From Anabaena subtropica FACHB-260 (GTDB taxonomy: Bacteria > Cyanobacteriota > Cyanobacteriia > Cyanobacteriales > Nostocaceae): a DNA stretch of 64,000 nucleotides. The position numbers and the translations under genes were made by a program. Shown in pieces: positions 1 through 64,000 of the stretch. The DNA lies in NCBI RefSeq assembly GCF_014697105.1, contig NZ_JACJRF010000003.1, positions 124,001 to 188,000 on the forward strand. The letters are read 5' to 3'. How positions within the stretch are numbered: position 1 is the stretch's first letter; each line of letters starts with the position of its first letter. The notes beneath the pieces were generated by a model, which worked only from the letters and a program-made list of their open reading frames with translations, did no database searches and had not been told where the DNA came from.

Positions 1-328
1 TCACATTTTCTAGTTGTTTCCGGCTGTTGTTTTCTCCACCTTTCCAGACAACAGGAGCCAAAGCTAAGACCAACATACCGATGTATGCCAAAAGCCCAAA
101 CAAGGCTAATGGCTGTCCGAAAATTGTTGCCCAAGGGCTGGAAAGAACATCATTACAGTTTTTGGCACCAGCCTGTGCCACACAAGCAGCACTACCTCCT
201 GTTAACTTTTCTATAGTTAAGTAGCCGGTAGTTAAGGCACCAAGTCCAGCGATCGCGGCAATTATTAGACGCGACCATTTATGAATCCAAGGAGTAGAAC
301 GGCGGCGAATCATAAATTGCGATTTCAT
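1..328 (-). CDS. Vitamin K epoxide reductase (VKOR) family protein, N-terminal part
   Basis: The frame opens with ATG at 328 on the minus strand and runs off the window start, giving 109 residues of a longer protein. It shows a basic N-terminus, a first membrane segment at about residues 21-38, then a loop with Cys49 and Cys58 followed by SSPWA and a second membrane helix (FGQPLALFGLLAYIG). This matches the N-terminus of bacterial VKOR homologues, in which the loop Cys pair shuttles electrons to a membrane CxxC and quinone. Many cyanobacterial members carry a fused periplasmic thioredoxin domain, which would lie outside this window. By family its role is disulfide-bond formation in periplasmic or lumenal proteins. 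The 65-codon frame on the plus strand here is a shadow. Confidence 0.8.
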   Translation of the reverse strand, partial: MKSQFMIRRRSTPWIHKWSRLIIAAIAGLGALTTGYLTIEKLTGGSAACVAQAGAKNCNDVLSSPWATIFGQPLALFGLLAYIGMLVLALAPVVWKGGENNSRKQLENV

Positions 329-329
329 A

Positions 330-402
330 AGGGGAGTTGGGAATAGGGAATTGGAAATGGGGAGTGGTAATTTCCCTACTCCCTAACGCCACTCCCTATT
401 CC
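330..402. repeat. Short degenerate repeats (STRR-like) between VKOR and btpA
   Basis: Variations of ggggagt/ggaatt/ccctactccc are repeated and partly self-complementary. This is typical Nostoc intergenic short-repeat DNA and no gene is seen. Confidence 0.5.
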
Positions 403-1257
403 CTAAGAATGTAGACTAATTGAGGAAGAAGGAGCAGGCTTACTCTGATCTTTGGAGTTCCAACTCCGACGAGCAGCTTCTACAAATTGACTGACGCGAA
501 TCGGGTCGATTGGTTGCTCGATTCGACCTTGGCGTTTAAGCGAACTAGAAACAATCACACCATTTGCAGCCTGCAACAGTGTAGCAATATTTTCCCAGTT
601 TGCTCCACTACCTATAAATACAGGTGTACCATTGGCAGCATCACAAGCTAGTTCCACATCTTCCTGATTGGGGGGGCTACCAGTAGCCCAGCCAGACAAA
701 ATTACTGCATCTGCCAAACCCCGCTCAATTGTGTCTTTGACTGCAACAGTGAGATTTGGTGAACTCAGTGGTCTAGCGTGTTTCACCAAGACATCAGCCA
801 AGATTTTCACGTCACTACCCAATTCTCGCCGATAGCGGAGTAATTGATGAGCTTCTCCCTCAATTAATCCCTGGTCTGTAGCCATCACCCCAGTCAGGAC
901 GTTGACACGGATAAACTGGGCGCGGACACAGCTAGCGATCGCCATTGCACTTTTACCATCATTTCGCAACACATTTAGCCCTATCGGCAACGTCACCAAA
1001 TTCTGTATCCGTTGCACCACCACAGTCATGGCACTCACAATTGCTGGATCGACCTGACTCTTTGTGAACGGTGCATCGAAAAAATTCTCTACAATAATAC
1101 CGTCCACTCCGCCACTAGCCAGTGCCGTTGCTTCTTGTTCCGCGCGATCAATCACTGCCTTAAGACTTCCTCCCCAACGAGCAGAAGTAGGAAGGGGGAG
1201 CAGATGAACCACGCCAATAATTGGTGTTCGAGTTTTAAATAGCTGATATAAGTCCAC
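403..1257 (-). CDS. btpA: BtpA family protein (photosystem I biogenesis)
   Basis: This is a 284-residue protein with the BtpA/SgcQ-type sequence: TPIIGVVHLLPLP near the start, GGVDGIIVENF, then IRVNVLTG, ILADVLVKHA and VFIGSGANWENI. The fold is a TIM-barrel-like one. In cyanobacteria BtpA is a thylakoid-associated factor needed for stable accumulation of the photosystem I reaction-centre proteins PsaA and PsaB. The open frame extends to 1575, but the extra ~106 codons are low-complexity, Arg/Ser-rich and come from a dispersed palindromic repeat, so they are unlikely to be protein. I therefore chose GTG at 1257, which gives an N-terminus starting directly before DLYQLFK and a length near the family norm. 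A start at another codon close by is possible. Confidence 0.88.
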   Translation of the reverse strand: MDLYQLFKTRTPIIGVVHLLPLPTSARWGGSLKAVIDRAEQEATALASGGVDGIIVENFFDAPFTKSQVDPAIVSAMTVVVQRIQNLVTLPIGLNVLRNDGKSAMAIASCVRAQFIRVNVLTGVMATDQGLIEGEAHQLLRYRRELGSDVKILADVLVKHARPLSSPNLTVAVKDTIERGLADAVILSGWATGSPPNQEDVELACDAANGTPVFIGSGANWENIATLLQAANGVIVSSSLKRQGRIEQPIDPIRVSQFVEAARRSWNSKDQSKPAPSSSISLHS

Positions 1258-1379
1258 GTCTTTAATTGTTGTCAGGAATTGGGGATTAGATACTGGGGAT
1301 TGGTCAAAATTGGGAATTGGGGCTGGGGGACACAGGAGAAGAGAGTCTTTGTGTAAGTTTTCCGCTCTGTTCCCTGCTA

Positions 1380-1510
1380 CGCCACTTGCTCCAATTGGGG
1401 AGGCCCCTTCTCTACGTTCCCTACGGGACGCTCTGCGTAGCTTGCTTCTCCGTAGGAGTACGCGGAGCGTGTCAGAGACAGAGGCTTGTGCCAACGCGCA
1501 GAGTCTAGCA
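1380..1510. repeat. Dispersed palindromic repeat cluster upstream of btpA
   Basis: The stretch contains nested inverted segments such as CTACGTTCCCTACGGGACGC and TCTCCGTAGGAGTACGCGGAG, of the kind scattered between genes in Nostoc genomes. It creates an artificial upstream extension of the btpA reading frame. Confidence 0.6.
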
Positions 1511-1654
1511 GAGAAGACCGCAGTGGCTCTCCTGCTCCCCTGCTTTTCATCTCCCTCACCCCCAGCCTCTATCACTAAATTCCGGTTTCTACAGGCTATT
1601 TTACTGCCTCCTCCTGAAGACAGAATTTAGCGTAAAACTTACCATAAGATATGT

Positions 1655-1660
1655 TAAGAT
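1655..1660 (+). promoter_or_regulatory. Candidate -10 box of the structured RNA
   Basis: TAAGAT stands about seven bases before 1667, where the predicted RNA's closing stem begins. No convincing -35 box is seen. Confidence 0.4.
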
Positions 1661-1666
1661 AAAACC

Positions 1667-1840
1667 TGGCTACAAGAGGAGTTTGCCACTCACAACACGC
1701 AAGGCAGCTTCCTGTGGTTTAGGCACATCGCCTACGTATCATCGTAGGTCAAGCCTAATCATCAGGGTAGCATTACTGCTTCATTGGGCGTAGTCGCAAG
1801 TGCGATTTCCCTGAGGGTAGCGACTTCTCAAAAACAGCCC
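1667..1840 (+). ncRNA. Candidate structured non-coding RNA, 6S-like in outline
   Basis: This noncoding stretch folds well by eye. The 5' end (GGCT at 1668-1671, GAGGAG at 1676-1681) pairs with the 3' end (CTTCTC at 1824-1829, AGCC at 1836-1839), giving an interrupted closing stem around a large open middle. Inside is a two-tier hairpin, TTAGGC 1719-1724 with GCCTAA 1753-1758 enclosing CCTACG 1731-1736 with CGTAGG 1743-1748, and a small hairpin TCGC 1794-1797 with GCGA 1802-1805. A -10 box lies at the right distance upstream. A length of about 175 nt with closed ends and an open centre resembles 6S RNA, the RNA that binds RNA polymerase, but I do not recognise the sequence itself. It could also be a 5' leader of rimO or a different small RNA. 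Confidence 0.45.
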
Positions 1841-2154
1841 TTTGGGCGGCTTCCCGACGGGTAAATTAACAAAGCACACGCTGCGGTAGTGTAAAATACC
1901 AATAGGCGAATTGTTAACAAAAATTTAAAGTGTCGGATTTATCTTAAGACACTAAGATTTACCCTGGGATACAAACTACTAATAGAAACATCATAACATG
2001 ACCTTAAATGGTAGAGGTCAGAGGTTTAAAGGCAGTTGTTGACAGTGGATATACCCCACCAGATTGCTGTCATTCAAGGGTGCGAATTACAAAGAGCGAG
2101 AATATCGTACTTTGTGTTTAATAACAAGAAAAAACTGGAAGTTTTTTTCAAAAT

Positions 2155-3477
2155 ATGGGTGAAAAGCCAACAATAGCAATTTCTCACTTGGGCTGTGAGA
2201 AAAATCGGATTGATACAGAACATATGTTAGGACTGCTGGTAAAAGCAGGCTATGGTGTAGATACAAATGAAGAGTTAGCCGATTATGTAATAGTTAATAC
2301 TTGTAGTTTTATCGCAGCTGCAAGGGAAGAATCTGTGAGAACCTTAGTAGAACTCGCAGAAGCCAACAAAAAAATAGTGATTACAGGCTGCATGGCGCAG
2401 CACTTCCAAGAACAGTTGTTGGAAGAGTTACCCGAAGCAGTGGCTGTAGTTGGTACAGGTGACTACCATAAAATAGTTAACGTCATTGAGCGAGCAGAGC
2501 AAGGTGAACGGGTTAAACTAGTTAGTGCCGAACCGATTTATATTGCTGATGAAACTACACCACGCTACCGCACTACTACCGAAGGTGTCGCTTATCTGCG
2601 AGTAGCAGAAGGTTGTGATTACCGTTGTGCATTTTGCATAATTCCCCACTTACGCGGGAACCAACGATCGCGTACTATAGAATCTATAGTTGCTGAGACC
2701 GAGCAACTAGTCGCTCAAGGGGTGCAAGAGATCATCCTAATTTCCCAAATCACCACCAACTACGGGTTGGATGTTTATGGTAAGCCCAAATTAGCCGAAC
2801 TATTGCGTGCTTTAGGGAAAATTAATGTACCTTGGATTAGGATGCACTATGCCTATCCTACGGGATTGACACCGGATGTGATAGCGGCAATTCAAGAAAC
2901 ACCAAACGTCTTACCATATCTAGATTTGCCCTTACAACATTCTCACAGCGAAGTTCTCCGTGCCATGAACCGTCCCTGGCAAGGGCGAGTCAACGATGAA
3001 ATTATCGAGCGCCTCAAAATAGCCATTCCAGGTGCTGTGTTACGGACAACATTTATAGTAGGCTTCCCTGGAGAAACAGAAGCACAGTTTGAGCATTTAC
3101 TAGAGTTCGTCCAACGGCATGAGTTTGATCATGTGGGCGTTTTCACCTTTTCCGCAGAAGAGGGAACCCCCGCTTACAAGCTACCCAACCAACTACCCCA
3201 AGAGGTTATGGATGAACGCCGCGATCGCCTCATGGCACTCCAGCAACCCATTTCTTGGCGAAAAAATCAGCAAGAAGTCGGCAAAATAGTTGAAGTCCTG
3301 ATTGAACAAGAAAACCCTGAAAGTGGGAAATTAATTGGTCGTTCTGGCAGATTTTCTCCAGAAGTCGATGGTCAGGTCTACGTTGATGGAGAGGCGAAGC
3401 TAGGAACCATCGTCCCTGTGAAAATTCACAGCGCCGATGAGTATGACCTCTTTGGTCAAGTTGTCAGTCATAACTGA
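2155..3477 (+). CDS. rimO: Ribosomal protein uS12 methylthiotransferase RimO
   Basis: This 440-residue radical-SAM enzyme adds a methylthio group to an Asp of ribosomal protein S12. The N-terminal UPF0004 domain has [11 protein letters not shown] with the first cluster Cys, and further Cys in NTCSF and ITGCMAQH. The radical-SAM motif is CDYRCAFC (CxxxCxxC), followed by [15 protein letters not shown] is typical of the TIM barrel. A TRAM domain closes the protein ([19 protein letters not shown] onward). The length agrees with the family. The start ATG at 2155 precedes the conserved SHLGC block by about 10 residues. The helicase gene follows 69 bases after the stop on the same strand. Confidence 0.96.
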
Positions 3478-3546
3478 TTGCTGACAAGTGATACAAAGTT
3501 TCAGTTTACAAATCTAAAAGCAAAAAAACAAAATCGAGGAGAATTG

Positions 3547-5091
3547 ATGAATTTATCGTTTCAAGAACTAGGAATTTCCCAGGAACGCGTAGAACACTTA
3601 GAAACAATGGGTTTTACCGCACCTACAAATATCCAAGTTCAAGCCATTCCCCAACTATTGTCAGGTCGGGATGTGGTTGGTCAATCACAAACAGGTACAG
3701 GTAAAACAGCAGCATTTTCACTGCCAATTTTAGAGCGGTTAGATGTTCAACAAAAAGCAGTACAAGCAATAGTTTTAACCCCAACCCGTGAATTAGCAAT
3801 TCAAGTCCACGATGCGATCGCTCAATTCGTTGGTAACAGTGGATTGCGGACTTTAGCAATTTATGGAGGTCAATCAATTGACCGCCAAATGTTACAACTC
3901 AAACGCGGCGCGCAAATCGTCGTTGGTACACCAGGACGGGTAATTGACTTGCTAGAACGAGGTAACTTGAAGCTAGATCAAGTCAAGTGGTTCGTATTGG
4001 ATGAAGCTGATGAAATGTTGAGCATGGGCTTTATCGACGATGTAGAGAAAATTCTTTCTCAAGCACCCCAAGACCGTCAGACAGCTTTATTCTCAGCTAC
4101 GATGCCACCATCAATTCGGATGCTGGTCAACAAATTTTTGCGATCGCCTGTCACTGTCACCGTCGAACAGCCAAAAGCTACACCCAACAAAATCAACCAG
4201 GTAGCTTATCTCATCCCCCGTCATTGGACAAAAGCCAGAGCCTTACAGCCAATTCTGGAAATGGAAGACCCAGAAACAGCTTTAATCTTTGTTCGTACCA
4301 GACGCACCGCCGCCGAACTCACCAGCCAACTGCAAGCAGCTGGTCACAGTGTGGATGAATATCACGGTGACTTATCCCAACAAGCACGGGAACGCCTACT
4401 AACTCGGTTCCGCAGTCGTCAAGTGCGCTGGGTAGTAGCAACCGACATTGCTGCACGAGGCTTGGATGTAGATCAACTATCTCATGTGATCAACTACGAC
4501 CTACCCGATAGCGTCGAAACCTACGTCCACCGGATTGGTCGTACTGGTCGTGCTGGTAAAGAAGGTACAGCAATTACCTTAGTACAACCCTTTGAGCGTC
4601 GCAAACAGCAAATATTTGAACGCCACGTCCGGCAAAATTGGCAATTGCTTTCTATCCCCACCAGGGCGCAAATCGAAGCACGCCACATCCTGAAATTGCA
4701 AGAACAAGTCAGAGAAGCCTTAGCTGGTGAGCGTTTGGCTTCCTTCTTGCCCATTGTCAGCGAATTGATCGAGAAATATGATGCTCAAGCGATCGCCGCA
4801 GCCGCACTACAAATCGCTTACGATCAAACTCGTCCCGCTTGGTTAAGCACCGAGATGGAAATTCCCGAAGAAACCGCCTCTACTCCCAAGCCCAAACTTG
4901 GCAAGCGTCGTGAGTTCTCCGGTGACAGAGACAGAGGTCGTTCCAATTGGAATAAATCTGACAATAACAACAGCGACGACGAAAGACGCGGTAGTCCCAA
5001 GCCCAAATTACGGACTGGTCGCCGTGAACCTTCTGTTACACCCGGTAATCCCAAGTTAGGTTCACCTGCTGCTAGAGAATCAGCTTCCTAG
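3547..5091 (+). CDS. DEAD-box ATP-dependent RNA helicase
   Basis: This is a 514-residue DEAD-box helicase. It shows the Q motif region (FTAPTNIQVQAIP), motif I SQTGTGKT, Ia PTRELA, motif II VLDEADEM, motif III SAT, motif IV LIFVRTRR, motif V ATDIAARGLD and motif VI HRIGRTGRAG. The C-terminal 80-odd residues are polar and basic with repeats of PKPKLG and RGR, suited to RNA binding. It most resembles the cyanobacterial cold- or redox-induced CrhR/CrhB-type helicases, but I cannot tell which. The frame is open further upstream, yet ATG 3547 is preceded by a strong ribosome site GAGGAG at 3536-3541, so this start is clear. Confidence 0.95.
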   Translation: MNLSFQELGISQERVEHLETMGFTAPTNIQVQAIPQLLSGRDVVGQSQTGTGKTAAFSLPILERLDVQQKAVQAIVLTPTRELAIQVHDAIAQFVGNSGLRTLAIYGGQSIDRQMLQLKRGAQIVVGTPGRVIDLLERGNLKLDQVKWFVLDEADEMLSMGFIDDVEKILSQAPQDRQTALFSATMPPSIRMLVNKFLRSPVTVTVEQPKATPNKINQVAYLIPRHWTKARALQPILEMEDPETALIFVRTRRTAAELTSQLQAAGHSVDEYHGDLSQQARERLLTRFRSRQVRWVVATDIAARGLDVDQLSHVINYDLPDSVETYVHRIGRTGRAGKEGTAITLVQPFERRKQQIFERHVRQNWQLLSIPTRAQIEARHILKLQEQVREALAGERLASFLPIVSELIEKYDAQAIAAAALQIAYDQTRPAWLSTEMEIPEETASTPKPKLGKRREFSGDRDRGRSNWNKSDNNNSDDERRGSPKPKLRTGRREPSVTPGNPKLGSPAARESAS

Positions 5092-5229
5092 AGTGCTGAA
5101 TACTGAGTTTTGAGTGCTGAGTAGTAAATAAATATTATTTAGATTTATCTCAGAACTCATCAATTGCAGCACCTAACTGTTTTGATCAGCTTGTAGGAAC
5201 ATAGATATAAATGGATTATTTCTACTCTT

Positions 5230-5808
5230 ATGTTCACAATCTCAGACTTAGAGCAGCTACAAGCTGAACATCCAGAATGGCAGATGGAACTGGTAGACGG
5301 AAGTATTTTGGTTATGGGGCCATCTGATTATATTTCAGAAGAAATAGGCGTAGAGTTTGCGCGGCAACTAGCTAATTGGGTTCGCCCACGTAAACTAGGA
5401 CGAGTAACCGGTTCCAGCGCTGGTTTTATTCTGCCGAGACTGGAAACGGAAAATGGTATCGAATCTGATATCGAAAAACGTAATCTCCGCGCTCCTGATG
5501 TATCTTTTGTGCGTGCAGAGAGATTAAAAATCAGCAAACGTGATTTTGTAGAATTAGTACCTGACTTGATGATAGAGATTAAGTCTAAATCAGATCGCAT
5601 CAAGCCACTAGAAGAAAAAATTCAATTATTTTTACAACTGGGGTCTACTGTGGGGATTCTCATTGACCCAGATAAATTAACATTAACTGTTTACCGAATT
5701 AATCAAGAGCCGATAATTTTAAAAAATAACGATAAGTTAACATTACCTGATCTACTTCCAGGTTGGGAGCTAACAGTATCAGAAATTTGGCCTCCTGTGT
5801 TTGAGTGA
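5230..5808 (+). CDS. Uma2 family PD-(D/E)XK endonuclease-like protein
   Basis: This 192-residue protein belongs to the Uma2/DUF820 family, which is greatly expanded in cyanobacteria. The nuclease-fold landmarks are visible: RAPDVSFV with the metal-binding Asp, then PDLMIEIKSKSD with the E-x-K pair, and EEKIQLFLQLGS. The biological substrate of Uma2 proteins is generally unknown, so DNA cleavage is an inference from the fold. The gene stands alone between the helicase and a convergent aldo/keto reductase. A second unrelated-position member lies at 46849-47571. Confidence 0.88.
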   Translation: MFTISDLEQLQAEHPEWQMELVDGSILVMGPSDYISEEIGVEFARQLANWVRPRKLGRVTGSSAGFILPRLETENGIESDIEKRNLRAPDVSFVRAERLKISKRDFVELVPDLMIEIKSKSDRIKPLEEKIQLFLQLGSTVGILIDPDKLTLTVYRINQEPIILKNNDKLTLPDLLPGWELTVSEIWPPVFE

Positions 5809-5828
5809 GAGAAGCGGGTGTTCAGATA

Positions 5829-5852
5829 CCCGACTTTTTTAAAAAAGTCGGG
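5829..5852. repeat. Hairpin repeat, copy 1 (possible bidirectional terminator)
   Basis: CCCGACTTTTTT at 5829-5840 is followed directly by its complement. It lies between two convergent genes and so may stop transcription from both sides. The same hairpin family recurs at 13050 and 14414. Confidence 0.6.
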
Positions 5853-5922
5853 GGTCTATGACTTATCAGCAGAGGTATGGGGAAGAAATTCAACCCAATC
5901 CACAGTCCCCGATACCTAACCG

Positions 5923-6870
5923 CTATTTCCAAGGACGACTAACTATTTCTAAATCCTGAATTTCTTCATCGCTTAATTTCCAGCCTAAAGCGCCTGCATT
6001 TTGTCGTACTTGCTGGGCAGTTTTTACTCCCGCAATGGGAATCACATTACCTTGAGCGATTAACCAATTTAAAGCAACTTGGGCAGGAGTGCGATCGTAT
6101 TTTTCCCCCAAGCTACGTAACAGAGATATCACAGGTGCGATTTTTTGCAACCCGTCTTTATTAAATCTTGGGTCTATGCTTCTAGCACCAGTTGGACTTT
6201 CACCCCTTTCAGCCGAGTATTTGCCTGTAAGTAATCCTTGTGCCAAAGGACTGTAAGCCAAAATAGTTACACCCAACTCATGGGCAGTACCTAAAATTCC
6301 GTTAGTTTCTATTTGGCGACTTAATAAAGAATAGCGGACTTGATTCACCGCTAAAGGCACACCCTTAGCCGCTAATATTTGATGAGCTTCCCGCATTTGT
6401 GATGCTGAATAATTACTGACACCAACTGCGGCAATTCTCCCCCGCTTCACTTCGTCAGCCAGGGTGTTTAATAAAGTTTCTTGACTTAATAAAAAAGCAA
6501 ATGGCCAATGCACTTGATATAAGTCTACACACTCTAGTTGCAGCCGCTTGAGGCTGTCTGTTAAAGCATCAGAAACAGACTGACTTGTAAATCGCCAAGG
6601 TAAGGGGCCAAATTTTGTGGCAATTTGTACGGGTTGCTGTGCTTGTTTGACAAATTGTCCTAACAATTCTTCTGATAGTCCCAGTCCGTAAACCTCTGCT
6701 GTATCAAAGAAAGTAATACCTGCTTCTAGAGCTGCGGTGAATGCTTCTTGTATCTGTTCCGGGCCGTAGCCATTGCCATAATTCCAAAAAAGTTTATCAC
6801 CCCAAGCCCAAGTTCCAATGCAAAGGGGTGTGACGGTAGGGCCATTTTTCCCTAAAGTGATTGTTTCCAC
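5923..6870 (-). CDS. Aldo/keto reductase
   Basis: This is a 315-residue NADPH-dependent aldo/keto reductase. The catalytic tetrad is visible: Asp and Tyr in FFDTAEVYG, Lys in IATKFG, and His in LYQVHWP. The C-terminal cofactor-binding part has VIPIAGVKTAQQVRQNAGALGW. The substrate is unknown, and members of this family reduce a range of aldehydes and ketones in the cytoplasm. The start codon is GTG at 6870. It stands alone, convergent with the Uma2 gene. Confidence 0.93.
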   Translation of the reverse strand: METITLGKNGPTVTPLCIGTWAWGDKLFWNYGNGYGPEQIQEAFTAALEAGITFFDTAEVYGLGLSEELLGQFVKQAQQPVQIATKFGPLPWRFTSQSVSDALTDSLKRLQLECVDLYQVHWPFAFLLSQETLLNTLADEVKRGRIAAVGVSNYSASQMREAHQILAAKGVPLAVNQVRYSLLSRQIETNGILGTAHELGVTILAYSPLAQGLLTGKYSAERGESPTGARSIDPRFNKDGLQKIAPVISLLRSLGEKYDRTPAQVALNWLIAQGNVIPIAGVKTAQQVRQNAGALGWKLSDEEIQDLEIVSRPWK

Positions 6871-6974
6871 GATCGCCAGATTTAATTTAGTTACATTTCT
6901 TTACTTTTTTAGTGTAACGCTGGCAAAGTGAATGTGTTTAGTAAAAAAAATAGCTTCTATGACCGTTTTCATGC

Positions 6975-8027
6975 TTAAGCTACTTGAAAATTACTTTCTT
7001 CTTCTACCAGTTCATAACCATGAGTTAATTTTTCCGTAGCTCTGTCAATCAAATCCAAACCTTGTTGGACTGTTTCAATCACACTTAACTGTCCACGTAA
7101 CTCAGCAGCACCGACGAAACCCTTAGCATACCAAGTCATGTGCTTGCGGGCTTGACGGACACCGCGATCGCCTTTATATTCCCATAAGGCTTGTAAATGA
7201 TCTCTGGCACATTCCAAACGTTGAATTGGGGTCGGTGCTGGTAAAATTTCCCCAGTTTTTAAGAAGTGGTCAATTTCTCCCACCAAAAAGGGATAACCCA
7301 AAGTCCCACGGGAACACATCACACCATCAGCACCCGTTTGTTCTAAACATTTCACCGCCGATTCCACAGAGAATATATCGCCATTACCAATCACCGGGAT
7401 GGAAAGTATTTCTTTGACACGGGCTATCCATTCCCAGCGAGCGTTACCATTGTAACCTTGAGCGCGGGTGCGTCCATGCACAGTAATCATTTGCGCTCCC
7501 GCATCTTCCATCCGCTTGGCAAAATCGAGAATGGTAATTTCTCTGTCATTCCAACCAATCCGGGTTTTTACGGTGACCGGCACATTCACAGCTTTGACAA
7601 CTTCCCTTACAATGGCTTCTGCAACTTCCGGCTGTCGTAATAAAGAAGAACCGCCACCATTTTTGGTAATTTTATTTACCGGACACCCCATATTAATATC
7701 AATCGTATCAGCACCCTCAGCAACAGCTTTGATTGCTGCTTCTGCGAGGAAATCGGGGCGACAGTCAAACAACTGAATGCTAATTGGTCGCTCGTTTGGG
7801 TCTACCTCCATAATTTTTGGTAACTGCTTGACATAGTGTAAACCCGTAGCATTCACCATTTCCGTGTACATCATCGAATCTGGTGCATAGCGACGTACCA
7901 AGCGGCGAAACACCATATCTGTCACCCCCGACAAAGGCGACTGAAGGACTCGGCTTTTAACTGCGAATGAGCCGATTTTTAGGGGTTGGGAAAGTCTAGC
8001 TTGTAGGTTGGGGGACAGAGTAACCAT
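6975..8027 (-). CDS. dusB: tRNA-dihydrouridine synthase (DusB-type)
   Basis: This 350-residue flavoenzyme reduces uridine to dihydrouridine in the D-loop of tRNA. It shows the Dus family TIM barrel with QSPLSGVTDMVFR, the catalytic-Cys motif INMGCPVNKITKNGGGSSLL, VTVKTRIGW, ITVHGRTRAQGY, PVIGNGDI and GVMCSRG. The C-terminal helical domain is present (RQARKHMTWYAKGF). The length is normal. ATG at 8027 starts 32 residues before the first conserved block. The assignment as DusB-type rather than another Dus subgroup rests on overall resemblance. The MBL gene lies 35 bases upstream on the same strand, so the two may be cotranscribed. Confidence 0.93.
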   Translation of the reverse strand: MVTLSPNLQARLSQPLKIGSFAVKSRVLQSPLSGVTDMVFRRLVRRYAPDSMMYTEMVNATGLHYVKQLPKIMEVDPNERPISIQLFDCRPDFLAEAAIKAVAEGADTIDINMGCPVNKITKNGGGSSLLRQPEVAEAIVREVVKAVNVPVTVKTRIGWNDREITILDFAKRMEDAGAQMITVHGRTRAQGYNGNARWEWIARVKEILSIPVIGNGDIFSVESAVKCLEQTGADGVMCSRGTLGYPFLVGEIDHFLKTGEILPAPTPIQRLECARDHLQALWEYKGDRGVRQARKHMTWYAKGFVGAAELRGQLSVIETVQQGLDLIDRATEKLTHGYELVEEESNFQVA

Positions 8028-8062
8028 AGAGGCAATTCAAAATACCAAATCAATCTTAACTG

Positions 8063-8959
8063 TTAACTGTTGAAGGTTAAAGGTTGACGCTCATCAGTCA
8101 TTAACTCAATACACTTGTGCATCTGCTGACGCATCGTATCAATATCAGCATGAAAGCGTCGTCCATGTCCTGGTAATACCCACTCAAATGAGTAATCAGC
8201 TAATCGGCGCATGGACTTAATTTGTTCTGCCCAAGAATACCAGCATACATCATGAAAGGCGGTCAATTGTTGCCGAGTTCCCGACCATGCAAGATGATCA
8301 CCCGTAAACAGAAACTTATTTTTGTATAGTAAAACTGTGTGTCCTTTAGTGTGACCAGGAACGGGAATAATTAATATATCTGGTTGTAAAGTAAATGCTT
8401 CCGAACCAGTTAATTGGATTTCTACGTTCCGAGTTCCCGCAGAAATTTCATCAGCGTGCAAGATACGCTGACAGTGAAAATGTTCAGCAAACCTTTGATG
8501 ATCAGCCACATCATCTTGATGAGTTAAATACATATATTTTATTCCCCCCATCGCCTCTATGCGTTTCACTAAAGGCGGTGTAAATCGAGGAGAATCTACT
8601 AAGATATTTCCTTGTGACTGTTGAATTAAATAACTAGCAGCACCATAGGATTTTTCGGAATGATAGCCACAGTGATAAATATTTTCAGCGACTAAAATGG
8701 GAAAACTTTCCTGAGCAATTTTGATATCTTTGGGTTTTTCAACTGTACCAATGGAACTGGTAGGACAAGATAAAAGTGCTTGCAGTGCGGCTAATCTTTC
8801 TGTCTCGTTTGTTGGTTGATGATATACTGCCGACATTTCATCAACACGATGAAAAACATCCGGTGTCATCCAGCGACAGGTATCACAATCAATACAGGTA
8901 GTATCTACATAAAAATCGCCGGGAGTATTTTGGGGGCGACGAAGATTTACATGAGCCAT
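8063..8959 (-). CDS. Ferredoxin-like domain fused to metallo-beta-lactamase fold protein
   Basis: This 298-residue protein has an N-terminal stretch with CIDCDTC, resembling a 4Fe-4S ferredoxin-type segment, followed by CPTSSIGTV, which may supply the last ligand. A metallo-beta-lactamase domain follows, with THQDDVADH, GHTKGHTV, FTGDHLAW and LPGHGRRF as the metal-binding motifs. The fusion is known in cyanobacteria and plants, and its substrate is not established. A role in redox or detoxification chemistry is a guess from the fold. It lies upstream of dusB on the same strand. Confidence 0.85.
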   Translation of the reverse strand: MAHVNLRRPQNTPGDFYVDTTCIDCDTCRWMTPDVFHRVDEMSAVYHQPTNETERLAALQALLSCPTSSIGTVEKPKDIKIAQESFPILVAENIYHCGYHSEKSYGAASYLIQQSQGNILVDSPRFTPPLVKRIEAMGGIKYMYLTHQDDVADHQRFAEHFHCQRILHADEISAGTRNVEIQLTGSEAFTLQPDILIIPVPGHTKGHTVLLYKNKFLFTGDHLAWSGTRQQLTAFHDVCWYSWAEQIKSMRRLADYSFEWVLPGHGRRFHADIDTMRQQMHKCIELMTDERQPLTFNS

Positions 8960-9145
8960 AGTACACCTCTGTGTGCCAAGCTAACTGCTAGGCTGTTAAC
9001 CAACCCTGATTCCACCAGCCTAACAAAAACCACTTCCAACTATCACCATCACTAGAGATATAGCGTTTCTCAATCCACTAAGTTACTAAGTAAAAATCCT
9101 CCGCGCCCCTCCGCGCTTTCCTCCGCGCCCCTCTGCGTTTAAAGG

Positions 9146-9485
9146 CTCATTCACGGAGCAAAAATACTCGTTGACGGAGTTCAAAGACTCGTTAACGGAG
9201 CAAAAATACTCGTTGACGGAGTTCAAAGACTCATCAACGGAGCAAAAATACTCGTTGACGGAGTTCAAAGACTCGTTAACGGAGCAAAAATACTCGTTGA
9301 CGGAGTTCAAAGACTCATCAACGGAGCAAAAATACTCGTTGACGGAGTTCAAAGACTCGTTAACGGAGCAAAAATACTCGTTGACGGAGTTCAAAGACTC
9401 ATCAACGGAGCAAAAATACTCGTTGACGAAGTTCAAAGACTCGTTCACGGAGCAAAAATACTCGTTGACGGAGTTCAAAGACTCA
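9146..9485. repeat. Tandem array of 42-bp units with 84-bp higher-order period
   Basis: Eight copies of a 42-bp unit are present, each made of two diverged 21-bp halves (tcaaagactcgttaacggag and caaaaatactcgttgacgga). The base at the half-junction alternates gttaac, atcaac, gttaac, atcaac, so the real unit of amplification is partly 84 bp. Because 42 is a multiple of three, long open frames exist on both strands (9086-9478 minus, 9171-9494 plus), but both are simple heptad repeats without a ribosome site and I regard them as noncoding. The array begins directly after the TPR gene stop. Confidence 0.9.
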
Positions 9486-9490
9486 CAAAG

Positions 9491-11413
9491 CTAAAAATTA
9501 TTCCGGCGCAAAGCTTCCAAATTATTTCGCACAGTAATTGTATTAGGATGATTTACCCCTAGCCGTTGTTCCAAAATTGCCAAAGCCTCTATATACAAAG
9601 GTTCGGCTTCGCTGTACCTGCCCTGGGAATCGTAGAGATAAGCCAAATTGTTGAGGCTAGTTGCCACATCGGGGTGTTCATCCCCCAGCAGGCGTTTTCT
9701 CATTGCCAAAGCCTGGATATACAAAGGTTCGGCTTCGCTGTGCCTGCTCTGGGAATAGTAGAGTCCAGCCAAATTGTTCAGGCTAGTTGCCACATCGGGA
9801 TGTTCATCCCCCAGCAGGCGTTTTCTCATTGCCAAAGCCTGGATATACAAAGGTTCGGCTTCGCTGTACCTTTCCTGTAAATTGTAGAGTAGTGCCAAGT
9901 TGTTTATGTTAGATGCCACATTGGGGTGTTCCTCTCCCAGTAAGCCTTTGAGCATTTCCAAAGCTTGAACGTACAAAGGTTCGGCTTCGCTGTAGCGTCC
10001 CTGAGAGTAGTAGAGTATAGCCAAATTGTTCAGGCTAGTTGCCACATCGGGATGTTCATCCCCCAGCAGGCGTTTTCTCATTGCCAAAGCCTGGATATAC
10101 AAAGGTTCGGCTTCGCTGTACCTTTCCTGTAAATTGTAGAGTAGTGCCAAGTTGTTTATGTTAGATGCCACATTGGGGTGTTCCTCTCCCAGTAAGCCTT
10201 TGAGCATTTCCAAAGCTTGAACGTACAAAGGTTCGGCTTCGCTGTAGCGTCCCTGAGAGTAGTAGAGTATAGCCAAATTGTTCAGGCTAGTTGCCACATC
10301 GGGATGTTCATCCCCCAGTAGGCGTTTTCTCATCGCCAAAGCTTCGACTAACAAAGGTTCGGCTTCGCTGTACCTTCCCTGTGAATCGTAGAGTAGTGCC
10401 AAGTTGTTTATGTTAGATACCACATTGGGGTGTTCCTCTCCCAGTAAGCGTTTGAGCATTTCCAAAGCTTGGACGTACAAAGGTTCGGCTTCGCTGTAGC
10501 GTCCCTGAGAGTAGTAGAATCCTGCCAAATTATTCAGACTTTCTGCCACATCTGGGTGTAAATACCCCAAAAGATGTTGTCTCATTTCTAAAGCCTGGAT
10601 GTGCAGAAGTTCGGTATCGCTGTACCTTCCTTGTGAATAGTAAATTTCTGCCAAATTGTTCAGGCTCTCTGCTACATCCGAGTGTTCATTTCCCAGTAAC
10701 CGTTTTCTCATCTCCAAAGCCTGAATTAAAAAAGGTTCAGCTTCACTGTACCTTCCCTGTGAATAGTAAATTTCTGCCAAATTGTTCAGGCTAGTTGCCA
10801 CAGAGGGGTGTTCATCCCCAAAGCGTTCTCTAGTAGCTGATAAACATTTTTCCCTCCAAGGTAAAGCTTGCTCGTAAGCTCCTTGTCCTTCGTAAAATCT
10901 GCCCAAACCGACAAAAGGCCAAAATAAATCATTATCACTTAACCAAGCTTGGTAAATTGTGGTAACTTCCTCAAGGTGAGGTATAGCCAGGTTTGCTTGA
11001 GCAATTTCTATTAATGTGGGTGTCTGTGGAATATCCTGCGCTATTGCTACCATCGCTTGACAAAAGCCGCGCTTGAGTTCGTCAACTTCCGCTAACTCTT
11101 CCAACTTCTGCCGCAATAATTCCTGAATGCGTTCGTGAATTTGGTAAGTTTCCTCTGCCAACTCTTGCAGCAAATAACGCTCAACTAAAATATTACGGTT
11201 AGCTTTCAGGTCAAAATCTAAATTACTAGCACTCGCTGCTAATTCTACCAAAGACCAGGGAATAGGGGCTAAAGCAAACAAACTCAACAGACAAGCCAAC
11301 TTTTGCGCCTCTGGTTCTAAGCACTCCCAATTTAAATCAAAGGCAGCAGCTACACCAGACTCACCTGTTGCTGCTTGCTTTTGTTGTAGCCTTGCAAGGA
11401 TGTCTTTTAACAT
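9491..11413 (-). CDS. Tetratricopeptide repeat protein, C-terminal partner of a split STAND NTPase
   Basis: This 640-residue protein opens with MLKDILARLQ and a winged-helix-like region (GVAAAFDLNWECL, LFALAPIPWSLVEL, YQIHERIQELLRQKL), which is what normally follows NB-ARC in one chain. Then come ten kinesin-light-chain-type TPRs of 42 residues with the core SLNNLA.LYYSQGRYSEAEPLY.QAL, plus a C-terminal cap. TPRs 5-6 and 7-8 are near-identical, the result of a 252-bp duplication. The start ATG at 11413 has a good ribosome site (AAGGAG) and overlaps the stop of the upstream gene in ATGTTAA. By family TPRs are the sensor or partner-binding part of NLR-like proteins. Whether the split is natural or a frameshift is open. 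Confidence 0.85.
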   Translation of the reverse strand: MLKDILARLQQKQAATGESGVAAAFDLNWECLEPEAQKLACLLSLFALAPIPWSLVELAASASNLDFDLKANRNILVERYLLQELAEETYQIHERIQELLRQKLEELAEVDELKRGFCQAMVAIAQDIPQTPTLIEIAQANLAIPHLEEVTTIYQAWLSDNDLFWPFVGLGRFYEGQGAYEQALPWREKCLSATRERFGDEHPSVATSLNNLAEIYYSQGRYSEAEPFLIQALEMRKRLLGNEHSDVAESLNNLAEIYYSQGRYSDTELLHIQALEMRQHLLGYLHPDVAESLNNLAGFYYSQGRYSEAEPLYVQALEMLKRLLGEEHPNVVSNINNLALLYDSQGRYSEAEPLLVEALAMRKRLLGDEHPDVATSLNNLAILYYSQGRYSEAEPLYVQALEMLKGLLGEEHPNVASNINNLALLYNLQERYSEAEPLYIQALAMRKRLLGDEHPDVATSLNNLAILYYSQGRYSEAEPLYVQALEMLKGLLGEEHPNVASNINNLALLYNLQERYSEAEPLYIQALAMRKRLLGDEHPDVATSLNNLAGLYYSQSRHSEAEPLYIQALAMRKRLLGDEHPDVATSLNNLAYLYDSQGRYSEAEPLYIEALAILEQRLGVNHPNTITVRNNLEALRRNNF

Positions 11414-12849
11414 AACACTCTCCTTGGTTCTCGGCTGTATGCTGCCACTTGGTACAATCCAATCGGTATATTACCCACAAACTGACACAGTTTTTGGGCA
11501 AATTCTAATTCCTTTTCAACTCTGTCGCGTCCCAATAGCTGTGTTAATAATTCTAAGGCTGCATCTGGTGACAATTCACCTAACGGCAGAGAGGGATAAG
11601 TCAAGCCTGTATTTATACGAGTGGTGATTAACACTTTAAACCGAGAACCTTTAGCTGGCAGATAGTCTTTAACTTGCTTCCAGTCTTTAACATCATCAAA
11701 CACCAATAAAGCTTTCCCTGCTTGCCAATTCCGCCAACAATAAGCAACCTTACCAGTCAGGCTTAATTCCTGGGGAGGGTTAAAGTTATTAAAATTCACC
11801 AAACCAAACTCTACTAACTGTGTTCCTAATTCAGTACCTTGGGGATTCAACCAGCAACACCCCCCAGGATAATCTTCTAAATGTTGCCATGAGTATTGAA
11901 TGGCTAACTCAGTTTTCCCCACCCCACCTTGCCCAGTTACATCAGAAATTACAACTACATCATTTTCTTGTAATAGTCGGTGCAGTTCTGCTAACTGGTT
12001 ATCTCTCCCGACAAATTTAATAGCATTACTCTGTTGAATATTGTGGGGGATATCAAAAGGATTGTAATGATACTTTTCTTGATCACCATCCCCATTGCGA
12101 TAATAAAAATAAGTGGGCAGTTGCTTTTTATCTAAAGTTTGAAATTGCTGTTTAACTTGTTCTGCAACTGCCAACATATTAGGCGGAAAGCTGCCATTCG
12201 CTTGTTCTAACGCCTCCCTCACCGCTTGGGAAAAATACCCCGTTTTCTCTGCCGAGTTTACCTTAGCTGTTTCGCCTTCCCGTGCCGCCAGTAACACAAA
12301 CTGTTGACTATCCGTTCTTGGCTTCCCACTAGGAAATATTTTTCCCCCTAAATTAGTTGGTCGTCCCTGAGTTTCTAAGAAATAATTAGCACAGGCATCA
12401 ATAATACAGATGTGATGGCGAATGCCAAACCTATCAGAACCCAATAACAGCAGCAAGGAATGTAAATCTAGATTTAGCCAACTCTGCTGAGTCGCATCAG
12501 CACAAATCAACCTGCGTTCTCGTTCTGAAGAAATCAAACCATGCCCAGCCCAAAAGATGTAGAGTAAATCACCAGACTGTTGAGAGAGAAAGTTAGTCAC
12601 AATATTGTAGAGATTTTGTTCTGTTGCTAACTCCACCTTTAACTCACATTCCCCAACCAAGTGATCATTTTCTGGCAGTGACGACAAACACAGGCGAATA
12701 TTCTCCGTCGGTACACCACACCCACACAACCACCACGCAAACCTCAGCGCATCTTGGGCTTGTCCTCCTGTATTCCAAGCAGTTTCGTGATATTTTTCAA
12801 TACCCACCACTAACCCATAAGTGCGTTCTGGTTTAGCCGTCAACTGCAT
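11407..12849 (-). CDS. Caspase-like/NB-ARC protein (NLR-type signalling or conflict protein)
   Basis: This 480-residue protein has an N-terminal caspase-like peptidase domain (YGLVVGIEKY near residue 11, catalytic His103 in FWAGHG, Cys153 in IIDACANYF) and an NB-ARC ATPase (Walker A GQGGVGKT at 306-313, Walker B ALLVFDDV about 380-387, sensor LITTR about 407-411, and NIPIGLYQVAAY in place of the GLPL motif). It stops just where the winged helix should begin, and the next gene supplies that part. The ATG at 12849 overlaps the HicB-like stop by ten bases. Known relatives, including plant R proteins, animal Apaf-1 and bacterial antiphage STAND proteins, sense a trigger and activate the effector domain. 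Here a protease that attacks cell proteins is the likely output (inference). Confidence 0.87.
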   Translation of the reverse strand: MQLTAKPERTYGLVVGIEKYHETAWNTGGQAQDALRFAWWLCGCGVPTENIRLCLSSLPENDHLVGECELKVELATEQNLYNIVTNFLSQQSGDLLYIFWAGHGLISSERERRLICADATQQSWLNLDLHSLLLLLGSDRFGIRHHICIIDACANYFLETQGRPTNLGGKIFPSGKPRTDSQQFVLLAAREGETAKVNSAEKTGYFSQAVREALEQANGSFPPNMLAVAEQVKQQFQTLDKKQLPTYFYYRNGDGDQEKYHYNPFDIPHNIQQSNAIKFVGRDNQLAELHRLLQENDVVVISDVTGQGGVGKTELAIQYSWQHLEDYPGGCCWLNPQGTELGTQLVEFGLVNFNNFNPPQELSLTGKVAYCWRNWQAGKALLVFDDVKDWKQVKDYLPAKGSRFKVLITTRINTGLTYPSLPLGELSPDAALELLTQLLGRDRVEKELEFAQKLCQFVGNIPIGLYQVAAYSREPRRVLC

Positions 12850-13001
12850 AATGTTTCTATGTACAGTTCAACCGCTTCTTTAATGTTTTCTTGTACTTCT
12901 GCTAGTGAATCACCTTGAGATTGACAACCAGGAAGTTCAGGACAATAAGCATAATATCCATCTTCATCTTTTTCGATGACAATGCTGACTTTATAGGACA
13001 T
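12840..13001 (-). CDS. HicB-like small protein (orphan antitoxin domain)
   Basis: This 53-residue protein starts at ATG 13001. The sequence EKDEDGYYAYCPELPGC, then QGDSLAEVQENIKEAVELY, is the HicB/RNase-H-like antitoxin core. No DNA-binding tail and no hicA toxin are present nearby, so it is not a complete HicAB system. Its stop overlaps the start of the caspase/NB-ARC gene within ATGCAGTTGA, so the two are probably translationally coupled. It may act as a regulator of the neighbouring protein, but nothing in the sequence proves this. Confidence 0.8.
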   Translation of the reverse strand: MSYKVSIVIEKDEDGYYAYCPELPGCQSQGDSLAEVQENIKEAVELYIETLCS

Positions 13002-13049
13002 ATCAAATTTACCTTTACCCAGCTAATATTTGGAAAATTGAGGGGTTCA

Positions 13050-13080
13050 GATCCCCGACTTCTCAAAAAAGTCGGGGATC
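13050..13080. repeat. Hairpin repeat, copy 2
   Basis: GATCCCCGACTT at 13050-13061 pairs with AAGTCGGGGATC at 13069-13080, followed on the plus strand by a T run. It lies between the hydrolase and the HicB-like gene and may separate their transcription or be a mobile palindrome. Confidence 0.65.
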
Positions 13081-13090
13081 TTTTTGTTCA

Positions 13091-14266
13091 TCACGGCAAC
13101 CTTGCAAAAATCGCTTCCCAAGTTGTAGCATTTGTCCAATAAGCACCATGAGAACGGGGGAATGGTTGTTTACTATCCACCTCTACATCCTGAACATTAG
13201 GAAAAATTCTACTGCCCACGTAGCTGAGGAAATCCCGTAAATCATAAATATTTAACCATTCCTCCGGGAAATATTCCGGTAATGGTTGATCATATTCTAG
13301 ACTGTACAGAGCGTTAATCTCATATAAAAACGGTGCTTGAGAACCCACCGTAATCAATAATTCCACCTGAGACAGTGGTTGCTGCGCCAGCAAATCTACA
13401 CAAGCGATACCCCCTAAACTATGGGCGAGTAACACCACCGGCGGTTCAGCTTGGGCGATTTGTTCTTTGATAAAAGCCCGAATTTTCTCCCCCCGCGTCT
13501 GATACAACAGGATATCACAGGGCATAGGCGAAACCTTATCAGTCACAGCCCCGCGTCTGCGCTTGACATAATTTGTTCCCAGGTGCAGCAATGGTTGTAA
13601 TAACCAACCACCCAAACCTAATTCCGCCTCAGCTAAAGCCAAAACCAGGGATTCCACAACTTTGTCGCGCAATTTTGCATCGGTGAGTATGGGCGGAAAT
13701 TTTTCCTGTTGTTCACAAATCAACATTGCTTGAGCAATAATTGCCCTAACGATAACCACCGCATACTCATTTACATCAGACTCGCCGACTTTGGGTAAAA
13801 CTTCCTCATAAGCCTGGGAGTGAATCACAGCCTCTCGCGCTTCCTCAAACACCCAAGCAATTCCCGCCTTGGACAATTCCGCTTCCAGTTCGGCGGTGGG
13901 GGTAAAATTTTCTACCCGCGCCTGTAATATATCTGATGGTTGCTCCCCGAAAGGATTTGAGCTACTTCCATCAATGGATTTCAACGACAATAACCGCAAT
14001 TCATACAAAGGATCGCGGTATAATTCCCCCCACAGAACAATATCTGCGTCTTCCGTCTCCACCTCATCTAAAGCCAGCGTCCCATCATACAAAGGCACTG
14101 ATGCACCGTTAGCATTTAACTTTATGCCGCATACATCACCCCAAAGACAAGGCGTAACTATAATATTTTGATTGTGGTCGTAAATTTTTTGCTTAATTAT
14201 CTGAAAAGTTTGCTCATATTCTCGTCCTCTTACCCCTGTACCATGTACAAAGATTACAGTGGTCAT
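13091..14266 (-). CDS. Alpha/beta hydrolase (lipase-like)
   Basis: This is a 391-residue alpha/beta hydrolase. It begins with MTTVIFVHGTGVRG (the oxyanion-hole HG motif) and has the nucleophile elbow LLAHSLGG, with a possible acid in YDLRDFLSY and catalytic His in RSHGAYW. A long polar insert fills residues about 60-230. No signal peptide is seen, so it is cytoplasmic. The substrate is unknown. It is the first gene, on the same strand, of the group HicB-like, caspase/NB-ARC, TPR, from which it is separated by 89 bases containing a hairpin. Hydrolases of this kind do accompany caspase/NTPase conflict genes in other bacteria, so it may be a second effector (inference). Confidence 0.8.
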   Translation of the reverse strand: MTTVIFVHGTGVRGREYEQTFQIIKQKIYDHNQNIIVTPCLWGDVCGIKLNANGASVPLYDGTLALDEVETEDADIVLWGELYRDPLYELRLLSLKSIDGSSSNPFGEQPSDILQARVENFTPTAELEAELSKAGIAWVFEEAREAVIHSQAYEEVLPKVGESDVNEYAVVIVRAIIAQAMLICEQQEKFPPILTDAKLRDKVVESLVLALAEAELGLGGWLLQPLLHLGTNYVKRRRGAVTDKVSPMPCDILLYQTRGEKIRAFIKEQIAQAEPPVVLLAHSLGGIACVDLLAQQPLSQVELLITVGSQAPFLYEINALYSLEYDQPLPEYFPEEWLNIYDLRDFLSYVGSRIFPNVQDVEVDSKQPFPRSHGAYWTNATTWEAIFARLP

Positions 14267-14413
14267 AGTTATTTATAGGGATTTTAATTTAAAGCTTTCC
14301 CTATGTATTATTCACAACCACTGATTAAAATGCAAGTAGACGTGATGAACCGCGTCTATACGAGATGTTAGAAATGTGGTTATTTGATGATGCGAGCCGA
14401 CACGAGGGGTTCA

Positions 14414-14444
14414 GATCCCCGACTTCTTTAAGAAGTCGGGGATC
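14414..14444. repeat. Hairpin repeat, copy 3
   Basis: GATCCCCGACTTCTT pairs with AAGAAGTCGGGGATC around a single T. It shares its stem and the flanking gaggggttca with copy 2. Confidence 0.65.
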
Positions 14445-14480
14445 TTGTTACTTGTTACAGTCATACTGATGGAATAAATC

Positions 14481-15602
14481 CTAACCCCTAAAACCAGGAA
14501 TTAAACGCTTAAGGGCGCGTCCTGCAACACTGCTGTAGGACATTTCACCACAGAGAATTTTACCCATAACCTTGGGTGCAGTGGGACGCTTAACACCAAC
14601 TTGATAACCAACGCTAGGAAAGCGATAGAAAGCGCCTGCTAATTTTTGCGCCCAAGCCATTTCCACACCCCAGCTTTCATGGATGAGTTCGGTATATTGT
14701 TCTAAAGCGTTAATATCACCAGAAAGTGCTTGGTCAACTGCTCCGGCGGCCATGACACCACTATAAATTGAGGGACGAATCCCTTCTGCGGTCATAGGAT
14801 CAACGACACAAGCTGCTTCCCCAGCCAAAATAGCATTTTGAGTATGTAACTTTTGATTACCATCCCATAAAGCAATTGGATGACCATATTGCTTACTAGT
14901 TTTGATATCTATATTGAATAATTTGGAGTATTCAGCCAAGATTTTCTTAAAATCCTGGGGTTGACCACCAATGAAAGTTCCCACCCCAATTGAATAACCA
15001 TCTTCTTTGGGGAAGTTCCAAATGTAGCCGTTTTTTACTAAACCAAACTCGAAGTGAATTGTAAATTTATCTTCTACATTGGTGGGAACTTCTGCTTCTA
15101 ATGCACCAGCTAAACGGCGTTTACGGTCTTTGAAACCTAACCATTTTGCCATTGGGCCTTTAGCACCATCAGCAGCAATTAAGTAGCGACCAGTAACAGA
15201 GCCATTTGCTGTGTTAACTTGCCAGCGATCGCTTATAAATTCAATTCCTGTAACTTCTGTATTATCTCGCAGTTCTGCACCTTGTTTTTGGGCTTGCTGT
15301 ACTAAGAACTGGTCAAAAACATCCCGACGCACCATCCATACAGGTTCTTTAGTCTCAATTTTCGCTTCTACGGGGTCGCCTAAGTTCCAGGTAAAGCGGA
15401 ATGAGTCTACTTTCAGGGAAATTGCTGGGCTAAAGTCAAAATCAAACCATTGGGCAACTATTGGTGACACACCTCCACCACATGGTTTATATCTAGGTAG
15501 AGATTCTTTTTCTAAAACTAAGACTGAGCGCCCTTTTTTGGCTAAATGATATGCTGCTGCTCCACCCGCAGGCCCAGCACCAACGATGATGGTGTCATAC
15601 AT
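14481..15602 (-). CDS. Geranylgeranyl reductase family flavoprotein
   Basis: This 373-residue FAD-dependent protein has the dinucleotide motif IIVGAGPAGGAAAYHLA at the N-terminus, the family motif PCGGG (residues about 41-45), the DG motif LIAADGAKGPMAKWLG, and GEAACVVDPMTAEGIRPSIYSG for FAD. It belongs to the geranylgeranyl reductase family, but it is shorter than and different from chlorophyll-type ChlP, so the substrate may be another isoprenoid or lipid. It follows frr and pyrH on the same strand, an arrangement I recall in other cyanobacteria. Intervening bases 15603-15722 hold a hairpin. Confidence 0.88.
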   Translation of the reverse strand: MYDTIIVGAGPAGGAAAYHLAKKGRSVLVLEKESLPRYKPCGGGVSPIVAQWFDFDFSPAISLKVDSFRFTWNLGDPVEAKIETKEPVWMVRRDVFDQFLVQQAQKQGAELRDNTEVTGIEFISDRWQVNTANGSVTGRYLIAADGAKGPMAKWLGFKDRKRRLAGALEAEVPTNVEDKFTIHFEFGLVKNGYIWNFPKEDGYSIGVGTFIGGQPQDFKKILAEYSKLFNIDIKTSKQYGHPIALWDGNQKLHTQNAILAGEAACVVDPMTAEGIRPSIYSGVMAAGAVDQALSGDINALEQYTELIHESWGVEMAWAQKLAGAFYRFPSVGYQVGVKRPTAPKVMGKILCGEMSYSSVAGRALKRLIPGFRG

Positions 15603-15643
15603 AATTCAAAATTCAAAATCTCAAATTCAAAACTTTTTAGAGT

Positions 15644-15674
15644 GGTCAATAGTCAACCGTTTGAACTATTGACC
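15644..15674 (-). terminator. Hairpin downstream of frr
   Basis: GGTCAATAGT at 15644-15653 pairs with ACTATTGACC at 15665-15674. On the minus strand an AT-rich stretch with TTTT follows. It may be a partial terminator between frr and the reductase, or a short-repeat palindrome. Confidence 0.4.
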
Positions 15675-15722
15675 ATTGACTCACAAGCTGAAGGATTTCC
15701 AGCACTTTAGCCTTAAAACTTC

Positions 15723-17046
<1,324 letters not shown>

Positions 17047-17056
17047 CTATCTATGT

Positions 17057-17611
17057 CTATATACGCCAGATCAATGAAGTGCCTACTGGTTCCGTCTCAG
17101 GTACTGGGATTTCTTCGCCTTTAAACAGAGCAGCGATCGCATTTCGCAGATAGTCTTCACCCAGAGATGATGGCTCTTGAGGATGGTTGTCAATCTGCCC
17201 TCTATATCGCAATATACCATGACTGTCGATCAAGAATGCCATCGGTGTTTTAGTAGCACCAAAGCTCCGGCTAACTTCTTGGGTCGAATCCCACAGGTAA
17301 GGAAAGTGTAACTCATGATCCTGAGCAAAAGCTTTCATCCTGTCTAAGCTTGACCAACTAGGCCCAGTAATATCACTAGCATTGATGCCAATTAAGATAA
17401 AACCGTCCGCCGCAAATTCCTCTTGAATACCTTTTAACCTGTCTAAATACAAGTTTACATAAGGGCAGTAATTGCACAAAGAAATTACACCAACTGCCCG
17501 AAAATTACCCAAATAACGGCTGAGATGGTGGACTTGATTATCAATACCTGGTAATTCAAAATCTGGTGCGTAGCCACCAACAGAAGTGTTAGTTGTTTCT
17601 AGTATGGTCAT
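17057..17611 (-). CDS. Thioredoxin-like/AhpC-TSA family redox protein
   Basis: This is a 184-residue protein with a thioredoxin fold. It has APDFELPGIDNQVHHLSRYL, then LCNYCPYVN with a CxxC pair where peroxiredoxin-like proteins have their active site, and KTPMAFLIDSHG, the cis-Pro region. No signal peptide is visible. The type is known as a thioredoxin-family protein with a CxxCP motif, and its partner is unknown. It is the first gene of the minus-strand run that continues with pyrH, frr and the reductase. Confidence 0.87.
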   Translation of the reverse strand: MTILETTNTSVGGYAPDFELPGIDNQVHHLSRYLGNFRAVGVISLCNYCPYVNLYLDRLKGIQEEFAADGFILIGINASDITGPSWSSLDRMKAFAQDHELHFPYLWDSTQEVSRSFGATKTPMAFLIDSHGILRYRGQIDNHPQEPSSLGEDYLRNAIAALFKGEEIPVPETEPVGTSLIWRI

Positions 17612-18090
17612 CTTCTTTCGCCAGCCTGCACTAGGAACAATAATCTAGGTGAAATTTAACCTCACTGTTTAGGTGTAAATCACCTCTTAGCAGATGCTTT
17701 ATATCCAGTACATCTTATGGACAATCTTCAGTTCCGTAAATTGTAAAACTACTGAATTTGTCCGGATGCTCATTTCATTAACTTGTATTAGCTTCTAATT
17801 TTTGTATAAACACATTAAAAATGTTGTTATTAATCAGCAATTATGCAAACTTTATATCAATTACCAAGCTTATCCGATCAAAATATTACATAATATCTAT
17901 ATATTAATGAGCTAACTTCAAGAATACTTAAACACTACAGTATAGATAAATATCTAAACACGAGCAGATTTTAATAACTCTTATACATGGTTTAGATAAA
18001 AATTACATTCATATAAATCGCCTGACATAAAATCACAATTTCAACCAGAATGGCATCACAACTGAACACATCAAATATTTTTCAATTCTC
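17612..18090. other. Intergenic region between divergent genes
   Basis: This AT-rich stretch separates the redox gene (minus) and the hydrolase (plus) and must hold both promoters. I see no gene, RNA or clear regulator site. Confidence 0.6.
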
Positions 18091-19020
18091 ATGAATACTT
18101 ATACTTCTACAAAAACATGGATTTGGCGAGGCTTCTCCATTTGCTATCAAACCCAAGGAGCTGCTGGTCCGGCTGTTGTACTAGTACATGGCTTTGGTGC
18201 TTCGTGGTGCCATTGGCGAAAAAACATCCCGACACTAGCAGCAAATTGCCGCGTTTATGCAATTGATTTAATCGGTTTTGGCGGTTCAGCTAAACCCCAA
18301 CCAGGTACTGAAATCGCTTACACACTGGAAACTTGGGGAGAGCAAGTAGCAGATTTTTGCCGTGAAGTAGTGGGTGAAGCAGCTTTTTTAGTGGGAAACT
18401 CTATTGGCTGTATTGTAGTTATGCAAGCAGCCGTGAGCAACCCAGAAATGAGTTTAGGCCTTGCCTTACTCAATTGTTCTCTACGATTGTTACATGATCG
18501 CAAACGGGAAACCCTACCTTGGTCACGTCGTTATGGAGCGCCTTTACTCCAACGTGTACTATCTATTAAACCAATTGGTCAGTTCTTTTTCCGTCAAGTT
18601 GCTCAGCCAAAAACAGTCAGAAAAATCCTGCTACAAGCCTATGTTAATAGCGACGCAGTGACAGAGGAACTAGTAGATATTTTGACAGCACCAGCAAGTG
18701 ATCCTGGTGCTGTGGCTGTATTCTTGGCTTTTACCTCTTATTCTTCAGGCCCTCTACCAGAAGACCTTTTACCCTTGCTACCTTGTCCAGCGATGATTGT
18801 GTGGGGAACAGATGATCCTTGGGAACCGGTGGATTTAGGTCGAGAATTAGCCAATTATCCTCAAGTAGTGAAGTTTATTCCTTTGGAAGGGGTAGGGCAT
18901 TGTCCTCAAGATGAAGCCCCTGAATTAGTCAATCCGATTTTACAAGATTGGATATGGGAACAAGGAAGGCGACTAGAATCCCAAGATATGGAGCATAACT
19001 CTCAAGTAATTGGGTCATAA
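18091..19020 (+). CDS. Alpha/beta hydrolase
   Basis: This is a 309-residue alpha/beta hydrolase. It shows VVLVHGFGASWCHWRKN (oxyanion hole), the nucleophile elbow VGNSIGC with Ser, the acid in WGTDDPWEP and the catalytic His in VGHCPQDEAPE. It resembles the cyanobacterial and plant group that includes chlorophyll dephytylase and pheophytinase-type esterases, but the substrate cannot be read from sequence. No signal peptide. ATG at 18091 directly precedes the conserved domain. LepA follows 148 bases downstream on the same strand. Confidence 0.88.
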   Translation: MNTYTSTKTWIWRGFSICYQTQGAAGPAVVLVHGFGASWCHWRKNIPTLAANCRVYAIDLIGFGGSAKPQPGTEIAYTLETWGEQVADFCREVVGEAAFLVGNSIGCIVVMQAAVSNPEMSLGLALLNCSLRLLHDRKRETLPWSRRYGAPLLQRVLSIKPIGQFFFRQVAQPKTVRKILLQAYVNSDAVTEELVDILTAPASDPGAVAVFLAFTSYSSGPLPEDLLPLLPCPAMIVWGTDDPWEPVDLGRELANYPQVVKFIPLEGVGHCPQDEAPELVNPILQDWIWEQGRRLESQDMEHNSQVIGS

Positions 19021-19168
19021 GGTAAGTCGGCGAGCAAAATTCAGGGAAATTTGTATATGGCTAATGATTAATGAAGATTGATTAGCAGCGTGTTGGCTAA
19101 TAAAGCATTAAAATACATGAAGTAAATGCTCTTATAACCTTGGTTGCTGCTTCAGCAAAGATTAGTAT

Positions 19169-20980
19169 ATGACTGACGTTCCCGCAGTTCGCATTCGCAA
19201 TTTTTGTATTATTGCTCACATCGATCATGGGAAATCTACCCTGGCCGATCGCTTACTGCAAGCCACTGGCACTGTTGACGAGCGGCAGATGAAGGAACAG
19301 TTTCTCGACAACATGGATTTGGAACGGGAGCGCGGCATTACAATTAAGCTGCAAGCTGCCCGGATGAATTATCAAGCCAAAGATGGTCAGCAGTATGTGC
19401 TGAATTTAATTGATACGCCGGGTCATGTGGACTTTTCCTATGAAGTATCTCGCAGTTTGGCGGCGTGTGAGGGGGCCTTGCTCGTGGTAGATGCGTCTCA
19501 AGGTGTTGAGGCGCAAACTTTGGCAAACCTCTATTTAGCTCTCGAACACAATCTAGAAATTATCCCAGTTCTCAACAAAATTGACTTACCAGGGGCAGAA
19601 CCAGAGCGAGTAATCAGCGAAATTGAAGAGATTATTGGTCTAGATTGCAGTGGCGCTATTCTCGCTTCTGCTAAAGAAGGAATTGGTATAAATGAAATTC
19701 TCGAAGCCGTTGTTGAGCGTATACCGCCAGCACCCGATACGGTTCATAAACGCTTGCGGGCATTAATATTTGATAGTTACTATGACAGCTATAGAGGTGT
19801 AATAGTATACTTTAGAGTGATGGATGGGACGCTGAAAAAAGGCGATCGCGTCTATCTTATGGCATCAGGGAAAGAATACGAAATTGACGAGTTAGGTGTT
19901 CTTTCTCCCACCCAAAAGCAAGTCGATGAACTGCACGCCGGGGAAGTTGGTTATTTGGGAGCTGCAATTAAAGCGGTAGCTGATGCACGGGTGGGTGATA
20001 CCATCACCTTATCCAACGCCAAAGCAACAGAAGCTTTACCGGGTTACACAGAAGCCAACCCGATGGTTTTTTGTGGAATGTTCCCCATTGATGCCGACCA
20101 ATTTGAAGACTTGCGGGAAGCCTTAGAAAAGTTGAGGCTGAATGATGCTGCATTGCAATATGAACCAGAAACTTCCAGCGCGATGGGTTTCGGGTTCCGT
20201 TGCGGGTTCTTGGGTTTGCTGCACATGGAAATCGTCCAAGAACGGTTGGAGAGAGAGTACAACCTGGATTTAATTATTACAGCCCCCTCGGTAGTTTATA
20301 AAGTAATTACCATTAAGGGCGAAGAACTGTATATAGATAATCCTAGCCATTTGCCTGCCCCCAACGATCGCGAAAGAATTGAAGAACCATACGTCCAAGT
20401 AGAAATGATTACACCGGAAACTTATGTCGGCACTTTGATGGAGTTGTCGCAAAATCGCCGGGGTATTTTCAAAGATATGAAATATCTCACTAAAGGACGT
20501 ACCACTCTGACTTACGAAATCCCGTTGGCGGAAGTTGTTACCGACTTTTTCGACCAAATGAAATCGCGATCGCGTGGTTATGCAAGTATGGAATATCACC
20601 TCATCGGCTACCGCGAGAACCCCTTGGTAAAGTTGGACATCATGATTAACGGTGATCCTGTGGATTCCTTGGCCATGATTGTTCACCGAGATAAAGCCTA
20701 TGGCGTTGGACGTTCAATGGCAGAAAAACTGAAGGAGTTAATTCCCCGCCATCAATTTAAAGTTCCCATTCAAGCGTCAATTGGTAGTAAAGTCATTGCC
20801 AGTGAACACATCCCCGCCTTACGCAAAGATGTACTTGCCAAGTGCTATGGCGGTGACATTAGCCGGAAGAAGAAACTTTTGCAGAAACAGGCAAAAGGTA
20901 AAAAGCGGATGAAATCTGTCGGTACTGTGGATGTACCCCAGGAAGCTTTTATGGCTGTGTTGCGGTTAGACCAAGATTAG
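19169..20980 (+). CDS. lepA: Elongation factor 4 (LepA)
   Basis: This 603-residue translational GTPase back-translocates or rescues stalled ribosomes. It has G1 AHIDHGKST, the G2 area [11 protein letters not shown]3 DTPGHVDF, G4 NKID and G5 SAKEGIG. The LepA-specific C-terminus [22 protein letters not shown] is present. Length and start (ATG 19169) fit the family. A perfect hairpin terminator follows. Confidence 0.97.
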
Positions 20981-21020
20981 AGGCTAGTTTTTTCTCTAGA
21001 TTATTTGCAGTTATCGAAAG

Positions 21021-21056
21021 AATGTAGAAGGAACATCCGTACCTTCTACATTTTTG
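21021..21056 (+). terminator. Rho-independent terminator of lepA
   Basis: AATGTAGAAGG at 21021-21031 pairs with CCTTCTACATT at 21042-21052, followed by TTTGTTTT. Confidence 0.85.
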
Positions 21057-21085
21057 TTTTGGTTTTAATTACCTTGTATTACTAG

Positions 21086-21808
21086 TTAAGTAGCAGGCTT
21101 TTCATACAAGCGTAGGACACTACTATTGACCATATATGCTTCTTCACTAGCAAGCCAAGCTGTAAATTCGCCAATGTCATCAGCACTAATCCAGGTTGGT
21201 TGACTGCGTTCTTTACTGCTACGAGTCGCTACCCAGCTATGAACTATAACTTCATTAATCCGCACATTACTACCCTTGTTTTCCTCCATCAACACCTGAG
21301 CCAGCATGAGCTGTCCAGCAGCAGAAATGCTGACAAGGCTGACATTGGGAATGGGTACTTCGGCGGCGGCTCCGCCAATCAAGGTGTAGCTAGTCCCCTT
21401 ATTTTCTTTCAAGACTGGTAGAAAGGTGCGGGCGGCGATAAAGTGACTGGTTAAATTACTATCTAAATATTGTTGCCATTCGGCAATTGAAACTTCATTT
21501 ACAGGTCTGTTACCAGACCACCAACCGCCAAGGGACGCAACCACAGCATCAAGCTGACCAAATTGTTTGAGCAGTTGATCACGAATCCCTTCTGCACTAT
21601 CAATTTCACTAATTTCTCCCACAATGGGAATAAAGCGTTCTGGATGAGCCAGTTCACCTAAATAAGTGCGTAGTTCCTCAAGTTTTTCGGCTTTACGGGA
21701 AGGCACAACTACTATGGCACCTGCTTTCAGATATGCTCTGACAATACCTTCGCCAACATTACCTGCACCGCCAAGAATTAAGGCGATTTTGTTCTCTAGT
21801 TTGGTCAT
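21086..21808 (-). CDS. SDR family protein, apparently without the catalytic Tyr-Lys
   Basis: This 240-residue short-chain dehydrogenase-like protein has an N-terminal Rossmann motif (LILGGAGNVGEG) and VPSRKAEKL for the cofactor. Where the YxxxK pair should stand it reads VSLVSISAAGQLML, so both the Tyr and the Lys are missing. It may bind NAD(P) without being a normal dehydrogenase, or be an atypical reductase. It lies 38 bases after a complete SDR gene on the same strand, and the pair is divergent from an HxlR regulator. Confidence 0.85.
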   Translation of the reverse strand: MTKLENKIALILGGAGNVGEGIVRAYLKAGAIVVVPSRKAEKLEELRTYLGELAHPERFIPIVGEISEIDSAEGIRDQLLKQFGQLDAVVASLGGWWSGNRPVNEVSIAEWQQYLDSNLTSHFIAARTFLPVLKENKGTSYTLIGGAAAEVPIPNVSLVSISAAGQLMLAQVLMEENKGSNVRINEVIVHSWVATRSSKERSQPTWISADDIGEFTAWLASEEAYMVNSSVLRLYEKPAT

Positions 21809-21846
21809 GATTGCTTACCAATTTATGGTTTCAGGTGAAGTATTAA

Positions 21847-22602
21847 TCACGCTGCGAGTATTCCGCCATCAACAGCAAGGGTATGTCCGTTGACAAAATC
21901 TGTAGCATCAGCACACAACCACAGCACAGCATTGGCAATGTCATCGGGTTTGCCTAAACGTCCAGCCGGGACAAAACTCTCAAAAGCTTTAGTGTTACCT
22001 CCCGTTGCTTGACTGAGCATTTCCGTTTCAATTGGCCCTGGTGCGATCGCATTAATACGGATTTTGTGAGACGCGTATTCCAAGGCTGCTGCTTTTGTCA
22101 GCATGATCACAGCCGTTTTTGAGGCATCATAAATTGATAAACCAGGTGATAGAGGGCGAAAACCATTGATGGAAGATGTGTTAATAATTACACCTCCATT
22201 GCCTTGAGCCAACATCTGAGTAATTTCGTGCTTCATACACAAAAAAACGCCCTTGACATTAACGCCAAAAACCTTGTCGTAGGTTTGCTCTGTCTGATCT
22301 GCCAGTAAAGCATTATCGCCCAGCAACCCAGCGTTATTAAAGGCAATATCGAGGCGACCAAACTTATTGACAACGGTGGCAATAGTTGCTTCTATATCTG
22401 CTTGGTGCGATACATCGGCTTTGACAAACAAACCTTCACTACCTACCTGATGAATCGAGCTAACGGTTTCATTCCCTTCGTCTTCTCTCCGCCCGACGAC
22501 AACAACTTTAGCACCAGCACGAGCAAAAGCGATCGCTGTAGTACGCCCGATGCCAGAAGTCCCACCAGTGACAAGGGCAACTTTATTTTCTAAGGAAATC
22601 AT
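21847..22602 (-). CDS. SDR family oxidoreductase
   Basis: This is a 251-residue classical short-chain dehydrogenase. It shows the TGGTSGIGR cofactor motif, NNAG, the catalytic Ser in NTSSING, YDASK with Tyr and Lys, and IAPGPIETEML. It closely fits the glucose/3-oxoacyl reductase-like subgroup, with unknown substrate. The frame is open to 22626, but ATG 22602 has GAGGA seven bases upstream and starts just before the conserved part. The divergent HxlR-type regulator, whose start is 90 bases away, probably controls it. Confidence 0.93.
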   Translation of the reverse strand: MISLENKVALVTGGTSGIGRTTAIAFARAGAKVVVVGRREDEGNETVSSIHQVGSEGLFVKADVSHQADIEATIATVVNKFGRLDIAFNNAGLLGDNALLADQTEQTYDKVFGVNVKGVFLCMKHEITQMLAQGNGGVIINTSSINGFRPLSPGLSIYDASKTAVIMLTKAAALEYASHKIRINAIAPGPIETEMLSQATGGNTKAFESFVPAGRLGKPDDIANAVLWLCADATDFVNGHTLAVDGGILAA

Positions 22603-22691
22603 CCAAATTCCTCTGTTTTGACTCATAAAGCAGTGTGCCTGATTTACATTCTTCTTTACAAGTAGGAACTTTCTGGTGATATAGTTACTTC

Positions 22692-23057
22692 ATGGTTCCC
22701 AAAGATAACCAAACACTTCTCGCAGCAGATTGTCCTATGCGCCAGATGCTCGATCTGGTAGGAGATAAATGGACACCGCCAGTACTGTATCTTTTGTCAT
22801 CTGGCACTAAGCGATACACTGAATTTCAGCGTCAAATACCAGGTGTGTCTAAAAAAATGCTGACACAAACTCTCCGACGGCTAGAGTCGGCTGGTGTTGT
22901 TCAAAGGACTGTATATCCAGTTGTGCCGCCAAAGGTAGAGTATAAATTGACTCCCTTCGGTGAGAAATTGATTGAACCTATCGCTGCTTTGGCAGATTGG
23001 GCTTGGCAGCACCAAGAAGAATTAAAGCTAGTTTACGAACGTCAGCAGATGCCATGA
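22692..23057 (+). CDS. HxlR family transcriptional regulator
   Basis: This is a 121-residue winged-helix regulator of the HxlR/DUF24 type: CPMRQMLDLVGDKWTPPVLYLL near residue 14, RYTEFQRQIPGVSKKMLTQTLRRLE as the DNA-recognition part, and YKLTPFGEKL as the wing. The conserved Cys of the CP-motif is the redox or aldehyde sensor in several family members (for example HypR and YodB). It is divergent from the SDR pair across about 90 bases, which suggests it responds to a reactive compound that these enzymes remove (inference). Confidence 0.92.
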   Translation: MVPKDNQTLLAADCPMRQMLDLVGDKWTPPVLYLLSSGTKRYTEFQRQIPGVSKKMLTQTLRRLESAGVVQRTVYPVVPPKVEYKLTPFGEKLIEPIAALADWAWQHQEELKLVYERQQMP

Positions 23058-23456
23058 GCAGTCAGAAATGGAAATTTTGCAGATTTTCCAGACTGACTTA
23101 AGAACTGGTTGAAAATATTGCCATCATAAACGCTATAATCGCAACTCACTGATTTAAAACTGTTCCTTTTGATAGTTATCAGTGGAAAAACTTATACTAT
23201 AAGCTTTTCTAATTTTATATCTTGGATTTTACATTCTACTTTAGCTATGGGGGGTAATGTACTACATTTCACTTTGGTTTTGATGAGCTACCCTAGAAGG
23301 TTTAATCAAGTATTTACCAATTTACCTAGCTCTGATAACTTTTGATCACCGAAACCAAAAAAATGTAAAAAAATCCGAAAATTTTAGTAAACAAATATGC
23401 AGTAAGTGTCACCCTCATATTTTTAGATATTTATAAAGCATTGGGGAGTCCAGTCC
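23058..23456. other. Intergenic region before the glycosyltransferase gene
   Basis: AT-rich DNA. I see no gene or clear structure. The promoter of the glycosyltransferase gene must lie here. Confidence 0.5.
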
Positions 23457-24644
23457 ATGAAGATATTGGTACTAAGTTGGGAGTTTCCACCGAGGATAGT
23501 TGGCGGTATTGCCCGTCATGTAGCAGAGTTATACCCTGAACTGGTAAAACTAGGGCATGAAATCCATCTAATTACGGTAGAAGTCGGTCAAGCATCGATG
23601 TATGAAGTTGTGGAGGGAATTCACGTACATCGAGTACCAGTTTCTTATAGTAATGATTTTTTTCACTGGGTGGTCAATCTCAATCAGAGCATGGGTCATC
23701 ATGGTGGAAAATTAATTAGTGAGGAAGGCCCTTTTGATTTAATCCATGCTCATGATTGGTTAGTGGGAGATGCAGCGATCGCTCTCAAGCATAACTTTAA
23801 AATTCCCCTGATTGCTACCATCCACGCTACAGAATACGGACGCTACAACGGTATTCACAACGAAACCCAACGCTATATCCACAGCAAAGAAAACCTACTA
23901 GCTTACAATGCTTGGCGGATTATTGTGTGTACTAATTATATGCGCCAAGAGGTAGAGCGAGCCTTGGAAAGTCCGTGGAATAAAATTGACGTGATTTATA
24001 ACGGGATTCGTCCCGAAAAGAAACAACACCACGAAGATTTTCACGCTCAAGATTTTCGGCGGCAATTTGCGGAAGACCATGAGAAGATTGTCTACTATGT
24101 GGGACGGATGACCTACGAAAAAGGTGTACCAATTTTACTGAATGCTGCTCCCAAAGTCTTGTCACAGATGGGAGGCTACGTGAAATTCGTGATTGTTGGT
24201 GGTGGTAATACTGACAATCTCAAACGTCAGGCTTGGGATTTGGGAATTTGGCACAAATGTTACTTTACGGGTTTTCTTTCCGATGAATATTTGGACAAAT
24301 TCCAAACTGTGGCTGATTGTGCAGTATTTCCTAGTCTTTACGAACCCTTTGGGATTGTAGCTTTAGAAAGCTTCGCCTCGCGGGTTCCCGTAGTGGTTTC
24401 CGATACAGGCGGGTTCCCAGAAGTAGTACAACATACTAGAACTGGTGTAGTGACTTGGGTGAATAATCCCGATTCTTTGGCTTGGGGAATTTTGGAAGTT
24501 TTGAAAAATCCTGGTTATAGTCAATGGCTGACTGATAACGCCTATAAGGATTTGGAACGCCGCTTTAGCTGGCCTAAGTTAGCCCAACAAACCGAGACTA
24601 TTTATCAACAAGTGGTAAAAGAGCGATCGCAAGTTGAATGGTAA
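23457..24644 (+). CDS. Glycosyltransferase family 4 protein
   Basis: This 395-residue GT-B glycosyltransferase begins with MKILVLSWEFPPRIVGGIARH, the acceptor-side loop of glycogen-synthase-like GT4 enzymes, and has DLIHAHDW. The donor half shows YVGRMTYEKGVPILLNA, FTGFLSDEYL, and PSLYEPFGIVALE with the E-x7-E pair. The sugar donor and product are unknown; glycogen-, sucrose- or exopolysaccharide-type functions are all possible. ATG 23457 is right before the conserved start. The next gene lies about 165 bases further on the same strand. Confidence 0.93.
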   Translation: MKILVLSWEFPPRIVGGIARHVAELYPELVKLGHEIHLITVEVGQASMYEVVEGIHVHRVPVSYSNDFFHWVVNLNQSMGHHGGKLISEEGPFDLIHAHDWLVGDAAIALKHNFKIPLIATIHATEYGRYNGIHNETQRYIHSKENLLAYNAWRIIVCTNYMRQEVERALESPWNKIDVIYNGIRPEKKQHHEDFHAQDFRRQFAEDHEKIVYYVGRMTYEKGVPILLNAAPKVLSQMGGYVKFVIVGGGNTDNLKRQAWDLGIWHKCYFTGFLSDEYLDKFQTVADCAVFPSLYEPFGIVALESFASRVPVVVSDTGGFPEVVQHTRTGVVTWVNNPDSLAWGILEVLKNPGYSQWLTDNAYKDLERRFSWPKLAQQTETIYQQVVKERSQVEW

Positions 24645-24808
24645 CAAAATCTCCAGACAAGCTGAGGTTTTCGCAGATTAACTCAGGGAATCAATAATTA
24701 CTCTGCGCTATTCGGCATTAACAAACAGTACAAGACCTGTACGCTGGGAATTTTAACCTTAGGAGTGCGAAATTAAGCAATAGTTGCAGTTTGCTCCAAA
24801 AGGTGCGT

Positions 24809-25780
24809 ATGACAAGGGCATTCCCAAATATAGCAAAGTGCTGGAAGAATTCTATATCTCGTCTTACAGCATACCTGAAACTGTTATTTCAGGGCAAAAC
24901 TGTCGATGTTCTTCCTGCCCTAGCTGGCCCTGTCCTTAACTTGGGTGGGGGTGGCCCGGATGTGGAAGCGGCTATTCAGTGGATGATTAACCAAGTCAGG
25001 GGAACCGCCAGAGTGAATGTCGTTGTGCTTCGCACTTACGGCGGGGATGACTACAATCACCTGATATATCGGATGTCAGGTGTCAACTCTGTACAGACTC
25101 TGATCATCAGCAATCGCCAAGATGCTAACAGAGATGATGTTGTGCAGAAAGTCCTCAATGCTGGAGTAGTTTTCTTCGCTGGCGGCGACCAATGTCAATA
25201 TATTCGTAGCTGGAAAAACACCAAGTTAGAAAATGCTGTCACCTCAGTTTACCGGAGAGGGGGAGCTATTGGTGGTACTAGCGCTGGGGCTATGATCATG
25301 AGTGATTTCATATATGATGCTTGCGCTTGTGAAGACCCCATCGAAGCAAAAGACGCACTCGAAGACCCTTACCAGAACATTACTTTTACCTACAACTTTT
25401 TCCAATGGCCGCATTTGCGGGGAACTATTATTGACACCCATTTTGATAGTCGTAAGCGCATGGGTCGCATTATGGCGTTTATTGCCAGACAAATTCAAGA
25501 TGGTGTGTCTAGGAGTGCATTAGGGGTAGCCATTAGTGAGGAGACATCGGTTGTTGTAGATAAATATGGTAAGGCGAAGGTGTTGGGAAGAAACGCCGCC
25601 TACTTTGTCTTCGGTGACCATCCACCAGAAGTATGTAAACCGCGATCGCCACTCACATATCATGATTACAAAATTTGGCGAGTCCGCAGTGGTGACACTT
25701 TTGATTTGAATAATCCACCAGCTAGGGGTTATTACTTCAGGAGTGTGAAGCGGGGGAGGTTTGATGCAGATCCTTATTAA
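24809..25780 (+). CDS. Cyanophycinase-like peptidase (family S51)
   Basis: This 323-residue protein has the S51 fold: PVLNLGGGGPDVEAAIQW, VVFFAGGDQCQYI, and the nucleophile motif GGTSAGAMIMS with Ser. TIIDTHFDSRKRMGR and LGVAISEETSVVV also match the family. Cyanophycinase proper degrades cyanophycin (poly-Asp-Arg). This protein lacks a clear signal and differs in the C-terminus from the standard one as I remember it, so a cyanophycinase-like enzyme is the safer name. A TTG start at 24791 is possible. I took ATG 24809. Confidence 0.85.
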   Translation: MTRAFPNIAKCWKNSISRLTAYLKLLFQGKTVDVLPALAGPVLNLGGGGPDVEAAIQWMINQVRGTARVNVVVLRTYGGDDYNHLIYRMSGVNSVQTLIISNRQDANRDDVVQKVLNAGVVFFAGGDQCQYIRSWKNTKLENAVTSVYRRGGAIGGTSAGAMIMSDFIYDACACEDPIEAKDALEDPYQNITFTYNFFQWPHLRGTIIDTHFDSRKRMGRIMAFIARQIQDGVSRSALGVAISEETSVVVDKYGKAKVLGRNAAYFVFGDHPPEVCKPRSPLTYHDYKIWRVRSGDTFDLNNPPARGYYFRSVKRGRFDADPY

Positions 25781-25834
25781 GAGATGAAGGGGATGAAGTA
25801 AGTAGAAATCCTTCCTTTTCTTCCCCTATTTCCC

Positions 25835-27001
25835 CTAAACCAGAGTCGCTTGTTTGCGTAAACTTTGAATGGTAGCGATCGCGTGTTTCGCTACTATATC
25901 AATTTCTTCTGCTGTATTAAAGCGTCCAATGCCAAAGCGAATGGAAGCATAAGCTTGTTTTTCTGGGCTTCCTAAGGCTGTGAGGACGTGGGAGGGGGCG
26001 GTTTTGGTGGAGGAACAAGCGGAACCGGAAGATACCGCCATCACAGGCTGTAAACCTAACTGGAGTGCAGCACCATCTACACCCTCAACGCTGATATTCA
26101 AGTTTCCGGCTAGTCTTTGGGTGGGATGTCCGTTGAGGTGAATACCTTCTAGTTGTGATAGTTGTGACCACAATCTTTGTCTTAATTGGGTGAGGCGTTG
26201 ATTTTCTGCTGTTTGTTCTGCTATGGCGATTTCTACAGCTTTGGCAAAACCGACGATTTGCGGCGTGTATAACGTCCCTGAACGCATCCCTCGTTCATGT
26301 CCACCGCCATGCTGCTGGGGTGCGAGTTGGACTCTGGGGTTGCGTCTTCTGACGTACAATGCACCAATACCTTTAGGCCCGTAAACTTTATGGGCTGTGA
26401 GGGACATCAAATCGACTTTCATGGCTTGTACATCTAAGGGGATTTTGCCAATGGCTTGAGCTGCATCTGTGTGGAAAATGATATTGTAACTGCGGCACAT
26501 TTCCCCAATTTCTGCCAGAGGTTGCAACACACCGATTTCGTTATTTGCTGCCATCACCGATACTAAAATCGTCTCAGGACGCAACGCCTTTTGTAATTCT
26601 GCTAAATCAATTAATCCATCTGCTTCCACTGGCAGAATAGTAATATCAAAACCAAGAGTTTTTAAATATTCACAAGCGTCAAGTACGGCATTATGTTCAG
26701 TTACAACAGTAATAATATGCTGACCTTTGGGAAAATAAGCTTCAGCTACACCTTTAATTGCTAAATTATTCGCTTCCGTTGCCCCACTAGTAAAGACAAT
26801 TTCTTCTGGGGTAGCATTAATGGCTGCTGCTAAAATTTCTCTTGCTTGTTTCACAGCCGCTTCTGCTTCCCAACCATAAACATGACTGATACTAGCTGGG
26901 TTGCCAAATTTTTCTGTAAAGTAAGGTAGCATTGCTGCCAGTACCTGCTCATCTACAGGTGTGGTGGCGTGACAATCGAGATATATAGGACGATTAGACA
27001 T
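25835..27001 (-). CDS. Cysteine desulfurase (IscS/NifS family)
   Basis: This is a 388-residue PLP enzyme that removes sulfur from cysteine for Fe-S cluster or thio-modification synthesis. It shows YLDCHATTPVD, ATEANNLA, the PLP Lys in SLTAHKVYGPKG, RGMRSGT, and the catalytic Cys loop SSGSACSSTKT. It is of the IscS/NifS subgroup rather than SufS. Its start is two bases downstream of the stop of a restriction-like gene on the same strand, so it is cotranscribed with it. Confidence 0.95.
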   Translation of the reverse strand: MSNRPIYLDCHATTPVDEQVLAAMLPYFTEKFGNPASISHVYGWEAEAAVKQAREILAAAINATPEEIVFTSGATEANNLAIKGVAEAYFPKGQHIITVVTEHNAVLDACEYLKTLGFDITILPVEADGLIDLAELQKALRPETILVSVMAANNEIGVLQPLAEIGEMCRSYNIIFHTDAAQAIGKIPLDVQAMKVDLMSLTAHKVYGPKGIGALYVRRRNPRVQLAPQQHGGGHERGMRSGTLYTPQIVGFAKAVEIAIAEQTAENQRLTQLRQRLWSQLSQLEGIHLNGHPTQRLAGNLNISVEGVDGAALQLGLQPVMAVSSGSACSSTKTAPSHVLTALGSPEKQAYASIRFGIGRFNTAEEIDIVAKHAIATIQSLRKQATLV

Positions 27002-27003
27002 AA

Positions 27004-27630
27004 TTAGCTCAAAATCTGACTAAAATTTTTTAATATGCCGAGAACTTTATATAATTCATTCTCTCGCTTAAATAAAGTGAACTGGTCAGACAAATCATAC
27101 TTTAGAACATCATCTTTAGTTAACTTTATAAATATAAAATCACTACCATTTGTGACTAATCCAAATATGGGTTTATTTTGATCAGGATTAGCTATCATAT
27201 AGGCTAATGCTTGGGGTATACCTTCCAAAAGTGACCAACTAGACCTTTTTGATTCTATTGCCAGTAACCATAATCTTTGTTGAATTACTAAAACATCAAT
27301 TCTACCTCTAACAATTTCTCCCTTATCTTCAGCAGCAATTTCTATAGATTGCTTACTTCTAATAAAAAAAGGTTCATCATAAAATCCAGCTAAATCTAGC
27401 AAGGGGGACAGAATCACTAATTTTACAGTTTCTTCGGCTATTGGAGGGTGATTTACTAAACGAAGAAATTGAAATTTTGCTCTATCTAAATATTGCTTCT
27501 CTAAATCTGTAATTTCTGGTAAGTTTTCTAACCATTCGGTGAAGAAAGATTCATCTTTTGCTGGTTGCAGTCCAAATCTTTCTTCTAGATAGGCAAGTCC
27601 GATATTTTGCGCTTGGATAAATTGAACCAT
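27004..27630 (-). CDS. PD-(D/E)XK-like protein, similar to type I restriction R-subunit N-terminus
   Basis: This 208-residue protein contains GRIDVLVIQQRLWLLAIESKR, in which Asp and E-x-K fit the nuclease core, and LLEGIPQALAYM, typical of HsdR N-terminal domains. No helicase part and no methylase or specificity gene is present, so it is not a working type I system. The DNA target or partner is unknown. It directly precedes the cysteine desulfurase gene with a two-base gap, so the two share an mRNA. Low GC content compared with neighbours is visible. Confidence 0.75.
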   Translation of the reverse strand: MVQFIQAQNIGLAYLEERFGLQPAKDESFFTEWLENLPEITDLEKQYLDRAKFQFLRLVNHPPIAEETVKLVILSPLLDLAGFYDEPFFIRSKQSIEIAAEDKGEIVRGRIDVLVIQQRLWLLAIESKRSSWSLLEGIPQALAYMIANPDQNKPIFGLVTNGSDFIFIKLTKDDVLKYDLSDQFTLFKRENELYKVLGILKNFSQILS

Positions 27631-27839
27631 AGTTAATTAAGGGAATTTCAGATAAAAATATCTAAAATTTAGGGTGTGTCAGTGCGAGAAAACTTAGCTG
27701 TACCAAGAAATTATTCATAAGTAGCGCGCCCTACTAACTTTAGTTCTCCAAGAAGGACTAAAGTCCTTACTACAAAACGAATCTTTGTATTTTTACATTA
27801 CTTAATGTATGTTGTTTTTTTCAAGTTTTTTTACTTAAT

Positions 27840-28319
27840 TTAACTATTAGTTAATTCCTGCAATTTATTTAACACTGCTTGAGCATGACCCTTAGTTTTG
27901 ACGTTAGGCCAAGCATAGGCAATGATTCTATCAGGTGATATTACAAAAGTTGAACGCGCTACACCCATATATTCTTTACCCATAAATTTCTTTAAACGCC
28001 AAGCACCATAAGCTTCTATAAGTTTATGTTCTGGGTCAGTTAATAGGGTAATGGATAAATTATGTTTGTCAATAAATTTGCAGTGGGCTTTACCAGAATC
28101 GGGACTAACGCCTAAAATTTTCGCTCCTAGTTGACTGAATTGCTGATGTAATTCGGTGAAATCTTTGGCTTCTGTAGTGCAACCTGGGGTATCATCTTTG
28201 GGGTAGAAATAAATGACAATCCATTGATTATGGAAATCACCCAAGGTAACTACATTACCATTTTGGTCAGGGGTAGAGAAATCAGGCGCTTGCTGTCCGA
28301 CTTCGGGAATGTTGCTCAT
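27840..28319 (-). CDS. bcp: Peroxiredoxin Q/Bcp
   Basis: This 159-residue thiol peroxidase reduces H2O2 and organic peroxides. It shows FSTPDQNGNVVTLGDF, the peroxidatic Cys in DTPGCTTEAKDF, and VARSTFVISPD. The length is normal. No signal peptide. It lies downstream of DoxX/NDH-2 on the same strand, separated by 72 bases, which fits a redox-defence setting. Confidence 0.93.
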   Translation of the reverse strand: MSNIPEVGQQAPDFSTPDQNGNVVTLGDFHNQWIVIYFYPKDDTPGCTTEAKDFTELHQQFSQLGAKILGVSPDSGKAHCKFIDKHNLSITLLTDPEHKLIEAYGAWRLKKFMGKEYMGVARSTFVISPDRIIAYAWPNVKTKGHAQAVLNKLQELTNS

Positions 28320-28391
28320 AATGTTACTGATATAAATCTCGTAGTGTAGATGTGTTCGCTGTTAGTCCTAATCTCTAGCCCCTGACTATTC

Positions 28392-28928
28392 TTAAAAATT
28401 GTGGCGTTGCTGTCGGCGGCGTTTTCCTGATAATTTACTCATGACAAAGTTCAACATACCTTGTTCAGAAGATGCTGTTGATTCTGCACGATTTTGTTTT
28501 TTACTTCTCCAATAGTCTAGAGAATAAATATTAAATCCGTGACCAGCAAGCAAAATAAACAGGACAATTCCATAACTTATCATGGAAGTAGCAGCACTCC
28601 AATTTTGAATTGATGTCACGCCTAATTTCAAAATTATCATTAGCACAAAAGTGACAATCAAAGAACTACGCGTTGCTAAACCAATTGTGATTAATACACC
28701 TACGATTAATTCTACTGGGGGAACTAAGTAGGAATTGATTCTGACTAAAAATTCTGGGAAATAAGAAGCTTCTAGTTGTTTGACAGTAGCTTCCACAAAT
28801 CCGGGGATGTTACCAATACGAGTAAATCCATGATTGAAGTAATTTACCCCAATGAGGATTCTGAGTAATAGATAGGCGATCGCAATATCTTTTTGTCTGA
28901 GACTAATATGAGTTCTATTTTCATTCAT
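28392..28928 (-). CDS. DoxX family membrane protein
   Basis: This 178-residue protein has four hydrophobic segments (from AIAYLLLRILIGVNYF onward) and the DoxX-type FNHGFTRIGNIPGF motif, then PPVELIVGVLITIGL. DoxX proteins are small membrane partners in respiratory or redox complexes, with unclear chemistry. It follows the NDH-2 gene by 31 bases on the same strand, so a shared transcript and related role are likely. The C-terminal 30 residues are basic. Confidence 0.88.
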   Translation of the reverse strand: MNENRTHISLRQKDIAIAYLLLRILIGVNYFNHGFTRIGNIPGFVEATVKQLEASYFPEFLVRINSYLVPPVELIVGVLITIGLATRSSLIVTFVLMIILKLGVTSIQNWSAATSMISYGIVLFILLAGHGFNIYSLDYWRSKKQNRAESTASSEQGMLNFVMSKLSGKRRRQQRHNF

Positions 28929-28959
28929 GGTTGTTCACTCCCACTTTGATTGGTTGCAA

Positions 28960-30303
28960 TTACAGAGATTCGACTCGACGGGATTCTTGCAGATAGTGCA
29001 AATCGGCTTGACTATTCTGCACATTTCTGCTTTTAGCAGACAAAATTAAACGCACGTGGCGATCGCTAAATAAATAAGTATGCAGCCAAGTGAGTAACAC
29101 TAGCAAACGACTGCGGTAGCCAGGAAGATAGACTAAATGAACTCCCAGCCACATCAGCCAAGCTAAGAAGCCTGTAAACGCAAAAGCACCTATTTTACCC
29201 ACGCCTGAATAACAGCCAATTATTGCCAATCTACCTTTATTGAAATAGCTAAAAGGCTTTGGTGATTTCCCTTGTATTTGCTTTTGGATATTGCGGGCTA
29301 CGGCCACACCTTGCTGAAGGGCTTCTGGTGCAACTCCTGATAATGACTTACCATTCTTTTCCACATAAGCCAAATCCCCAATTGCATACACATTGGGATG
29401 TTCCAGCACTTGTAGGGTGGGATGAACGACTATTTTGCTTTTACTCGCCACAGGTAACTCCTCGGAAATTCCGGGGAGATTCGCTTCCAAACCCGCAGTC
29501 CAAATAACGGTTGCAGAGGGAATTATTTCCTCGTTTTCCAGGTGTACAAATCCAGATGTGACTTCACTGACTCTTGTTTGCAGATAAATTTCTACTCCTA
29601 GCCGATGCAATTTTTTGTAAGTGTAGTTTCCTAACTTTTTTGGCAGTTCAACTAACAGGCGATCGCCCGACTGCACTAAAATTATTCTCACTTCCCTAAA
29701 ATCTAATGTGGGATAATCCCGACGTAAGCAGCCTCGCACCATCTCCACGACAGCACCAGCCATTTCCACACCGGTTGCGCCCCCGCCAACAATGGTAAAA
29801 GTTAGTAATTGTTGGCGTTTGATGTCATCAGATTCTTGAATAGCTTGTTCAAAACAGGCAAAAATATGATTTCGTAGCGCTACTGCTTCTTCTAAAGTTC
29901 TCATAGAAAAAGCATATTCTTCAGCCCCGGTAACTCCCCAAAACTGAGTTCTACTACCAGTCGCCAGCACCAGGAAGTCATAATTAATTGCACCGCTACC
30001 TGTTTTCACAATCTGCCCTGAAAAATCAATTTGCTCAACCTCAGTCATGAGAAACTGAACTGGAGGTTTTTGATGTTGCCTTCTGTAGTTGAAAGAGAAA
30101 CGCCGTAAAATTGTGCGAATAGGGTAAGCAATGTATTCAGGTTCTATTTGCCCTGTGGCTACTTGATAGAGTAACGGAACAAAAGTATGATAGTTATTGC
30201 GATCAATTAGTAATACATCTGCACCAGAATTCGCTAAAGATTGGGCAGCTTGTAAACCACCAAATCCAGCACCAACAATAACAACGCGGCGATTCCTCAT
30301 CAT
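28960..30303 (-). CDS. Type 2 NAD(P)H dehydrogenase (NDH-2)
   Basis: This 447-residue flavoprotein oxidises NAD(P)H and passes electrons to quinone without pumping protons. It has two dinucleotide-binding motifs, VVIVGAGFGGLQAA (FAD) and FTIVGGGATGVEMAG (NAD(P)H), ATGSRTQFWG, and the FAD motif YAIGDLAYV. A hydrophobic C-terminal stretch (IGAFAFTGFLAWLMWLGVHLVYL) fits membrane attachment. It is one of several ndb-type genes in cyanobacteria, and I cannot say which. It lies upstream of DoxX. Confidence 0.9.
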   Translation of the reverse strand: MMRNRRVVIVGAGFGGLQAAQSLANSGADVLLIDRNNYHTFVPLLYQVATGQIEPEYIAYPIRTILRRFSFNYRRQHQKPPVQFLMTEVEQIDFSGQIVKTGSGAINYDFLVLATGSRTQFWGVTGAEEYAFSMRTLEEAVALRNHIFACFEQAIQESDDIKRQQLLTFTIVGGGATGVEMAGAVVEMVRGCLRRDYPTLDFREVRIILVQSGDRLLVELPKKLGNYTYKKLHRLGVEIYLQTRVSEVTSGFVHLENEEIIPSATVIWTAGLEANLPGISEELPVASKSKIVVHPTLQVLEHPNVYAIGDLAYVEKNGKSLSGVAPEALQQGVAVARNIQKQIQGKSPKPFSYFNKGRLAIIGCYSGVGKIGAFAFTGFLAWLMWLGVHLVYLPGYRSRLLVLLTWLHTYLFSDRHVRLILSAKSRNVQNSQADLHYLQESRRVESL

Positions 30304-30502
30304 TCCCCTCTTGATTGAGTTGGCTGGTCAAACTATTTAATTTTAATAAAATGTAATAAATCGATAATATAGCTATTATAAATAAGTTGCCAGAAAATAC
30401 ACACCCTAATAGCAGCAAGTGATACTAAAAATTCCCAGCACTGAGAAAACCTACATCTCCTGATGGATGTAGATTTTGAATAATTTTGTGGATGGCGATA
30501 GT

Positions 30503-31291
30503 CTAAAAGCTAGGAGATTTCGGACTTGTGAATTTTTTTTGTAATTCTAAGCGATCGCCTGGATTTGGTTCTAGCACCTGTATGGATAAGTTGTGCTTTT
30601 CCAATAACAAACGGAAGTCTGCAATACTTCCCTCAATTTTGAGTAATTTTGTCAAAATTCCTTCATAGGTTGTTTCTTTGGCATTAGCTGTAGGTAGCAT
30701 AGCTTGTGGTCGTAACCATTGTGCTACTTCCAATGCGCTTTTATTACCTTTAATAATGCGCCCAATTAAAGGTAGCGTTGCATCAACAATAGGTGTAATC
30801 ACTACATCGACTGGTGCAAACTGTTTCAATTGTGGAGAATGTTCGCCGTGAGGTTCGTAGTAAAGAGTGAAACCCGTTGCTAAATCTTTCAACAGATAAC
30901 TATTTTCTATAAGTGTGGGGCCGATAGAAGACCCAGGAAAAGCTCTAATTTCTATCTGATTATTTAAAATGAAATTTTCGCCATGATTCAAAGTGGTGAC
31001 AGAAGCATAACCTAATCCTTGGGCAACTTTGGCTCCATTGGGAGAAGCCACCACCGGAATCTTGTGGTCAAGTCGCTTTAATGTGGGTGGATGAGCATGG
31101 TCTTCTAAACCTTGAGACAGCAGAATTAGATCAATATTTTCTGGTATTTGACAATCTTGACGATGGGAGGCTTTGAATAACCAGTCTAAATTCCCAAAAG
31201 TTAACACATCAACCAGCCAAGGGTCTATGAGTATTCGCTGGTTATTGAGTTCTAGCAGCCAACTATTGTTGTCTAACCAAGTTAAGTACAT
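30503..31291 (-). CDS. Metallo-beta-lactamase fold hydrolase (UlaG-like)
   Basis: This 262-residue protein of the metallo-beta-lactamase superfamily has LTWLDNNSWLLEL at the start, ILIDPWL, then LILLSQGLEDHAHP with a modified HxHxDH site (LSQGLEDHAH in place of SHxHxDH), FTLYYEPHGEH and DVVITPIVD. The usual first His pair is not present, so metal binding may be weakened. A GTG at 31315 would add eight residues. I took ATG 31291. The substrate is unknown. Confidence 0.75.
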   Translation of the reverse strand: MYLTWLDNNSWLLELNNQRILIDPWLVDVLTFGNLDWLFKASHRQDCQIPENIDLILLSQGLEDHAHPPTLKRLDHKIPVVASPNGAKVAQGLGYASVTTLNHGENFILNNQIEIRAFPGSSIGPTLIENSYLLKDLATGFTLYYEPHGEHSPQLKQFAPVDVVITPIVDATLPLIGRIIKGNKSALEVAQWLRPQAMLPTANAKETTYEGILTKLLKIEGSIADFRLLLEKHNLSIQVLEPNPGDRLELQKKFTSPKSPSF

Positions 31292-31494
31292 AGCTAAAAA
31301 AAGATAACGCTTCACTTCATTGTGACACTACCGCGATCGCTCCGGAATGTCGAAAGCTAGAACGCAAGATACATAACTTTCGGGAATAAATATTATGGCG
31401 CTGTATTTATTATTGAAATCACTGACAAGTATTTTTGCTGACAGTGGTTTTTGTTGAATGTTTTGTATCTATTAAACTTTAGTTAGAGGTTTAC

Positions 31495-31728
31495 ATGAGC
31501 AATTCTTCTATGGCTAAAACAGCTGCTGCTTGTTGTGCAGGCGCAGGTGCAGTAGTAGCTAGTGGTGCTGTACCGGCAGCTACTGCTGGTGTTATCTCTC
31601 CAGTAATCGGTGCTGTAACAACTTTTGGTTCTTTTGCTGCTAGTAGCGCTGCTTTACCAGTTCTCATTCCGTTAGCTCTGATTGGCGGTGCTGTTTATCT
31701 TGGTGCTAAAGCTATTGATAAGAGTTAA
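31495..31728 (+). CDS. Small Ala/Gly/Val-rich hydrophobic protein
   Basis: This 77-residue protein has two hydrophobic stretches (about residues 17-44 and 47-72), separated by a Ser/Phe-rich turn, and a Cys pair at 13-14. It has no charged residue between about position 9 and the C-terminal KAIDKS. The start ATG is preceded by AGAGG at a good distance, which supports translation. I do not recognise it. It looks like a small membrane hairpin, and holins and membrane-active peptides have such composition, but nothing ties it to either. It stands alone. Confidence 0.6.
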   Translation: MSNSSMAKTAAACCAGAGAVVASGAVPAATAGVISPVIGAVTTFGSFAASSAALPVLIPLALIGGAVYLGAKAIDKS

Positions 31729-31779
31729 AACTTTACTTAAGGGTATTTACTAGCTAAACTTGCTCGGTCTTCACTTTAA

Positions 31780-31875
31780 AAGGCGCTCAAAGCCTCTCCC
31801 CGTGTCGGGGAGAGGTACTCTACGAGAAGCGCTGAGTGCAAAGCACACGCTACGCGAACGCTCTATGGATAGGGG
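31780..31875. repeat. Palindromic repeat cluster
   Basis: CCTCTCCCCG at 31793-31802 pairs with CGGGGAGAGG at 31806-31815, followed by cacacgctacgcgaacgctc-type segments typical of Nostoc dispersed repeats. It may also serve as a terminator of the small gene upstream. Confidence 0.6.
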
Positions 31876-32087
31876 TTATTCCGAATCCATCGAACTCACG
31901 TTATTTTTAATAAATTGCAAAACACCCATTACATTATTCAACTACTTTGAATTCGTTAGCATCCAATATTATCTATTTTTTTATCTGTTAGGATAACCTA
32001 TCTTTAAAAGTTCGGTTATGCGAACTAGGATCTAAAAACTAAATTGCTAAATTAGTGGATAGTTGAGCCATATTTGAGATAGTGACC

Positions 32088-32474
32088 ATGAGTAATGATT
32101 CCCATCGTAATCCAGAGTATTTTGCTTCTGAAGGACTTAACATTAATGGGCTATGGGAATATGTGCAATCAATGAGTCCCCAAACTGTTACCCAGTTATC
32201 TAAACCTGGTTCATCAGAAGTGCTGCAATTGATTCAACGTGCTGTTATGGCAACTTTGGGTAATTTACCTCGTGAGCAATTTAACACAAACATCACTACC
32301 AGTCGTGAAGAGTTGGGTCAGCTTTTAGGATCTGCAATGGTAGATGGGTATTTTTTGCGTAATGTTGAACAACGCCTGGAGTTAGAAAAATCTTTTTTAC
32401 CTCCAGGTAATGAAAAAGCTACTGATTTTTACTTAACAGGTGAAACTCCGGTAAATGAAGAGTTACGCGAATAA
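32088..32474 (+). CDS. DUF760 family protein
   Basis: This is a 128-residue soluble protein that fits the DUF760 family of cyanobacteria and plastids (LWEYVQSMSPQTVTQLSKPGS, IQRAVMATLGNLP, SREELGQLLGSAMVDGYFLRNVEQRLELEKS). The family's function is not established. The C-terminal portion is acidic. ATG 32088 was chosen over a GTG two codons upstream. Repeat DNA precedes it and a long intergenic stretch follows. Confidence 0.85.
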   Translation: MSNDSHRNPEYFASEGLNINGLWEYVQSMSPQTVTQLSKPGSSEVLQLIQRAVMATLGNLPREQFNTNITTSREELGQLLGSAMVDGYFLRNVEQRLELEKSFLPPGNEKATDFYLTGETPVNEELRE

Positions 32475-32852
32475 ACAAATGTTAGTTGATTCTTCATTGC
32501 CCAGACTTAACCTTTTTGGCACACGAAAATTAACCTTTGGTTCTTGAGTATCTTTACTTACTGTTTATGGCGCGAACTGTGAGTTCTTGATAAAAAAGAG
32601 GTTTAATTTGATCAGGCGATCGCTATTTATTTAGTTCATCAATTACCAAGTACTTTAAGTAATTATATTTAGCTTCCTAGTATAATTTATTGCTAACTAC
32701 CAAGGTAGCTCAAATATTTACATTTACGAAGGCAAACAAAATTACTGCTCTAATATAAGCTAGCCTTAGAGTGTAATTTTAAAAAAGCCTTTGTATCTAA
32801 TTCTTTATTTTTTGCAATTAATAATAACTAGCAATTGCGGTTGTCTGCCGCC
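32475..32852. other. Intergenic region before the hybrid kinase gene
   Basis: AT-rich, with a HIP1 site. No gene or evident structure is seen. The promoter of the next gene lies here. Confidence 0.5.
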
Positions 32853-35800
32853 ATGAGAATTTTATTAGTAGAAGATGACGAACTGATTGGTGAATTACTG
32901 GTTAAATCGCTGACACATCAGCACTACACTGTTGATTTTGCTAAAGATGGACAGGAAGGCTGGGATTTAGCAGATTTATATACTTATGACCTGATTTTAC
33001 TAGACTTAATCTTGCCTAAGCTGGATGGTCTTAGCTTCTGTCGGCGGTTACGCGCTAGTGGTAATCAAACACCAATCCTCCTGTTAACTTCCCAAGATAC
33101 CAGCATCATCAAGGTTACAGGATTGGATGCTGGAGCCGATGATTATGTAGCAAAACCTTTTGATTTTCAAGAGTTATTAGCCAGAATTAGGGCTTTACTA
33201 CGTCGTGGTGGTTCAGCTTTACCACCTCTATTGGAGTGGAATAACCTCCGACTTGATCCCAGTACTTGCGAAGTCACCTGTGACGAAAAACTCTTACATT
33301 TAACCCCCAAAGAATACGGTTTGCTAGAGCTTTTTCTTCGCAACAGTCACCGGATTTTTAGCTGTAGTGCCTTAATAGACCATTTGTGGTCATTTGAAGA
33401 ACCACCGACAGAAGATACAGTCAGATCCCACATCAAAGGATTGCGACAAAAGCTGAAAGCAGCCGGAGTCACCGAAGACCCAATTGATACAGTTTATGGG
33501 ATTGGGTATCGGCTCAAGCCAGTGCAGACAGCAGGAGAAGAAGAAGCGTCAAACACAGAAAAAGTTGTCACCGCTTCTGTGGTAAATCAGGTTGAAGATG
33601 GGATAACGAAAGCTTGGGAAGAGGTAGTAGAGAAAATAGAGGAACGAGTCACCGTAATTGAGCAAGCCTCTACAAAACTACTACAGAGTAAAGTTACTGA
33701 AGAAATGCAATCACAAGCCAAGCTAGAAGCTCACAAATTGGCGGGTTCGTTGGGAATGTTTGGTTCTGATGAGGGTTCCCGTGTAGCACAAGAAATAGAG
33801 TCGTTGTTAGAAAAAGGTAAAACGCTAAAACCTGCGACTAAAAAGCATTTAGGGCAACTAGTTAAGGCATTACGTCAAGAATTAGAAAGTTTAAAATCTG
33901 GATATAAAGCAGAACTATTAGCAGTTGACAAACAATCGGTTGCTACGGGAACAAGGGTTATGGTTGTAGATGATGACCCACAGATATTGACTGCAATCCA
34001 GACTTTCCTGGTTCCTTGGGGAATAGAGGTTTATACCTTTGATAGTTCTCGGCAAATTTTGGCAGCAATGGCAGTTACAGAACCAGAATTGCTGATTTTA
34101 GATATGGAGATGGATGGAATCAGTGGTATAGAATTATGCCAGCTTATCCGCCAAGAAAAACAGTGGACTGGTTTACCAATCCTATTTCTCACCACTCACA
34201 ACGATACTGTCACTAGACATCAAATATTTGCAGCAGGCGCTGACGACTATATTAACAAGCCCATTGTTGAACCAGAATTGAGAGCGCGGATTCTCCACCG
34301 CCTAGAACGTACACACCCATTACAGAATCAGGCCGCAATTGATGTTTCCACATCGCCAAAACTCCCAGTTACAGGCTCTATTGGCAAAATAACCGATATT
34401 AAAGCAGACCAAACAGCAGCAGAAGAACTTCTTCACCTCAGCCAAGCATTGGAAAGCGCTGTAGAGGGTATTGCACAGTTAGATACACAGGGGCGTTACA
34501 TCAAAGTCAATCCAGCCTATGCCAAAATAACTGGGTATGAACCAGAAGAAATGATTGGGATGGAGTGGCAATTGACACTCCACCCAGATGACTTAGAAAA
34601 AATGATGGCTGCCTACCAACAAATGCTCATCAAGGGTAAGGTAGAAATCGAAGCTAGAGCCATGCGTAAAGATGGTACTGCCTTTGATAAGCAAGTAGTG
34701 ATGGTCACAGCCCATAACCAACAGCAGCAATTTATCGGGCATTATTGCTTCATGAAAGATATTAGCGATCGCCGGGAAGTCGAACGTCTCAAAGATGAAT
34801 TTGTCTCAGTAGTCAGCCACGAGTTACGCACCCCCTTGACTTCTATTTCCGGCGCTTTAGATTTACTGGCTAGTGGAGTTTTGCTAGCAGGTTCTGAAGA
34901 TGCTCAACGGATGTTAAATATTGCCGCTAAGAACACCGATAGATTGGTGCGTCTGATTAATGACATCTTAGATATTGAACGTATCGAGTCGGGAAAAATC
35001 CAAATCACCCCTCAAGCTTGCAATGCTGCCGATTTAATGACCCAATCCGTAGAGGTCATGGAAGAAATGGCAGAACAAGCCGGGGTAGAAATTGCTATCT
35101 CACCCTTATCTGCTAACCTATGGGCAGATCCTGACCGCATCATCCAAGTATTTACCAACCTCCTCAGTAATGCGATTAAATTCTCCCCTCCCGGTTCCAC
35201 AGTTTGCTTGACGGCTGAAATTCCCGCCAGAGGAGAGGATAAAAAACCCTATACCCCCATGATTCTGTTCCAAGTCAAAGACCAAGGCCGGGGTATCCCC
35301 CCTGATAAACTGGAATCTATCTTTGAACGTTTTGGACAAGTCGATGCTTCAGATTCCCGTAAAAAAGGTGGCACGGGTTTAGGTTTAGCTATCTGTCGCA
35401 GCATCTTGCAGCATCATGGAGGACAAATCTGGGCGAATAGCACCTTGGGAGAAGGTAGCACTTTCTCTTTTACCTTACCAATTTTGCCAGAAGAACATCA
35501 GGAAAAGGATGATTTTTTACACCTCCCTTACACCCTACCCCAGTATTCCACTAACTCAACCCCTCCTCTGATACTGCATTGTGATGATGATCCTTCCGTG
35601 CGGTCTGTTGTGCAAGTCATGCTAGAACGGCAAGGTTATCGAGTTATGACAGTAGCATCAGGACAAGAAGCCGTAGAACAGGCGACATTAAATCAACCTG
35701 ATGCAATTATTCTCAACTTGATGATGCCGGAGATGGACGGTTGGGAAACTTTAGCACTTCTCAAGCAACAGTCAGAGACAAAAAATGTGCCAGTGATTAT

Positions 35801-36305
35801 TCTTAGCGGTGTATCTCCCGACGGCACTAAAGAACTACCCAATAATGTGAGTGATTGGATTATCAAACCTCCTGATATCAGGTTGTTATGCCACGCCTTA
35901 GAAAAAGCTACTGCCAAACAACAAGCTATTAAAGTCCTAGTTGTAGAAGATGATCCAGATTTAGCACAGGTATTGATTGCCATGTTCAATCGCCACGGCA
36001 CAACTACCTTTTATGCTCAAACAGGACGGGAAGCCATCCAAGTCAGCCAAGATATTATCCCTGATTTATTGGTTCTAGATTTGGGATTACCTGAATGTGA
36101 CGGTTTTGCTGTGGTGGATTGGTTGCGGCAATATCAACGTTTGTCTCATGTACCTTTAGTAGTGTACACAGCCCGTGATGTAGATGAAAGCGATCGCCAA
36201 CGATTAAAGTTAGGACAAACACTATTTCTCACTAAAGGACGCATTAACCCCCAAGAATTTGAACAGCGCGTGATTAGCTTACTCAATCGGATGATTCGCA
36301 CTTAG
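32853..36305 (+). CDS. OmpR-type regulator fused to hybrid sensor kinase with four receivers
   Basis: This 1150-residue protein has, in order: receiver 1 (Asp51 in LLDLILP), an OmpR-type winged helix (about 126-222), an HPt-like domain (His294 in LEAHKLAGS), receiver 2 (Asp417 in LILDMEM), a PAS domain (about 530-640), HisKA with His656 in VSHELRTPL, HATPase (LSNAIKFSPP, DQGRGIPPDKL, GGTGLGLAI), receiver 3 (about 907-1020) and receiver 4 (Asp1076 in LVLDLGLP). In receiver 3 the phospho-acceptor position is Asn955 (IILNLMMPEMDG) although the acidic pair at 911-912 and Lys are kept. A full phosphorelay with its own DNA-binding output thus lies in one chain. The signal is unknown and there is no membrane segment. 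ATG 32853 starts right before the first receiver. Confidence 0.93.
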   Translation: MRILLVEDDELIGELLVKSLTHQHYTVDFAKDGQEGWDLADLYTYDLILLDLILPKLDGLSFCRRLRASGNQTPILLLTSQDTSIIKVTGLDAGADDYVAKPFDFQELLARIRALLRRGGSALPPLLEWNNLRLDPSTCEVTCDEKLLHLTPKEYGLLELFLRNSHRIFSCSALIDHLWSFEEPPTEDTVRSHIKGLRQKLKAAGVTEDPIDTVYGIGYRLKPVQTAGEEEASNTEKVVTASVVNQVEDGITKAWEEVVEKIEERVTVIEQASTKLLQSKVTEEMQSQAKLEAHKLAGSLGMFGSDEGSRVAQEIESLLEKGKTLKPATKKHLGQLVKALRQELESLKSGYKAELLAVDKQSVATGTRVMVVDDDPQILTAIQTFLVPWGIEVYTFDSSRQILAAMAVTEPELLILDMEMDGISGIELCQLIRQEKQWTGLPILFLTTHNDTVTRHQIFAAGADDYINKPIVEPELRARILHRLERTHPLQNQAAIDVSTSPKLPVTGSIGKITDIKADQTAAEELLHLSQALESAVEGIAQLDTQGRYIKVNPAYAKITGYEPEEMIGMEWQLTLHPDDLEKMMAAYQQMLIKGKVEIEARAMRKDGTAFDKQVVMVTAHNQQQQFIGHYCFMKDISDRREVERLKDEFVSVVSHELRTPLTSISGALDLLASGVLLAGSEDAQRMLNIAAKNTDRLVRLINDILDIERIESGKIQITPQACNAADLMTQSVEVMEEMAEQAGVEIAISPLSANLWADPDRIIQVFTNLLSNAIKFSPPGSTVCLTAEIPARGEDKKPYTPMILFQVKDQGRGIPPDKLESIFERFGQVDASDSRKKGGTGLGLAICRSILQHHGGQIWANSTLGEGSTFSFTLPILPEEHQEKDDFLHLPYTLPQYSTNSTPPLILHCDDDPSVRSVVQVMLERQGYRVMTVASGQEAVEQATLNQPDAIILNLMMPEMDGWETLALLKQQSETKNVPVIILSGVSPDGTKELPNNVSDWIIKPPDIRLLCHALEKATAKQQAIKVLVVEDDPDLAQVLIAMFNRHGTTTFYAQTGREAIQVSQDIIPDLLVLDLGLPECDGFAVVDWLRQYQRLSHVPLVVYTARDVDESDRQRLKLGQTLFLTKGRINPQEFEQRVISLLNRMIRT

Positions 36306-36363
36306 CCTTAATAGTTTCATCGCTTTAGTCCTGTATATTTCATATATCGCTTTGCAAAGCGTA

Positions 36364-36381
36364 TGAAAATGATTATCATTT
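36364..36381 (+). promoter_or_regulatory. Zur/Fur-like operator
   Basis: AAATGAT-T-ATCATTT at 36367-36381 is a perfect 7-1-7 inverted repeat, and TGAAAATGATTATCA at 36364-36378 differs in one base from the cyanobacterial Zur box TGATAATNATTATCA as I know it. It lies five bases before the start codon at 36386, so a bound repressor would block the gene. Fur or PerR binding is also possible. Confidence 0.65.
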
Positions 36382-36385
36382 ACTT

Positions 36386-37162
36386 ATGAGTTTACCAACA
36401 ATTATTGTCGTTGCCGGGCCTGCTGGCTGTGGCAAAACCACCTGGATTTGCCAACAGATACAGAACACCACTTCTAATGAAAATGTGATTTATTTTAGTC
36501 CTGGGACAGGCAAGGTTCCCATTGACCAGACCCGCTTAGGGGCAGAATGTCCAGAAGTAAAAGTTTTTAGTGATGGGCAAGAAGTCGAGTTTCTGACCAA
36601 ACTAGCAACAGCAGATAATGTCTATATAGAACTAGGATTTTATTTAGAATTAAACGCCATTCAACCAATATTAAATCATTTGCCTTACCAAGCGGTGGCT
36701 GTATTACCACCACATCTGCAAGATTCCGAATATCATGCTTGGGCAGAGAAAACTATAGTTGGTGCAAATATTGACACCAACATGACACCAACCAAACTCT
36801 GGCGCGTACCCAGCACAGGTCAAGTAATTGACGAAGACTCTTTAAAAGAGTTTTGGTATGAAATTACTCATGGTGCTTACGGTACAGTTAACCGCGCCAA
36901 GGGTATATTTGACGTTGCTGATGGTAGGTCACTTTATGCAGATTTTGTCGCCGGTATACCAGCAACCGATTTTTGGGAACTAGACTTACCCCGCCACTTA
37001 GAGGGCAGACCACAACGGTTTAGTGGTATAGAGGTATTGGGACAAAACTTAGATGAGTCGGCAATGAGACAGACCTTGGCAGATTGCTATTTAACAGATA
37101 GTGCGATCGCGCAATACCAAGAACAGGTAACACAAATTTTACTAGAGGAGACCATCCAGTGA
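36386..37162 (+). CDS. CobW-like P-loop protein (COG0523-type, divergent)
   Basis: This 258-residue protein has Walker A GPAGCGKTT at residues 10-18 and a C-terminal part (EFWYEITHGAYGTVNRAKGIFDVADG) that resembles the CobW C-terminal domain. The CxCC metal-binding motif of typical G3E metallochaperones is absent and the middle is short, so it is a degenerate or specialised relative. The Zur/Fur-like operator at its start suggests it is made in zinc or iron shortage. It overlaps the next gene by four bases (GTGA), so the two are coupled. Confidence 0.75.
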   Translation: MSLPTIIVVAGPAGCGKTTWICQQIQNTTSNENVIYFSPGTGKVPIDQTRLGAECPEVKVFSDGQEVEFLTKLATADNVYIELGFYLELNAIQPILNHLPYQAVAVLPPHLQDSEYHAWAEKTIVGANIDTNMTPTKLWRVPSTGQVIDEDSLKEFWYEITHGAYGTVNRAKGIFDVADGRSLYADFVAGIPATDFWELDLPRHLEGRPQRFSGIEVLGQNLDESAMRQTLADCYLTDSAIAQYQEQVTQILLEETIQ

Positions 37163-37971
37163 AAATAGCAGTCATGTCCTGCATTCATAGTAACTATGAA
37201 GCGTTAGATGCAGTCTTGTTAGATATTGACCAACAAAAAGCTGACCAAATCTATTGTTTAGGTGATTTAGTGGGATATGGCCCTTATCCTAACGCAGTCG
37301 TTACCCAAATTCGTTCACTAGATATATCCACCTGTGTTGGTTGTTGGGATGAAGATATTGTGGAAGGTTTAAACTCCTGTGATTGTAGTTATCCTTCCCT
37401 ATTAGCAGAAAAACGCGGTAAACTTGCTCACGAGTGGACACATAAAGAACTCCATCCAGAGAACCAAGAATTCCTCGCCCAATTACCTCACACTTTACGT
37501 CAAGACAACTTGGTTTTCGTTCATGGTAGCCCCCAAAGTAACCACGAATATTTGTTACCAGAACTTGACGCTTTCGCTGCATTAGAAAGAGTACTTTCCA
37601 CTGATGCAGATGTATTATTTTGTGGACACACTCATGTACCCTATATCCGTACCTTAGATGCAGGTAGTTTACAAGTGTCCGTCAAGGGTGTGGGAATAGA
37701 AGAGAAAGAAATTAATTTTTCTGCTTCTGTAAAACGAATTGTCAACGTCGGTTCCGTGGGAGAACCCCGACATGGGCGACCCAATGCCACCTACGCCATT
37801 TATGATACGGATACACAAGAAGTAAATCTCAGGGAAGTACCTTACAACTATCAAAAAACCTGCGCCGCCATCATCGAACAAGGTCTACCTCCTATTTTTG
37901 CTTGGCGTTTAGCCCAAGGTTTGGAATATGCAGAAAGGGCTGATGATCCAACTCATGTTTGTATTAGATGA
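37159..37971 (+). CDS. Calcineurin-like metallophosphoesterase with Cys-substituted metal site
   Basis: This 270-residue protein has the metallophosphoesterase fold of the YfcE/MJ0936 group. GDLVGYGP (Asp36), VHGS (His122) and CGHTHV (His157, His159) are kept, but the first motif D-x-H reads SCIHSN with Cys8 for Asp, and GNHD reads GCWDED with Cys62 for Asn and Trp63 for His. Extra Cys occur in NSCDCS. The site may hold a different metal or be non-catalytic. The GTG start overlaps the CobW-like gene, so both are under the operator at 36364. A phosphodiesterase function is therefore uncertain. Confidence 0.82.
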   Translation: MKIAVMSCIHSNYEALDAVLLDIDQQKADQIYCLGDLVGYGPYPNAVVTQIRSLDISTCVGCWDEDIVEGLNSCDCSYPSLLAEKRGKLAHEWTHKELHPENQEFLAQLPHTLRQDNLVFVHGSPQSNHEYLLPELDAFAALERVLSTDADVLFCGHTHVPYIRTLDAGSLQVSVKGVGIEEKEINFSASVKRIVNVGSVGEPRHGRPNATYAIYDTDTQEVNLREVPYNYQKTCAAIIEQGLPPIFAWRLAQGLEYAERADDPTHVCIR

Positions 37972-38197
37972 TGAATGGGGAGTGGAGAATTTTAGATTTT
38001 GGATTGAACAATTTAAAATTTAAAATTGTAAATTCAAAATTGTAGGAATACTGGGCTAAAAAAGCCTCTAGTAAAGTACAGCATAAATAAGCATAGGATT
38101 GGAAATCGAAAAAAAGCCAGAAATACAATTCTTTTGACTTATGACTTGTAGTACTAGCCTCTATTTTTAAATCAATAATTTGAAATCAAAAATTAAT

Positions 38198-38956
38198 ATG
38201 AATAAATGGGCAATTTTAAGCGGTATTGAGGGTAACTTGGCGGCTTATGAGGCTGTGATAGCAGATATTAAGCGCCAGATTAATCAAGTTGAAGCTATAT
38301 ATATTTTGGGTGATTTGGTGGGGCCAAGACCAGAAACCGAGAAAGTAGTAGAACGAGTACGCAACCCACGACATGGTGAGTTAGAACCTCTCGTTTGTAA
38401 AGGTTGGTGGGAAGAACAATGTCTGATTTTGCATGGACTTGGCCCTAATGGTGAGGCGAATGATTTAATGGCGCAGTATGGGGGAGAAACTGTTAAGTTA
38501 TTGTTTGAATCTGTTTCTCGTCAAACAGTGCAATGGTTAAGAAATCTTGATTTTGGTTTTTTTGAACTAGATTGTTTATTAATTCACGGCACAACTGTAT
38601 CAATTGATGAAGAATTAACCCCCGATACCCCACCAATTCAAATGCTTGACCGCTTGACAAGAATGCAGGCAAATAATTTATTTTGCGGTCGTTCTGGTTT
38701 AGCTTTTCAATATCAGTTACAAGCAGGTTCAGTGACTACAGATGTCACAACTCTGGATAGTCCAAAATTTCCTCAAACCATGACAATTTCCCCGCGCCAG
38801 ATCATTGGAGTAGGCAATGTAGGCAGAACACTAGGTCTAGCAACCTACACTCTCTATACCCCAAGTACAAATTCTGTGGAATTTAAAACTATCCATTACG
38901 GTGTTAGTCAAGGATTTCAGAACAAGTCAGTTAAAGTCACTTCCACTGAGTTTTAA
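38198..38956 (+). CDS. Degenerate metallophosphoesterase-like protein
   Basis: This 252-residue paralogue of the previous gene begins with KWAILSGIEGNLAAYEAV, in which Asp and His of D-x-H are Gly and Glu. GDLVGPRPE keeps Asp39, but KGWWEEQ replaces GNHD and FCGRSG replaces GHTH. Most metal ligands are thus gone and catalysis is unlikely. It may be a binding or regulatory partner of the upstream protein. It lies 226 bases downstream of that gene with AT-rich short repeats between. ATG 38198 was chosen over an upstream non-ATG start. Confidence 0.8.
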   Translation: MNKWAILSGIEGNLAAYEAVIADIKRQINQVEAIYILGDLVGPRPETEKVVERVRNPRHGELEPLVCKGWWEEQCLILHGLGPNGEANDLMAQYGGETVKLLFESVSRQTVQWLRNLDFGFFELDCLLIHGTTVSIDEELTPDTPPIQMLDRLTRMQANNLFCGRSGLAFQYQLQAGSVTTDVTTLDSPKFPQTMTISPRQIIGVGNVGRTLGLATYTLYTPSTNSVEFKTIHYGVSQGFQNKSVKVTSTEF

Positions 38957-39133
38957 ATACAAGTACTCTCTTTCCGTGATCTTTAACCAATAGTAGAAGA
39001 CGAATACAATCTGATCACACGCCATAACAGTATGAGAAAATTTTGCATCTACTCTACGTAGTAAATATCAAAGTTTGATTTCTGTCTCCAGGTTTATGAA
39101 TTCTTGGCAGAGAGTGCTTATAGTTAAGTTCTT

Positions 39134-39165
39134 AGGTGAGGCTACACCTGGTCACGTAAGTGAGG
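39134..39165 (+). promoter_or_regulatory. Peptide-cassette leader, copy A (hairpin plus ACGTAAGTGAGG)
   Basis: AGGTG at 39134-39138 pairs with CACCT at 39145-39149. ACGTAAGTGAGG follows at 39154-39165, nine bases before an ATG. The layout equals that of the three peptide genes further on. Confidence 0.7.
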
Positions 39166-39174
39166 CTAAAAATC

Positions 39175-39249
39175 ATGTCACTCAAATATTTGCACTTGCA
39201 TTGTTTCTCAATCACTGATTGGTTCAACTGTAATTACCATTCTGAATAA
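39175..39249 (+). CDS. Possible 24-residue peptide gene behind the leader element
   Basis: ATG at 39175, nine bases after the leader motif, opens a 24-residue frame with two Cys, three His and aromatic residues. It starts with MSLKYLHLHC and has no double-glycine leader sequence. It may be a decayed precursor gene, a new type of peptide, or chance. Confidence 0.35.
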   Translation: MSLKYLHLHCFSITDWFNCNYHSE

Positions 39250-40130
39250 ATCCTTGTTGTAGAGCTTTCCTGTTGAAGATTCCCTCGATAGCACCGTAAA
39301 TTTGGGGTTCTTCAGCTAATAGGCGTTGAAATTATCTATTTTCTGCCAAGGTACTAAATATCAGACAGTTTGTAGTCAGGTCTTTATTCCTAATTGTTCT
39401 CAGAACTAAAACGGTGACTAAAAACCCTGCAAACTAGCTTGAAACAGCACTAGAGTGAAGCACATAAAAATGGGGTTAATTATTGCTCTTGTGTGAAGTA
39501 CATACACTATAGAGTGAGTATCTTGCTCACATCAAAAAAAATAATGGTACAAGTATCGTACAAGGAAACTATGTACCGCCGAATAATGAACAAGCTTACT
39601 AGTTATCTAAAAAACATCTAATTTGCATATCAAGTTTTATTTAATTATTTTGGGTGTGCATCTTGTCTGCCCAGGATATGCAGTTAAATGTGGAAAAGGT
39701 TATTACTTTAATATATTTGTTGTGTGCGAGTTTACACAATTCTAGAAAATATTCTAGAAAACGGAATTGGAAAGGAATTTTTCGACCATACTATATCTCA
39801 CTTGTTTCTACATTTTCCTTTGTTGAAGTAGGATATGGCTCTGCTAATGCTGTCAAGTATTATGCAGCTATAAAATCCTTCAACAAAAAAATGGCATTGC
39901 TGAATCAAGGGATGATTTTTGTAGGGTAGCCATCTTACCCACCCGATAAATACACAGGATGGGCATCTTGTCCTTGCTACAAAACTATTAAAATCATCCC
40001 GCATTTATGAAACGTCAAAAAATGAATAGATAAACCCTATCTGTGACGACTAATGTTGAAGTATGTTAACAAACTTCTTGGTGTGTCTTTTTTTGAAAAA
40101 AGGGGAGAGGAGATGATACTAACTCGCTCA

Positions 40131-40142
40131 ACGTAAGTGAGG
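40131..40142 (+). promoter_or_regulatory. Peptide-cassette leader motif, copy B (motif only)
   Basis: ACGTAAGTGAGG is intact, but I see no matching hairpin before it and no start codon at the right distance after it. It is probably a remnant, 342 bases upstream of the HlyD start. Confidence 0.5.
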
Positions 40143-40483
40143 TTTTTGAGGGAGTCTGAGCGTTCTCCTCTATATTGCTCTATACGTTATTCACGTTAGA
40201 GATTAAAGAAAAGCAGGCACAGCTAATAGCGCATCCTTTTCTTATTCCCCATATTCTATTATAGCCAATTATGCAAGTGGGGAGGGGTGATTTTAGATTG
40301 TGGATTAAAAAATCTAAAATCTAAAATCGTAAATCCCAAATTGAAGAGTGAATGGGGGAATATTGCTTTATAAATCGGCAAAATCAACTTGTGAAGCTGT
40401 GAATAACAGCGTCCATGAAAATAAACGAACACATCATTTAATAGCTTTATTTCTGTCACATTCATATATAAAGGTGCAATATC

Positions 40484-42616
40484 GTGAACACCTTACACCG
40501 CCAAGAAAATGATTTTTGGCATCGTTCCAATCAGCAAATTCCAGAGGAGCTTCCTATATTGGAGGCTAATGAGTTTCTTCCCCATATTGGTAAATGGACA
40601 AGTATTGGTGGGGTAGTTGTCTTCTGTATCTTTGTCGCCGGGATAGCTCTTTCATCTATTCTCAAGTACAACGTGACAGTGAAAGTACCTGCAACTATTC
40701 GTCCTGTGGGAGAACTCAAGTTGGTTCAATCGCTGATTAGTGGCAAAATTCTCAACATTGATGTTGCAGAAAATCAGATGGTGGCTGAAGGACAAGCGAT
40801 CGCTCTAATTGATAATTCTCGCCTCCAGACTCAAAAGAGCCAATTACAGAACGTTATTCAGCAAAGTCAACTACAATTCCATAAAATCGATGCCCAATTG
40901 AGAGAAATCGATGCTCAGATTACAGCACAGACAAACTTAAATGAGCGTACAACTATTGCTGCACAAGCTGAACTCAGTGGTACACAACGCAACTATGCAG
41001 ATCAGCAGGTGAAAGCTACGGCTGATATGACTCAAGCACAATCATCCTTAATTCTAGCCAGAATTCAAAAAGACCGTCTGCAACGGGAAAAGCTCTTAAC
41101 AGCAACTGTACGAGAAACAGAAGCCGCCTTAGATTTAGCAAAGGTGCAAAGCGATCGCCTACAACGGGAAAAACTTTTAAAAACCACCGTAGATGAAGCA
41201 GAAACCGCCTTAAACTTGGCTAGAGAACAACGCGATCGCCTGCGGCGGGAAAGGCTGTTAAGGACGACTGTCCAAGAAACAGAAACCGCTTTGAACTTAG
41301 CCAAGGCGCAACAAGAAAGATTGCAGAGAGAACAACTCTTAGCCAAAACTATACAAGAAGCAGAAACAGCCTTGAACTTAGCTAGAAGACAACGCGATCG
41401 CTTACAACAAGACAACTTGTTAACTGCAACTGTACAAGAAGCAGAAGCCGCCTTGACTCTAGCTAGAGTGCAGAGAGAAAGATTACAGCCGATAGTAAAA
41501 TCGGGGGCGATCGCTCGCAGTTTCTTCGAGGAGAAAGAACAAGCTGTATTATCGGCTGAGACGAAGCTTGCTCAAGCTAGGAGTAATGCCAAAAATCTCC
41601 TAGAACAACAACAACAAGCAATAATTTCGGCTGAGGCGAAATTTGAACAAGCCAAGGCTAACGCCAAAAATCTTTTGGAGGAGAAAGAACAGGCTGTCAA
41701 ATCGGCTGAGGCGAAATTTGAACAAGCCAAGGCTAACGCCAAAAATCTTTTGGAGGAGAAAGAACAGGCTGTCAAATCGGCTGAAGCGAAATTTGAACAA
41801 GCCAAGGCTAACGCCAAAAATCTCTTAGAGGAGAAAGAACAGGCTGTCAAATCGGCTGAGGCGAAATTTGAACAAGCCAAGGCTAACGCTAAAAATCTCC
41901 AAGAAGAAAAAGAGCAAGCTTTGATAGTTGCTCAAACAAATTTGCAAAAAGCAAGAACAGCGATAAATCCCAGTGATGCTAACGTGACTGTAGCATCAGA
42001 ACGAATTAAACAAGAACAAGCCAGGGGTGAAGCTACTTTAGCAGCTTTGAAAAAAGAAAGAGAAACCTTACTGCAACAACGTTTAGAATTTCAAAAACAA
42101 CTAGATAGAACTACTAAAGAACTGCAACAAACAGAAAATGACCTGAATCAGAGTGTGATTCGCGCACCCATTGCCGGTACAGTGCTGCAATTGAATTTGC
42201 GTAACCCTGGCCAGGTAGTCCAACCGAGTGAAGCGATCGCTCAGATTGCTCCTTTGAATGCACCAATACAGATTAAAGCTAATATTCAGGCTCAAGATAT
42301 CAACAAGGTCAAACCGGGTCAACAAGTGCAAATGCAGGTGTCAGCTTGTCCCTATCCAGACTACGGAACTCTTAAAGGGACGGTCAAAACAGTTGCACCA
42401 GATGCCTTACCTGTAACTAGCAATAACCCACAAGCTAATGTCACTAAAGCTACAGCCTATGAGGTAATTGTAGAACCACAAACCCTATATGTTGGTAGAG
42501 GCGATCGGCGATGCCAACTCAAAGCCGGGATGCAGGGCAAAGCAGATATTATCTCCCGCCAAGAAACAGTGTTACGCTTCATTCTCCGCAAAGCTAGATT
42601 AATCGCAGATTTGTAA
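40484..42616 (+). CDS. HlyD-family adaptor protein with amplified coiled coil
   Basis: This 710-residue membrane-fusion protein links an ABC exporter to the outer membrane. One membrane segment at about residues 40-60 follows a cytoplasmic N-terminus, then a lipoyl-like half (VKVPATIRPVGELKLVQSLISGKI) and, near the end, SVIRAPIAGTVLQLNLRNPGQVV and the beta-barrel. The middle is a very long coiled coil with about five repeats of 27 residues (DRLQREKLL..TV.E.ETAL) and about six of 25 residues (LLEEKEQAVKSAEAKFEQAK), three of them identical. Length is well above the usual 400-500. The start is GTG 40484. The C39-type ABC gene follows. Confidence 0.92.
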   Translation: MNTLHRQENDFWHRSNQQIPEELPILEANEFLPHIGKWTSIGGVVVFCIFVAGIALSSILKYNVTVKVPATIRPVGELKLVQSLISGKILNIDVAENQMVAEGQAIALIDNSRLQTQKSQLQNVIQQSQLQFHKIDAQLREIDAQITAQTNLNERTTIAAQAELSGTQRNYADQQVKATADMTQAQSSLILARIQKDRLQREKLLTATVRETEAALDLAKVQSDRLQREKLLKTTVDEAETALNLAREQRDRLRRERLLRTTVQETETALNLAKAQQERLQREQLLAKTIQEAETALNLARRQRDRLQQDNLLTATVQEAEAALTLARVQRERLQPIVKSGAIARSFFEEKEQAVLSAETKLAQARSNAKNLLEQQQQAIISAEAKFEQAKANAKNLLEEKEQAVKSAEAKFEQAKANAKNLLEEKEQAVKSAEAKFEQAKANAKNLLEEKEQAVKSAEAKFEQAKANAKNLQEEKEQALIVAQTNLQKARTAINPSDANVTVASERIKQEQARGEATLAALKKERETLLQQRLEFQKQLDRTTKELQQTENDLNQSVIRAPIAGTVLQLNLRNPGQVVQPSEAIAQIAPLNAPIQIKANIQAQDINKVKPGQQVQMQVSACPYPDYGTLKGTVKTVAPDALPVTSNNPQANVTKATAYEVIVEPQTLYVGRGDRRCQLKAGMQGKADIISRQETVLRFILRKARLIADL

Positions 42617-42639
42617 TTTAAGCAGGAAGCAAAGGGCAA

Positions 42640-42790
42640 AGTGAGTTCTACTAAAAATTCCTCTCCATAGCTTGCTTTCCTGTGGAGGTGTAAGTCTACT
42701 CTACAAGGAAAGAGGCTTAAAAAGCCTAATTTTTCATATTTAAGCCCCTCTCCTCTTCAGAAAGGGGTTTGGGAGAGGTTTATCAAACTC
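42640..42790. repeat. Palindromic repeats between HlyD and ABC transporter genes
   Basis: The segment taagcccctctcctcttcag is followed by its partial complement aaaggggtttgggagaggtt, a common Nostoc dispersed palindrome. It may weaken but not exclude readthrough. Confidence 0.5.
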
Positions 42791-42822
42791 ATGTTAACTC
42801 AGCACTCAAATTAAGAATTATT

Positions 42823-44991
42823 ATGTTGAACTTCTTCCAACCGCGAAAAAAGTATCACTCTGTGTTGCAGTTAAGTGAAGAAGATTGTGGAGCTGCTTGT
42901 ATAGTTTCAATTTGTCGGCAATACGGACGCTTTTTAAGCATGAATAAAAGCCGCGAAGCCGTAGGAACTGGACAGCTAGGCACAACTTTATTAGGTCTTA
43001 AACGTGGCTCTGAAAATTTAGGTTTTAACGCCAGAGCTGTTAAAGCTTCACCCGCAATCTTAGACAGAATCAAAGAAATTCAACTACCAGCAATTATTCA
43101 TTGGCGGGGCTATCACTGGGTGGTTTTATACGGTAAACGAGGAAACAAATATGTCATAGCCGATCCAGCTGTAGGTATTCGTTATATCAACCGTGAAGAA
43201 TTCACAGCCGCTTGGAATGGGGTCATGCTCTTAATGGAGCCAGATCACCAGCGCTTCTCGCAACAACCCCAAGACAAACCACAGCCAGGATTTACCCGCT
43301 TTCTCCAGCGCATCTTGCCTTATCGTGGGCTACTATCCCAGGTTTTTATGATCAACATTGTCCTGGGTGTATTGGCTTTAGGTGCGCCTGTCCTGATTCA
43401 ACTGCTGACAGATGATGTTTTAGTTCGCGGCGATACTCAGCTACTAACTGTCATAGTGATAGCCGTTGTTGTGATGAATTTATTTAGTAGTAGTATGCAA
43501 ATACTAGAATCTACTATGATTGCCCATTTTAGCCAACGACTGCAATTAGGTTTAGTGTTGGAATTTGGGCGAAGAATTCTGCAATTGCCATTAACTTATT
43601 ACGAAGCTCGTCGTAGTGGAGAAATCACCAGCCGACTCAGAGATATTAATGAAATCAACCAATTAGTATCACAGGTTGTGGTGCTTTTACCTAGCCAATT
43701 TTTTGTTGCAATAATTTCATTTGGCTTAATGGTGTTTTATAGTTGGCAACTTGCATTAGCTGTAATTTTCATTGGCGTGTTGATGAGTTTATCTACTTTG
43801 CCATTTTTACCAGTCTTACAACAAAAGACTCGCAGCCTTTTAGTATTGGGGTCAGAAAATCAAGGCGTTTTGGTAGAAACTTTTAAAGGCGCACAAGTAC
43901 TTAAAACCACAAATGCAGCTCCACAATTTTGGGATGAATTACAAAATCGTTTTGGTCGTCTGGCAAATTTAACTTTTGGTACTATTCAAATTGGCATTAT
44001 CAACAACACTATTTCTAAATTTCTCTCTACTATCGGCGGCGTAGTTTTATTAGGACTAGGAAGTATTTTAGTAATTCAGGGGAATTTAAGCATTGGTCAA
44101 ATGTTAGCGATTAATGCTCTACAAGTTAATGTGCTGACATTAATTAGTTCTCTAGTAGGTTTAGTGGATGAATATTTTCGTTCCCAAACTGCTATCTCTC
44201 GTCTTCTGGAAGTGATTGATGCTACTCCAGAAGTAGATGATAAATCTCAAAAACCATTTGCACAAATCTCTAGTGATGCGGATATTCGTTTTTCCCATAT
44301 CAATTTTCACCATCCTGGTAGAGTTGACCTATTAGAAGATTTTTCCCTCAAGCTACCAGGAGGAAAAATCATTGCTTTAATTGGCAAGTCAGGCTGTGGT
44401 AAAAGTTCCTTAGCCAAAATCATGGCAGGATTATATGAGCCAAATTCTGGTAATATCCGCATTGGTTTTTATAATATTCATGACCTTGCCCTTGATTGTT
44501 TGCGACAGCAAGTAGTTTATGTACCCCAAGAACCTCATTTTTGGAGTCGCTCAATTTTAGAGAACTTTCGTTTAGGAAGTCCCCATATTTCCTTTGAAGA
44601 AATTGCCACGGCTTGTCAAATTGCTGATGCTGATAGTTTTATTAGCCAACTACCAAATAAGTATCAAACAGTGTTAGGTGAATTTGGGGCAAATCTCTCT
44701 GGAGGACAAAAACAAAGATTAGCGATCGCCAGAGGTATTCTCACTAATCCACCAGTACTAATTTTAGATGAAGCAACAGCAGGATTAGATCCAGTTAGTG
44801 AAACTCAAGTTCTTGATCAACTTTTAGAATCACGCCAAGGTAAAACCACAATTCTTATTACCCATCGTCCCAGCGTAGTCCATCGCGCTGATTGGATTGT
44901 TTTACTAGATCAAGGTAAAGTACAACTACAAGGAACTTTAGAATATTTTCTCTCTCAACAAGGAGAACATCTAAAATTCTTATCACTATGA
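42823..44991 (+). CDS. Peptidase-containing ABC exporter (C39 peptidase, PCAT type)
   Basis: This 722-residue exporter cuts double-glycine leaders and exports the peptide. The N-terminal C39 peptidase has QLSEEDCGAACI with catalytic Cys, GYHWVVLYG with His and ADPA with Asp. Six membrane helices follow (about residues 150-450), then the ATPase with Walker A IGKSGCGKSSLA, signature NLSGGQKQRLAIARG, Walker B LILDEATAGLD and ITHRPSVV. ATG at 42823 starts the conserved N-terminus. With the HlyD protein before it and three matching double-glycine precursors after it, the system is complete except for an outer-membrane TolC-like channel, which may be encoded elsewhere. Confidence 0.95.
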   Translation: MLNFFQPRKKYHSVLQLSEEDCGAACIVSICRQYGRFLSMNKSREAVGTGQLGTTLLGLKRGSENLGFNARAVKASPAILDRIKEIQLPAIIHWRGYHWVVLYGKRGNKYVIADPAVGIRYINREEFTAAWNGVMLLMEPDHQRFSQQPQDKPQPGFTRFLQRILPYRGLLSQVFMINIVLGVLALGAPVLIQLLTDDVLVRGDTQLLTVIVIAVVVMNLFSSSMQILESTMIAHFSQRLQLGLVLEFGRRILQLPLTYYEARRSGEITSRLRDINEINQLVSQVVVLLPSQFFVAIISFGLMVFYSWQLALAVIFIGVLMSLSTLPFLPVLQQKTRSLLVLGSENQGVLVETFKGAQVLKTTNAAPQFWDELQNRFGRLANLTFGTIQIGIINNTISKFLSTIGGVVLLGLGSILVIQGNLSIGQMLAINALQVNVLTLISSLVGLVDEYFRSQTAISRLLEVIDATPEVDDKSQKPFAQISSDADIRFSHINFHHPGRVDLLEDFSLKLPGGKIIALIGKSGCGKSSLAKIMAGLYEPNSGNIRIGFYNIHDLALDCLRQQVVYVPQEPHFWSRSILENFRLGSPHISFEEIATACQIADADSFISQLPNKYQTVLGEFGANLSGGQKQRLAIARGILTNPPVLILDEATAGLDPVSETQVLDQLLESRQGKTTILITHRPSVVHRADWIVLLDQGKVQLQGTLEYFLSQQGEHLKFLSL

Positions 44992-45412
44992 ATAAATATG
45001 ATTTTTCGTTATACAGAAATAAGATTTGATTTTTGTTAGCATAGCCTGCGGTTCTGCGTCAAAATCTCAGTATACGTTTGGTGGATATTGCCCACCAAAA
45101 TATTGATATATTAGTCTTTTTATAAAAATTTTTCGCCCTCGAAAAGATACTACACAAAAAATAATCAGGAAAATTTTGATAGGCTAAATTATATTTATTT
45201 ACTTAAATATCATCTTTTTAGCAAAAAATATCATAAATATAATATGTATATTTTAGGGATATAATTTATTATGTTTCTATATTTGCTTGAGCTTTAAATC
45301 CTCCACAAAAATGCTATTTTATTTGCAATTCATGATTCAAAAGAAATAAATTTTTATTTTATAAATACCACCACAGACTAATTTAAAAATACAGTAATTA
45401 TTTCATAATAAA
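44992..45412. other. AT-rich intergenic region before the first peptide cassette
   Basis: Very AT-rich. I see no gene. A fragment of the Nostoc repeat gttagcatagcctgcggttc lies at about 45035. The promoter of the first peptide gene is probably here. Confidence 0.5.
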
Positions 45413-45415
45413 AAC

Positions 45416-45452
45416 ATAGGTAATAACAAACCTATATTGTACGTAAGTGAGG
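45416..45452 (+). promoter_or_regulatory. Peptide-cassette leader, copy C
   Basis: ATAGGT at 45416-45421 pairs with ACCTAT at 45430-45435. ACGTAAGTGAGG follows at 45441-45452, ten bases before the ATG of peptide 1. GAGG can also act as the ribosome site. Confidence 0.8.
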
Positions 45453-45462
45453 TAAAAAATTC

Positions 45463-45663
45463 ATGTCAAACCAAATGCTTGTTTCTAACTTACTTGAGGA
45501 TCTATCCTTAGATCAACAGCAATCTTTAGCTGGTGGTCAATGGTTTGAAGATGGAGAAGGTGAAGGTGAAAGTGAAACTGTAAGCGGTGCTAGTACCGGC
45601 GAGACTCGTCGTTATAGAGTTAGAAGCGTCGGCATTATTAGTGTACGCAAATTATCCAGTTAA
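45463..45663 (+). CDS. Double-glycine-leader peptide precursor 1
   Basis: This 66-residue precursor has a leader ending LSLDQQQSLAGG (Gly24-Gly25), which fits the C39 cleavage consensus. The predicted product of 41 residues begins with an acidic run (EDGEGEGESE) and ends with a basic part (RRYRVRSVGIISVRKLSS). It contains no Cys. It is the first of three leader-sharing genes after the C39 exporter. The product may be a bacteriocin-like or signalling peptide. The activity is not predictable from sequence. Confidence 0.85.
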   Translation: MSNQMLVSNLLEDLSLDQQQSLAGGQWFEDGEGEGESETVSGASTGETRRYRVRSVGIISVRKLSS

Positions 45664-45760
45664 TAGTGAGTGGAGTGAACTGAAATAAACTGCCAAAATC
45701 TAATTCTATTTGAGTGAGTATTTTTGGCCAGTCTCCTCTTTTCTGCTAAAGACAATTAAG

Positions 45761-45790
45761 CTAGGCACTATTATTAGTGTCTAGTTTTCT
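45761..45790 (+). terminator. Terminator of peptide gene 1
   Basis: CTAGGCACTA at 45761-45770 pairs, with one G-U, with TAGTGTCTAG at 45775-45784, followed by TTTTCT. Confidence 0.65.
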
Positions 45791-45924
45791 GCTATTCTTT
45801 CATTTATCAAAAAAATCTCATTATAATGACCATTTCTCATAAACCGAAAGTTAGATATTTAATTAAATATTTTATAACTAAAGAATAATTTAAAAAAGAT
45901 AGTAATAGTGAAAAATAAAATTAT

Positions 45925-45956
45925 TAGGTGTTAGACACCTATGTAAGTAAGTGAGG
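45925..45956 (+). promoter_or_regulatory. Peptide-cassette leader, copy D
   Basis: TAGGTGT at 45925-45931 pairs with ACACCTA at 45935-45941. GTAAGTGAGG follows at 45947-45956, nine bases before the ATG of peptide 2. The stem bases differ from copies C and E but pairing is kept. Confidence 0.8.
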
Positions 45957-45965
45957 TAAATAATT

Positions 45966-46121
45966 ATGTCCAACCAAAAAAATACAACCGACTTGTTTGT
46001 TGATTTATCTACAGATGAACAGCAACTTCTATCAGGAGGACAACAAGAAGGTTTTACAGGTGGAAGTGGAGGATGTTTCAGGTTTAGAAGATGTGTTAGG
46101 AGATGCTTACGATTCTCTTAA
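45966..46121 (+). CDS. Double-glycine-leader peptide precursor 2, cationic Cys-rich
   Basis: This 51-residue precursor starts at ATG 45966. The leader ends LSTDEQQLLSGG (Gly24-Gly25). The 26-residue product contains a Gly-rich linker and then a C-terminal block, residues 37-51, with three Cys (37, 43, 47) and six Arg, spaced CFRFRRCVRRCLRFS. A short Arg- and aromatic-rich stretch with Cys is typical of antimicrobial peptides. It would be missed by a 60-residue cutoff. Confidence 0.85.
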   Translation: MSNQKNTTDLFVDLSTDEQQLLSGGQQEGFTGGSGGCFRFRRCVRRCLRFS

Positions 46122-46171
46122 TTTGGCAAAATCAACGGACTAACTAGTTCCATAATTTAAACTTCGATGTT

Positions 46172-46214
46172 GCACCCATGCAGGGATTTTACCTGTATGG
46201 GTGCTATCTATTTT
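46172..46214 (+). terminator. Terminator of peptide gene 2
   Basis: GCACCCATGCAGG at 46172-46184 pairs with CCTGTATGGGTGC at 46192-46204 (one G-U), followed by a T-rich stretch. Confidence 0.75.
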
Positions 46215-46364
46215 CTGGAATTAATTATGCAAGAAACATGAATATTTTATGAGCAAAAAAAACATTTTAAATGTTTTAATTCAAGACCTAAAGTTAGAAT
46301 TGCTGCATATTTTTTTATATCCAAAGGATAATTTTTTTTGAAAAAAATATATTTATAACAGAAG

Positions 46365-46399
46365 CATAGGTGATTAAAACCTATGTAACGTAAGTGAGG
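46365..46399 (+). promoter_or_regulatory. Peptide-cassette leader, copy E
   Basis: CATAGGT at 46365-46371 pairs with ACCTATG at 46379-46385. ACGTAAGTGAGG follows at 46388-46399, nine bases before the ATG of peptide 3. Confidence 0.8.
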
Positions 46400-46408
46400 T
46401 AATTAATT

Positions 46409-46678
46409 ATGTTGAGTCAAACAATTGCATCCGATTTATTAGCTGATTTATCCACAGATGAACAACAACTTTTAGCTGGCGGTTTTAGAAAATCTATGCG
46501 TGGTTGTGGTTGTAATGGTGGTAGTGGTAATGTCGGTACTGAAGGGTCAACTCCAGCAGTATCACCTATTAAAACACGTATGGCAGTGGGTCACATAATA
46601 ACAGTGTCACCATTTGCCAAGTGCTTAAATGGTGGCACAACTAATGGAAGTGGCACAACTAATGGAAATGATGACTAA
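46409..46678 (+). CDS. Double-glycine-leader peptide precursor 3
   Basis: This 89-residue precursor has the leader SDLLADLSTDEQQLLAGG (Gly24-Gly25), almost the same as in peptide 2. The predicted 64-residue product begins with a basic segment (FRKSMRGCGCNGG), has three Cys (two in GCGC and one in AKCLNGG), a hydrophobic middle (MAVGHIITVSPF) and a Gly/Thr/Asn-rich tail with two copies of GTTNG. It could be processed to a disulfide-bonded or modified peptide. No modification enzyme is in the window. Confidence 0.85.
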   Translation: MLSQTIASDLLADLSTDEQQLLAGGFRKSMRGCGCNGGSGNVGTEGSTPAVSPIKTRMAVGHIITVSPFAKCLNGGTTNGSGTTNGNDD

Positions 46679-46774
46679 TGAGATTCTAATGACTCACTCA
46701 AGAAGAATCAAATCTTGAGGAGGTTTGGATAATCTCTTCTGTTCTCTGAATTAAATCAACAAAAAAGAGATATA

Positions 46775-46810
46775 AAAACTAGGTGTTAGTTGTAACACCT
46801 AGTTTTCATT
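46775..46810 (+). terminator. Terminator of peptide gene 3 (also faces the Uma2 gene)
   Basis: AAAACTAGGTGTTA at 46775-46788 pairs perfectly with TAACACCTAGTTTT at 46793-46806. The T run in the second arm marks a strong terminator, usable from both sides. Confidence 0.85.
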
Positions 46811-46848
46811 TTCTCCATGATTTCATTACAAGTAGCTTGTAATTAATT

Positions 46849-47571
46849 TCAAACCATCGTTTCTGGCTCAAAACCTAGTGATTTTAACCTTTCTGCTAAA
46901 ATTTGCACTTGTTTTTCTGCATCTAAACGTCGATATTCTTCAAGATTTGCTCTTTGTTCTGCTTCCAAAAGACGCTCTTCAGGGGTAAGCAGCCTTTCCC
47001 CTTTCTCGTCATACCAGTACAACCACTCCCGCGCTATGCCTTGATAAACTCCCCGTTCTCGTCCAATTCCTAAACCAATTTCTGGCAACCAAATCGAATC
47101 TCCTGACATGAGGATATATTCCCCATCTTCTAACCGATACACTTCCAGGGGTGGTTTCTTGCGCCGAAAAGGATTGTACACAACGTAGTATAAAATTCCT
47201 AATTCTTTAGCATATAACTCTTTTTTGCTGCTATATTCTCCTAGATGTTTTGGGGAAGCAACCTCCACCACTAAAACAGGTGGTTTTTTTTCTTCCCACA
47301 ATACATAACTCAGGCGTAAGTCCCCATCAATAAAGCGGTTAACTTCTATGCTGAGAAACCCATCTGGTACAATTGCTGGCTTTTTCGGGTCATAATATAT
47401 ACCCATATTTACACCAAAGTACCAATTCCATCGCTCTGCCCACACTAAGGATAGTGTCGATTTTAACAAGCTAGGAATTAAATCTTGTAGTTCATTATCC
47501 ACAGGCGTATCATCAGAATCGGGTAACTCTTCAGACGATGGTAAACAGTGTAACGGGTTGTAGTTTAACAT
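46849..47571 (-). CDS. Uma2 family PD-(D/E)XK endonuclease-like protein
   Basis: This 240-residue Uma2/DUF820 member shows IVPDGFLS with the metal-binding Asp, VLVVEVASPKHL with Glu, and SSKKELYAKELGILYYVVYNPF. A C-terminal coiled-coil tail (TPEERLLEAEQRANLEEYRRLDAE) is usual in this subgroup. It is convergent with the third peptide gene and shares a terminator with it. Function unknown, and fold-based nuclease activity is an inference. Confidence 0.87.
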   Translation of the reverse strand: MLNYNPLHCLPSSEELPDSDDTPVDNELQDLIPSLLKSTLSLVWAERWNWYFGVNMGIYYDPKKPAIVPDGFLSIEVNRFIDGDLRLSYVLWEEKKPPVLVVEVASPKHLGEYSSKKELYAKELGILYYVVYNPFRRKKPPLEVYRLEDGEYILMSGDSIWLPEIGLGIGRERGVYQGIAREWLYWYDEKGERLLTPEERLLEAEQRANLEEYRRLDAEKQVQILAERLKSLGFEPETMV

Positions 47572-47800
47572 GAGATATTTGCTTTGGTTCTAATTCTGAA
47601 TAAATAAATTTATCTGTTATCTTTTTGTTCAATCTCACTTTGCTCAGATGAATATTTATTTTTTTCAAAAGTATTTTTAACACAAAGATTCGTCCGTCAT
47701 ACTTCAAGATTCTGACTAACGTGTATTCGTTGTACATATTTTTGATACAAAAAGAATACACGTTATTTGATTATTCTCAGTGAAAACTACTAGAAATTTA

Positions 47801-49402
47801 TTAGACAAACACAAAATCGTTAGAGTTGAAGCCGTTGGCTACTGTTGCTACTAAGTCCAAGGAAGCAATGTTGATTTGATTGTCTGTAGCTGTTATGGAG
47901 AAAGGTGTGCGGAAAATGGAAGTATTGCCTAATAAGAAGTAGTTATCAATAGTGCCATTAAGTTGAATTTTATCAAAGCCAGACTGAAAATCAACAATGA
48001 TAGCAAAATCTTCAGAACCGCCTCCTTGATAGTATGCTTGGTTGCGATCGCCTAAGACAAATAAATCTTCATTAACACCACCAGTTAGGGTATCGATTTC
48101 ACCTAATCCTGCCCGACGACTGTTAGGATCGACTCCAATCAGTGTATTTTTACCTGCTATACCGAAAATCTCATCATTACCTTGACCACCAATTATCTGG
48201 TTACTACCATTGTTACCCACAATGCGATCGCTTTTCGATGAGCCGATCACATTAGAGAAGTTTTCTACAGTGAAATTCAAGTCACCAACAGCAGTTCCCA
48301 ATACCTGTAAACTATTTTGGGATAAGTCTACCCGCAATGAAACTGTAGTACTAGTAGTAGAACCATCAATAGTGCTAATTGAGCGTGTGAAAAGACCGGA
48401 AGGTGCAATAATCCTTTCTACCTGAAATAGCTGATCTGTTCCTAAACTTCCCTTTTGAATTATCCCTGTTGCTTGCAGGATAATTCCTTGTCCCAGATTG
48501 CTGTAGTCTACAGTGTCAAAGCCGAATCCACCATCAATGAAGTCGTTACCACCAGAACCCACGATGTAATCATCGCCAGCGCCACTGAGGATTTTGTTAT
48601 TACTAATGCTACCAGCAATTATATCGCTGTTGTTTGTTCCTATAACATTGGCAAAGTTTTTGGCAGTAAAATTCAAGTTACCACCGGGAATACCTGTAAC
48701 TGTTAACTGTCCAGTCGCCAGATTAACATTTATCGCAACATTGCCTGTGGCGGTAGAGTTATCAATGGTGTTGGATTGGGTGGGGTTAGCGATAATTTCT
48801 TCAATTTCAAACAGACTATCAACCCCTGCGGTTCCTTTATCAACTATCCCAGTTGGTTTGAGGGTAATTGCTTGGTTGAGGAAACGATAGTCAACAGTAT
48901 CTGTTCCACTCCCGCCAATAATGGTGTCATTACCAAAGCCAGCATAAACTAGATCGTTACCATTTCCGCCCAAGAGAATGTCATCGTCCTGCTCGGTTGG
49001 CGAACTCGGCCCACCGAAGATAATATCATCACCATCGCCACCCAAGACAATATCATTACCTGCTAAGGCAATCACAATATCATTACCCCCACCAGCAAAA
49101 ATCAGATCGTTGAAGGGAGTACCAATAATCAGATCATCTTTTTCTGTTCCATCAATGCGGATTAATGATGACTTGGTAGTATTTTCTAACGCTAGTTTTG
49201 CTGACAATGCTTCACTAGGTGAGAGCAAGCTTTGTAACTCGTTCAGATTATATTGTTTGGGAATAAGGGAAGAGTCGCCAACAATTGTATTATCCACGAC
49301 CTTATTAGCGATCGCATCTCTAATTAACTTCAGTTCTGGATAAATCTCTGAAAGTTTTTCGAGAACATCGCCCACAATTACTTTTTCTTTTACATCCACC
49401 AC
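47801..49402 (-). CDS. RTX-type calcium-binding repeat protein
   Basis: This 533-residue protein has hemolysin-type nonapeptide repeats (GGxGxDxxx): a main block at residues about 86-170 (FAGGGNDIV, ALAGNDIVLGGDGDDIIFGG), a second near 270-295 and a third near 405-430. Longer beta-rich stretches lie between (two similar modules with FENFSNVIG-type and LNFT sequences). No N-terminal signal is seen, as expected for type I secretion substrates with a C-terminal signal. The adjacent HlyD/ABC genes could export it, although C39 exporters usually take double-glycine peptides. Start GTG 49402 has AGGAG eight bases upstream. Confidence 0.87.
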   Translation of the reverse strand: MVDVKEKVIVGDVLEKLSEIYPELKLIRDAIANKVVDNTIVGDSSLIPKQYNLNELQSLLSPSEALSAKLALENTTKSSLIRIDGTEKDDLIIGTPFNDLIFAGGGNDIVIALAGNDIVLGGDGDDIIFGGPSSPTEQDDDILLGGNGNDLVYAGFGNDTIIGGSGTDTVDYRFLNQAITLKPTGIVDKGTAGVDSLFEIEEIIANPTQSNTIDNSTATGNVAINVNLATGQLTVTGIPGGNLNFTAKNFANVIGTNNSDIIAGSISNNKILSGAGDDYIVGSGGNDFIDGGFGFDTVDYSNLGQGIILQATGIIQKGSLGTDQLFQVERIIAPSGLFTRSISTIDGSTTSTTVSLRVDLSQNSLQVLGTAVGDLNFTVENFSNVIGSSKSDRIVGNNGSNQIIGGQGNDEIFGIAGKNTLIGVDPNSRRAGLGEIDTLTGGVNEDLFVLGDRNQAYYQGGGSEDFAIIVDFQSGFDKIQLNGTIDNYFLLGNTSIFRTPFSITATDNQINIASLDLVATVANGFNSNDFVFV

Positions 49403-49858
49403 GTTTATTTCTCCTATTCAAGGTCACTTGAGTTGCTGTGATTTAGCCATGCTGGAATGTGATACCAATTCAAAATTCAAAATTAAGAAAGCCAGACATG
49501 ACAAAGCTTTGGTTATGGGTATCTGTCGCCTTCTTTTTTCAAAGTGGTATGATTTTTCATCCAAAACCACAAAAAATCATTGTTATGTTTCAATTTAGGT
49601 CTTAAATATTAAGAAAATATAAAGATAAGAGAAAAATCAGAATTATTTGCTTTTATTTAGCCAGAAAAAAGAAATATCAAGAGATTAAAGGATATGTATA
49701 GCAGGGGACAAGAGACAGACTTGAAAGCCTGTGAGTATAACGGTTTTATTATTTCTTGATTTTTGTTGGCGTAGCCTGCGCTATGTTGGCGCTAAAAAAA
49801 AAGAGCAGGCATAAAACCTGCTCTGACAAAAAAATAAGTTGAGATGATTAAGCACCCG
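49403..49858. other. Intergenic region between ndhD and the RTX gene
   Basis: Contains short repeats (ccagtcaattcaaaattcaa-type near 49465 and gttggcgtagcctgcgctat near 49765) and the ndhD terminator. No gene seen. Confidence 0.5.
49795..49832 (-). terminator. Terminator of ndhD
   Basis: AGAGCAGG at 49802-49809 pairs with CCTGCTCT at 49817-49824. On the minus strand a run of T follows. T-rich flanks on both sides would also allow plus-strand use. Confidence 0.85.
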
Positions 49859-51436
49859 TTAATTACCAATTACTGGCGCATTCAAAGAAATTTTTGGTGC
49901 TTCTTGTTTTTCTCGTGCCAAGGTCGGCACAGAATCGCGCAACCTTGCTGTCAGTTGTACAGTTGTAGAGTCATACATCTGAGTCAGCAGCTTGGGATAA
50001 AAACCAATGCCAATAATTGGTACTAGCAGACAAGCAATGACAAAGACTTCGCGGGGTTCAGCATCGATGAGTTTTTGATGAGAAACTAATTCTTCGTTTT
50101 CTTGACCGTAGAAAATTTCTCGCAACATTGATAACAGATAAATTGGAGTTAAAATCACTCCAACCGCCATTAAAAATACCACGATGACTTTAAATGTGGA
50201 GCTATAAGCATCGCTGGTAGCAAAACCGACAAATACCATTATTTCTGCTACAAAACCACTCATTCCTGGTAATGCTAAGGAAGCCATCGAACAAGCAGTG
50301 AACATAGCAAAAATTTTGGGCATCCGCTTACCGACACCGCCCATTTCATCTAACATCAGGGTGTGTGTCCGGTCATAAGTCGCACCGACAAGGAAGAACA
50401 AACTTGCACCGATTAAGCCGTGGGAGACCATTTGTAATACTGCCCCACTCAAGCCTAAATCGGTAAAAGAGGCAAACCCAATCAGCACAAAGCCCATGTG
50501 GGAAATTGAGGAGTAAGCAATCTTCCGCTTGAGGTTACGCTGGGCAAAGGATGTCAAAGCAGCGTAGATGATGTTAACTACCCCCAAAACCACAAGCACG
50601 GGTGCAAAATAAGCGTGAGCATCGGGTAAAATACCTGCATTCATGCGAATTAGGGCATAACCACCCATTTTCAACAAAATACCTGCCAATAACATATGGG
50701 CGGGTGCTGTCGCTTCACCGTGGGCATCTGGTAGCCACGTATGTAAGGGAATGATGGGTAACTTGACAGCGTAGGCAATCAGGAAGCCAGCATACAGCAA
50801 CAATTGGAAATTCAGAGCATAATCTTTGAGAGCGAGCGATCGCATATCAAAGGTGACTGTATCGCCATAAAAGGCCATTGTCAAAGATGCCAGTAAAATA
50901 AACAGCGAACCGCCAGCCGTGTACAAAATAAATTTGGTGGCTGCATATTGCCGCTTTTTACCTCCCCAAATTGCCAGTAGCAAGTAAACGGGAATCAATT
51001 CCAACTCCCACACCAAGAAGAACAGCAGCATATCCTGTACGGCAAATACAGCGATTTGACCGCCATACATTGCCAGGAGTAGAAAGTAAAATAGCCTGGG
51101 TTTTAAGGTGACAGGCCAAGCTGCTAAGGTGGCTAGGGTAGTAATGAATCCAGTCAAAATAATTAGGGGCATAGATAAGCCATCTGCCCCCACTGACCAA
51201 TTCAAATCCAGTTGGGGAACCCAGGGGTAACTCTCCACCAGTTGTAAATTGGGGTTGGCGAAGTCGTAGCTGGTATAAAATGCGTAAACAATGAGAGCGA
51301 AATCAATCAATCCGACAATCAGGGCGTACCAGCGTATGGTTTTGCCGTCTTTATCGGGAATGATGGGAATCAGTAGCGACGCAGCTATCGGTAATAAAAT
51401 AATCGTCGTCAGCCACGGGAAATTAGCTGTATTCAT
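49859..51436 (-). CDS. ndhD: NAD(P)H-quinone oxidoreductase subunit 4 (NdhD)
   Basis: This 525-residue membrane subunit of the NDH-1 complex has the proton-translocating antiporter-like fold with about 14 helices. Visible landmarks include [19 protein letters not shown] (conserved Glu), the Lys-containing [23 protein letters not shown], and SSISHMGFV. It takes part in cyclic electron flow and respiration, and NdhD1-type subunits serve the respiratory form. ATG at 51436 was chosen over GTG 51439. It lies downstream of ndhF on the same strand with a small insertion island between. Confidence 0.96.
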
Positions 51437-51759
51437 CACAATTCGTCTGCTATTAAAATCATGTTTGCCAATGAGCCACTAGCTTATTAACTAACAGCTT
51501 TTTGACGATTTGGCATTGAATGTTAGGTTGATTTAATCAAATTGGCAATCCCCTATTTTTTTCTTGGCAGTATCTTTTGACTTGAGGAGTTATGGAATAT
51601 CGACTGGGGTACTGCCGCCAAGTCAACAATTTTTCGTCAAAAAGTAGTTAAACTAGAACTCTGTCGATGCTGTGATGTAGCCACAAACCAGGCATTGCTA
51701 AGAACACACGCTGCTGTTTGGTGCAGAAAAAGCATGACAAGAGAATTAACCCTATGATA

Positions 51760-52011
51760 ATGACACAAATTGAAAGTCAGATTCGTTATGTCACAAACAT
51801 AGATGGAGACACAACAGATATACTTGTCCCTATAGAACTTTGGCAACAGCTGATGAGTTCAGTAAATTCTGATAACGTCAGTCGTTTAGGTTGGGTTGAC
51901 GAACAAGAGCCAAAAGCAAAAATATTAGGCGATTTGCAGGAGTCTGTGCGACAAGCAGCAGCAGGACAGAGTTTCCCAGTGTCGGAACTTTGGGATGATA
52001 TGAAAGCCTAG
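51760..52011 (+). CDS. Type II toxin-antitoxin system antitoxin-like protein
   Basis: This 83-residue acidic protein (MTQIESQIRYVTNIDGD; VPIELWQQLM; then LGDLQESVRQAAAGQSFPVSELWDDM) matches antitoxins found next to RelE/ParE-type toxins in cyanobacteria. An in-frame ATG two codons upstream is equally possible. The toxin gene that begins five bases after its stop is broken, so it may now be an orphan. Confidence 0.75.
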   Translation: MTQIESQIRYVTNIDGDTTDILVPIELWQQLMSSVNSDNVSRLGWVDEQEPKAKILGDLQESVRQAAAGQSFPVSELWDDMKA

Positions 52012-52015
52012 ATTT

Positions 52016-52343
52016 ATGGCAGAAGTTAGGTTCACATCTCCTTTCAAGCGCTGTCTCAAAACTCTGACTAAACGCTATCGCCAAATTCAAATTGACATTC
52101 AACCCATTATTGATCAGCTATAGGCTGGGAATTTTATTGGCGATCAAATTTCTGCAATAGACTTGACCGTTTTTAAAGTTAGAGCAAAAAATAGTGATAT
52201 CCCTACGGGTAAGAGTGGTGGATATCGGTTGATTTATCAAGTTGTCTCACCTGAATGTGTCTTGCTTCTACTCAATTTATGCAAAATCGGATCAGGCAGA
52301 TGTGAGTTTAGAAGAGATTGAAGATGCAATTAACAAGACATAG
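52016..52343 (+). pseudogene. RelE/ParE-type toxin, broken
   Basis: The frame begins ATG 52016 (MAEVRFTSPFKRCLKTLTKRY), meets an in-frame TAG at 52121-52123, continues in the same frame with FKVRAKNSDIPTGKSGGYRLIYQV, and near 52268 shifts frame to IYAKSDQADVSLEEIEDA, ending TAG 52341. The pieces are in the order of a complete RelE/ParE toxin (KNSD..GKSGGYRLIY..LL..YAKSDQ). One nonsense and one frameshift change make it non-functional. Confidence 0.8.
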
Positions 52344-52579
52344 AAATACATAGATCAAGCGCGATCGCCTACAATATCATATCAATCAACAGTGATTCTA
52401 AAAATCCCTCTGTTTGCCGCCCTCGTAAATGAAACACCGATTAAATCGTTCCCATAGTGGCGATTGCTACATCAGAGTAGGGTTGTTGCATGAAAGAAAA
52501 AAAGACACACCAATTCGTATCTACCATTTTGCCTATTCACGCAACAATGCCCCTATAAACCCCAAAATCATGGCGTGCA

Positions 52580-53143
52580 TCACTCCACAGAACCCCAAAA
52601 CCAGTTACCTACAGCACCGGGTTCTTTTTCAGTTAGAAATTCTCTTTTAGCAGAAACAAACTCTTTTTTAGAGAGGATGCCGTCCTGATCAATATCAAGC
52701 TTAGAGAAGACAAAAGCTGATTGCTCAGCATCTAGGTCAAACACACTGAAGAAGAGACTATGCTCTTGTTGTGATATGTGACCATCACTGTCTAAATCAA
52801 CAATGTCAAACACAGTCTCTATTAAAGGGTCGTTGTAATCTGGATTTGAAACTGCTTTCTCTATGCCCTGACAAAATTCTTCAGAGCTTACCTTACCATC
52901 TCCATCCAAATCCGCTTTAGACCAAAAATTCTCCCAAATATCAAGCCACTTAAACAACAAATCTTTGTGAATATTTGAACCAATTTCTGCGCCACGGATT
53001 TTGGCGAACCTCTGAGCAAAAATCTCAGCATCTTCTTTCCCAATGAAGCCTGAATTATCGGCATCCAGACAATAAAAGTGATGCAGTAACTTTTTTCTAT
53101 GATATTCGCTTAACAATGCTTTTCCTCTTTGCTGACCAAACAT
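52580..53143 (-). CDS. EF-hand calcium-binding protein (four EF hands)
   Basis: This 187-residue protein has four EF-hand loops: DADNSGFIGKED, DLDGDGKVSSEE, DLDSDGHISQQE and DIDQDGILSKKE, each with acidic ligands at positions 1, 3, 5 and 12. It resembles calerythrin and sarcoplasmic calcium-binding proteins. It may buffer or sense calcium, perhaps with a yet unknown partner. It lies in the island between ndhF and ndhD, in the same direction. ATG 53143. Confidence 0.9.
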   Translation of the reverse strand: MFGQQRGKALLSEYHRKKLLHHFYCLDADNSGFIGKEDAEIFAQRFAKIRGAEIGSNIHKDLLFKWLDIWENFWSKADLDGDGKVSSEEFCQGIEKAVSNPDYNDPLIETVFDIVDLDSDGHISQQEHSLFFSVFDLDAEQSAFVFSKLDIDQDGILSKKEFVSAKREFLTEKEPGAVGNWFWGSVE

Positions 53144-53210
53144 ACTTACACTACCACACCAGTACGTAGTCGATAATCACACCCACCTACTTATTGTTAA
53201 TAAAGTATTT

Positions 53211-53389
53211 AAGGATCAGGCTATTCATGTAGTCGTAGATTCGACTGGATTAAAAGTCTATGGTGAAGGCGAATCGAAAGTACGTACACATGGAGTTGCT
53301 AAAAGGCAGACATGGCGCAAGTTGCATTTAGGCGTTGATGAGGGGAGTGGAGAAATTTTGGCTGATGCCTCTCGGCTCTGGGTTTTTTA
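53211..53389 (+). pseudogene. IS5-like transposase fragment
   Basis: A frame from about 53211 reads VVVDSTGLKVYGEGE, KVRTHGVAKR, TWRKLHLGVDE, EILADAS, ending TAA 53389. This is the middle of an IS5/IS4-family DDE transposase (DSTGLKVYGEGEWKVR in intact copies, here with Ser for Trp). Both ends are missing, so it is a remnant. Confidence 0.8.
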
Positions 53390-53490
53390 AGTGGTTAAAT
53401 ACCCTGACCACTATAATGCTTACTTCTTATTTTACTGGAAGCACAAACCATAAAACCTCATATAGTGAAGACTGCTGAAGAATTCAAGCC

Positions 53491-53520
53491 AAAAAAAAGG
53501 AGTCTAAATTAGACTCTGAA
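53491..53520 (-). terminator. Terminator of ndhF
   Basis: GAGTCTAA at 53500-53507 pairs with TTAGACTC at 53509-53516. On the minus strand eight T follow. Confidence 0.85.
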
Positions 53521-53560
53521 AAAACTTAGGGGCAGACACCCGCCCACCCCCTGATTAAAA

Positions 53561-55651
53561 TTAGGTAACACCGAAGACAATCACTAAGCCCAAAACAGCC
53601 CCGAAGACAATCAAGGCATAGAATTGAACCCGACCGTTTTCGAGATATTTTAGACCTTCACCACTGACGAGGGTGAAAAAGCCTGTCAAATTCACAGCAC
53701 CATCAACAACCCGGAAGTCCACTTCCATAACTTGTCTAGCGAGGCGGCGTAAACCAAGCACAAAGACACGCTGGTAAATGTCATCGAAATACCATTTATT
53801 CAGTGATAGTTCGTAGAGTGGTTTAATTTTAGCAGCGATCGCCGCCGGGTCGATTTTACGTTGCAAATACATCAGTGAAGCCAATGTGATCCCAATCAAG
53901 GAAACACCGACTGAACCACCAGCCATGATGTAAAACTCATTGGGGTCAAATTCAGCCGCTTTTTCCAGCACTTCAGCTAGGCTTTCTGTGGGCGAAAAAA
54001 TAAACCGTTCAAAGTAGTTGTTGTAGGGTGTACCTACTAAACCAATCAACATTGAAGGTATAGCCAAAACCAGCAATGGCAGAGTCATTGTCCAAGGCGA
54101 CTCATGGGGAGAACTGCTGTGATGACCGTGACCATCATGATGACCACCAGTAGCAGCCAATTCTCCTTTCTTCATTGCCCCAGGGCCAAAAACAGGTGCG
54201 GGTTCTGCCGACTCTAATTCTAGAAGGATTGTTTTAGCTTTGAGGAGCTTGTCCTTGATTTTTTCGTCATTACCCCGGAATTTGCCCTCAAATGTCGAGA
54301 AATACATTCTAAACATATAAAAAGCGGTAATCCCGGCAGTCATCCAGCCAATAAACCACAGTAACGGGTTAGCAGCATAAGCAGCACCGAGAATTTCATC
54401 TTTTGACCAGAAGCCAGCAAAGGGAGGGATACCGGAAATTGCCAAACAACCAATCAAAAATGTCAGTCCGGTAGCAGGCATATATTTCCGCAGTCCACCC
54501 ATTAAGCGCATATCCTGCGCTAAAGCTGGGTCATGACCAACAACAGCTTCCATGCCATGAATTACAGAACCGGAACCCAAGAACAGCATCGCCTTGAAAT
54601 AGGCGTGGGTCATCAGGTGGAATAATCCAGCACTGTAAGCCCCTACACCCATCGCCATCACCATGTAACCCAACTGGGAGATGGTGGAGTAAGCCAAGCC
54701 CTTTTTGATGTCGTTTTGGGTAATTGCAATGGTAGCGCCCAAAAATGCCGTTAATGCCCCAGTGAAAGCAATCACGTTCATCGCTGCGGGAACGTGTTCA
54801 AAAACGGGATACATCCGGGCAATCAGAAACACACCAGCCGCCACCATCGTTGCCGCGTGGATTAAGGCAGAAATGGGGGTAGGGCCTTCCATCGCGTCTG
54901 GTAGCCAGACATGGAGGGGGAATTGGGCAGATTTAGCAACTGGGCCGAGGAAGACCAAAATAGCAAACAGGACAGCCAGGAAATTGCTGATAGAACCTGT
55001 TTGGACGAGTTCGGCTAGGCGATCGCCCATAACATCGAACTCGAAGCTACCTGTAGCCCAAAATAACCCCAGAATACCCAGCAGTAAACCAAAGTCGCCT
55101 ACCCGGTTGGTGACAAATGCTTTTTGAGCTGCATCTGCGGCTGACTTGCGATCGTACCAGAAACCGACGAGTAAGTAGGAACACATCCCCACCAATTCCC
55201 AGAATATATAAATCTGGACTAGGTTAGGACTAACTACCAAACCCAACATCGAGGAACCAAACAGGCTGAGATAGGCATAAAACCTGACATAGCCTGGGTC
55301 ATGAGCCATGTAGCCATCAGTGTAAATCATGACTAGCAAAGCTACTGATGTGACAATCACCAGCATTAAGGCTGTGAGATTGTCGATTGTGTAGCCCATG
55401 TTCAGGTGGAAATTGCCTGCTGCTGCCCATTCTAAAGTGCGGAGATAAGTAGGGTGTCCTTGGAGTTGACTCCACAGCAAGGCTAATGACAGACCCAAGG
55501 CTGCGCCCATGAGGGAAATGATCAACGCAGCATTTAGCTGCCGCAGGCGGTTTGTCCCTTGATTGAATGAAATTAAGCCTAAACCGACCAGCATTGCTCC
55601 TAAGAGAGGGAATACCGGAATTAGCCAGGCATATTGATAGATTACTTCCAT
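53561..55651 (-). CDS. ndhF: NAD(P)H-quinone oxidoreductase subunit 5 (NdhF)
   Basis: This 696-residue NDH-1 membrane subunit has the NuoL-like antiporter fold with FWELVGMCSYLLVGFWYDR, AKSAQFPLHVWLPDAMEGPTPISALIHAATMVAAGV and STISQLGYMVMA. A His-rich stretch (HHDGHGHHSSS) at about residues 505-520 and the long C-terminal helix are normal for NdhF1. It drives proton pumping in cyclic electron flow and respiration. ATG 55651 was taken over GTG 55654. ndhD follows after a 2-kb island. Confidence 0.96.
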   Translation of the reverse strand: MEVIYQYAWLIPVFPLLGAMLVGLGLISFNQGTNRLRQLNAALIISLMGAALGLSLALLWSQLQGHPTYLRTLEWAAAGNFHLNMGYTIDNLTALMLVIVTSVALLVMIYTDGYMAHDPGYVRFYAYLSLFGSSMLGLVVSPNLVQIYIFWELVGMCSYLLVGFWYDRKSAADAAQKAFVTNRVGDFGLLLGILGLFWATGSFEFDVMGDRLAELVQTGSISNFLAVLFAILVFLGPVAKSAQFPLHVWLPDAMEGPTPISALIHAATMVAAGVFLIARMYPVFEHVPAAMNVIAFTGALTAFLGATIAITQNDIKKGLAYSTISQLGYMVMAMGVGAYSAGLFHLMTHAYFKAMLFLGSGSVIHGMEAVVGHDPALAQDMRLMGGLRKYMPATGLTFLIGCLAISGIPPFAGFWSKDEILGAAYAANPLLWFIGWMTAGITAFYMFRMYFSTFEGKFRGNDEKIKDKLLKAKTILLELESAEPAPVFGPGAMKKGELAATGGHHDGHGHHSSSPHESPWTMTLPLLVLAIPSMLIGLVGTPYNNYFERFIFSPTESLAEVLEKAAEFDPNEFYIMAGGSVGVSLIGITLASLMYLQRKIDPAAIAAKIKPLYELSLNKWYFDDIYQRVFVLGLRRLARQVMEVDFRVVDGAVNLTGFFTLVSGEGLKYLENGRVQFYALIVFGAVLGLVIVFGVT

Positions 55652-55654
55652 CAC

Positions 55655-56146
55655 TGACGCTTACTTTTAGGATTCTTGACTAACGTGTCGGAACTGTTAA
55701 CAATTGTGACACACACCCTTGAGGATAAAATACCCCACCCGATAACAATTGGGTGGGGTATTAAGCATGGTTTTATATTTGGAGGGTGGGCAGTCATGGA
55801 TCTGACAGGTGTTTGTTTTTCATCCAGTAACGGCTGACGGTTGCAAAACTGACGAAAAAATCATTATTTCATCAACCGTGGTCTGCTAAACCCTCAAACC
55901 ACTGAATTTTATAATGTAAAAAAACCGTACCCTCAAAGGTTTGGGGAACGGACAGTGAGTATTAAAGGATTTAAGACTCCTCTTTGTACAAAGTTCTCAT
56001 CGCCTATTTCCGGCTATCAGAACTTTGTGCTAAGTCTAGACTTAGCATCAGTTGAGTTAAGGTTGAAATCTCCAACGCCAACTGTCTTGAGGGTTGTACT
56101 TTTGCGGAGAACCCGTAGGGTATTTTGAATTTTGAATTTTGAATTG
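55655..56146. other. Intergenic region upstream of ndhF
   Basis: Holds the ndhF promoter area and a hairpin at 55730-55761. A stretch of aattttgaattttgaatt-type repeats lies near 56127. No gene seen. Confidence 0.5.
55730..55761. terminator. Stem-loop between thioredoxin and ndhF
   Basis: ATACCCCACCC at 55730-55740 pairs with GGGTGGGGTAT at 55751-55761. It may end thioredoxin transcription or lie in the 5' leader of ndhF. No T run follows on the minus strand, so the role is open. Confidence 0.5.
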
Positions 56147-56533
56147 TTATGCTGTCCGACATTCCAAGTCTGCTGTTTTCGAGCTACTGTATGCTTTAGG
56201 ACGGTTGGTGTAACTGAGTTTGATTTCTTCTAAAGCCAGCCTTAAGTCGTCTCTGCCACGGAAACCTTCTAGACGATGGCGAATAATCCCATTTTCAATC
56301 AAAAGTAAGGTGGGCAATGACTTTAAGCGATAAGTGTTAGAAAGTTTGAAATTTTCGTCAGCGTTAACCCCAACTAGTTTAATTTGTTCGCCACACTGAG
56401 ACTGAAACTGTAATAACAAAGGGTGGATAATGCGACACAATCCACACCAAGGCGCTTCAAAATTTACTAAAACCGGAACTGGAGATTCTAAAACTTCTTG
56501 AGTAAATGTCCGCTCACTAACCGACAACACCAT
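56147..56533 (-). CDS. Thioredoxin-like protein (WCGLC)
   Basis: This 128-residue thioredoxin has the active site APWCGLCRIIHP in place of WCGPC, then KLVGVNADENFKLSNTYRLKSLPTLLLIENG with the cis-Pro. The C-terminal 25 residues are extra and polar. Leu for Pro would shift the redox potential. ATG 56533 gives the usual N-terminus, and the frame is open 15 codons further upstream. It faces the same way as ndhF. Confidence 0.9.
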   Translation of the reverse strand: MVLSVSERTFTQEVLESPVPVLVNFEAPWCGLCRIIHPLLLQFQSQCGEQIKLVGVNADENFKLSNTYRLKSLPTLLLIENGIIRHRLEGFRGRDDLRLALEEIKLSYTNRPKAYSSSKTADLECRTA

Positions 56534-56911
56534 GACGCCTCTAGAATTATAGGGTTTTACTATCAAACTAGCTATCACCAGAAGAAGTTAGCAAGCTAGT
56601 TAATGTTTTATGGCAGCTATATTTCAACATCGCTTTTGATTTTGAGAAAAAAGCCAGCAGATTTTAAAAACTAATCTTAGGCTTTTGTCCTGCCGATCGC
56701 TTCTACTGGAAAGAGTATTTTGGCTACTTTGGCGGATACTCCCCAAGAGATTTTATTGCTCGGCAATGTGCCACTATAAAAATTGCAAAACGGATCAGCA
56801 GGCCCCCACTAACAGCTGTTTCAATTTATCCTACATTGATTTGGTAGCAATTGATAGGCTGAATTTTTCACTTAGTTAGTATTTTCTTTTGATAGTGGGG
56901 ATCATGTGAAA
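56534..56911. other. Intergenic region between thioredoxin and NnrU-like gene
   Basis: No convincing gene. A 64-codon frame at 56685 has unusual Cys- and Leu-rich composition and no ribosome site and is taken as chance. Confidence 0.5.
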
Positions 56912-57628
56912 CTACCAGTTTAACCTACTAGTAGCTACAAACAACAGGGGGTGCGCCCACCAAAGTAAAGCGACAAAAATAGCAACTCCTAAATAAGCAG
57001 GGCGAAGAAATTCTTCCCACTTCATGGATTGACGACCATCAATAATTGCTGCAAAGGGAATAATTGATGTGCGCTGTTTAACAATTTCAAAAGCCTCGCC
57101 GTAACGCTTGCTCAGACGGCGATCGCCATGCCAAACTCCAAATAAATGGTGCAAAATCAACCCAAAAGAAGTCACAAGGGTAAAGCTCGTACCTAGCCAC
57201 AGAGTATGGGCAACACACCAAATTACCTGTCCTACCATCTGGGGATGACGGGTAATGCGAATAATGCCCGTTTCATATAAGTATACTTGGGGCTTTTGAA
57301 TAGCAGCAATTTCTAGTAGATTGAAGGTGGCAGGATACAAAAACAAAAATGAAATCGCTGACAATACCCAAACTACAGCCTTCACTCCTGGTGCGTTCTG
57401 TACCTGCCAAAGTTGTACCCCTTCATAGCGGTGATTAAAAAAGTAAACAATTAATATGACAGCCAACGGTAGACTGACTAATGCAAAAAAAATGCGATAA
57501 AGCCTTGGCCCAATGTATTTTTCTGCCCAAGGTCGCAAAGCTGCTCCGCCACTGTGGGCGATCGCAAAAGTTAATTGTAACCCCAGCATGACAAAATGAC
57601 TCGGAGTCAACCAAGGATTCAACATCAT
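56912..57628 (-). CDS. NnrU family membrane protein
   Basis: This 238-residue polytopic protein has about six helices and the family motifs HSGGAALRPWAE, FFNHRYEG, RITRHPQMVGQVIWCVAHTLW and HGDRRLSKRYGEAFEIVKQRTS. NnrU proteins were first linked to nitric-oxide metabolism, and the plant relative Z-ISO is a heme-containing 15-cis-zeta-carotene isomerase. The conserved His residues could bind heme. The cyanobacterial role is uncertain. It is divergent from the LysR gene. ATG 57628 or 57625. Confidence 0.87.
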   Translation of the reverse strand: MMLNPWLTPSHFVMLGLQLTFAIAHSGGAALRPWAEKYIGPRLYRIFFALVSLPLAVILIVYFFNHRYEGVQLWQVQNAPGVKAVVWVLSAISFLFLYPATFNLLEIAAIQKPQVYLYETGIIRITRHPQMVGQVIWCVAHTLWLGTSFTLVTSFGLILHHLFGVWHGDRRLSKRYGEAFEIVKQRTSIIPFAAIIDGRQSMKWEEFLRPAYLGVAIFVALLWWAHPLLFVATSRLNW

Positions 57629-57972
57629 ATACACAAGTGAAGTAATTTAAAGAAAAGTTAATTCCATACAACCAATACCACAAAGTATTCAACAGGAGAC
57701 TTTCATTAAGATGTTGTGGTACTGTCTTTTTCGATTTAAGCCTCCAAGTTATAAGATGCAATAAATCATGCCAAGTACCGCCACGGGGAATTCAACATAT
57801 CCTGCGGGAAGCGAGGCGCTACAAAATTCAAAATTCAAAAAGCTGATATCTTAAGCTTTTCCCTGATTTAGAATTAGCGTTTTATTTGCGCCATCGTGTA
57901 CTAATAGTTACAAAGCTATAAACATGATTTATTGCTAACGTTGCTCCTTTCAAAGTTTGTGGGTTGAACCTT
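57629..57972. other. Intergenic region between NnrU-like and LysR genes
   Basis: It must hold divergent promoters. Short repeats (aaattcaaaattcaaaaagc near 57822) are seen, and no gene. Confidence 0.5.
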
Positions 57973-58983
57973 ATGTCTGACCTTCCTTTCACTTTAGATC
58001 AGTTACGCATTCTCAAAGCGATCGCCGTAGAAGGGAGCTTCAAACGCGCCGCTGATAGTCTCTATGTCTCCCAACCAGCAGTTAGTTTGCAAGTGCAAAA
58101 CCTAGAACGACAGTTGGATGTCCCTTTATTTGACCGTGGCGGCCGTCGCGCGCAGTTGACTGAAGCTGGACATCTACTATTGAGTTACGGTGAAAAGATC
58201 CTCAGTTTGTGTCAAGAAACTTGCCGCGCTATTGAGGATTTACAAAATCTCCAAGGTGGCACTTTAATTGTCGGTGCTTCTCAAACTACTGGGACATACC
58301 TTTTACCCAAAATGATTGGGATGTTCCGCCAGAAATACCCGGATGTGGCAGTACAACTCCACGTCCATTCAACTAGGCGCACTGCTTGGAGTGTCGCTAA
58401 TGGACAAGTGGATTTAGCAATTATCGGCGGGGAAATTCCTGGTGAATTGACAGAATCTCTAGAAATTGTCCCCTATGCCGAAGATGAACTAGTCTTAATT
58501 CTCCCGGTATTTCACCCTTTCACCAAACTGGAAACAATTCAAAAAGAAGATTTATACAAATTACAATTCATTACTTTAGACTCTCAATCAACGATCCGCA
58601 AAGTAATCGATCAAGTTCTATCTCGCAGCGAGATTGATACTAGGCGATTCAAGATTGAAATGGAATTGAATTCCATTGAGGCGATTAAAAATGCTGTGCA
58701 GTCAGGTTTAGGCGCAGCTTTTGTCTCTAATAGTGCGATCGCTAAAGAATTACAGATGGGTGTACTGCACTGTACCCCCATTGATGGTGTAGTCATCAAG
58801 CGCACACTATGGCTAATTTTCAATCCTAATCGTTACAGATCCAAAGCAGCAGAAGCTTTTAGTCAAGAGATTTTACCCCAGTTTGCCACCCCTGACTGGA
58901 ATCAAGATGCGTTAAAATTAGCACATAAAAAACTAGTGGTAAATGTACTGGATGCAGCCATCCCCAACACTTCCGACGGCTAA
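57973..58983 (+). CDS. pacR: LysR-type transcriptional regulator, RbcR/PacR-like
   Basis: This 336-residue LysR regulator begins with the DNA-binding helix-turn-helix ([43 protein letters not shown]) followed by [15 protein letters not shown], then the effector domain with [20 protein letters not shown] and VDLAIIGGE. It strongly resembles RbcR (Ycf30) and the Anabaena PacR, a global regulator of carbon assimilation and photosynthesis genes. The position next to NnrU-like, thioredoxin and ndhF, ndhD supports PacR from my memory of PCC 7120. ATG 57973 gives the usual N-terminus. It may control the ndh genes here (inference). Confidence 0.85.
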
Positions 58984-59019
58984 TATTTTGTCAAAAGTCA
59001 GTAGAGACGCGATTATACT

Positions 59020-59125
59020 CTTACGAGCAGCTCCTCTCAGAGTGTCTACGCGTCTGTACTTGTAGTCAATAGTAAGTAACTTTTGACTAATGACTATTGA
59101 CTACGGACTATTGACTAAAAACTAA
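59020..59125. repeat. Short tandem repeats (TGACTAA-type)
   Basis: Heptamer-like units around ttgactaatgactattgact are repeated several times before the kinase gene. They are typical STRR of heterocystous cyanobacteria. Confidence 0.6.
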
Positions 59126-59126
59126 G

Positions 59127-60485
59127 ATGGAAGTTTACTGTACTCGTCCACGCTGTCTACGTCCAAAAAATCATTGTCCTGATTTGGATGATACGACGAC
59201 GCTGAAGACAACACCGCAAAAATACTGCACTAGCTGTGGTATGCCACTATTGCTAGATGGTCGATACGTGCCAATTAATCTGTTGAAAAGGGGCGGGTTT
59301 GGAGCAGCCTTTTTAGCACGCGATCGCCGCATTCCGGGGATGCCTCTTTGTGTAGTTAAACAGTTACAACCTGCTGGCAATTTAACACCAGAACAGTTGG
59401 AAACAGCAGAAAGATTATTTGAAACAGAAGCAGAAGTATTAGCTTATATAGGCAAAGAACACGCGCAAATACCTGATTTATTTGCTTATTTCCCTGTAAT
59501 AGTCTCTAGCTTGCAATCAGGACTGACAGACCAGTTTTTTTACCTAGTGCAGGAATACATCGACGGGCAAAATTTAGAGGATGAATTAATCCAAAAGGGT
59601 AAATTTTCTGAACAAGAAGCCTTAGAGGTAATGCAAGAGGTTCTGAAGATACTCAAGTTCATCCATGACAAAAAAATTATTCATCGAGACATCAAACCCT
59701 CTAACATCATGCGTCGTCAAGATGGTAGACTTTTTCTCTTAGATTTTGGCGCAGTTAAACAAGTCACCGCCGCCTCCGTATCTGCTGGTTCTTCCACTGG
59801 CATTTATACAGTGGGGTTTGCAGCACCTGAGCAAATCGCTGGCAATCTAGTATTCCCTGCTACCGACATATATGCTTTAGCTGCAACGATTCTCAACTTA
59901 TTGTCAGGTGAAGAGCCTAGCCAACTGTTCGATCCCTACATAAATAAGTGGACGTGGTGGAAGAAAGTCAATATTAACCCGGATTTGAGTTACATTTTAG
60001 ACAGGATGCTCCTGCCTGCTGTGAATGAGCGTTTTCAGTCAGCCAATGAAGTGCTGGATGCTCTTGGTCAGTATTTAACACCACCAACGATCATCCCAAA
60101 GTCAAAATCCAGTACAAGTGCAAATACAGGTAATAACACAACTAAACCTGTTTTTTCTACCTGGGAATTATTGGCTGGTGCAGCCTTTAGCGGCTTTGAG
60201 GCAGCATTAGTTGCGATCGCTCTCTCTACTTTAATTCAATCACCAATAATTTCTTTAAGTCTTGCCTCTGTTATTTTAGGTTTATTAATATTTGCTCAAA
60301 CAAAGCGCTGGATTAAAAAATTCAATTTATTGATTATTGCCGTAGTTAGCTTTGCTACTCTCTTGTTTATTCCCGAAATTGTCATCCCGCAAGTTGTATT
60401 TCTATCCGTTGCTGCCAGTTTAATAGCGATCGCTATCACAGCACTATTTCGACTTATTTATAAATTCCTGTCTCGGATTATGTAA
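59127..60485 (+). CDS. Serine/threonine protein kinase with zinc ribbon and membrane tail
   Basis: This 452-residue protein starts with a Cys-rich segment (CTRPRC near residue 5, CTSCGMPL near 36), probably a zinc ribbon. The kinase domain follows: KRGGFGAAFLARD, VVKQLQ with Lys, IIHRDIKPSNIM, LDFGAVKQV, APEQ. The last ~110 residues hold about four membrane helices. It is a Hanks-type kinase of the cyanobacterial group with N-terminal Cys motif. The neighbour downstream (27 bases) is a PstS-like anchored protein, so the two may form a signalling pair. Confidence 0.92.
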   Translation: MEVYCTRPRCLRPKNHCPDLDDTTTLKTTPQKYCTSCGMPLLLDGRYVPINLLKRGGFGAAFLARDRRIPGMPLCVVKQLQPAGNLTPEQLETAERLFETEAEVLAYIGKEHAQIPDLFAYFPVIVSSLQSGLTDQFFYLVQEYIDGQNLEDELIQKGKFSEQEALEVMQEVLKILKFIHDKKIIHRDIKPSNIMRRQDGRLFLLDFGAVKQVTAASVSAGSSTGIYTVGFAAPEQIAGNLVFPATDIYALAATILNLLSGEEPSQLFDPYINKWTWWKKVNINPDLSYILDRMLLPAVNERFQSANEVLDALGQYLTPPTIIPKSKSSTSANTGNNTTKPVFSTWELLAGAAFSGFEAALVAIALSTLIQSPIISLSLASVILGLLIFAQTKRWIKKFNLLIIAVVSFATLLFIPEIVIPQVVFLSVAASLIAIAITALFRLIYKFLSRIM

Positions 60486-60511
60486 AAACTTCTGGGATTA
60501 TATAGACAACT

Positions 60512-61513
60512 ATGTCTCAAAAAAACGAAACACTGATCCTTTTTTTAGCAAGCATTATCCCGATTGGCTTAATCTTCAGTGGCTTATGGTTTTTTAGAGA
60601 TAGCTTGCCAATTAGGACAAATGATAGCAAAAACCAGTTAGCCAGCAGATGTGAAATACCATCGGAAGGAACATTTAATTATGGTGGTAGTACCACTTGG
60701 GCCCCTATTCGCAAAGATGTAGACTCTGTATTGCAACAAGTTTGCCCTAAGTTTATCTTGCGTTATGTCCAACCCCCAACTAAAAACCCAGGTTCGGGAA
60801 CTGGGATTGAAATGTTAATTGATAATCAATTAGCTTTTTCTCAATCTTCTCGCCCAATTCAAGGAGCAGAAAATATAGAAGCCCAAAAAAAAGGCTTTAG
60901 TCTACAAGAAATTCCCGTGGCTATTGATGGAATTGCGATCGCCGTTAACCACGATCTAAATATTCCTGGTTTAACTGTTAACCAAATTCAAGGTATCTAC
61001 ACTGGTAAAATCACTAATTGGCAGCAAGTTGGTGGAGAAAATTTACTAATTACACCAATCACTCGCACGAAACAGGCCGGTGGTACAGTGGAGTTTTTTG
61101 TTGATAATGTCCTGCAAAAGGCCAATTTTGGTCAAAATATTAGCTACATTGCCACAACTACTCTAGCTCTGAGAGAAGTAGCTAAGATTAAGGGTGCTAT
61201 TTATTACGCTTCTGCACCAGAGATAGTACCTCAATGTAGTATTAAACCACTACCAATAGGTCGCACTTCTCAGCAATTTTTCACCCCCTATCAAGAACCC
61301 TATATACCTCCATCAGATTGTCCCGATAAACGTAACCAACTAAACATTCAAGTTTTTCGCAATGGCGATTACCCGATTACCCGTAATTTATTTGTGATTG
61401 TGAAACAGAATGGTCAAATAGATGAGCAAGCTGGAAAAGCCTATGCAAATTGGCTTTTAACACCCCAGGGACAAAAATTGCTGGAAATAGCCGAATTTAT
61501 CAGAATTAAGTAA
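60512..61513 (+). CDS. PstS-like phosphate-binding protein with N-terminal membrane anchor
   Basis: This 333-residue protein has a hydrophobic segment at about residues 8-28 and then a PstS-type solute-binding domain: FNYGGSTTWAPIRKDV, PGSGTGIEMLI, LAFSQSSRPI, GIAIAVNH, GIYTGKITNWQQVGG and ARTKQAGGT-like (TRTKQAGGTVEFF). It lies in the periplasm. No pst transporter genes are near, and proteins of this kind often follow Ser/Thr kinases in cyanobacteria, so it may sense phosphate or another anion for the kinase (inference). Confidence 0.88.
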   Translation: MSQKNETLILFLASIIPIGLIFSGLWFFRDSLPIRTNDSKNQLASRCEIPSEGTFNYGGSTTWAPIRKDVDSVLQQVCPKFILRYVQPPTKNPGSGTGIEMLIDNQLAFSQSSRPIQGAENIEAQKKGFSLQEIPVAIDGIAIAVNHDLNIPGLTVNQIQGIYTGKITNWQQVGGENLLITPITRTKQAGGTVEFFVDNVLQKANFGQNISYIATTTLALREVAKIKGAIYYASAPEIVPQCSIKPLPIGRTSQQFFTPYQEPYIPPSDCPDKRNQLNIQVFRNGDYPITRNLFVIVKQNGQIDEQAGKAYANWLLTPQGQKLLEIAEFIRIK

Positions 61514-61588
61514 TTAACAAGTAATAGTGAGATAAAAAGGTACACTAATTTGAATAATAAAAATATCTTAACCAATTAAAACTTGTTC

Positions 61589-61819
61589 ATGTCGCAAAAG
61601 AATGAAACTATAGAAAGCAACCCTACACGTTCTGGAGTGCAGCAAGCTCTTTCTTCTGGTGACTTTTCTGCTACTGGTGCTTCTGGTGTAATTCGGTTTG
61701 CCGGTTCAGGCGATCGCCGACGGCGGGGCGTAGCCCATCGCAACTCTCCAGTTCAACTTGTCAGAATAGTTACTGGCGATCGTTCTCGTACTGGATTTGA
61801 CTTTGAGCCAGTGCGATAA
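61589..61819 (+). CDS. Hypothetical small protein starting like the PstS-like neighbour
   Basis: This 76-residue protein begins MSQKNET, the same seven residues as the gene at 60512, but then diverges (IESNPTRSGVQQALSSGDF). Its C-terminal half includes a HIP1/palindrome-derived Arg-rich stretch (SGDRRRRGVAH). It may be a duplicated gene start followed by new sequence. I do not recognise it. Confidence 0.45.
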   Translation: MSQKNETIESNPTRSGVQQALSSGDFSATGASGVIRFAGSGDRRRRGVAHRNSPVQLVRIVTGDRSRTGFDFEPVR

Positions 61820-61861
61820 TGAGCGCTTGGATGACAAAAATTATACCTGATGAATTATTGA

Positions 61862-62074
61862 ATGTATCCCATAGATGGGTTCCTCAATGTTCAAACTGCT
61901 CCTTGCCGTTGGTGTAACCGCAAAGGCGATGAATCACTCCACTCTGAGAACTCATCGTCCTCTGAATTTCTCAGTCAATGGAAAAAATTGAACACTGAGG
62001 CTTTTAAACGTAAGTTTGCCCGATTACACAATCTGTTTGTGGTGGTCAAACAGATTGATTTAACTGAGCAGTAA
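61862..62074 (+). CDS. Hypothetical small protein with CxxC
   Basis: This 70-residue protein has a single CRWC motif near residue 15 and a basic amphipathic C-terminal helix (WKKLNTEAFKRKFARLHNLFVVVKQID). It has no recognised family. The HIP1 content and location between two unrelated genes leave its reality uncertain. Convergent with the DevH-like gene. Confidence 0.4.
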   Translation: MYPIDGFLNVQTAPCRWCNRKGDESLHSENSSSSEFLSQWKKLNTEAFKRKFARLHNLFVVVKQIDLTEQ

Positions 62075-62227
62075 GTGAGTGTTGCTGGCGACAACTTACT
62101 GCTGACTGATCGGGGGTAGGAACTGATAAGCGGAGCTTGACCGTTAAACTTGACCGAAATCTGTTATTGCTGTTAATCAGACTGGTAGTTCCCAACCGTA
62201 GATGCCCTATAAACAGTCAATTACGCT

Positions 62228-62986
62228 TTAGCTAGCTCTATTGATTGACTCTGCTGGCAAACAAATCAAATTATCCCCTTGAGTGAGAATTAAACCACGT
62301 TGACGCAATTTACCCATCAAACGAGTGACGGTTACACGAGTTGAACCGATAGCGCTACCAATTTGGGCATGGGTAAGGGGGAAAGGCAGACAATAACCAC
62401 GAATGACATCGGGATCAGTGTCACTCATAGCTGGTTCTCCATATTCCTCAATCAACAAGGTGAGAAATCCTAGAAGTCTATCAATTGTACGCCGTTGTCC
62501 CAAGGCACTGAGCCACAGCAGCTTACGCTGGTGTTGGTATCTGAAGGCATCCATCACTTCACGACGGAAGTGAGGCCAGTTGTCTAGATCGTGCCAGTAC
62601 ATCCACAGTACGGCTGTTTGGTCAACGTGGGCGTAGGATTGGAGCGTGAATGGAGACTGGGCAACAATTTCAAATGGCTGTCCCGCGCCTACAAATCCCA
62701 AGAAGGCTTCTTCTGGGGTTCTGTTGATCCGCCGAGAAGTCAATTGACTTGCAGTAGCACTAACCTGAGCGGTTCCTACCATGCGGATCGCACCCCTCTG
62801 CACTAAATAGAGCAAACCAGGACGTGCTGGAATCCGCTCATCTTTGCTAAAGGTGCGGCAGCGATAGTGTTCTTGAGCCCAGTCAAGAATTCGTTGCCAA
62901 GTCAAAAAAGGACGTGATGCCTCAGAAAAGGAGGATGGAGATTGCATAGGTAACAAAGAGCGTTCGGCTGAAGACAAAGACGACAT
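62228..62986 (-). CDS. devH: Crp/Fnr-family transcription regulator, DevH-like
   Basis: This 252-residue regulator has a Crp-type effector domain (LYLVQRGAIRMVG; FLGFVGAGQPFEIV) without the canonical cAMP-binding residues, and a C-terminal HTH (FPLTHAQIGSAIGSTRVTVTRLMGKLRQRG). It is not NtcA, whose N-terminus I would expect to differ. The position beside PacR, and the NtcA-type site upstream, fit DevH, a regulator needed for heterocyst glycolipid-layer formation in Anabaena. ATG 62986 is chosen, and a second ATG 14 codons later is possible. Confidence 0.75.
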   Translation of the reverse strand: MSSLSSAERSLLPMQSPSSFSEASRPFLTWQRILDWAQEHYRCRTFSKDERIPARPGLLYLVQRGAIRMVGTAQVSATASQLTSRRINRTPEEAFLGFVGAGQPFEIVAQSPFTLQSYAHVDQTAVLWMYWHDLDNWPHFRREVMDAFRYQHQRKLLWLSALGQRRTIDRLLGFLTLLIEEYGEPAMSDTDPDVIRGYCLPFPLTHAQIGSAIGSTRVTVTRLMGKLRQRGLILTQGDNLICLPAESINRAS

Positions 62987-63329
62987 AAAAAGGTGCAAGG
63001 AGTGTCTTTGTGTTTTTTGAGGTAGGCTTAACGCCTAACAGCGTCAGCCATCCAAAAAGTAGAGGGCTATTTGCGCTCTACTATTTTGTTATACTTCCTA
63101 CTGTACAATGATGGTAGTAAAGTTTACATATTATTCATCGAATATTTATCAAATTTTATGCTATTCTCATTTTTCTTCGATCGGAATAATATTCTATCTC
63201 ACGACAGATGACAAGCTCTCAAGTATTTTATGAAACCTAGTCTCTCATAAAAACCAAGTGCATCATAGTTTACTAGTAAGTAAAAATACGGCAATCAGAC
63301 AGTTACTATACTGTTATTTACTAGCAGTT
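62987..63329. other. Intergenic region between the DevH-like and DALR genes
   Basis: AT-rich. Holds the NtcA-type promoter of the DevH-like gene, and the DALR gene promoter. No gene seen. Confidence 0.6.
63085..63127 (-). promoter_or_regulatory. NtcA-type promoter of the DevH-like gene
   Basis: GTAN8TAC at 63114-63127 (read on the minus strand as GTAAACTTTACTAC) matches the NtcA consensus. On the minus strand a TATAAC-like -10 element follows after about 20 bases. This is the layout of a class II NtcA-activated promoter. The start codon lies about 128 bases further. Confidence 0.65.
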
Positions 63330-64000
63330 GTGGATAGCTTTAACTATCATCAGAAACAGCAAAGCACAATACAAACCAAAATTCCTCTACACAAAGGTAG
63401 AGATGATCAAAATATATTATATATTTCTGGAGTAGCTCTACGGCTCTCAAAATCTCATAATCGAGATGGAATGGAGATAGCAAGTATTATCACTTCCCAG
63501 TTATCAGTTATTTGTCAAGACAACTTACTGGTGCGAATTGTTGCTCCGGGGTGGATTCATCTAGAGTTAGCTGATTCTTTTTTAGCAACTTGGTTACAAC
63601 ATCTTGCAATTGCAGGTTTAGGAGAAGATGGAGAAATCATGGAACAGCAAGGCGTTGCCATTATTAAACCTTCTGGCTTATTTGCAATACAGTATGCTCA
63701 TGCACGCTGCTGCTCGTTAATATTGCTAGCTCAACGCAAAGGACTAATACAATTTAGGGAAGCTTTACCAGATAACTGGCAAAGTTTGTCACTAGGCAAT
63801 TTAGTTTCAGCAATGCAAATACCTTGGGTGAATGGTGAGATAAAACTGCGCCTCAATCACCCAGCAGAGAGATGTTTAATTTCTGAGTTAATACAAGCGG
63901 TAGATAATCTGATATTTCCTAATGATAGTAGGGCGATGAATTGGGAAAAATTAGGGATAGATTTAAGCCGAGCTTTTACAGATTTTTGGAGCCAGTGCCG
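63330..64000 (+). CDS. DALR anticodon-binding domain protein (ArgS-like), 5' part
   Basis: A 223-codon frame from GTG 63330 runs to the window end without a stop. FAIQYAHARCCSLILLAQRKG matches the DALR anticodon-binding domain of arginyl-tRNA synthetase, and the HIGH/KMSKS parts are not seen before it. It is thus a stand-alone DALR-type protein of unknown function rather than a complete synthetase, unless the missing end tells otherwise. The start codon is not certain. The reading frame is clear. Confidence 0.75.
   Translation, partial: MDSFNYHQKQQSTIQTKIPLHKGRDDQNILYISGVALRLSKSHNRDGMEIASIITSQLSVICQDNLLVRIVAPGWIHLELADSFLATWLQHLAIAGLGEDGEIMEQQGVAIIKPSGLFAIQYAHARCCSLILLAQRKGLIQFREALPDNWQSLSLGNLVSAMQIPWVNGEIKLRLNHPAERCLISELIQAVDNLIFPNDSRAMNWEKLGIDLSRAFTDFWSQC

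Follow-up and report, generated by a model that had tools for sequence, protein, structure and literature searches.

Double-glycine (GG) peptides exported by C39 transporters are widespread in cyanobacteria, as the available text of PMC3140520 describes, and for a case that has been studied, the co-regulated EbfG/PteB system of Synechococcus elongatus, the mechanism of control is given as unknown in the accessible part of PMC4997328. A locus of Anabaena subtropica FACHB-260 raises the question of how the genes for such peptides and for their exporter are controlled. The window, i.e. the whole stretch of 64,000 nucleotides that was analysed, contains a C39 peptidase-ABC protein, an HlyD protein and ORFs with GG-type leaders in one locus. 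Judged by this gene content, it is a C39/HlyD-type export system with GG-leader peptides, for which cleavage and export are predicted. The features are given below; R1 is a covariance model of the leader element (stem, 10-mer, start region), R2 a model of the upstream block alone and R3 a model of the hlyD-leader hairpin.

39041..39128 (+), promoter-like block (boxes U1 and U2, -10-like box), copy 1; R2 E 2.3e-8, outside the R2 training set
39113..39177 (+), leader element, copy 1; R1 E 7.9e-10, outside the R1 training set
39133-39150 (+), stem of copy 1, TAGGTG/CACCTG with outer pair T-G; 10-mer 39156-39165; ATG 39175 of a 24-codon ORF
40091..40201 (+), hlyD-leader hairpin, conserved and covarying; R3 E 3.1e-29, copy within the R3 training set
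40133-40142 (+), fifth exact GTAAGTGAGG, in the apical loop of the hlyD-leader hairpin
40484..42616 (+), exporter adaptor of the HlyD family; Pfam HlyD_3 5.1e-19
42823..44991 (+), ABC exporter with C39 peptidase; Pfam Peptidase_C39 4.5e-36, ABC_tran 3.6e-32
45328..45414 (+), promoter-like block, copy 2; R2 E 3.1e-8, in the training set
45398..45465 (+), leader element, copy 2; stem ATAGGT/ACCTAT 45416-45435, 10-mer 45443-45452; R1 E 1.4e-13, in the training set
45463..45663 (+), peptide 1, 66 aa, GG-type leader
45833..45920 (+), promoter-like block, copy 3; R2 E 6.2e-8, in the training set
45905..45968 (+), leader element, copy 3; stem TAGGTGT/ACACCTA 45925-45941, 10-mer 45947-45956; R1 E 2.7e-12, in the training set
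45966..46121 (+), peptide 2, 51 aa, GG-type leader
46284..46363 (+), promoter-like block, copy 4; R2 E 8.7e-9, in the training set
46348..46411 (+), leader element, copy 4; stem GCATAGGT/ACCTATGT with one G-T pair 46364-46386, 10-mer 46390-46399; R1 E 5.8e-15, in the training set
46409..46678 (+), peptide 3, 89 aa, GG-type leader
46661..46767 (+), hairpin weakly related to that of the hlyD leader, lacking the 10-mer, directly 3' of peptide 3; R3 E 2.2e-4

The first-pass annotation had described four copies of a hairpin, GTAAGTGAGG and an ATG, one before each peptide gene. These four copies were found again, with the exact 10-mer at 39156, 45443, 45947 and 46390 followed by 9, 10, 9 and 9 bases and ATG; a fifth exact copy at 40133, in a different structure, had been overlooked. 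Copies 2 to 4 do stand before peptide genes, but copy 1 precedes an ORF of 24 codons that has no GG motif and is not recognisable as a peptide gene. Because the counterpart of this first element precedes CTB-type peptides in several relatives, copy 1 is probably what remains of a CTB-type peptide gene that was lost. If one mismatch is tolerated, the 10-mer occurs nine times in the window, compared with 3.05 expected and with nine reached in none of 100 shuffles, while genome-wide the bare 10-mer is not enriched (15 occurrences, and 15 for the reversed control). CGTAAGTGAGG is present four times in the 5.8 Mb genome, always within this locus, and R1 finds its four matches at E <= 7.9e-10 and the next at 0.28. 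Specificity comes from the 10-mer combined with stem and start codon, not from the 10-mer alone.

Matches to R1 were obtained in at least 70 of 145 Nostocaceae genomes and in at least 30 of 56 genera. In 72 loci, taken at high-scoring places among the R1 matches listed and containing 117 R1 matches, a small ORF with a GG-type leader follows directly in 108 cases and a very short ORF in the other nine, by a loose criterion (a small or hydrophobic residue followed by GG or AG, within some 45 aa) and with many R1 and R2 training rows coming from genomes or loci that are counted again in such tallies. For 31 of the 117 matches the similarity to some training row is 0.90 or higher; 78 of the 86 that stay below 0.90 to every row directly precede a GG-type ORF. 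The covariance search that the annotation had proposed thus did place the pattern before double-glycine ORFs, and its view of a control element common to the peptide family, beyond a mere ribosome site, gains support from the R1 matches and their gene association. The exact 10-mer is found in 78 of the 117 matches and a TAGGT..ACCT stem in 86; the R1 rows had been picked so as to differ from the 10-mer in no more than one position and to have a GG ORF downstream, so that invariance of the 10-mer there partly reflects selection. Since second genes of operons retain GTAAGTGAGG without the hairpin, hairpin and 10-mer are separable. A survey with the motif pattern was diluted by chance, as the reversed control matched in 22 of 99 genomes, with dispersed repeats in genomes G009 and G015 adding to this; for 40 genomes from the order's other families, no GG ORF followed the pattern matches inspected.

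The stem was evaluated in several sets of elements. Strong stems (score >=14) occur in 53 of 69 elements from which untypical stems had not been removed beforehand, compared with a mean of 7.1 and a largest value of 14 in shuffles. From 65 elements whose identity over 115 bases is below 72%, two were dropped before the covariation, openness and box analyses, i.e. L253 (a chance match outside the cyanobacteria) and one copy in L263; the remaining 63 also form alignment A4. In these 63, the pairs flanking the stem core covary with p values of 0.0002 and 0.0004 (off-register controls >=0.97), while the core UAGGU/ACCUA hardly varies. For alignment A2, R1 and the count of both-sided changes, 17 of 81 non-redundant elements, mostly those without a typical stem, had been left out; four pairs with both-sided changes were counted, no more than in shuffles (216 of 500), and RNAalifold on the raw alignment A2 predicted no pairs. 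On these comparative grounds the stem is real, with compensatory change at the pairs flanking a nearly invariant core; the earlier statement that the stem varies with pairing kept holds at these two positions but not for the core, which is conserved in sequence.

Upstream of the hairpin lies a block of two inverted CTNNAG boxes (U1, U2), 33 bp apart and centred near -75 and -42, together with a -10-like box; in the sequences inspected about 6-7 nt separate the end of this box from the stem. In the own genome R2 recovers the same four places as R1 (next E 0.0024), and among the 117 R1 matches the block is present in register before 101 and missing in register before 16. Once places that overlap an R1-linked match on the opposite strand are set aside, R2 has 11 further places, each of which precedes a GG ORF. 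As this promoter-like block is conserved just upstream, transcripts probably begin at the hairpin. No regulator gene in the conserved locus was seen among the ORFs of L342, which were read by eye. Phosphate was considered as the controlling signal and rejected: in Nodularia spumigena the lack of phosphate induces one CTB operon and leaves a second cluster, NSP_RS06270-06290, unaffected, as far as the accessible text of PMC9846622 reports. The latter may be the homologue of the window locus, an assignment interpolated from gene numbers.

The position of the 10-mer is that of a Shine-Dalgarno sequence, with GAGG 8-10 nt ahead of the start in 68 of 70 cases (a purine core 5-10 nt before the start being expected) and TGAGG in the 3' part of 107 of the 117 R1 matches. 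GAGG spacing is alike, but conservation extends upstream to GTAAGT and the same 10-mer recurs in the hlyD hairpin, where no start codon follows. A plain optimal Shine-Dalgarno sequence was rejected, as U precedes GAGG in the aligned rows (which by choice deviate from the motif at no more than one position); G at this place would pair better with the 16S tail.

Ahead of the exporter gene hlyD a second conserved, covarying hairpin holds the exact 10-mer in its apical loop. Seven pairs show both-sided changes, a number reached in 3 of 500 shuffles. R3 matches in 59 of 145 genomes, and all best matches (30/30) carry the exact 10-mer and lie 249-758 nt upstream of hlyD. In the 37 rows of the alignment (A5) the invariance of the 10-mer is partly selection, because they were collected with a pattern that contained it and allowed up to four mismatches in 20; L178 and L209, being unrelated, were excluded. 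An alternative pairing, CGCTCAA/TTGAGCG, was rejected: 95% of cells pair but do not covary. The same tag before cargo genes and before the exporter gene suggests, on sequence evidence, joint control of both. This hairpin and the promoter-like block are new here; neither had been foreseen in the earlier interpretation, which as a whole is partly supported.

On balance we favour, by a modest degree of confidence, an expression module that serves exported double-glycine peptides across the Nostocaceae and in which cargo and exporter are co-regulated. The module, read from the sequences in its parts, spacing, conservation, pairing, gene association and genome-wide specificity, is laid out before transcript-heading genes as two inverted CTNNAG boxes, a -10-like box and, where transcription probably starts, a 5' hairpin (UAGGU..ACCUA in most cases), followed after 5-7 nt by the motif GUAAGUGAGG and about 9 nt further on by the start codon. 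A putative activator probably binds the CTNNAG boxes. The hairpin would cap the 5' end and probably shield the mRNA from 5'-end-dependent decay. GAGG would serve as the Shine-Dalgarno core, and the longer GUAAGUGAGG might be read by a shared trans-acting factor, of which we infer both the existence and the direction of its effect; the 10-mer in the apical loop ahead of hlyD and the C39 exporter could let the same factor tune exporter and cargo together. In a more specific and tentative form, GUAAGUGAGG might be an address tag, with one RNA-binding factor reading the peptide ribosome sites and the hlyD-leader loop, thereby adjusting exporter and cargo in parallel or co-locating their mRNAs at the membrane, in addition to a dedicated CTNNAG activator. 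Such a sequence-defined module marks GG peptide genes with few or no false matches in the loci examined and may be used for finding these peptides, for pulling out regulators and for testing RNA-level coordination of cargo and exporter via one 10-mer.

Several other readings were weighed against this module. TAGGT-N7-ACCTA could be a DNA operator near +1 for a dimeric regulator, with the RNA hairpin incidental and GTAAGTGAGG merely an extended ribosome site. The conserved core TAGGT/ACCTA and an arm spacing of 7 or 8 in 60 of 63 elements fit this, and matched changes arise in operators as well; however, stems with unlike arms (AAGTAG/CTACTT, TTAAGAGG/CCTCTTAA) hold the same place in other members, the outer pair is G-T in 3 of 63 elements, the third-class leaders have a longer hairpin beneath the same promoter-like block (though only 3 of 9 of these hairpins reach z -2, which tells against the module), and the 10-mer in the hlyD hairpin would be left unexplained, so that an operator is unlikely. 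The complementarity of ACCT to GAGGT in many members would also allow a switch, thermometer or riboswitch-like, in which the stem ACCU has two alternative partners, the upstream AGGU and the ribosome-site GAGGU. Against it, the predicted openness of the 10-mer is 0.329 compared with 0.352 for shuffled upstream sequence (p 0.07; a model at 37°C only), GAGGC in 19 of 64 aligned members weakens the alternative pair, and no thermometer or riboswitch is found at the Rfam threshold. A ribosome site held by the conserved stem is not supported by the openness values or the GAGGC members, and a switch of this kind is very unlikely.

The 10-mer might instead be the target of a base-pairing small RNA, e.g. 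Yfr1, whose conserved CCUCAC is complementary to GUGAGG and which the accessible part of PMC6974561 describes for Nostoc sp. PCC 7120 as acting close to start codons, with CCUC-AC at bases 27-32. Judged by eye on a part of the Yfr1 sequence, CCUC-AC could form pairs with six of the motif's bases. By the same inspection its GUAA half shows no complementarity to the Yfr1 motif, and in the own genome nine of the ten other 10-mers lie in long open frames, with no candidate for a small RNA or an antisense RNA gene among the nine (the tenth is the intergenic L317); we regard small-RNA targeting as improbable. Common descent of tandemly copied genes, the leader having no separate function, would agree with the tandem arrangement and with the related peptide leaders (61% mean column identity). 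A1 was built from peptides found via the motif, so an analysis based on it is not independent. Yet in the 65 elements of less than 72% identity, sequence further out than about -95 is close to background and the boxes keep fixed, conserved positions, the R1 matches reach across the genera counted above, and the 10-mer is kept ahead of hlyD. Descent alone hardly comes into consideration.

In Rfam 15 no match above the gathering threshold was present in the window, and at E <= 5 four sub-threshold matches in 38900-46900 all lay off the elements. A literature search by 10-mer and topic, with most subscription journals outside its coverage, returned no description of the element among the titles listed. 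In E. coli, ompA mRNA has a stabilising 5'-terminal stem-loop. Likewise, the hairpin here stands at a probable 5' end shortly before a ribosome site; it differs in its link to a single gene family, to a conserved promoter-like block and to a fixed 10-mer, and its stabilising effect is putative. With the cyanobacterial double-glycine (bacteriocin-type) clusters of Wang et al. 2011 (PMC3140520) the locus shares C39 exporter, HlyD and GG-leader precursors, while the main text of that paper, as available, describes no control element and is without the terms 'promoter', 'hairpin' or 'ribosome binding'. GG peptides and a C39 transporter are also common to this locus and the EbfG/PteB system (PMC4997328, accessible part). 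The CTB family bacteriocins (NF038167) have the same leader type, and several members in relatives carry the element; peptides 1, 2 and 3 of the window score 18.6, 25.2 and 16.2 bits, below the cut-off of 32, as their leaders match and their cores do not. In relatives, too, peptide genes have similar hairpins after them, like the one at 46661..46767.

The 10-mer GTAAGTGAGG was found five times in the window, at 39156, 40133, 45443, 45947 and 46390, in a locus that contains hlyD, an ABC exporter of the C39 peptidase type and three peptides whose leaders are of the double-glycine (GG) type. The shared layout of hairpin, 10-mer and ATG described for four copies in the first-pass annotation was seen again, with the start codon 9 or 10 bases after the 10-mer. 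The further statement that such a leader precedes each peptide gene has to be amended for the copy at 39134, which now stands ahead of a 24-codon ORF only. Since the first leader element of the locus lies ahead of CTB-type peptides in several relatives, this copy is probably a relic. The bare 10-mer is not enriched genome-wide (15 occurrences, the reversed control having no fewer), and CGTAAGTGAGG occurs four times in the 5.8 Mb genome, every time at the present locus. No Rfam family matched the leader element, and no description of it was found in the literature searched for it.

Among relatives, the pattern GTAAGTGAGGT-N(3-12)-ATG was matched in 46 of 99, compared with 22 of 99 for the reversed control. 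The exact 10-mer was located just 5′ of 64 of the 153 GG-leader ORFs collected from the loci and a form with one mismatch in 6 more; its distance to the start was 8-10 nt in 68 of these 70. A covariance model of the leader element (R1; 63 positions, 8 pairs) was built on 64 sequences and recovered the four elements of the own genome at E ≤ 7.9e-10, the next match having E 0.28. R1 matches were obtained in 70 of 145 Nostocaceae genomes and 30 of 56 genera. Across 72 fetched loci 117 matches were recorded, with the exact 10-mer in 78 and a TAGGT..ACCT stem in 86. The check proposed earlier, whether matches precede double-glycine ORFs, was passed: at the model's end a GG-type-leader ORF of at most 220 aa was present in 108 of the 117 (8 of these with a GTG start), and the remaining nine matches were ahead of very short ORFs (3 to 36 codons), several resembling decayed members. 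When every match with a similarity of 0.90 or more to any training row is set aside, 86 remain, of which 78 stood before a GG-type ORF and 48 had the exact 10-mer. Additionally, a wide scan of one genome per species for 84,980 species gave at least 117 stretches; in the 80 of the 117 listed ones that were looked at, a GG ORF with ATG start followed 23 of 29 cyanobacterial sites but none of 55 others.

Directly 5′ of the 10-mer a stem score of at least 14 was reached in 53 of 69 elements, while dinucleotide shuffles gave a mean of 7.1 such elements (largest of 200, 14) and a control stretch further upstream gave 6. Across the alignment of 64 sequences the share of paired cells is 81.9%, a value reached by none of 500 shuffles (best slide 47.8%), and an A follows ACCT in all 63 non-redundant elements at a position not selected for. 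Pairing had been said to be kept although the stem bases vary; this holds for pairs flanking the core, which co-vary; the core itself is nearly invariant. In the 63 elements, covariation was detected at one pair on each flank of the core, the one beyond that A on the outer side and the first on the inner side (p 0.0002 and 0.0004), with none in five off-register control pairings (p 0.97 or above) and no excess at further pairs outward (p 0.088, 0.99, 0.73) or inward (0.96, 0.997). The count of pairs changed on both sides was not above shuffles in the 64 aligned sequences (216 of 500), and RNAalifold predicted no pairs on the raw alignment. Other members carry differing stems at the same place (AAGTAG/CTACTT, TTAAGAGG/CCTCTTAA). 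From the presumed start to the 10-mer the fold energy was -7.3 kcal/mol versus -2.1 for shuffled sequences; the predicted openness of the 10-mer was unchanged (0.329 versus 0.352, p 0.07).

Upstream of the hairpin, an alignment of 65 non-redundant elements out of 268, anchored on TAGGT, revealed letters near background from -200 to about -95, followed by two conserved boxes with CTNNAG cores (U1 and U2) and a -10-like box. Box statistics come from 63 elements, two having been dropped and slight shifts applied. U2 reads TTTATAACTNNAGAATAATTTA, with the C and G of its core at 96%; U1 lies 33 bp 5′ of it in 45 of 63 elements and matches it as the reverse complement (score 8.3; for the direct orientation, -9.0). 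The -10-like box, TTAATAATAAA, keeps a constant spacing to U2 in 49 of 63. Among the sequences listed it ends about 6-7 nt 5′ of the stem, a distance that would be expected to place the transcription start at the stem. In the own genome a sequence-only model of the block (R2), whose training set excluded the copy at 39041, found the identical four places (E ≤ 6.2e-8; next 0.0024). R2 was in register ahead of 101 of the 117 R1 matches. The other 16 include about eight operon-internal second genes in which GTAAGTGAGG or a near form is kept and the hairpin is absent; thus, the hairpin accompanies the promoter and the 10-mer accompanies the cistron. At 11 R2 places without an in-register R1 match and without opposite-strand overlap of an R1-linked match, a GG-leader ORF always followed; one of them, in L396, lies slightly further upstream of an R1 match. 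In some members, such as L089:1368-1457 and L141:1119-1208, the two boxes together make up an extended, almost perfect inverted repeat (for L089, CTCTAGCGAGAAA..TTTCTCGCTAGAG), the dyad of U1 and U2 being visible by eye.

Variant settings were also recorded, with coordinates within the relatives' loci (Lnnn).
L335:841-928 (minus strand), L341:8750, L342:9005, L343:8575, L365:191 (minus strand), L381:7649, L383:7656: third-class leaders
G152:C1 about 1440400-1450500: genomic position of locus L335
L350:1068-1144, L370:1117-1193, L384:1167-1224 (all minus strand), L114, L117: second genes of CTB operons
Third-class leaders share the promoter-like block and have a longer hairpin (GGTACNACAC..GTGTGTACC type; z -2.0 or lower in 3 of 9) and TTTGAGG ahead of the start. 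In the second genes of CTB operons a conserved TGGAATCC stretch lies ahead of GTAAGTGAGG without a hairpin. Several genomes (G009, G011, G015; loci L061, L077-L081) contain dispersed repeats acagcacttttgaaGTAAGTGAGGTACATCATGAGTAATG with the 10-mer, apparently unrelated to peptide genes.

The fifth copy in the window, at 40133, is inside a second conserved element 5′ of hlyD, of which weaker relatives lie directly after peptide genes, several with loop AUAAAUCAG in place of GUAAGUGAGG.
Window 40091-40201, also L419-L448: hlyD-leader hairpin
Window 46661-46767, L327:1295-1403, L329:2705-2813, L396:3167-3274: weak hairpins of this type after peptide genes
In 37 sequences it consists of an outer stem AGAGGAGA/TTCTCCTCT and an inner stem ACTC.CTCAA/TTGAG.GAGT, with CGTAAGTGAGG in the apical loop; pairing extends to 91% of cells, a level attained by none of 500 shuffles (best slide 61.6%), and both-sided changes occur at seven pairs, as many being reached by 3 of 500 shuffles. 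Its model (R3) matched 59 of 145 Nostocaceae genomes and 25 of 56 genera, with exactly one strong copy (E ≤ 2.0e-18) in 57 genomes. Each of the 30 best matches has the exact 10-mer and lies on the same strand as hlyD, 249-758 nt 5′ of its start, and a GG-type ORF, in some cases doubtful, was recognised upstream of 20, so that the element is associated with hlyD rather than with the upstream peptides. Due to a T-rich stretch after the hairpin in many members, termination or attenuation is possible. The hairpin is in its own right a candidate attenuator or protein-binding hairpin.

Beyond the observed anatomy, conservation and specificity, we infer a start site, an activator, a factor and a direction of control. 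The most likely mechanism, held with modest confidence, is activator-dependent transcription from a protective 5′ hairpin combined with an extended ribosome-site motif read by a factor common to the hlyD leader. A putative activator would drive transcription starting at the 5′ hairpin, which would be protective, and the motif at the ribosome site, which extends beyond the Shine-Dalgarno core, would be read by a trans-acting factor that would also read the hlyD leader. The most telling argument for such a factor is the conservation of the identical 10-mer in two contexts that have nothing else in common, of which one lacks a start codon, an argument weakened by the discovery of the hlyD setting with a pattern that includes the 10-mer.

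The HlyD of the window is 710 aa long versus 505 aa in L342 and L335, and its gene contains coiled-coil repeats in tandem (KSAEAKFEQAKANAKNLLEEKEQAV) at 41500-41920.
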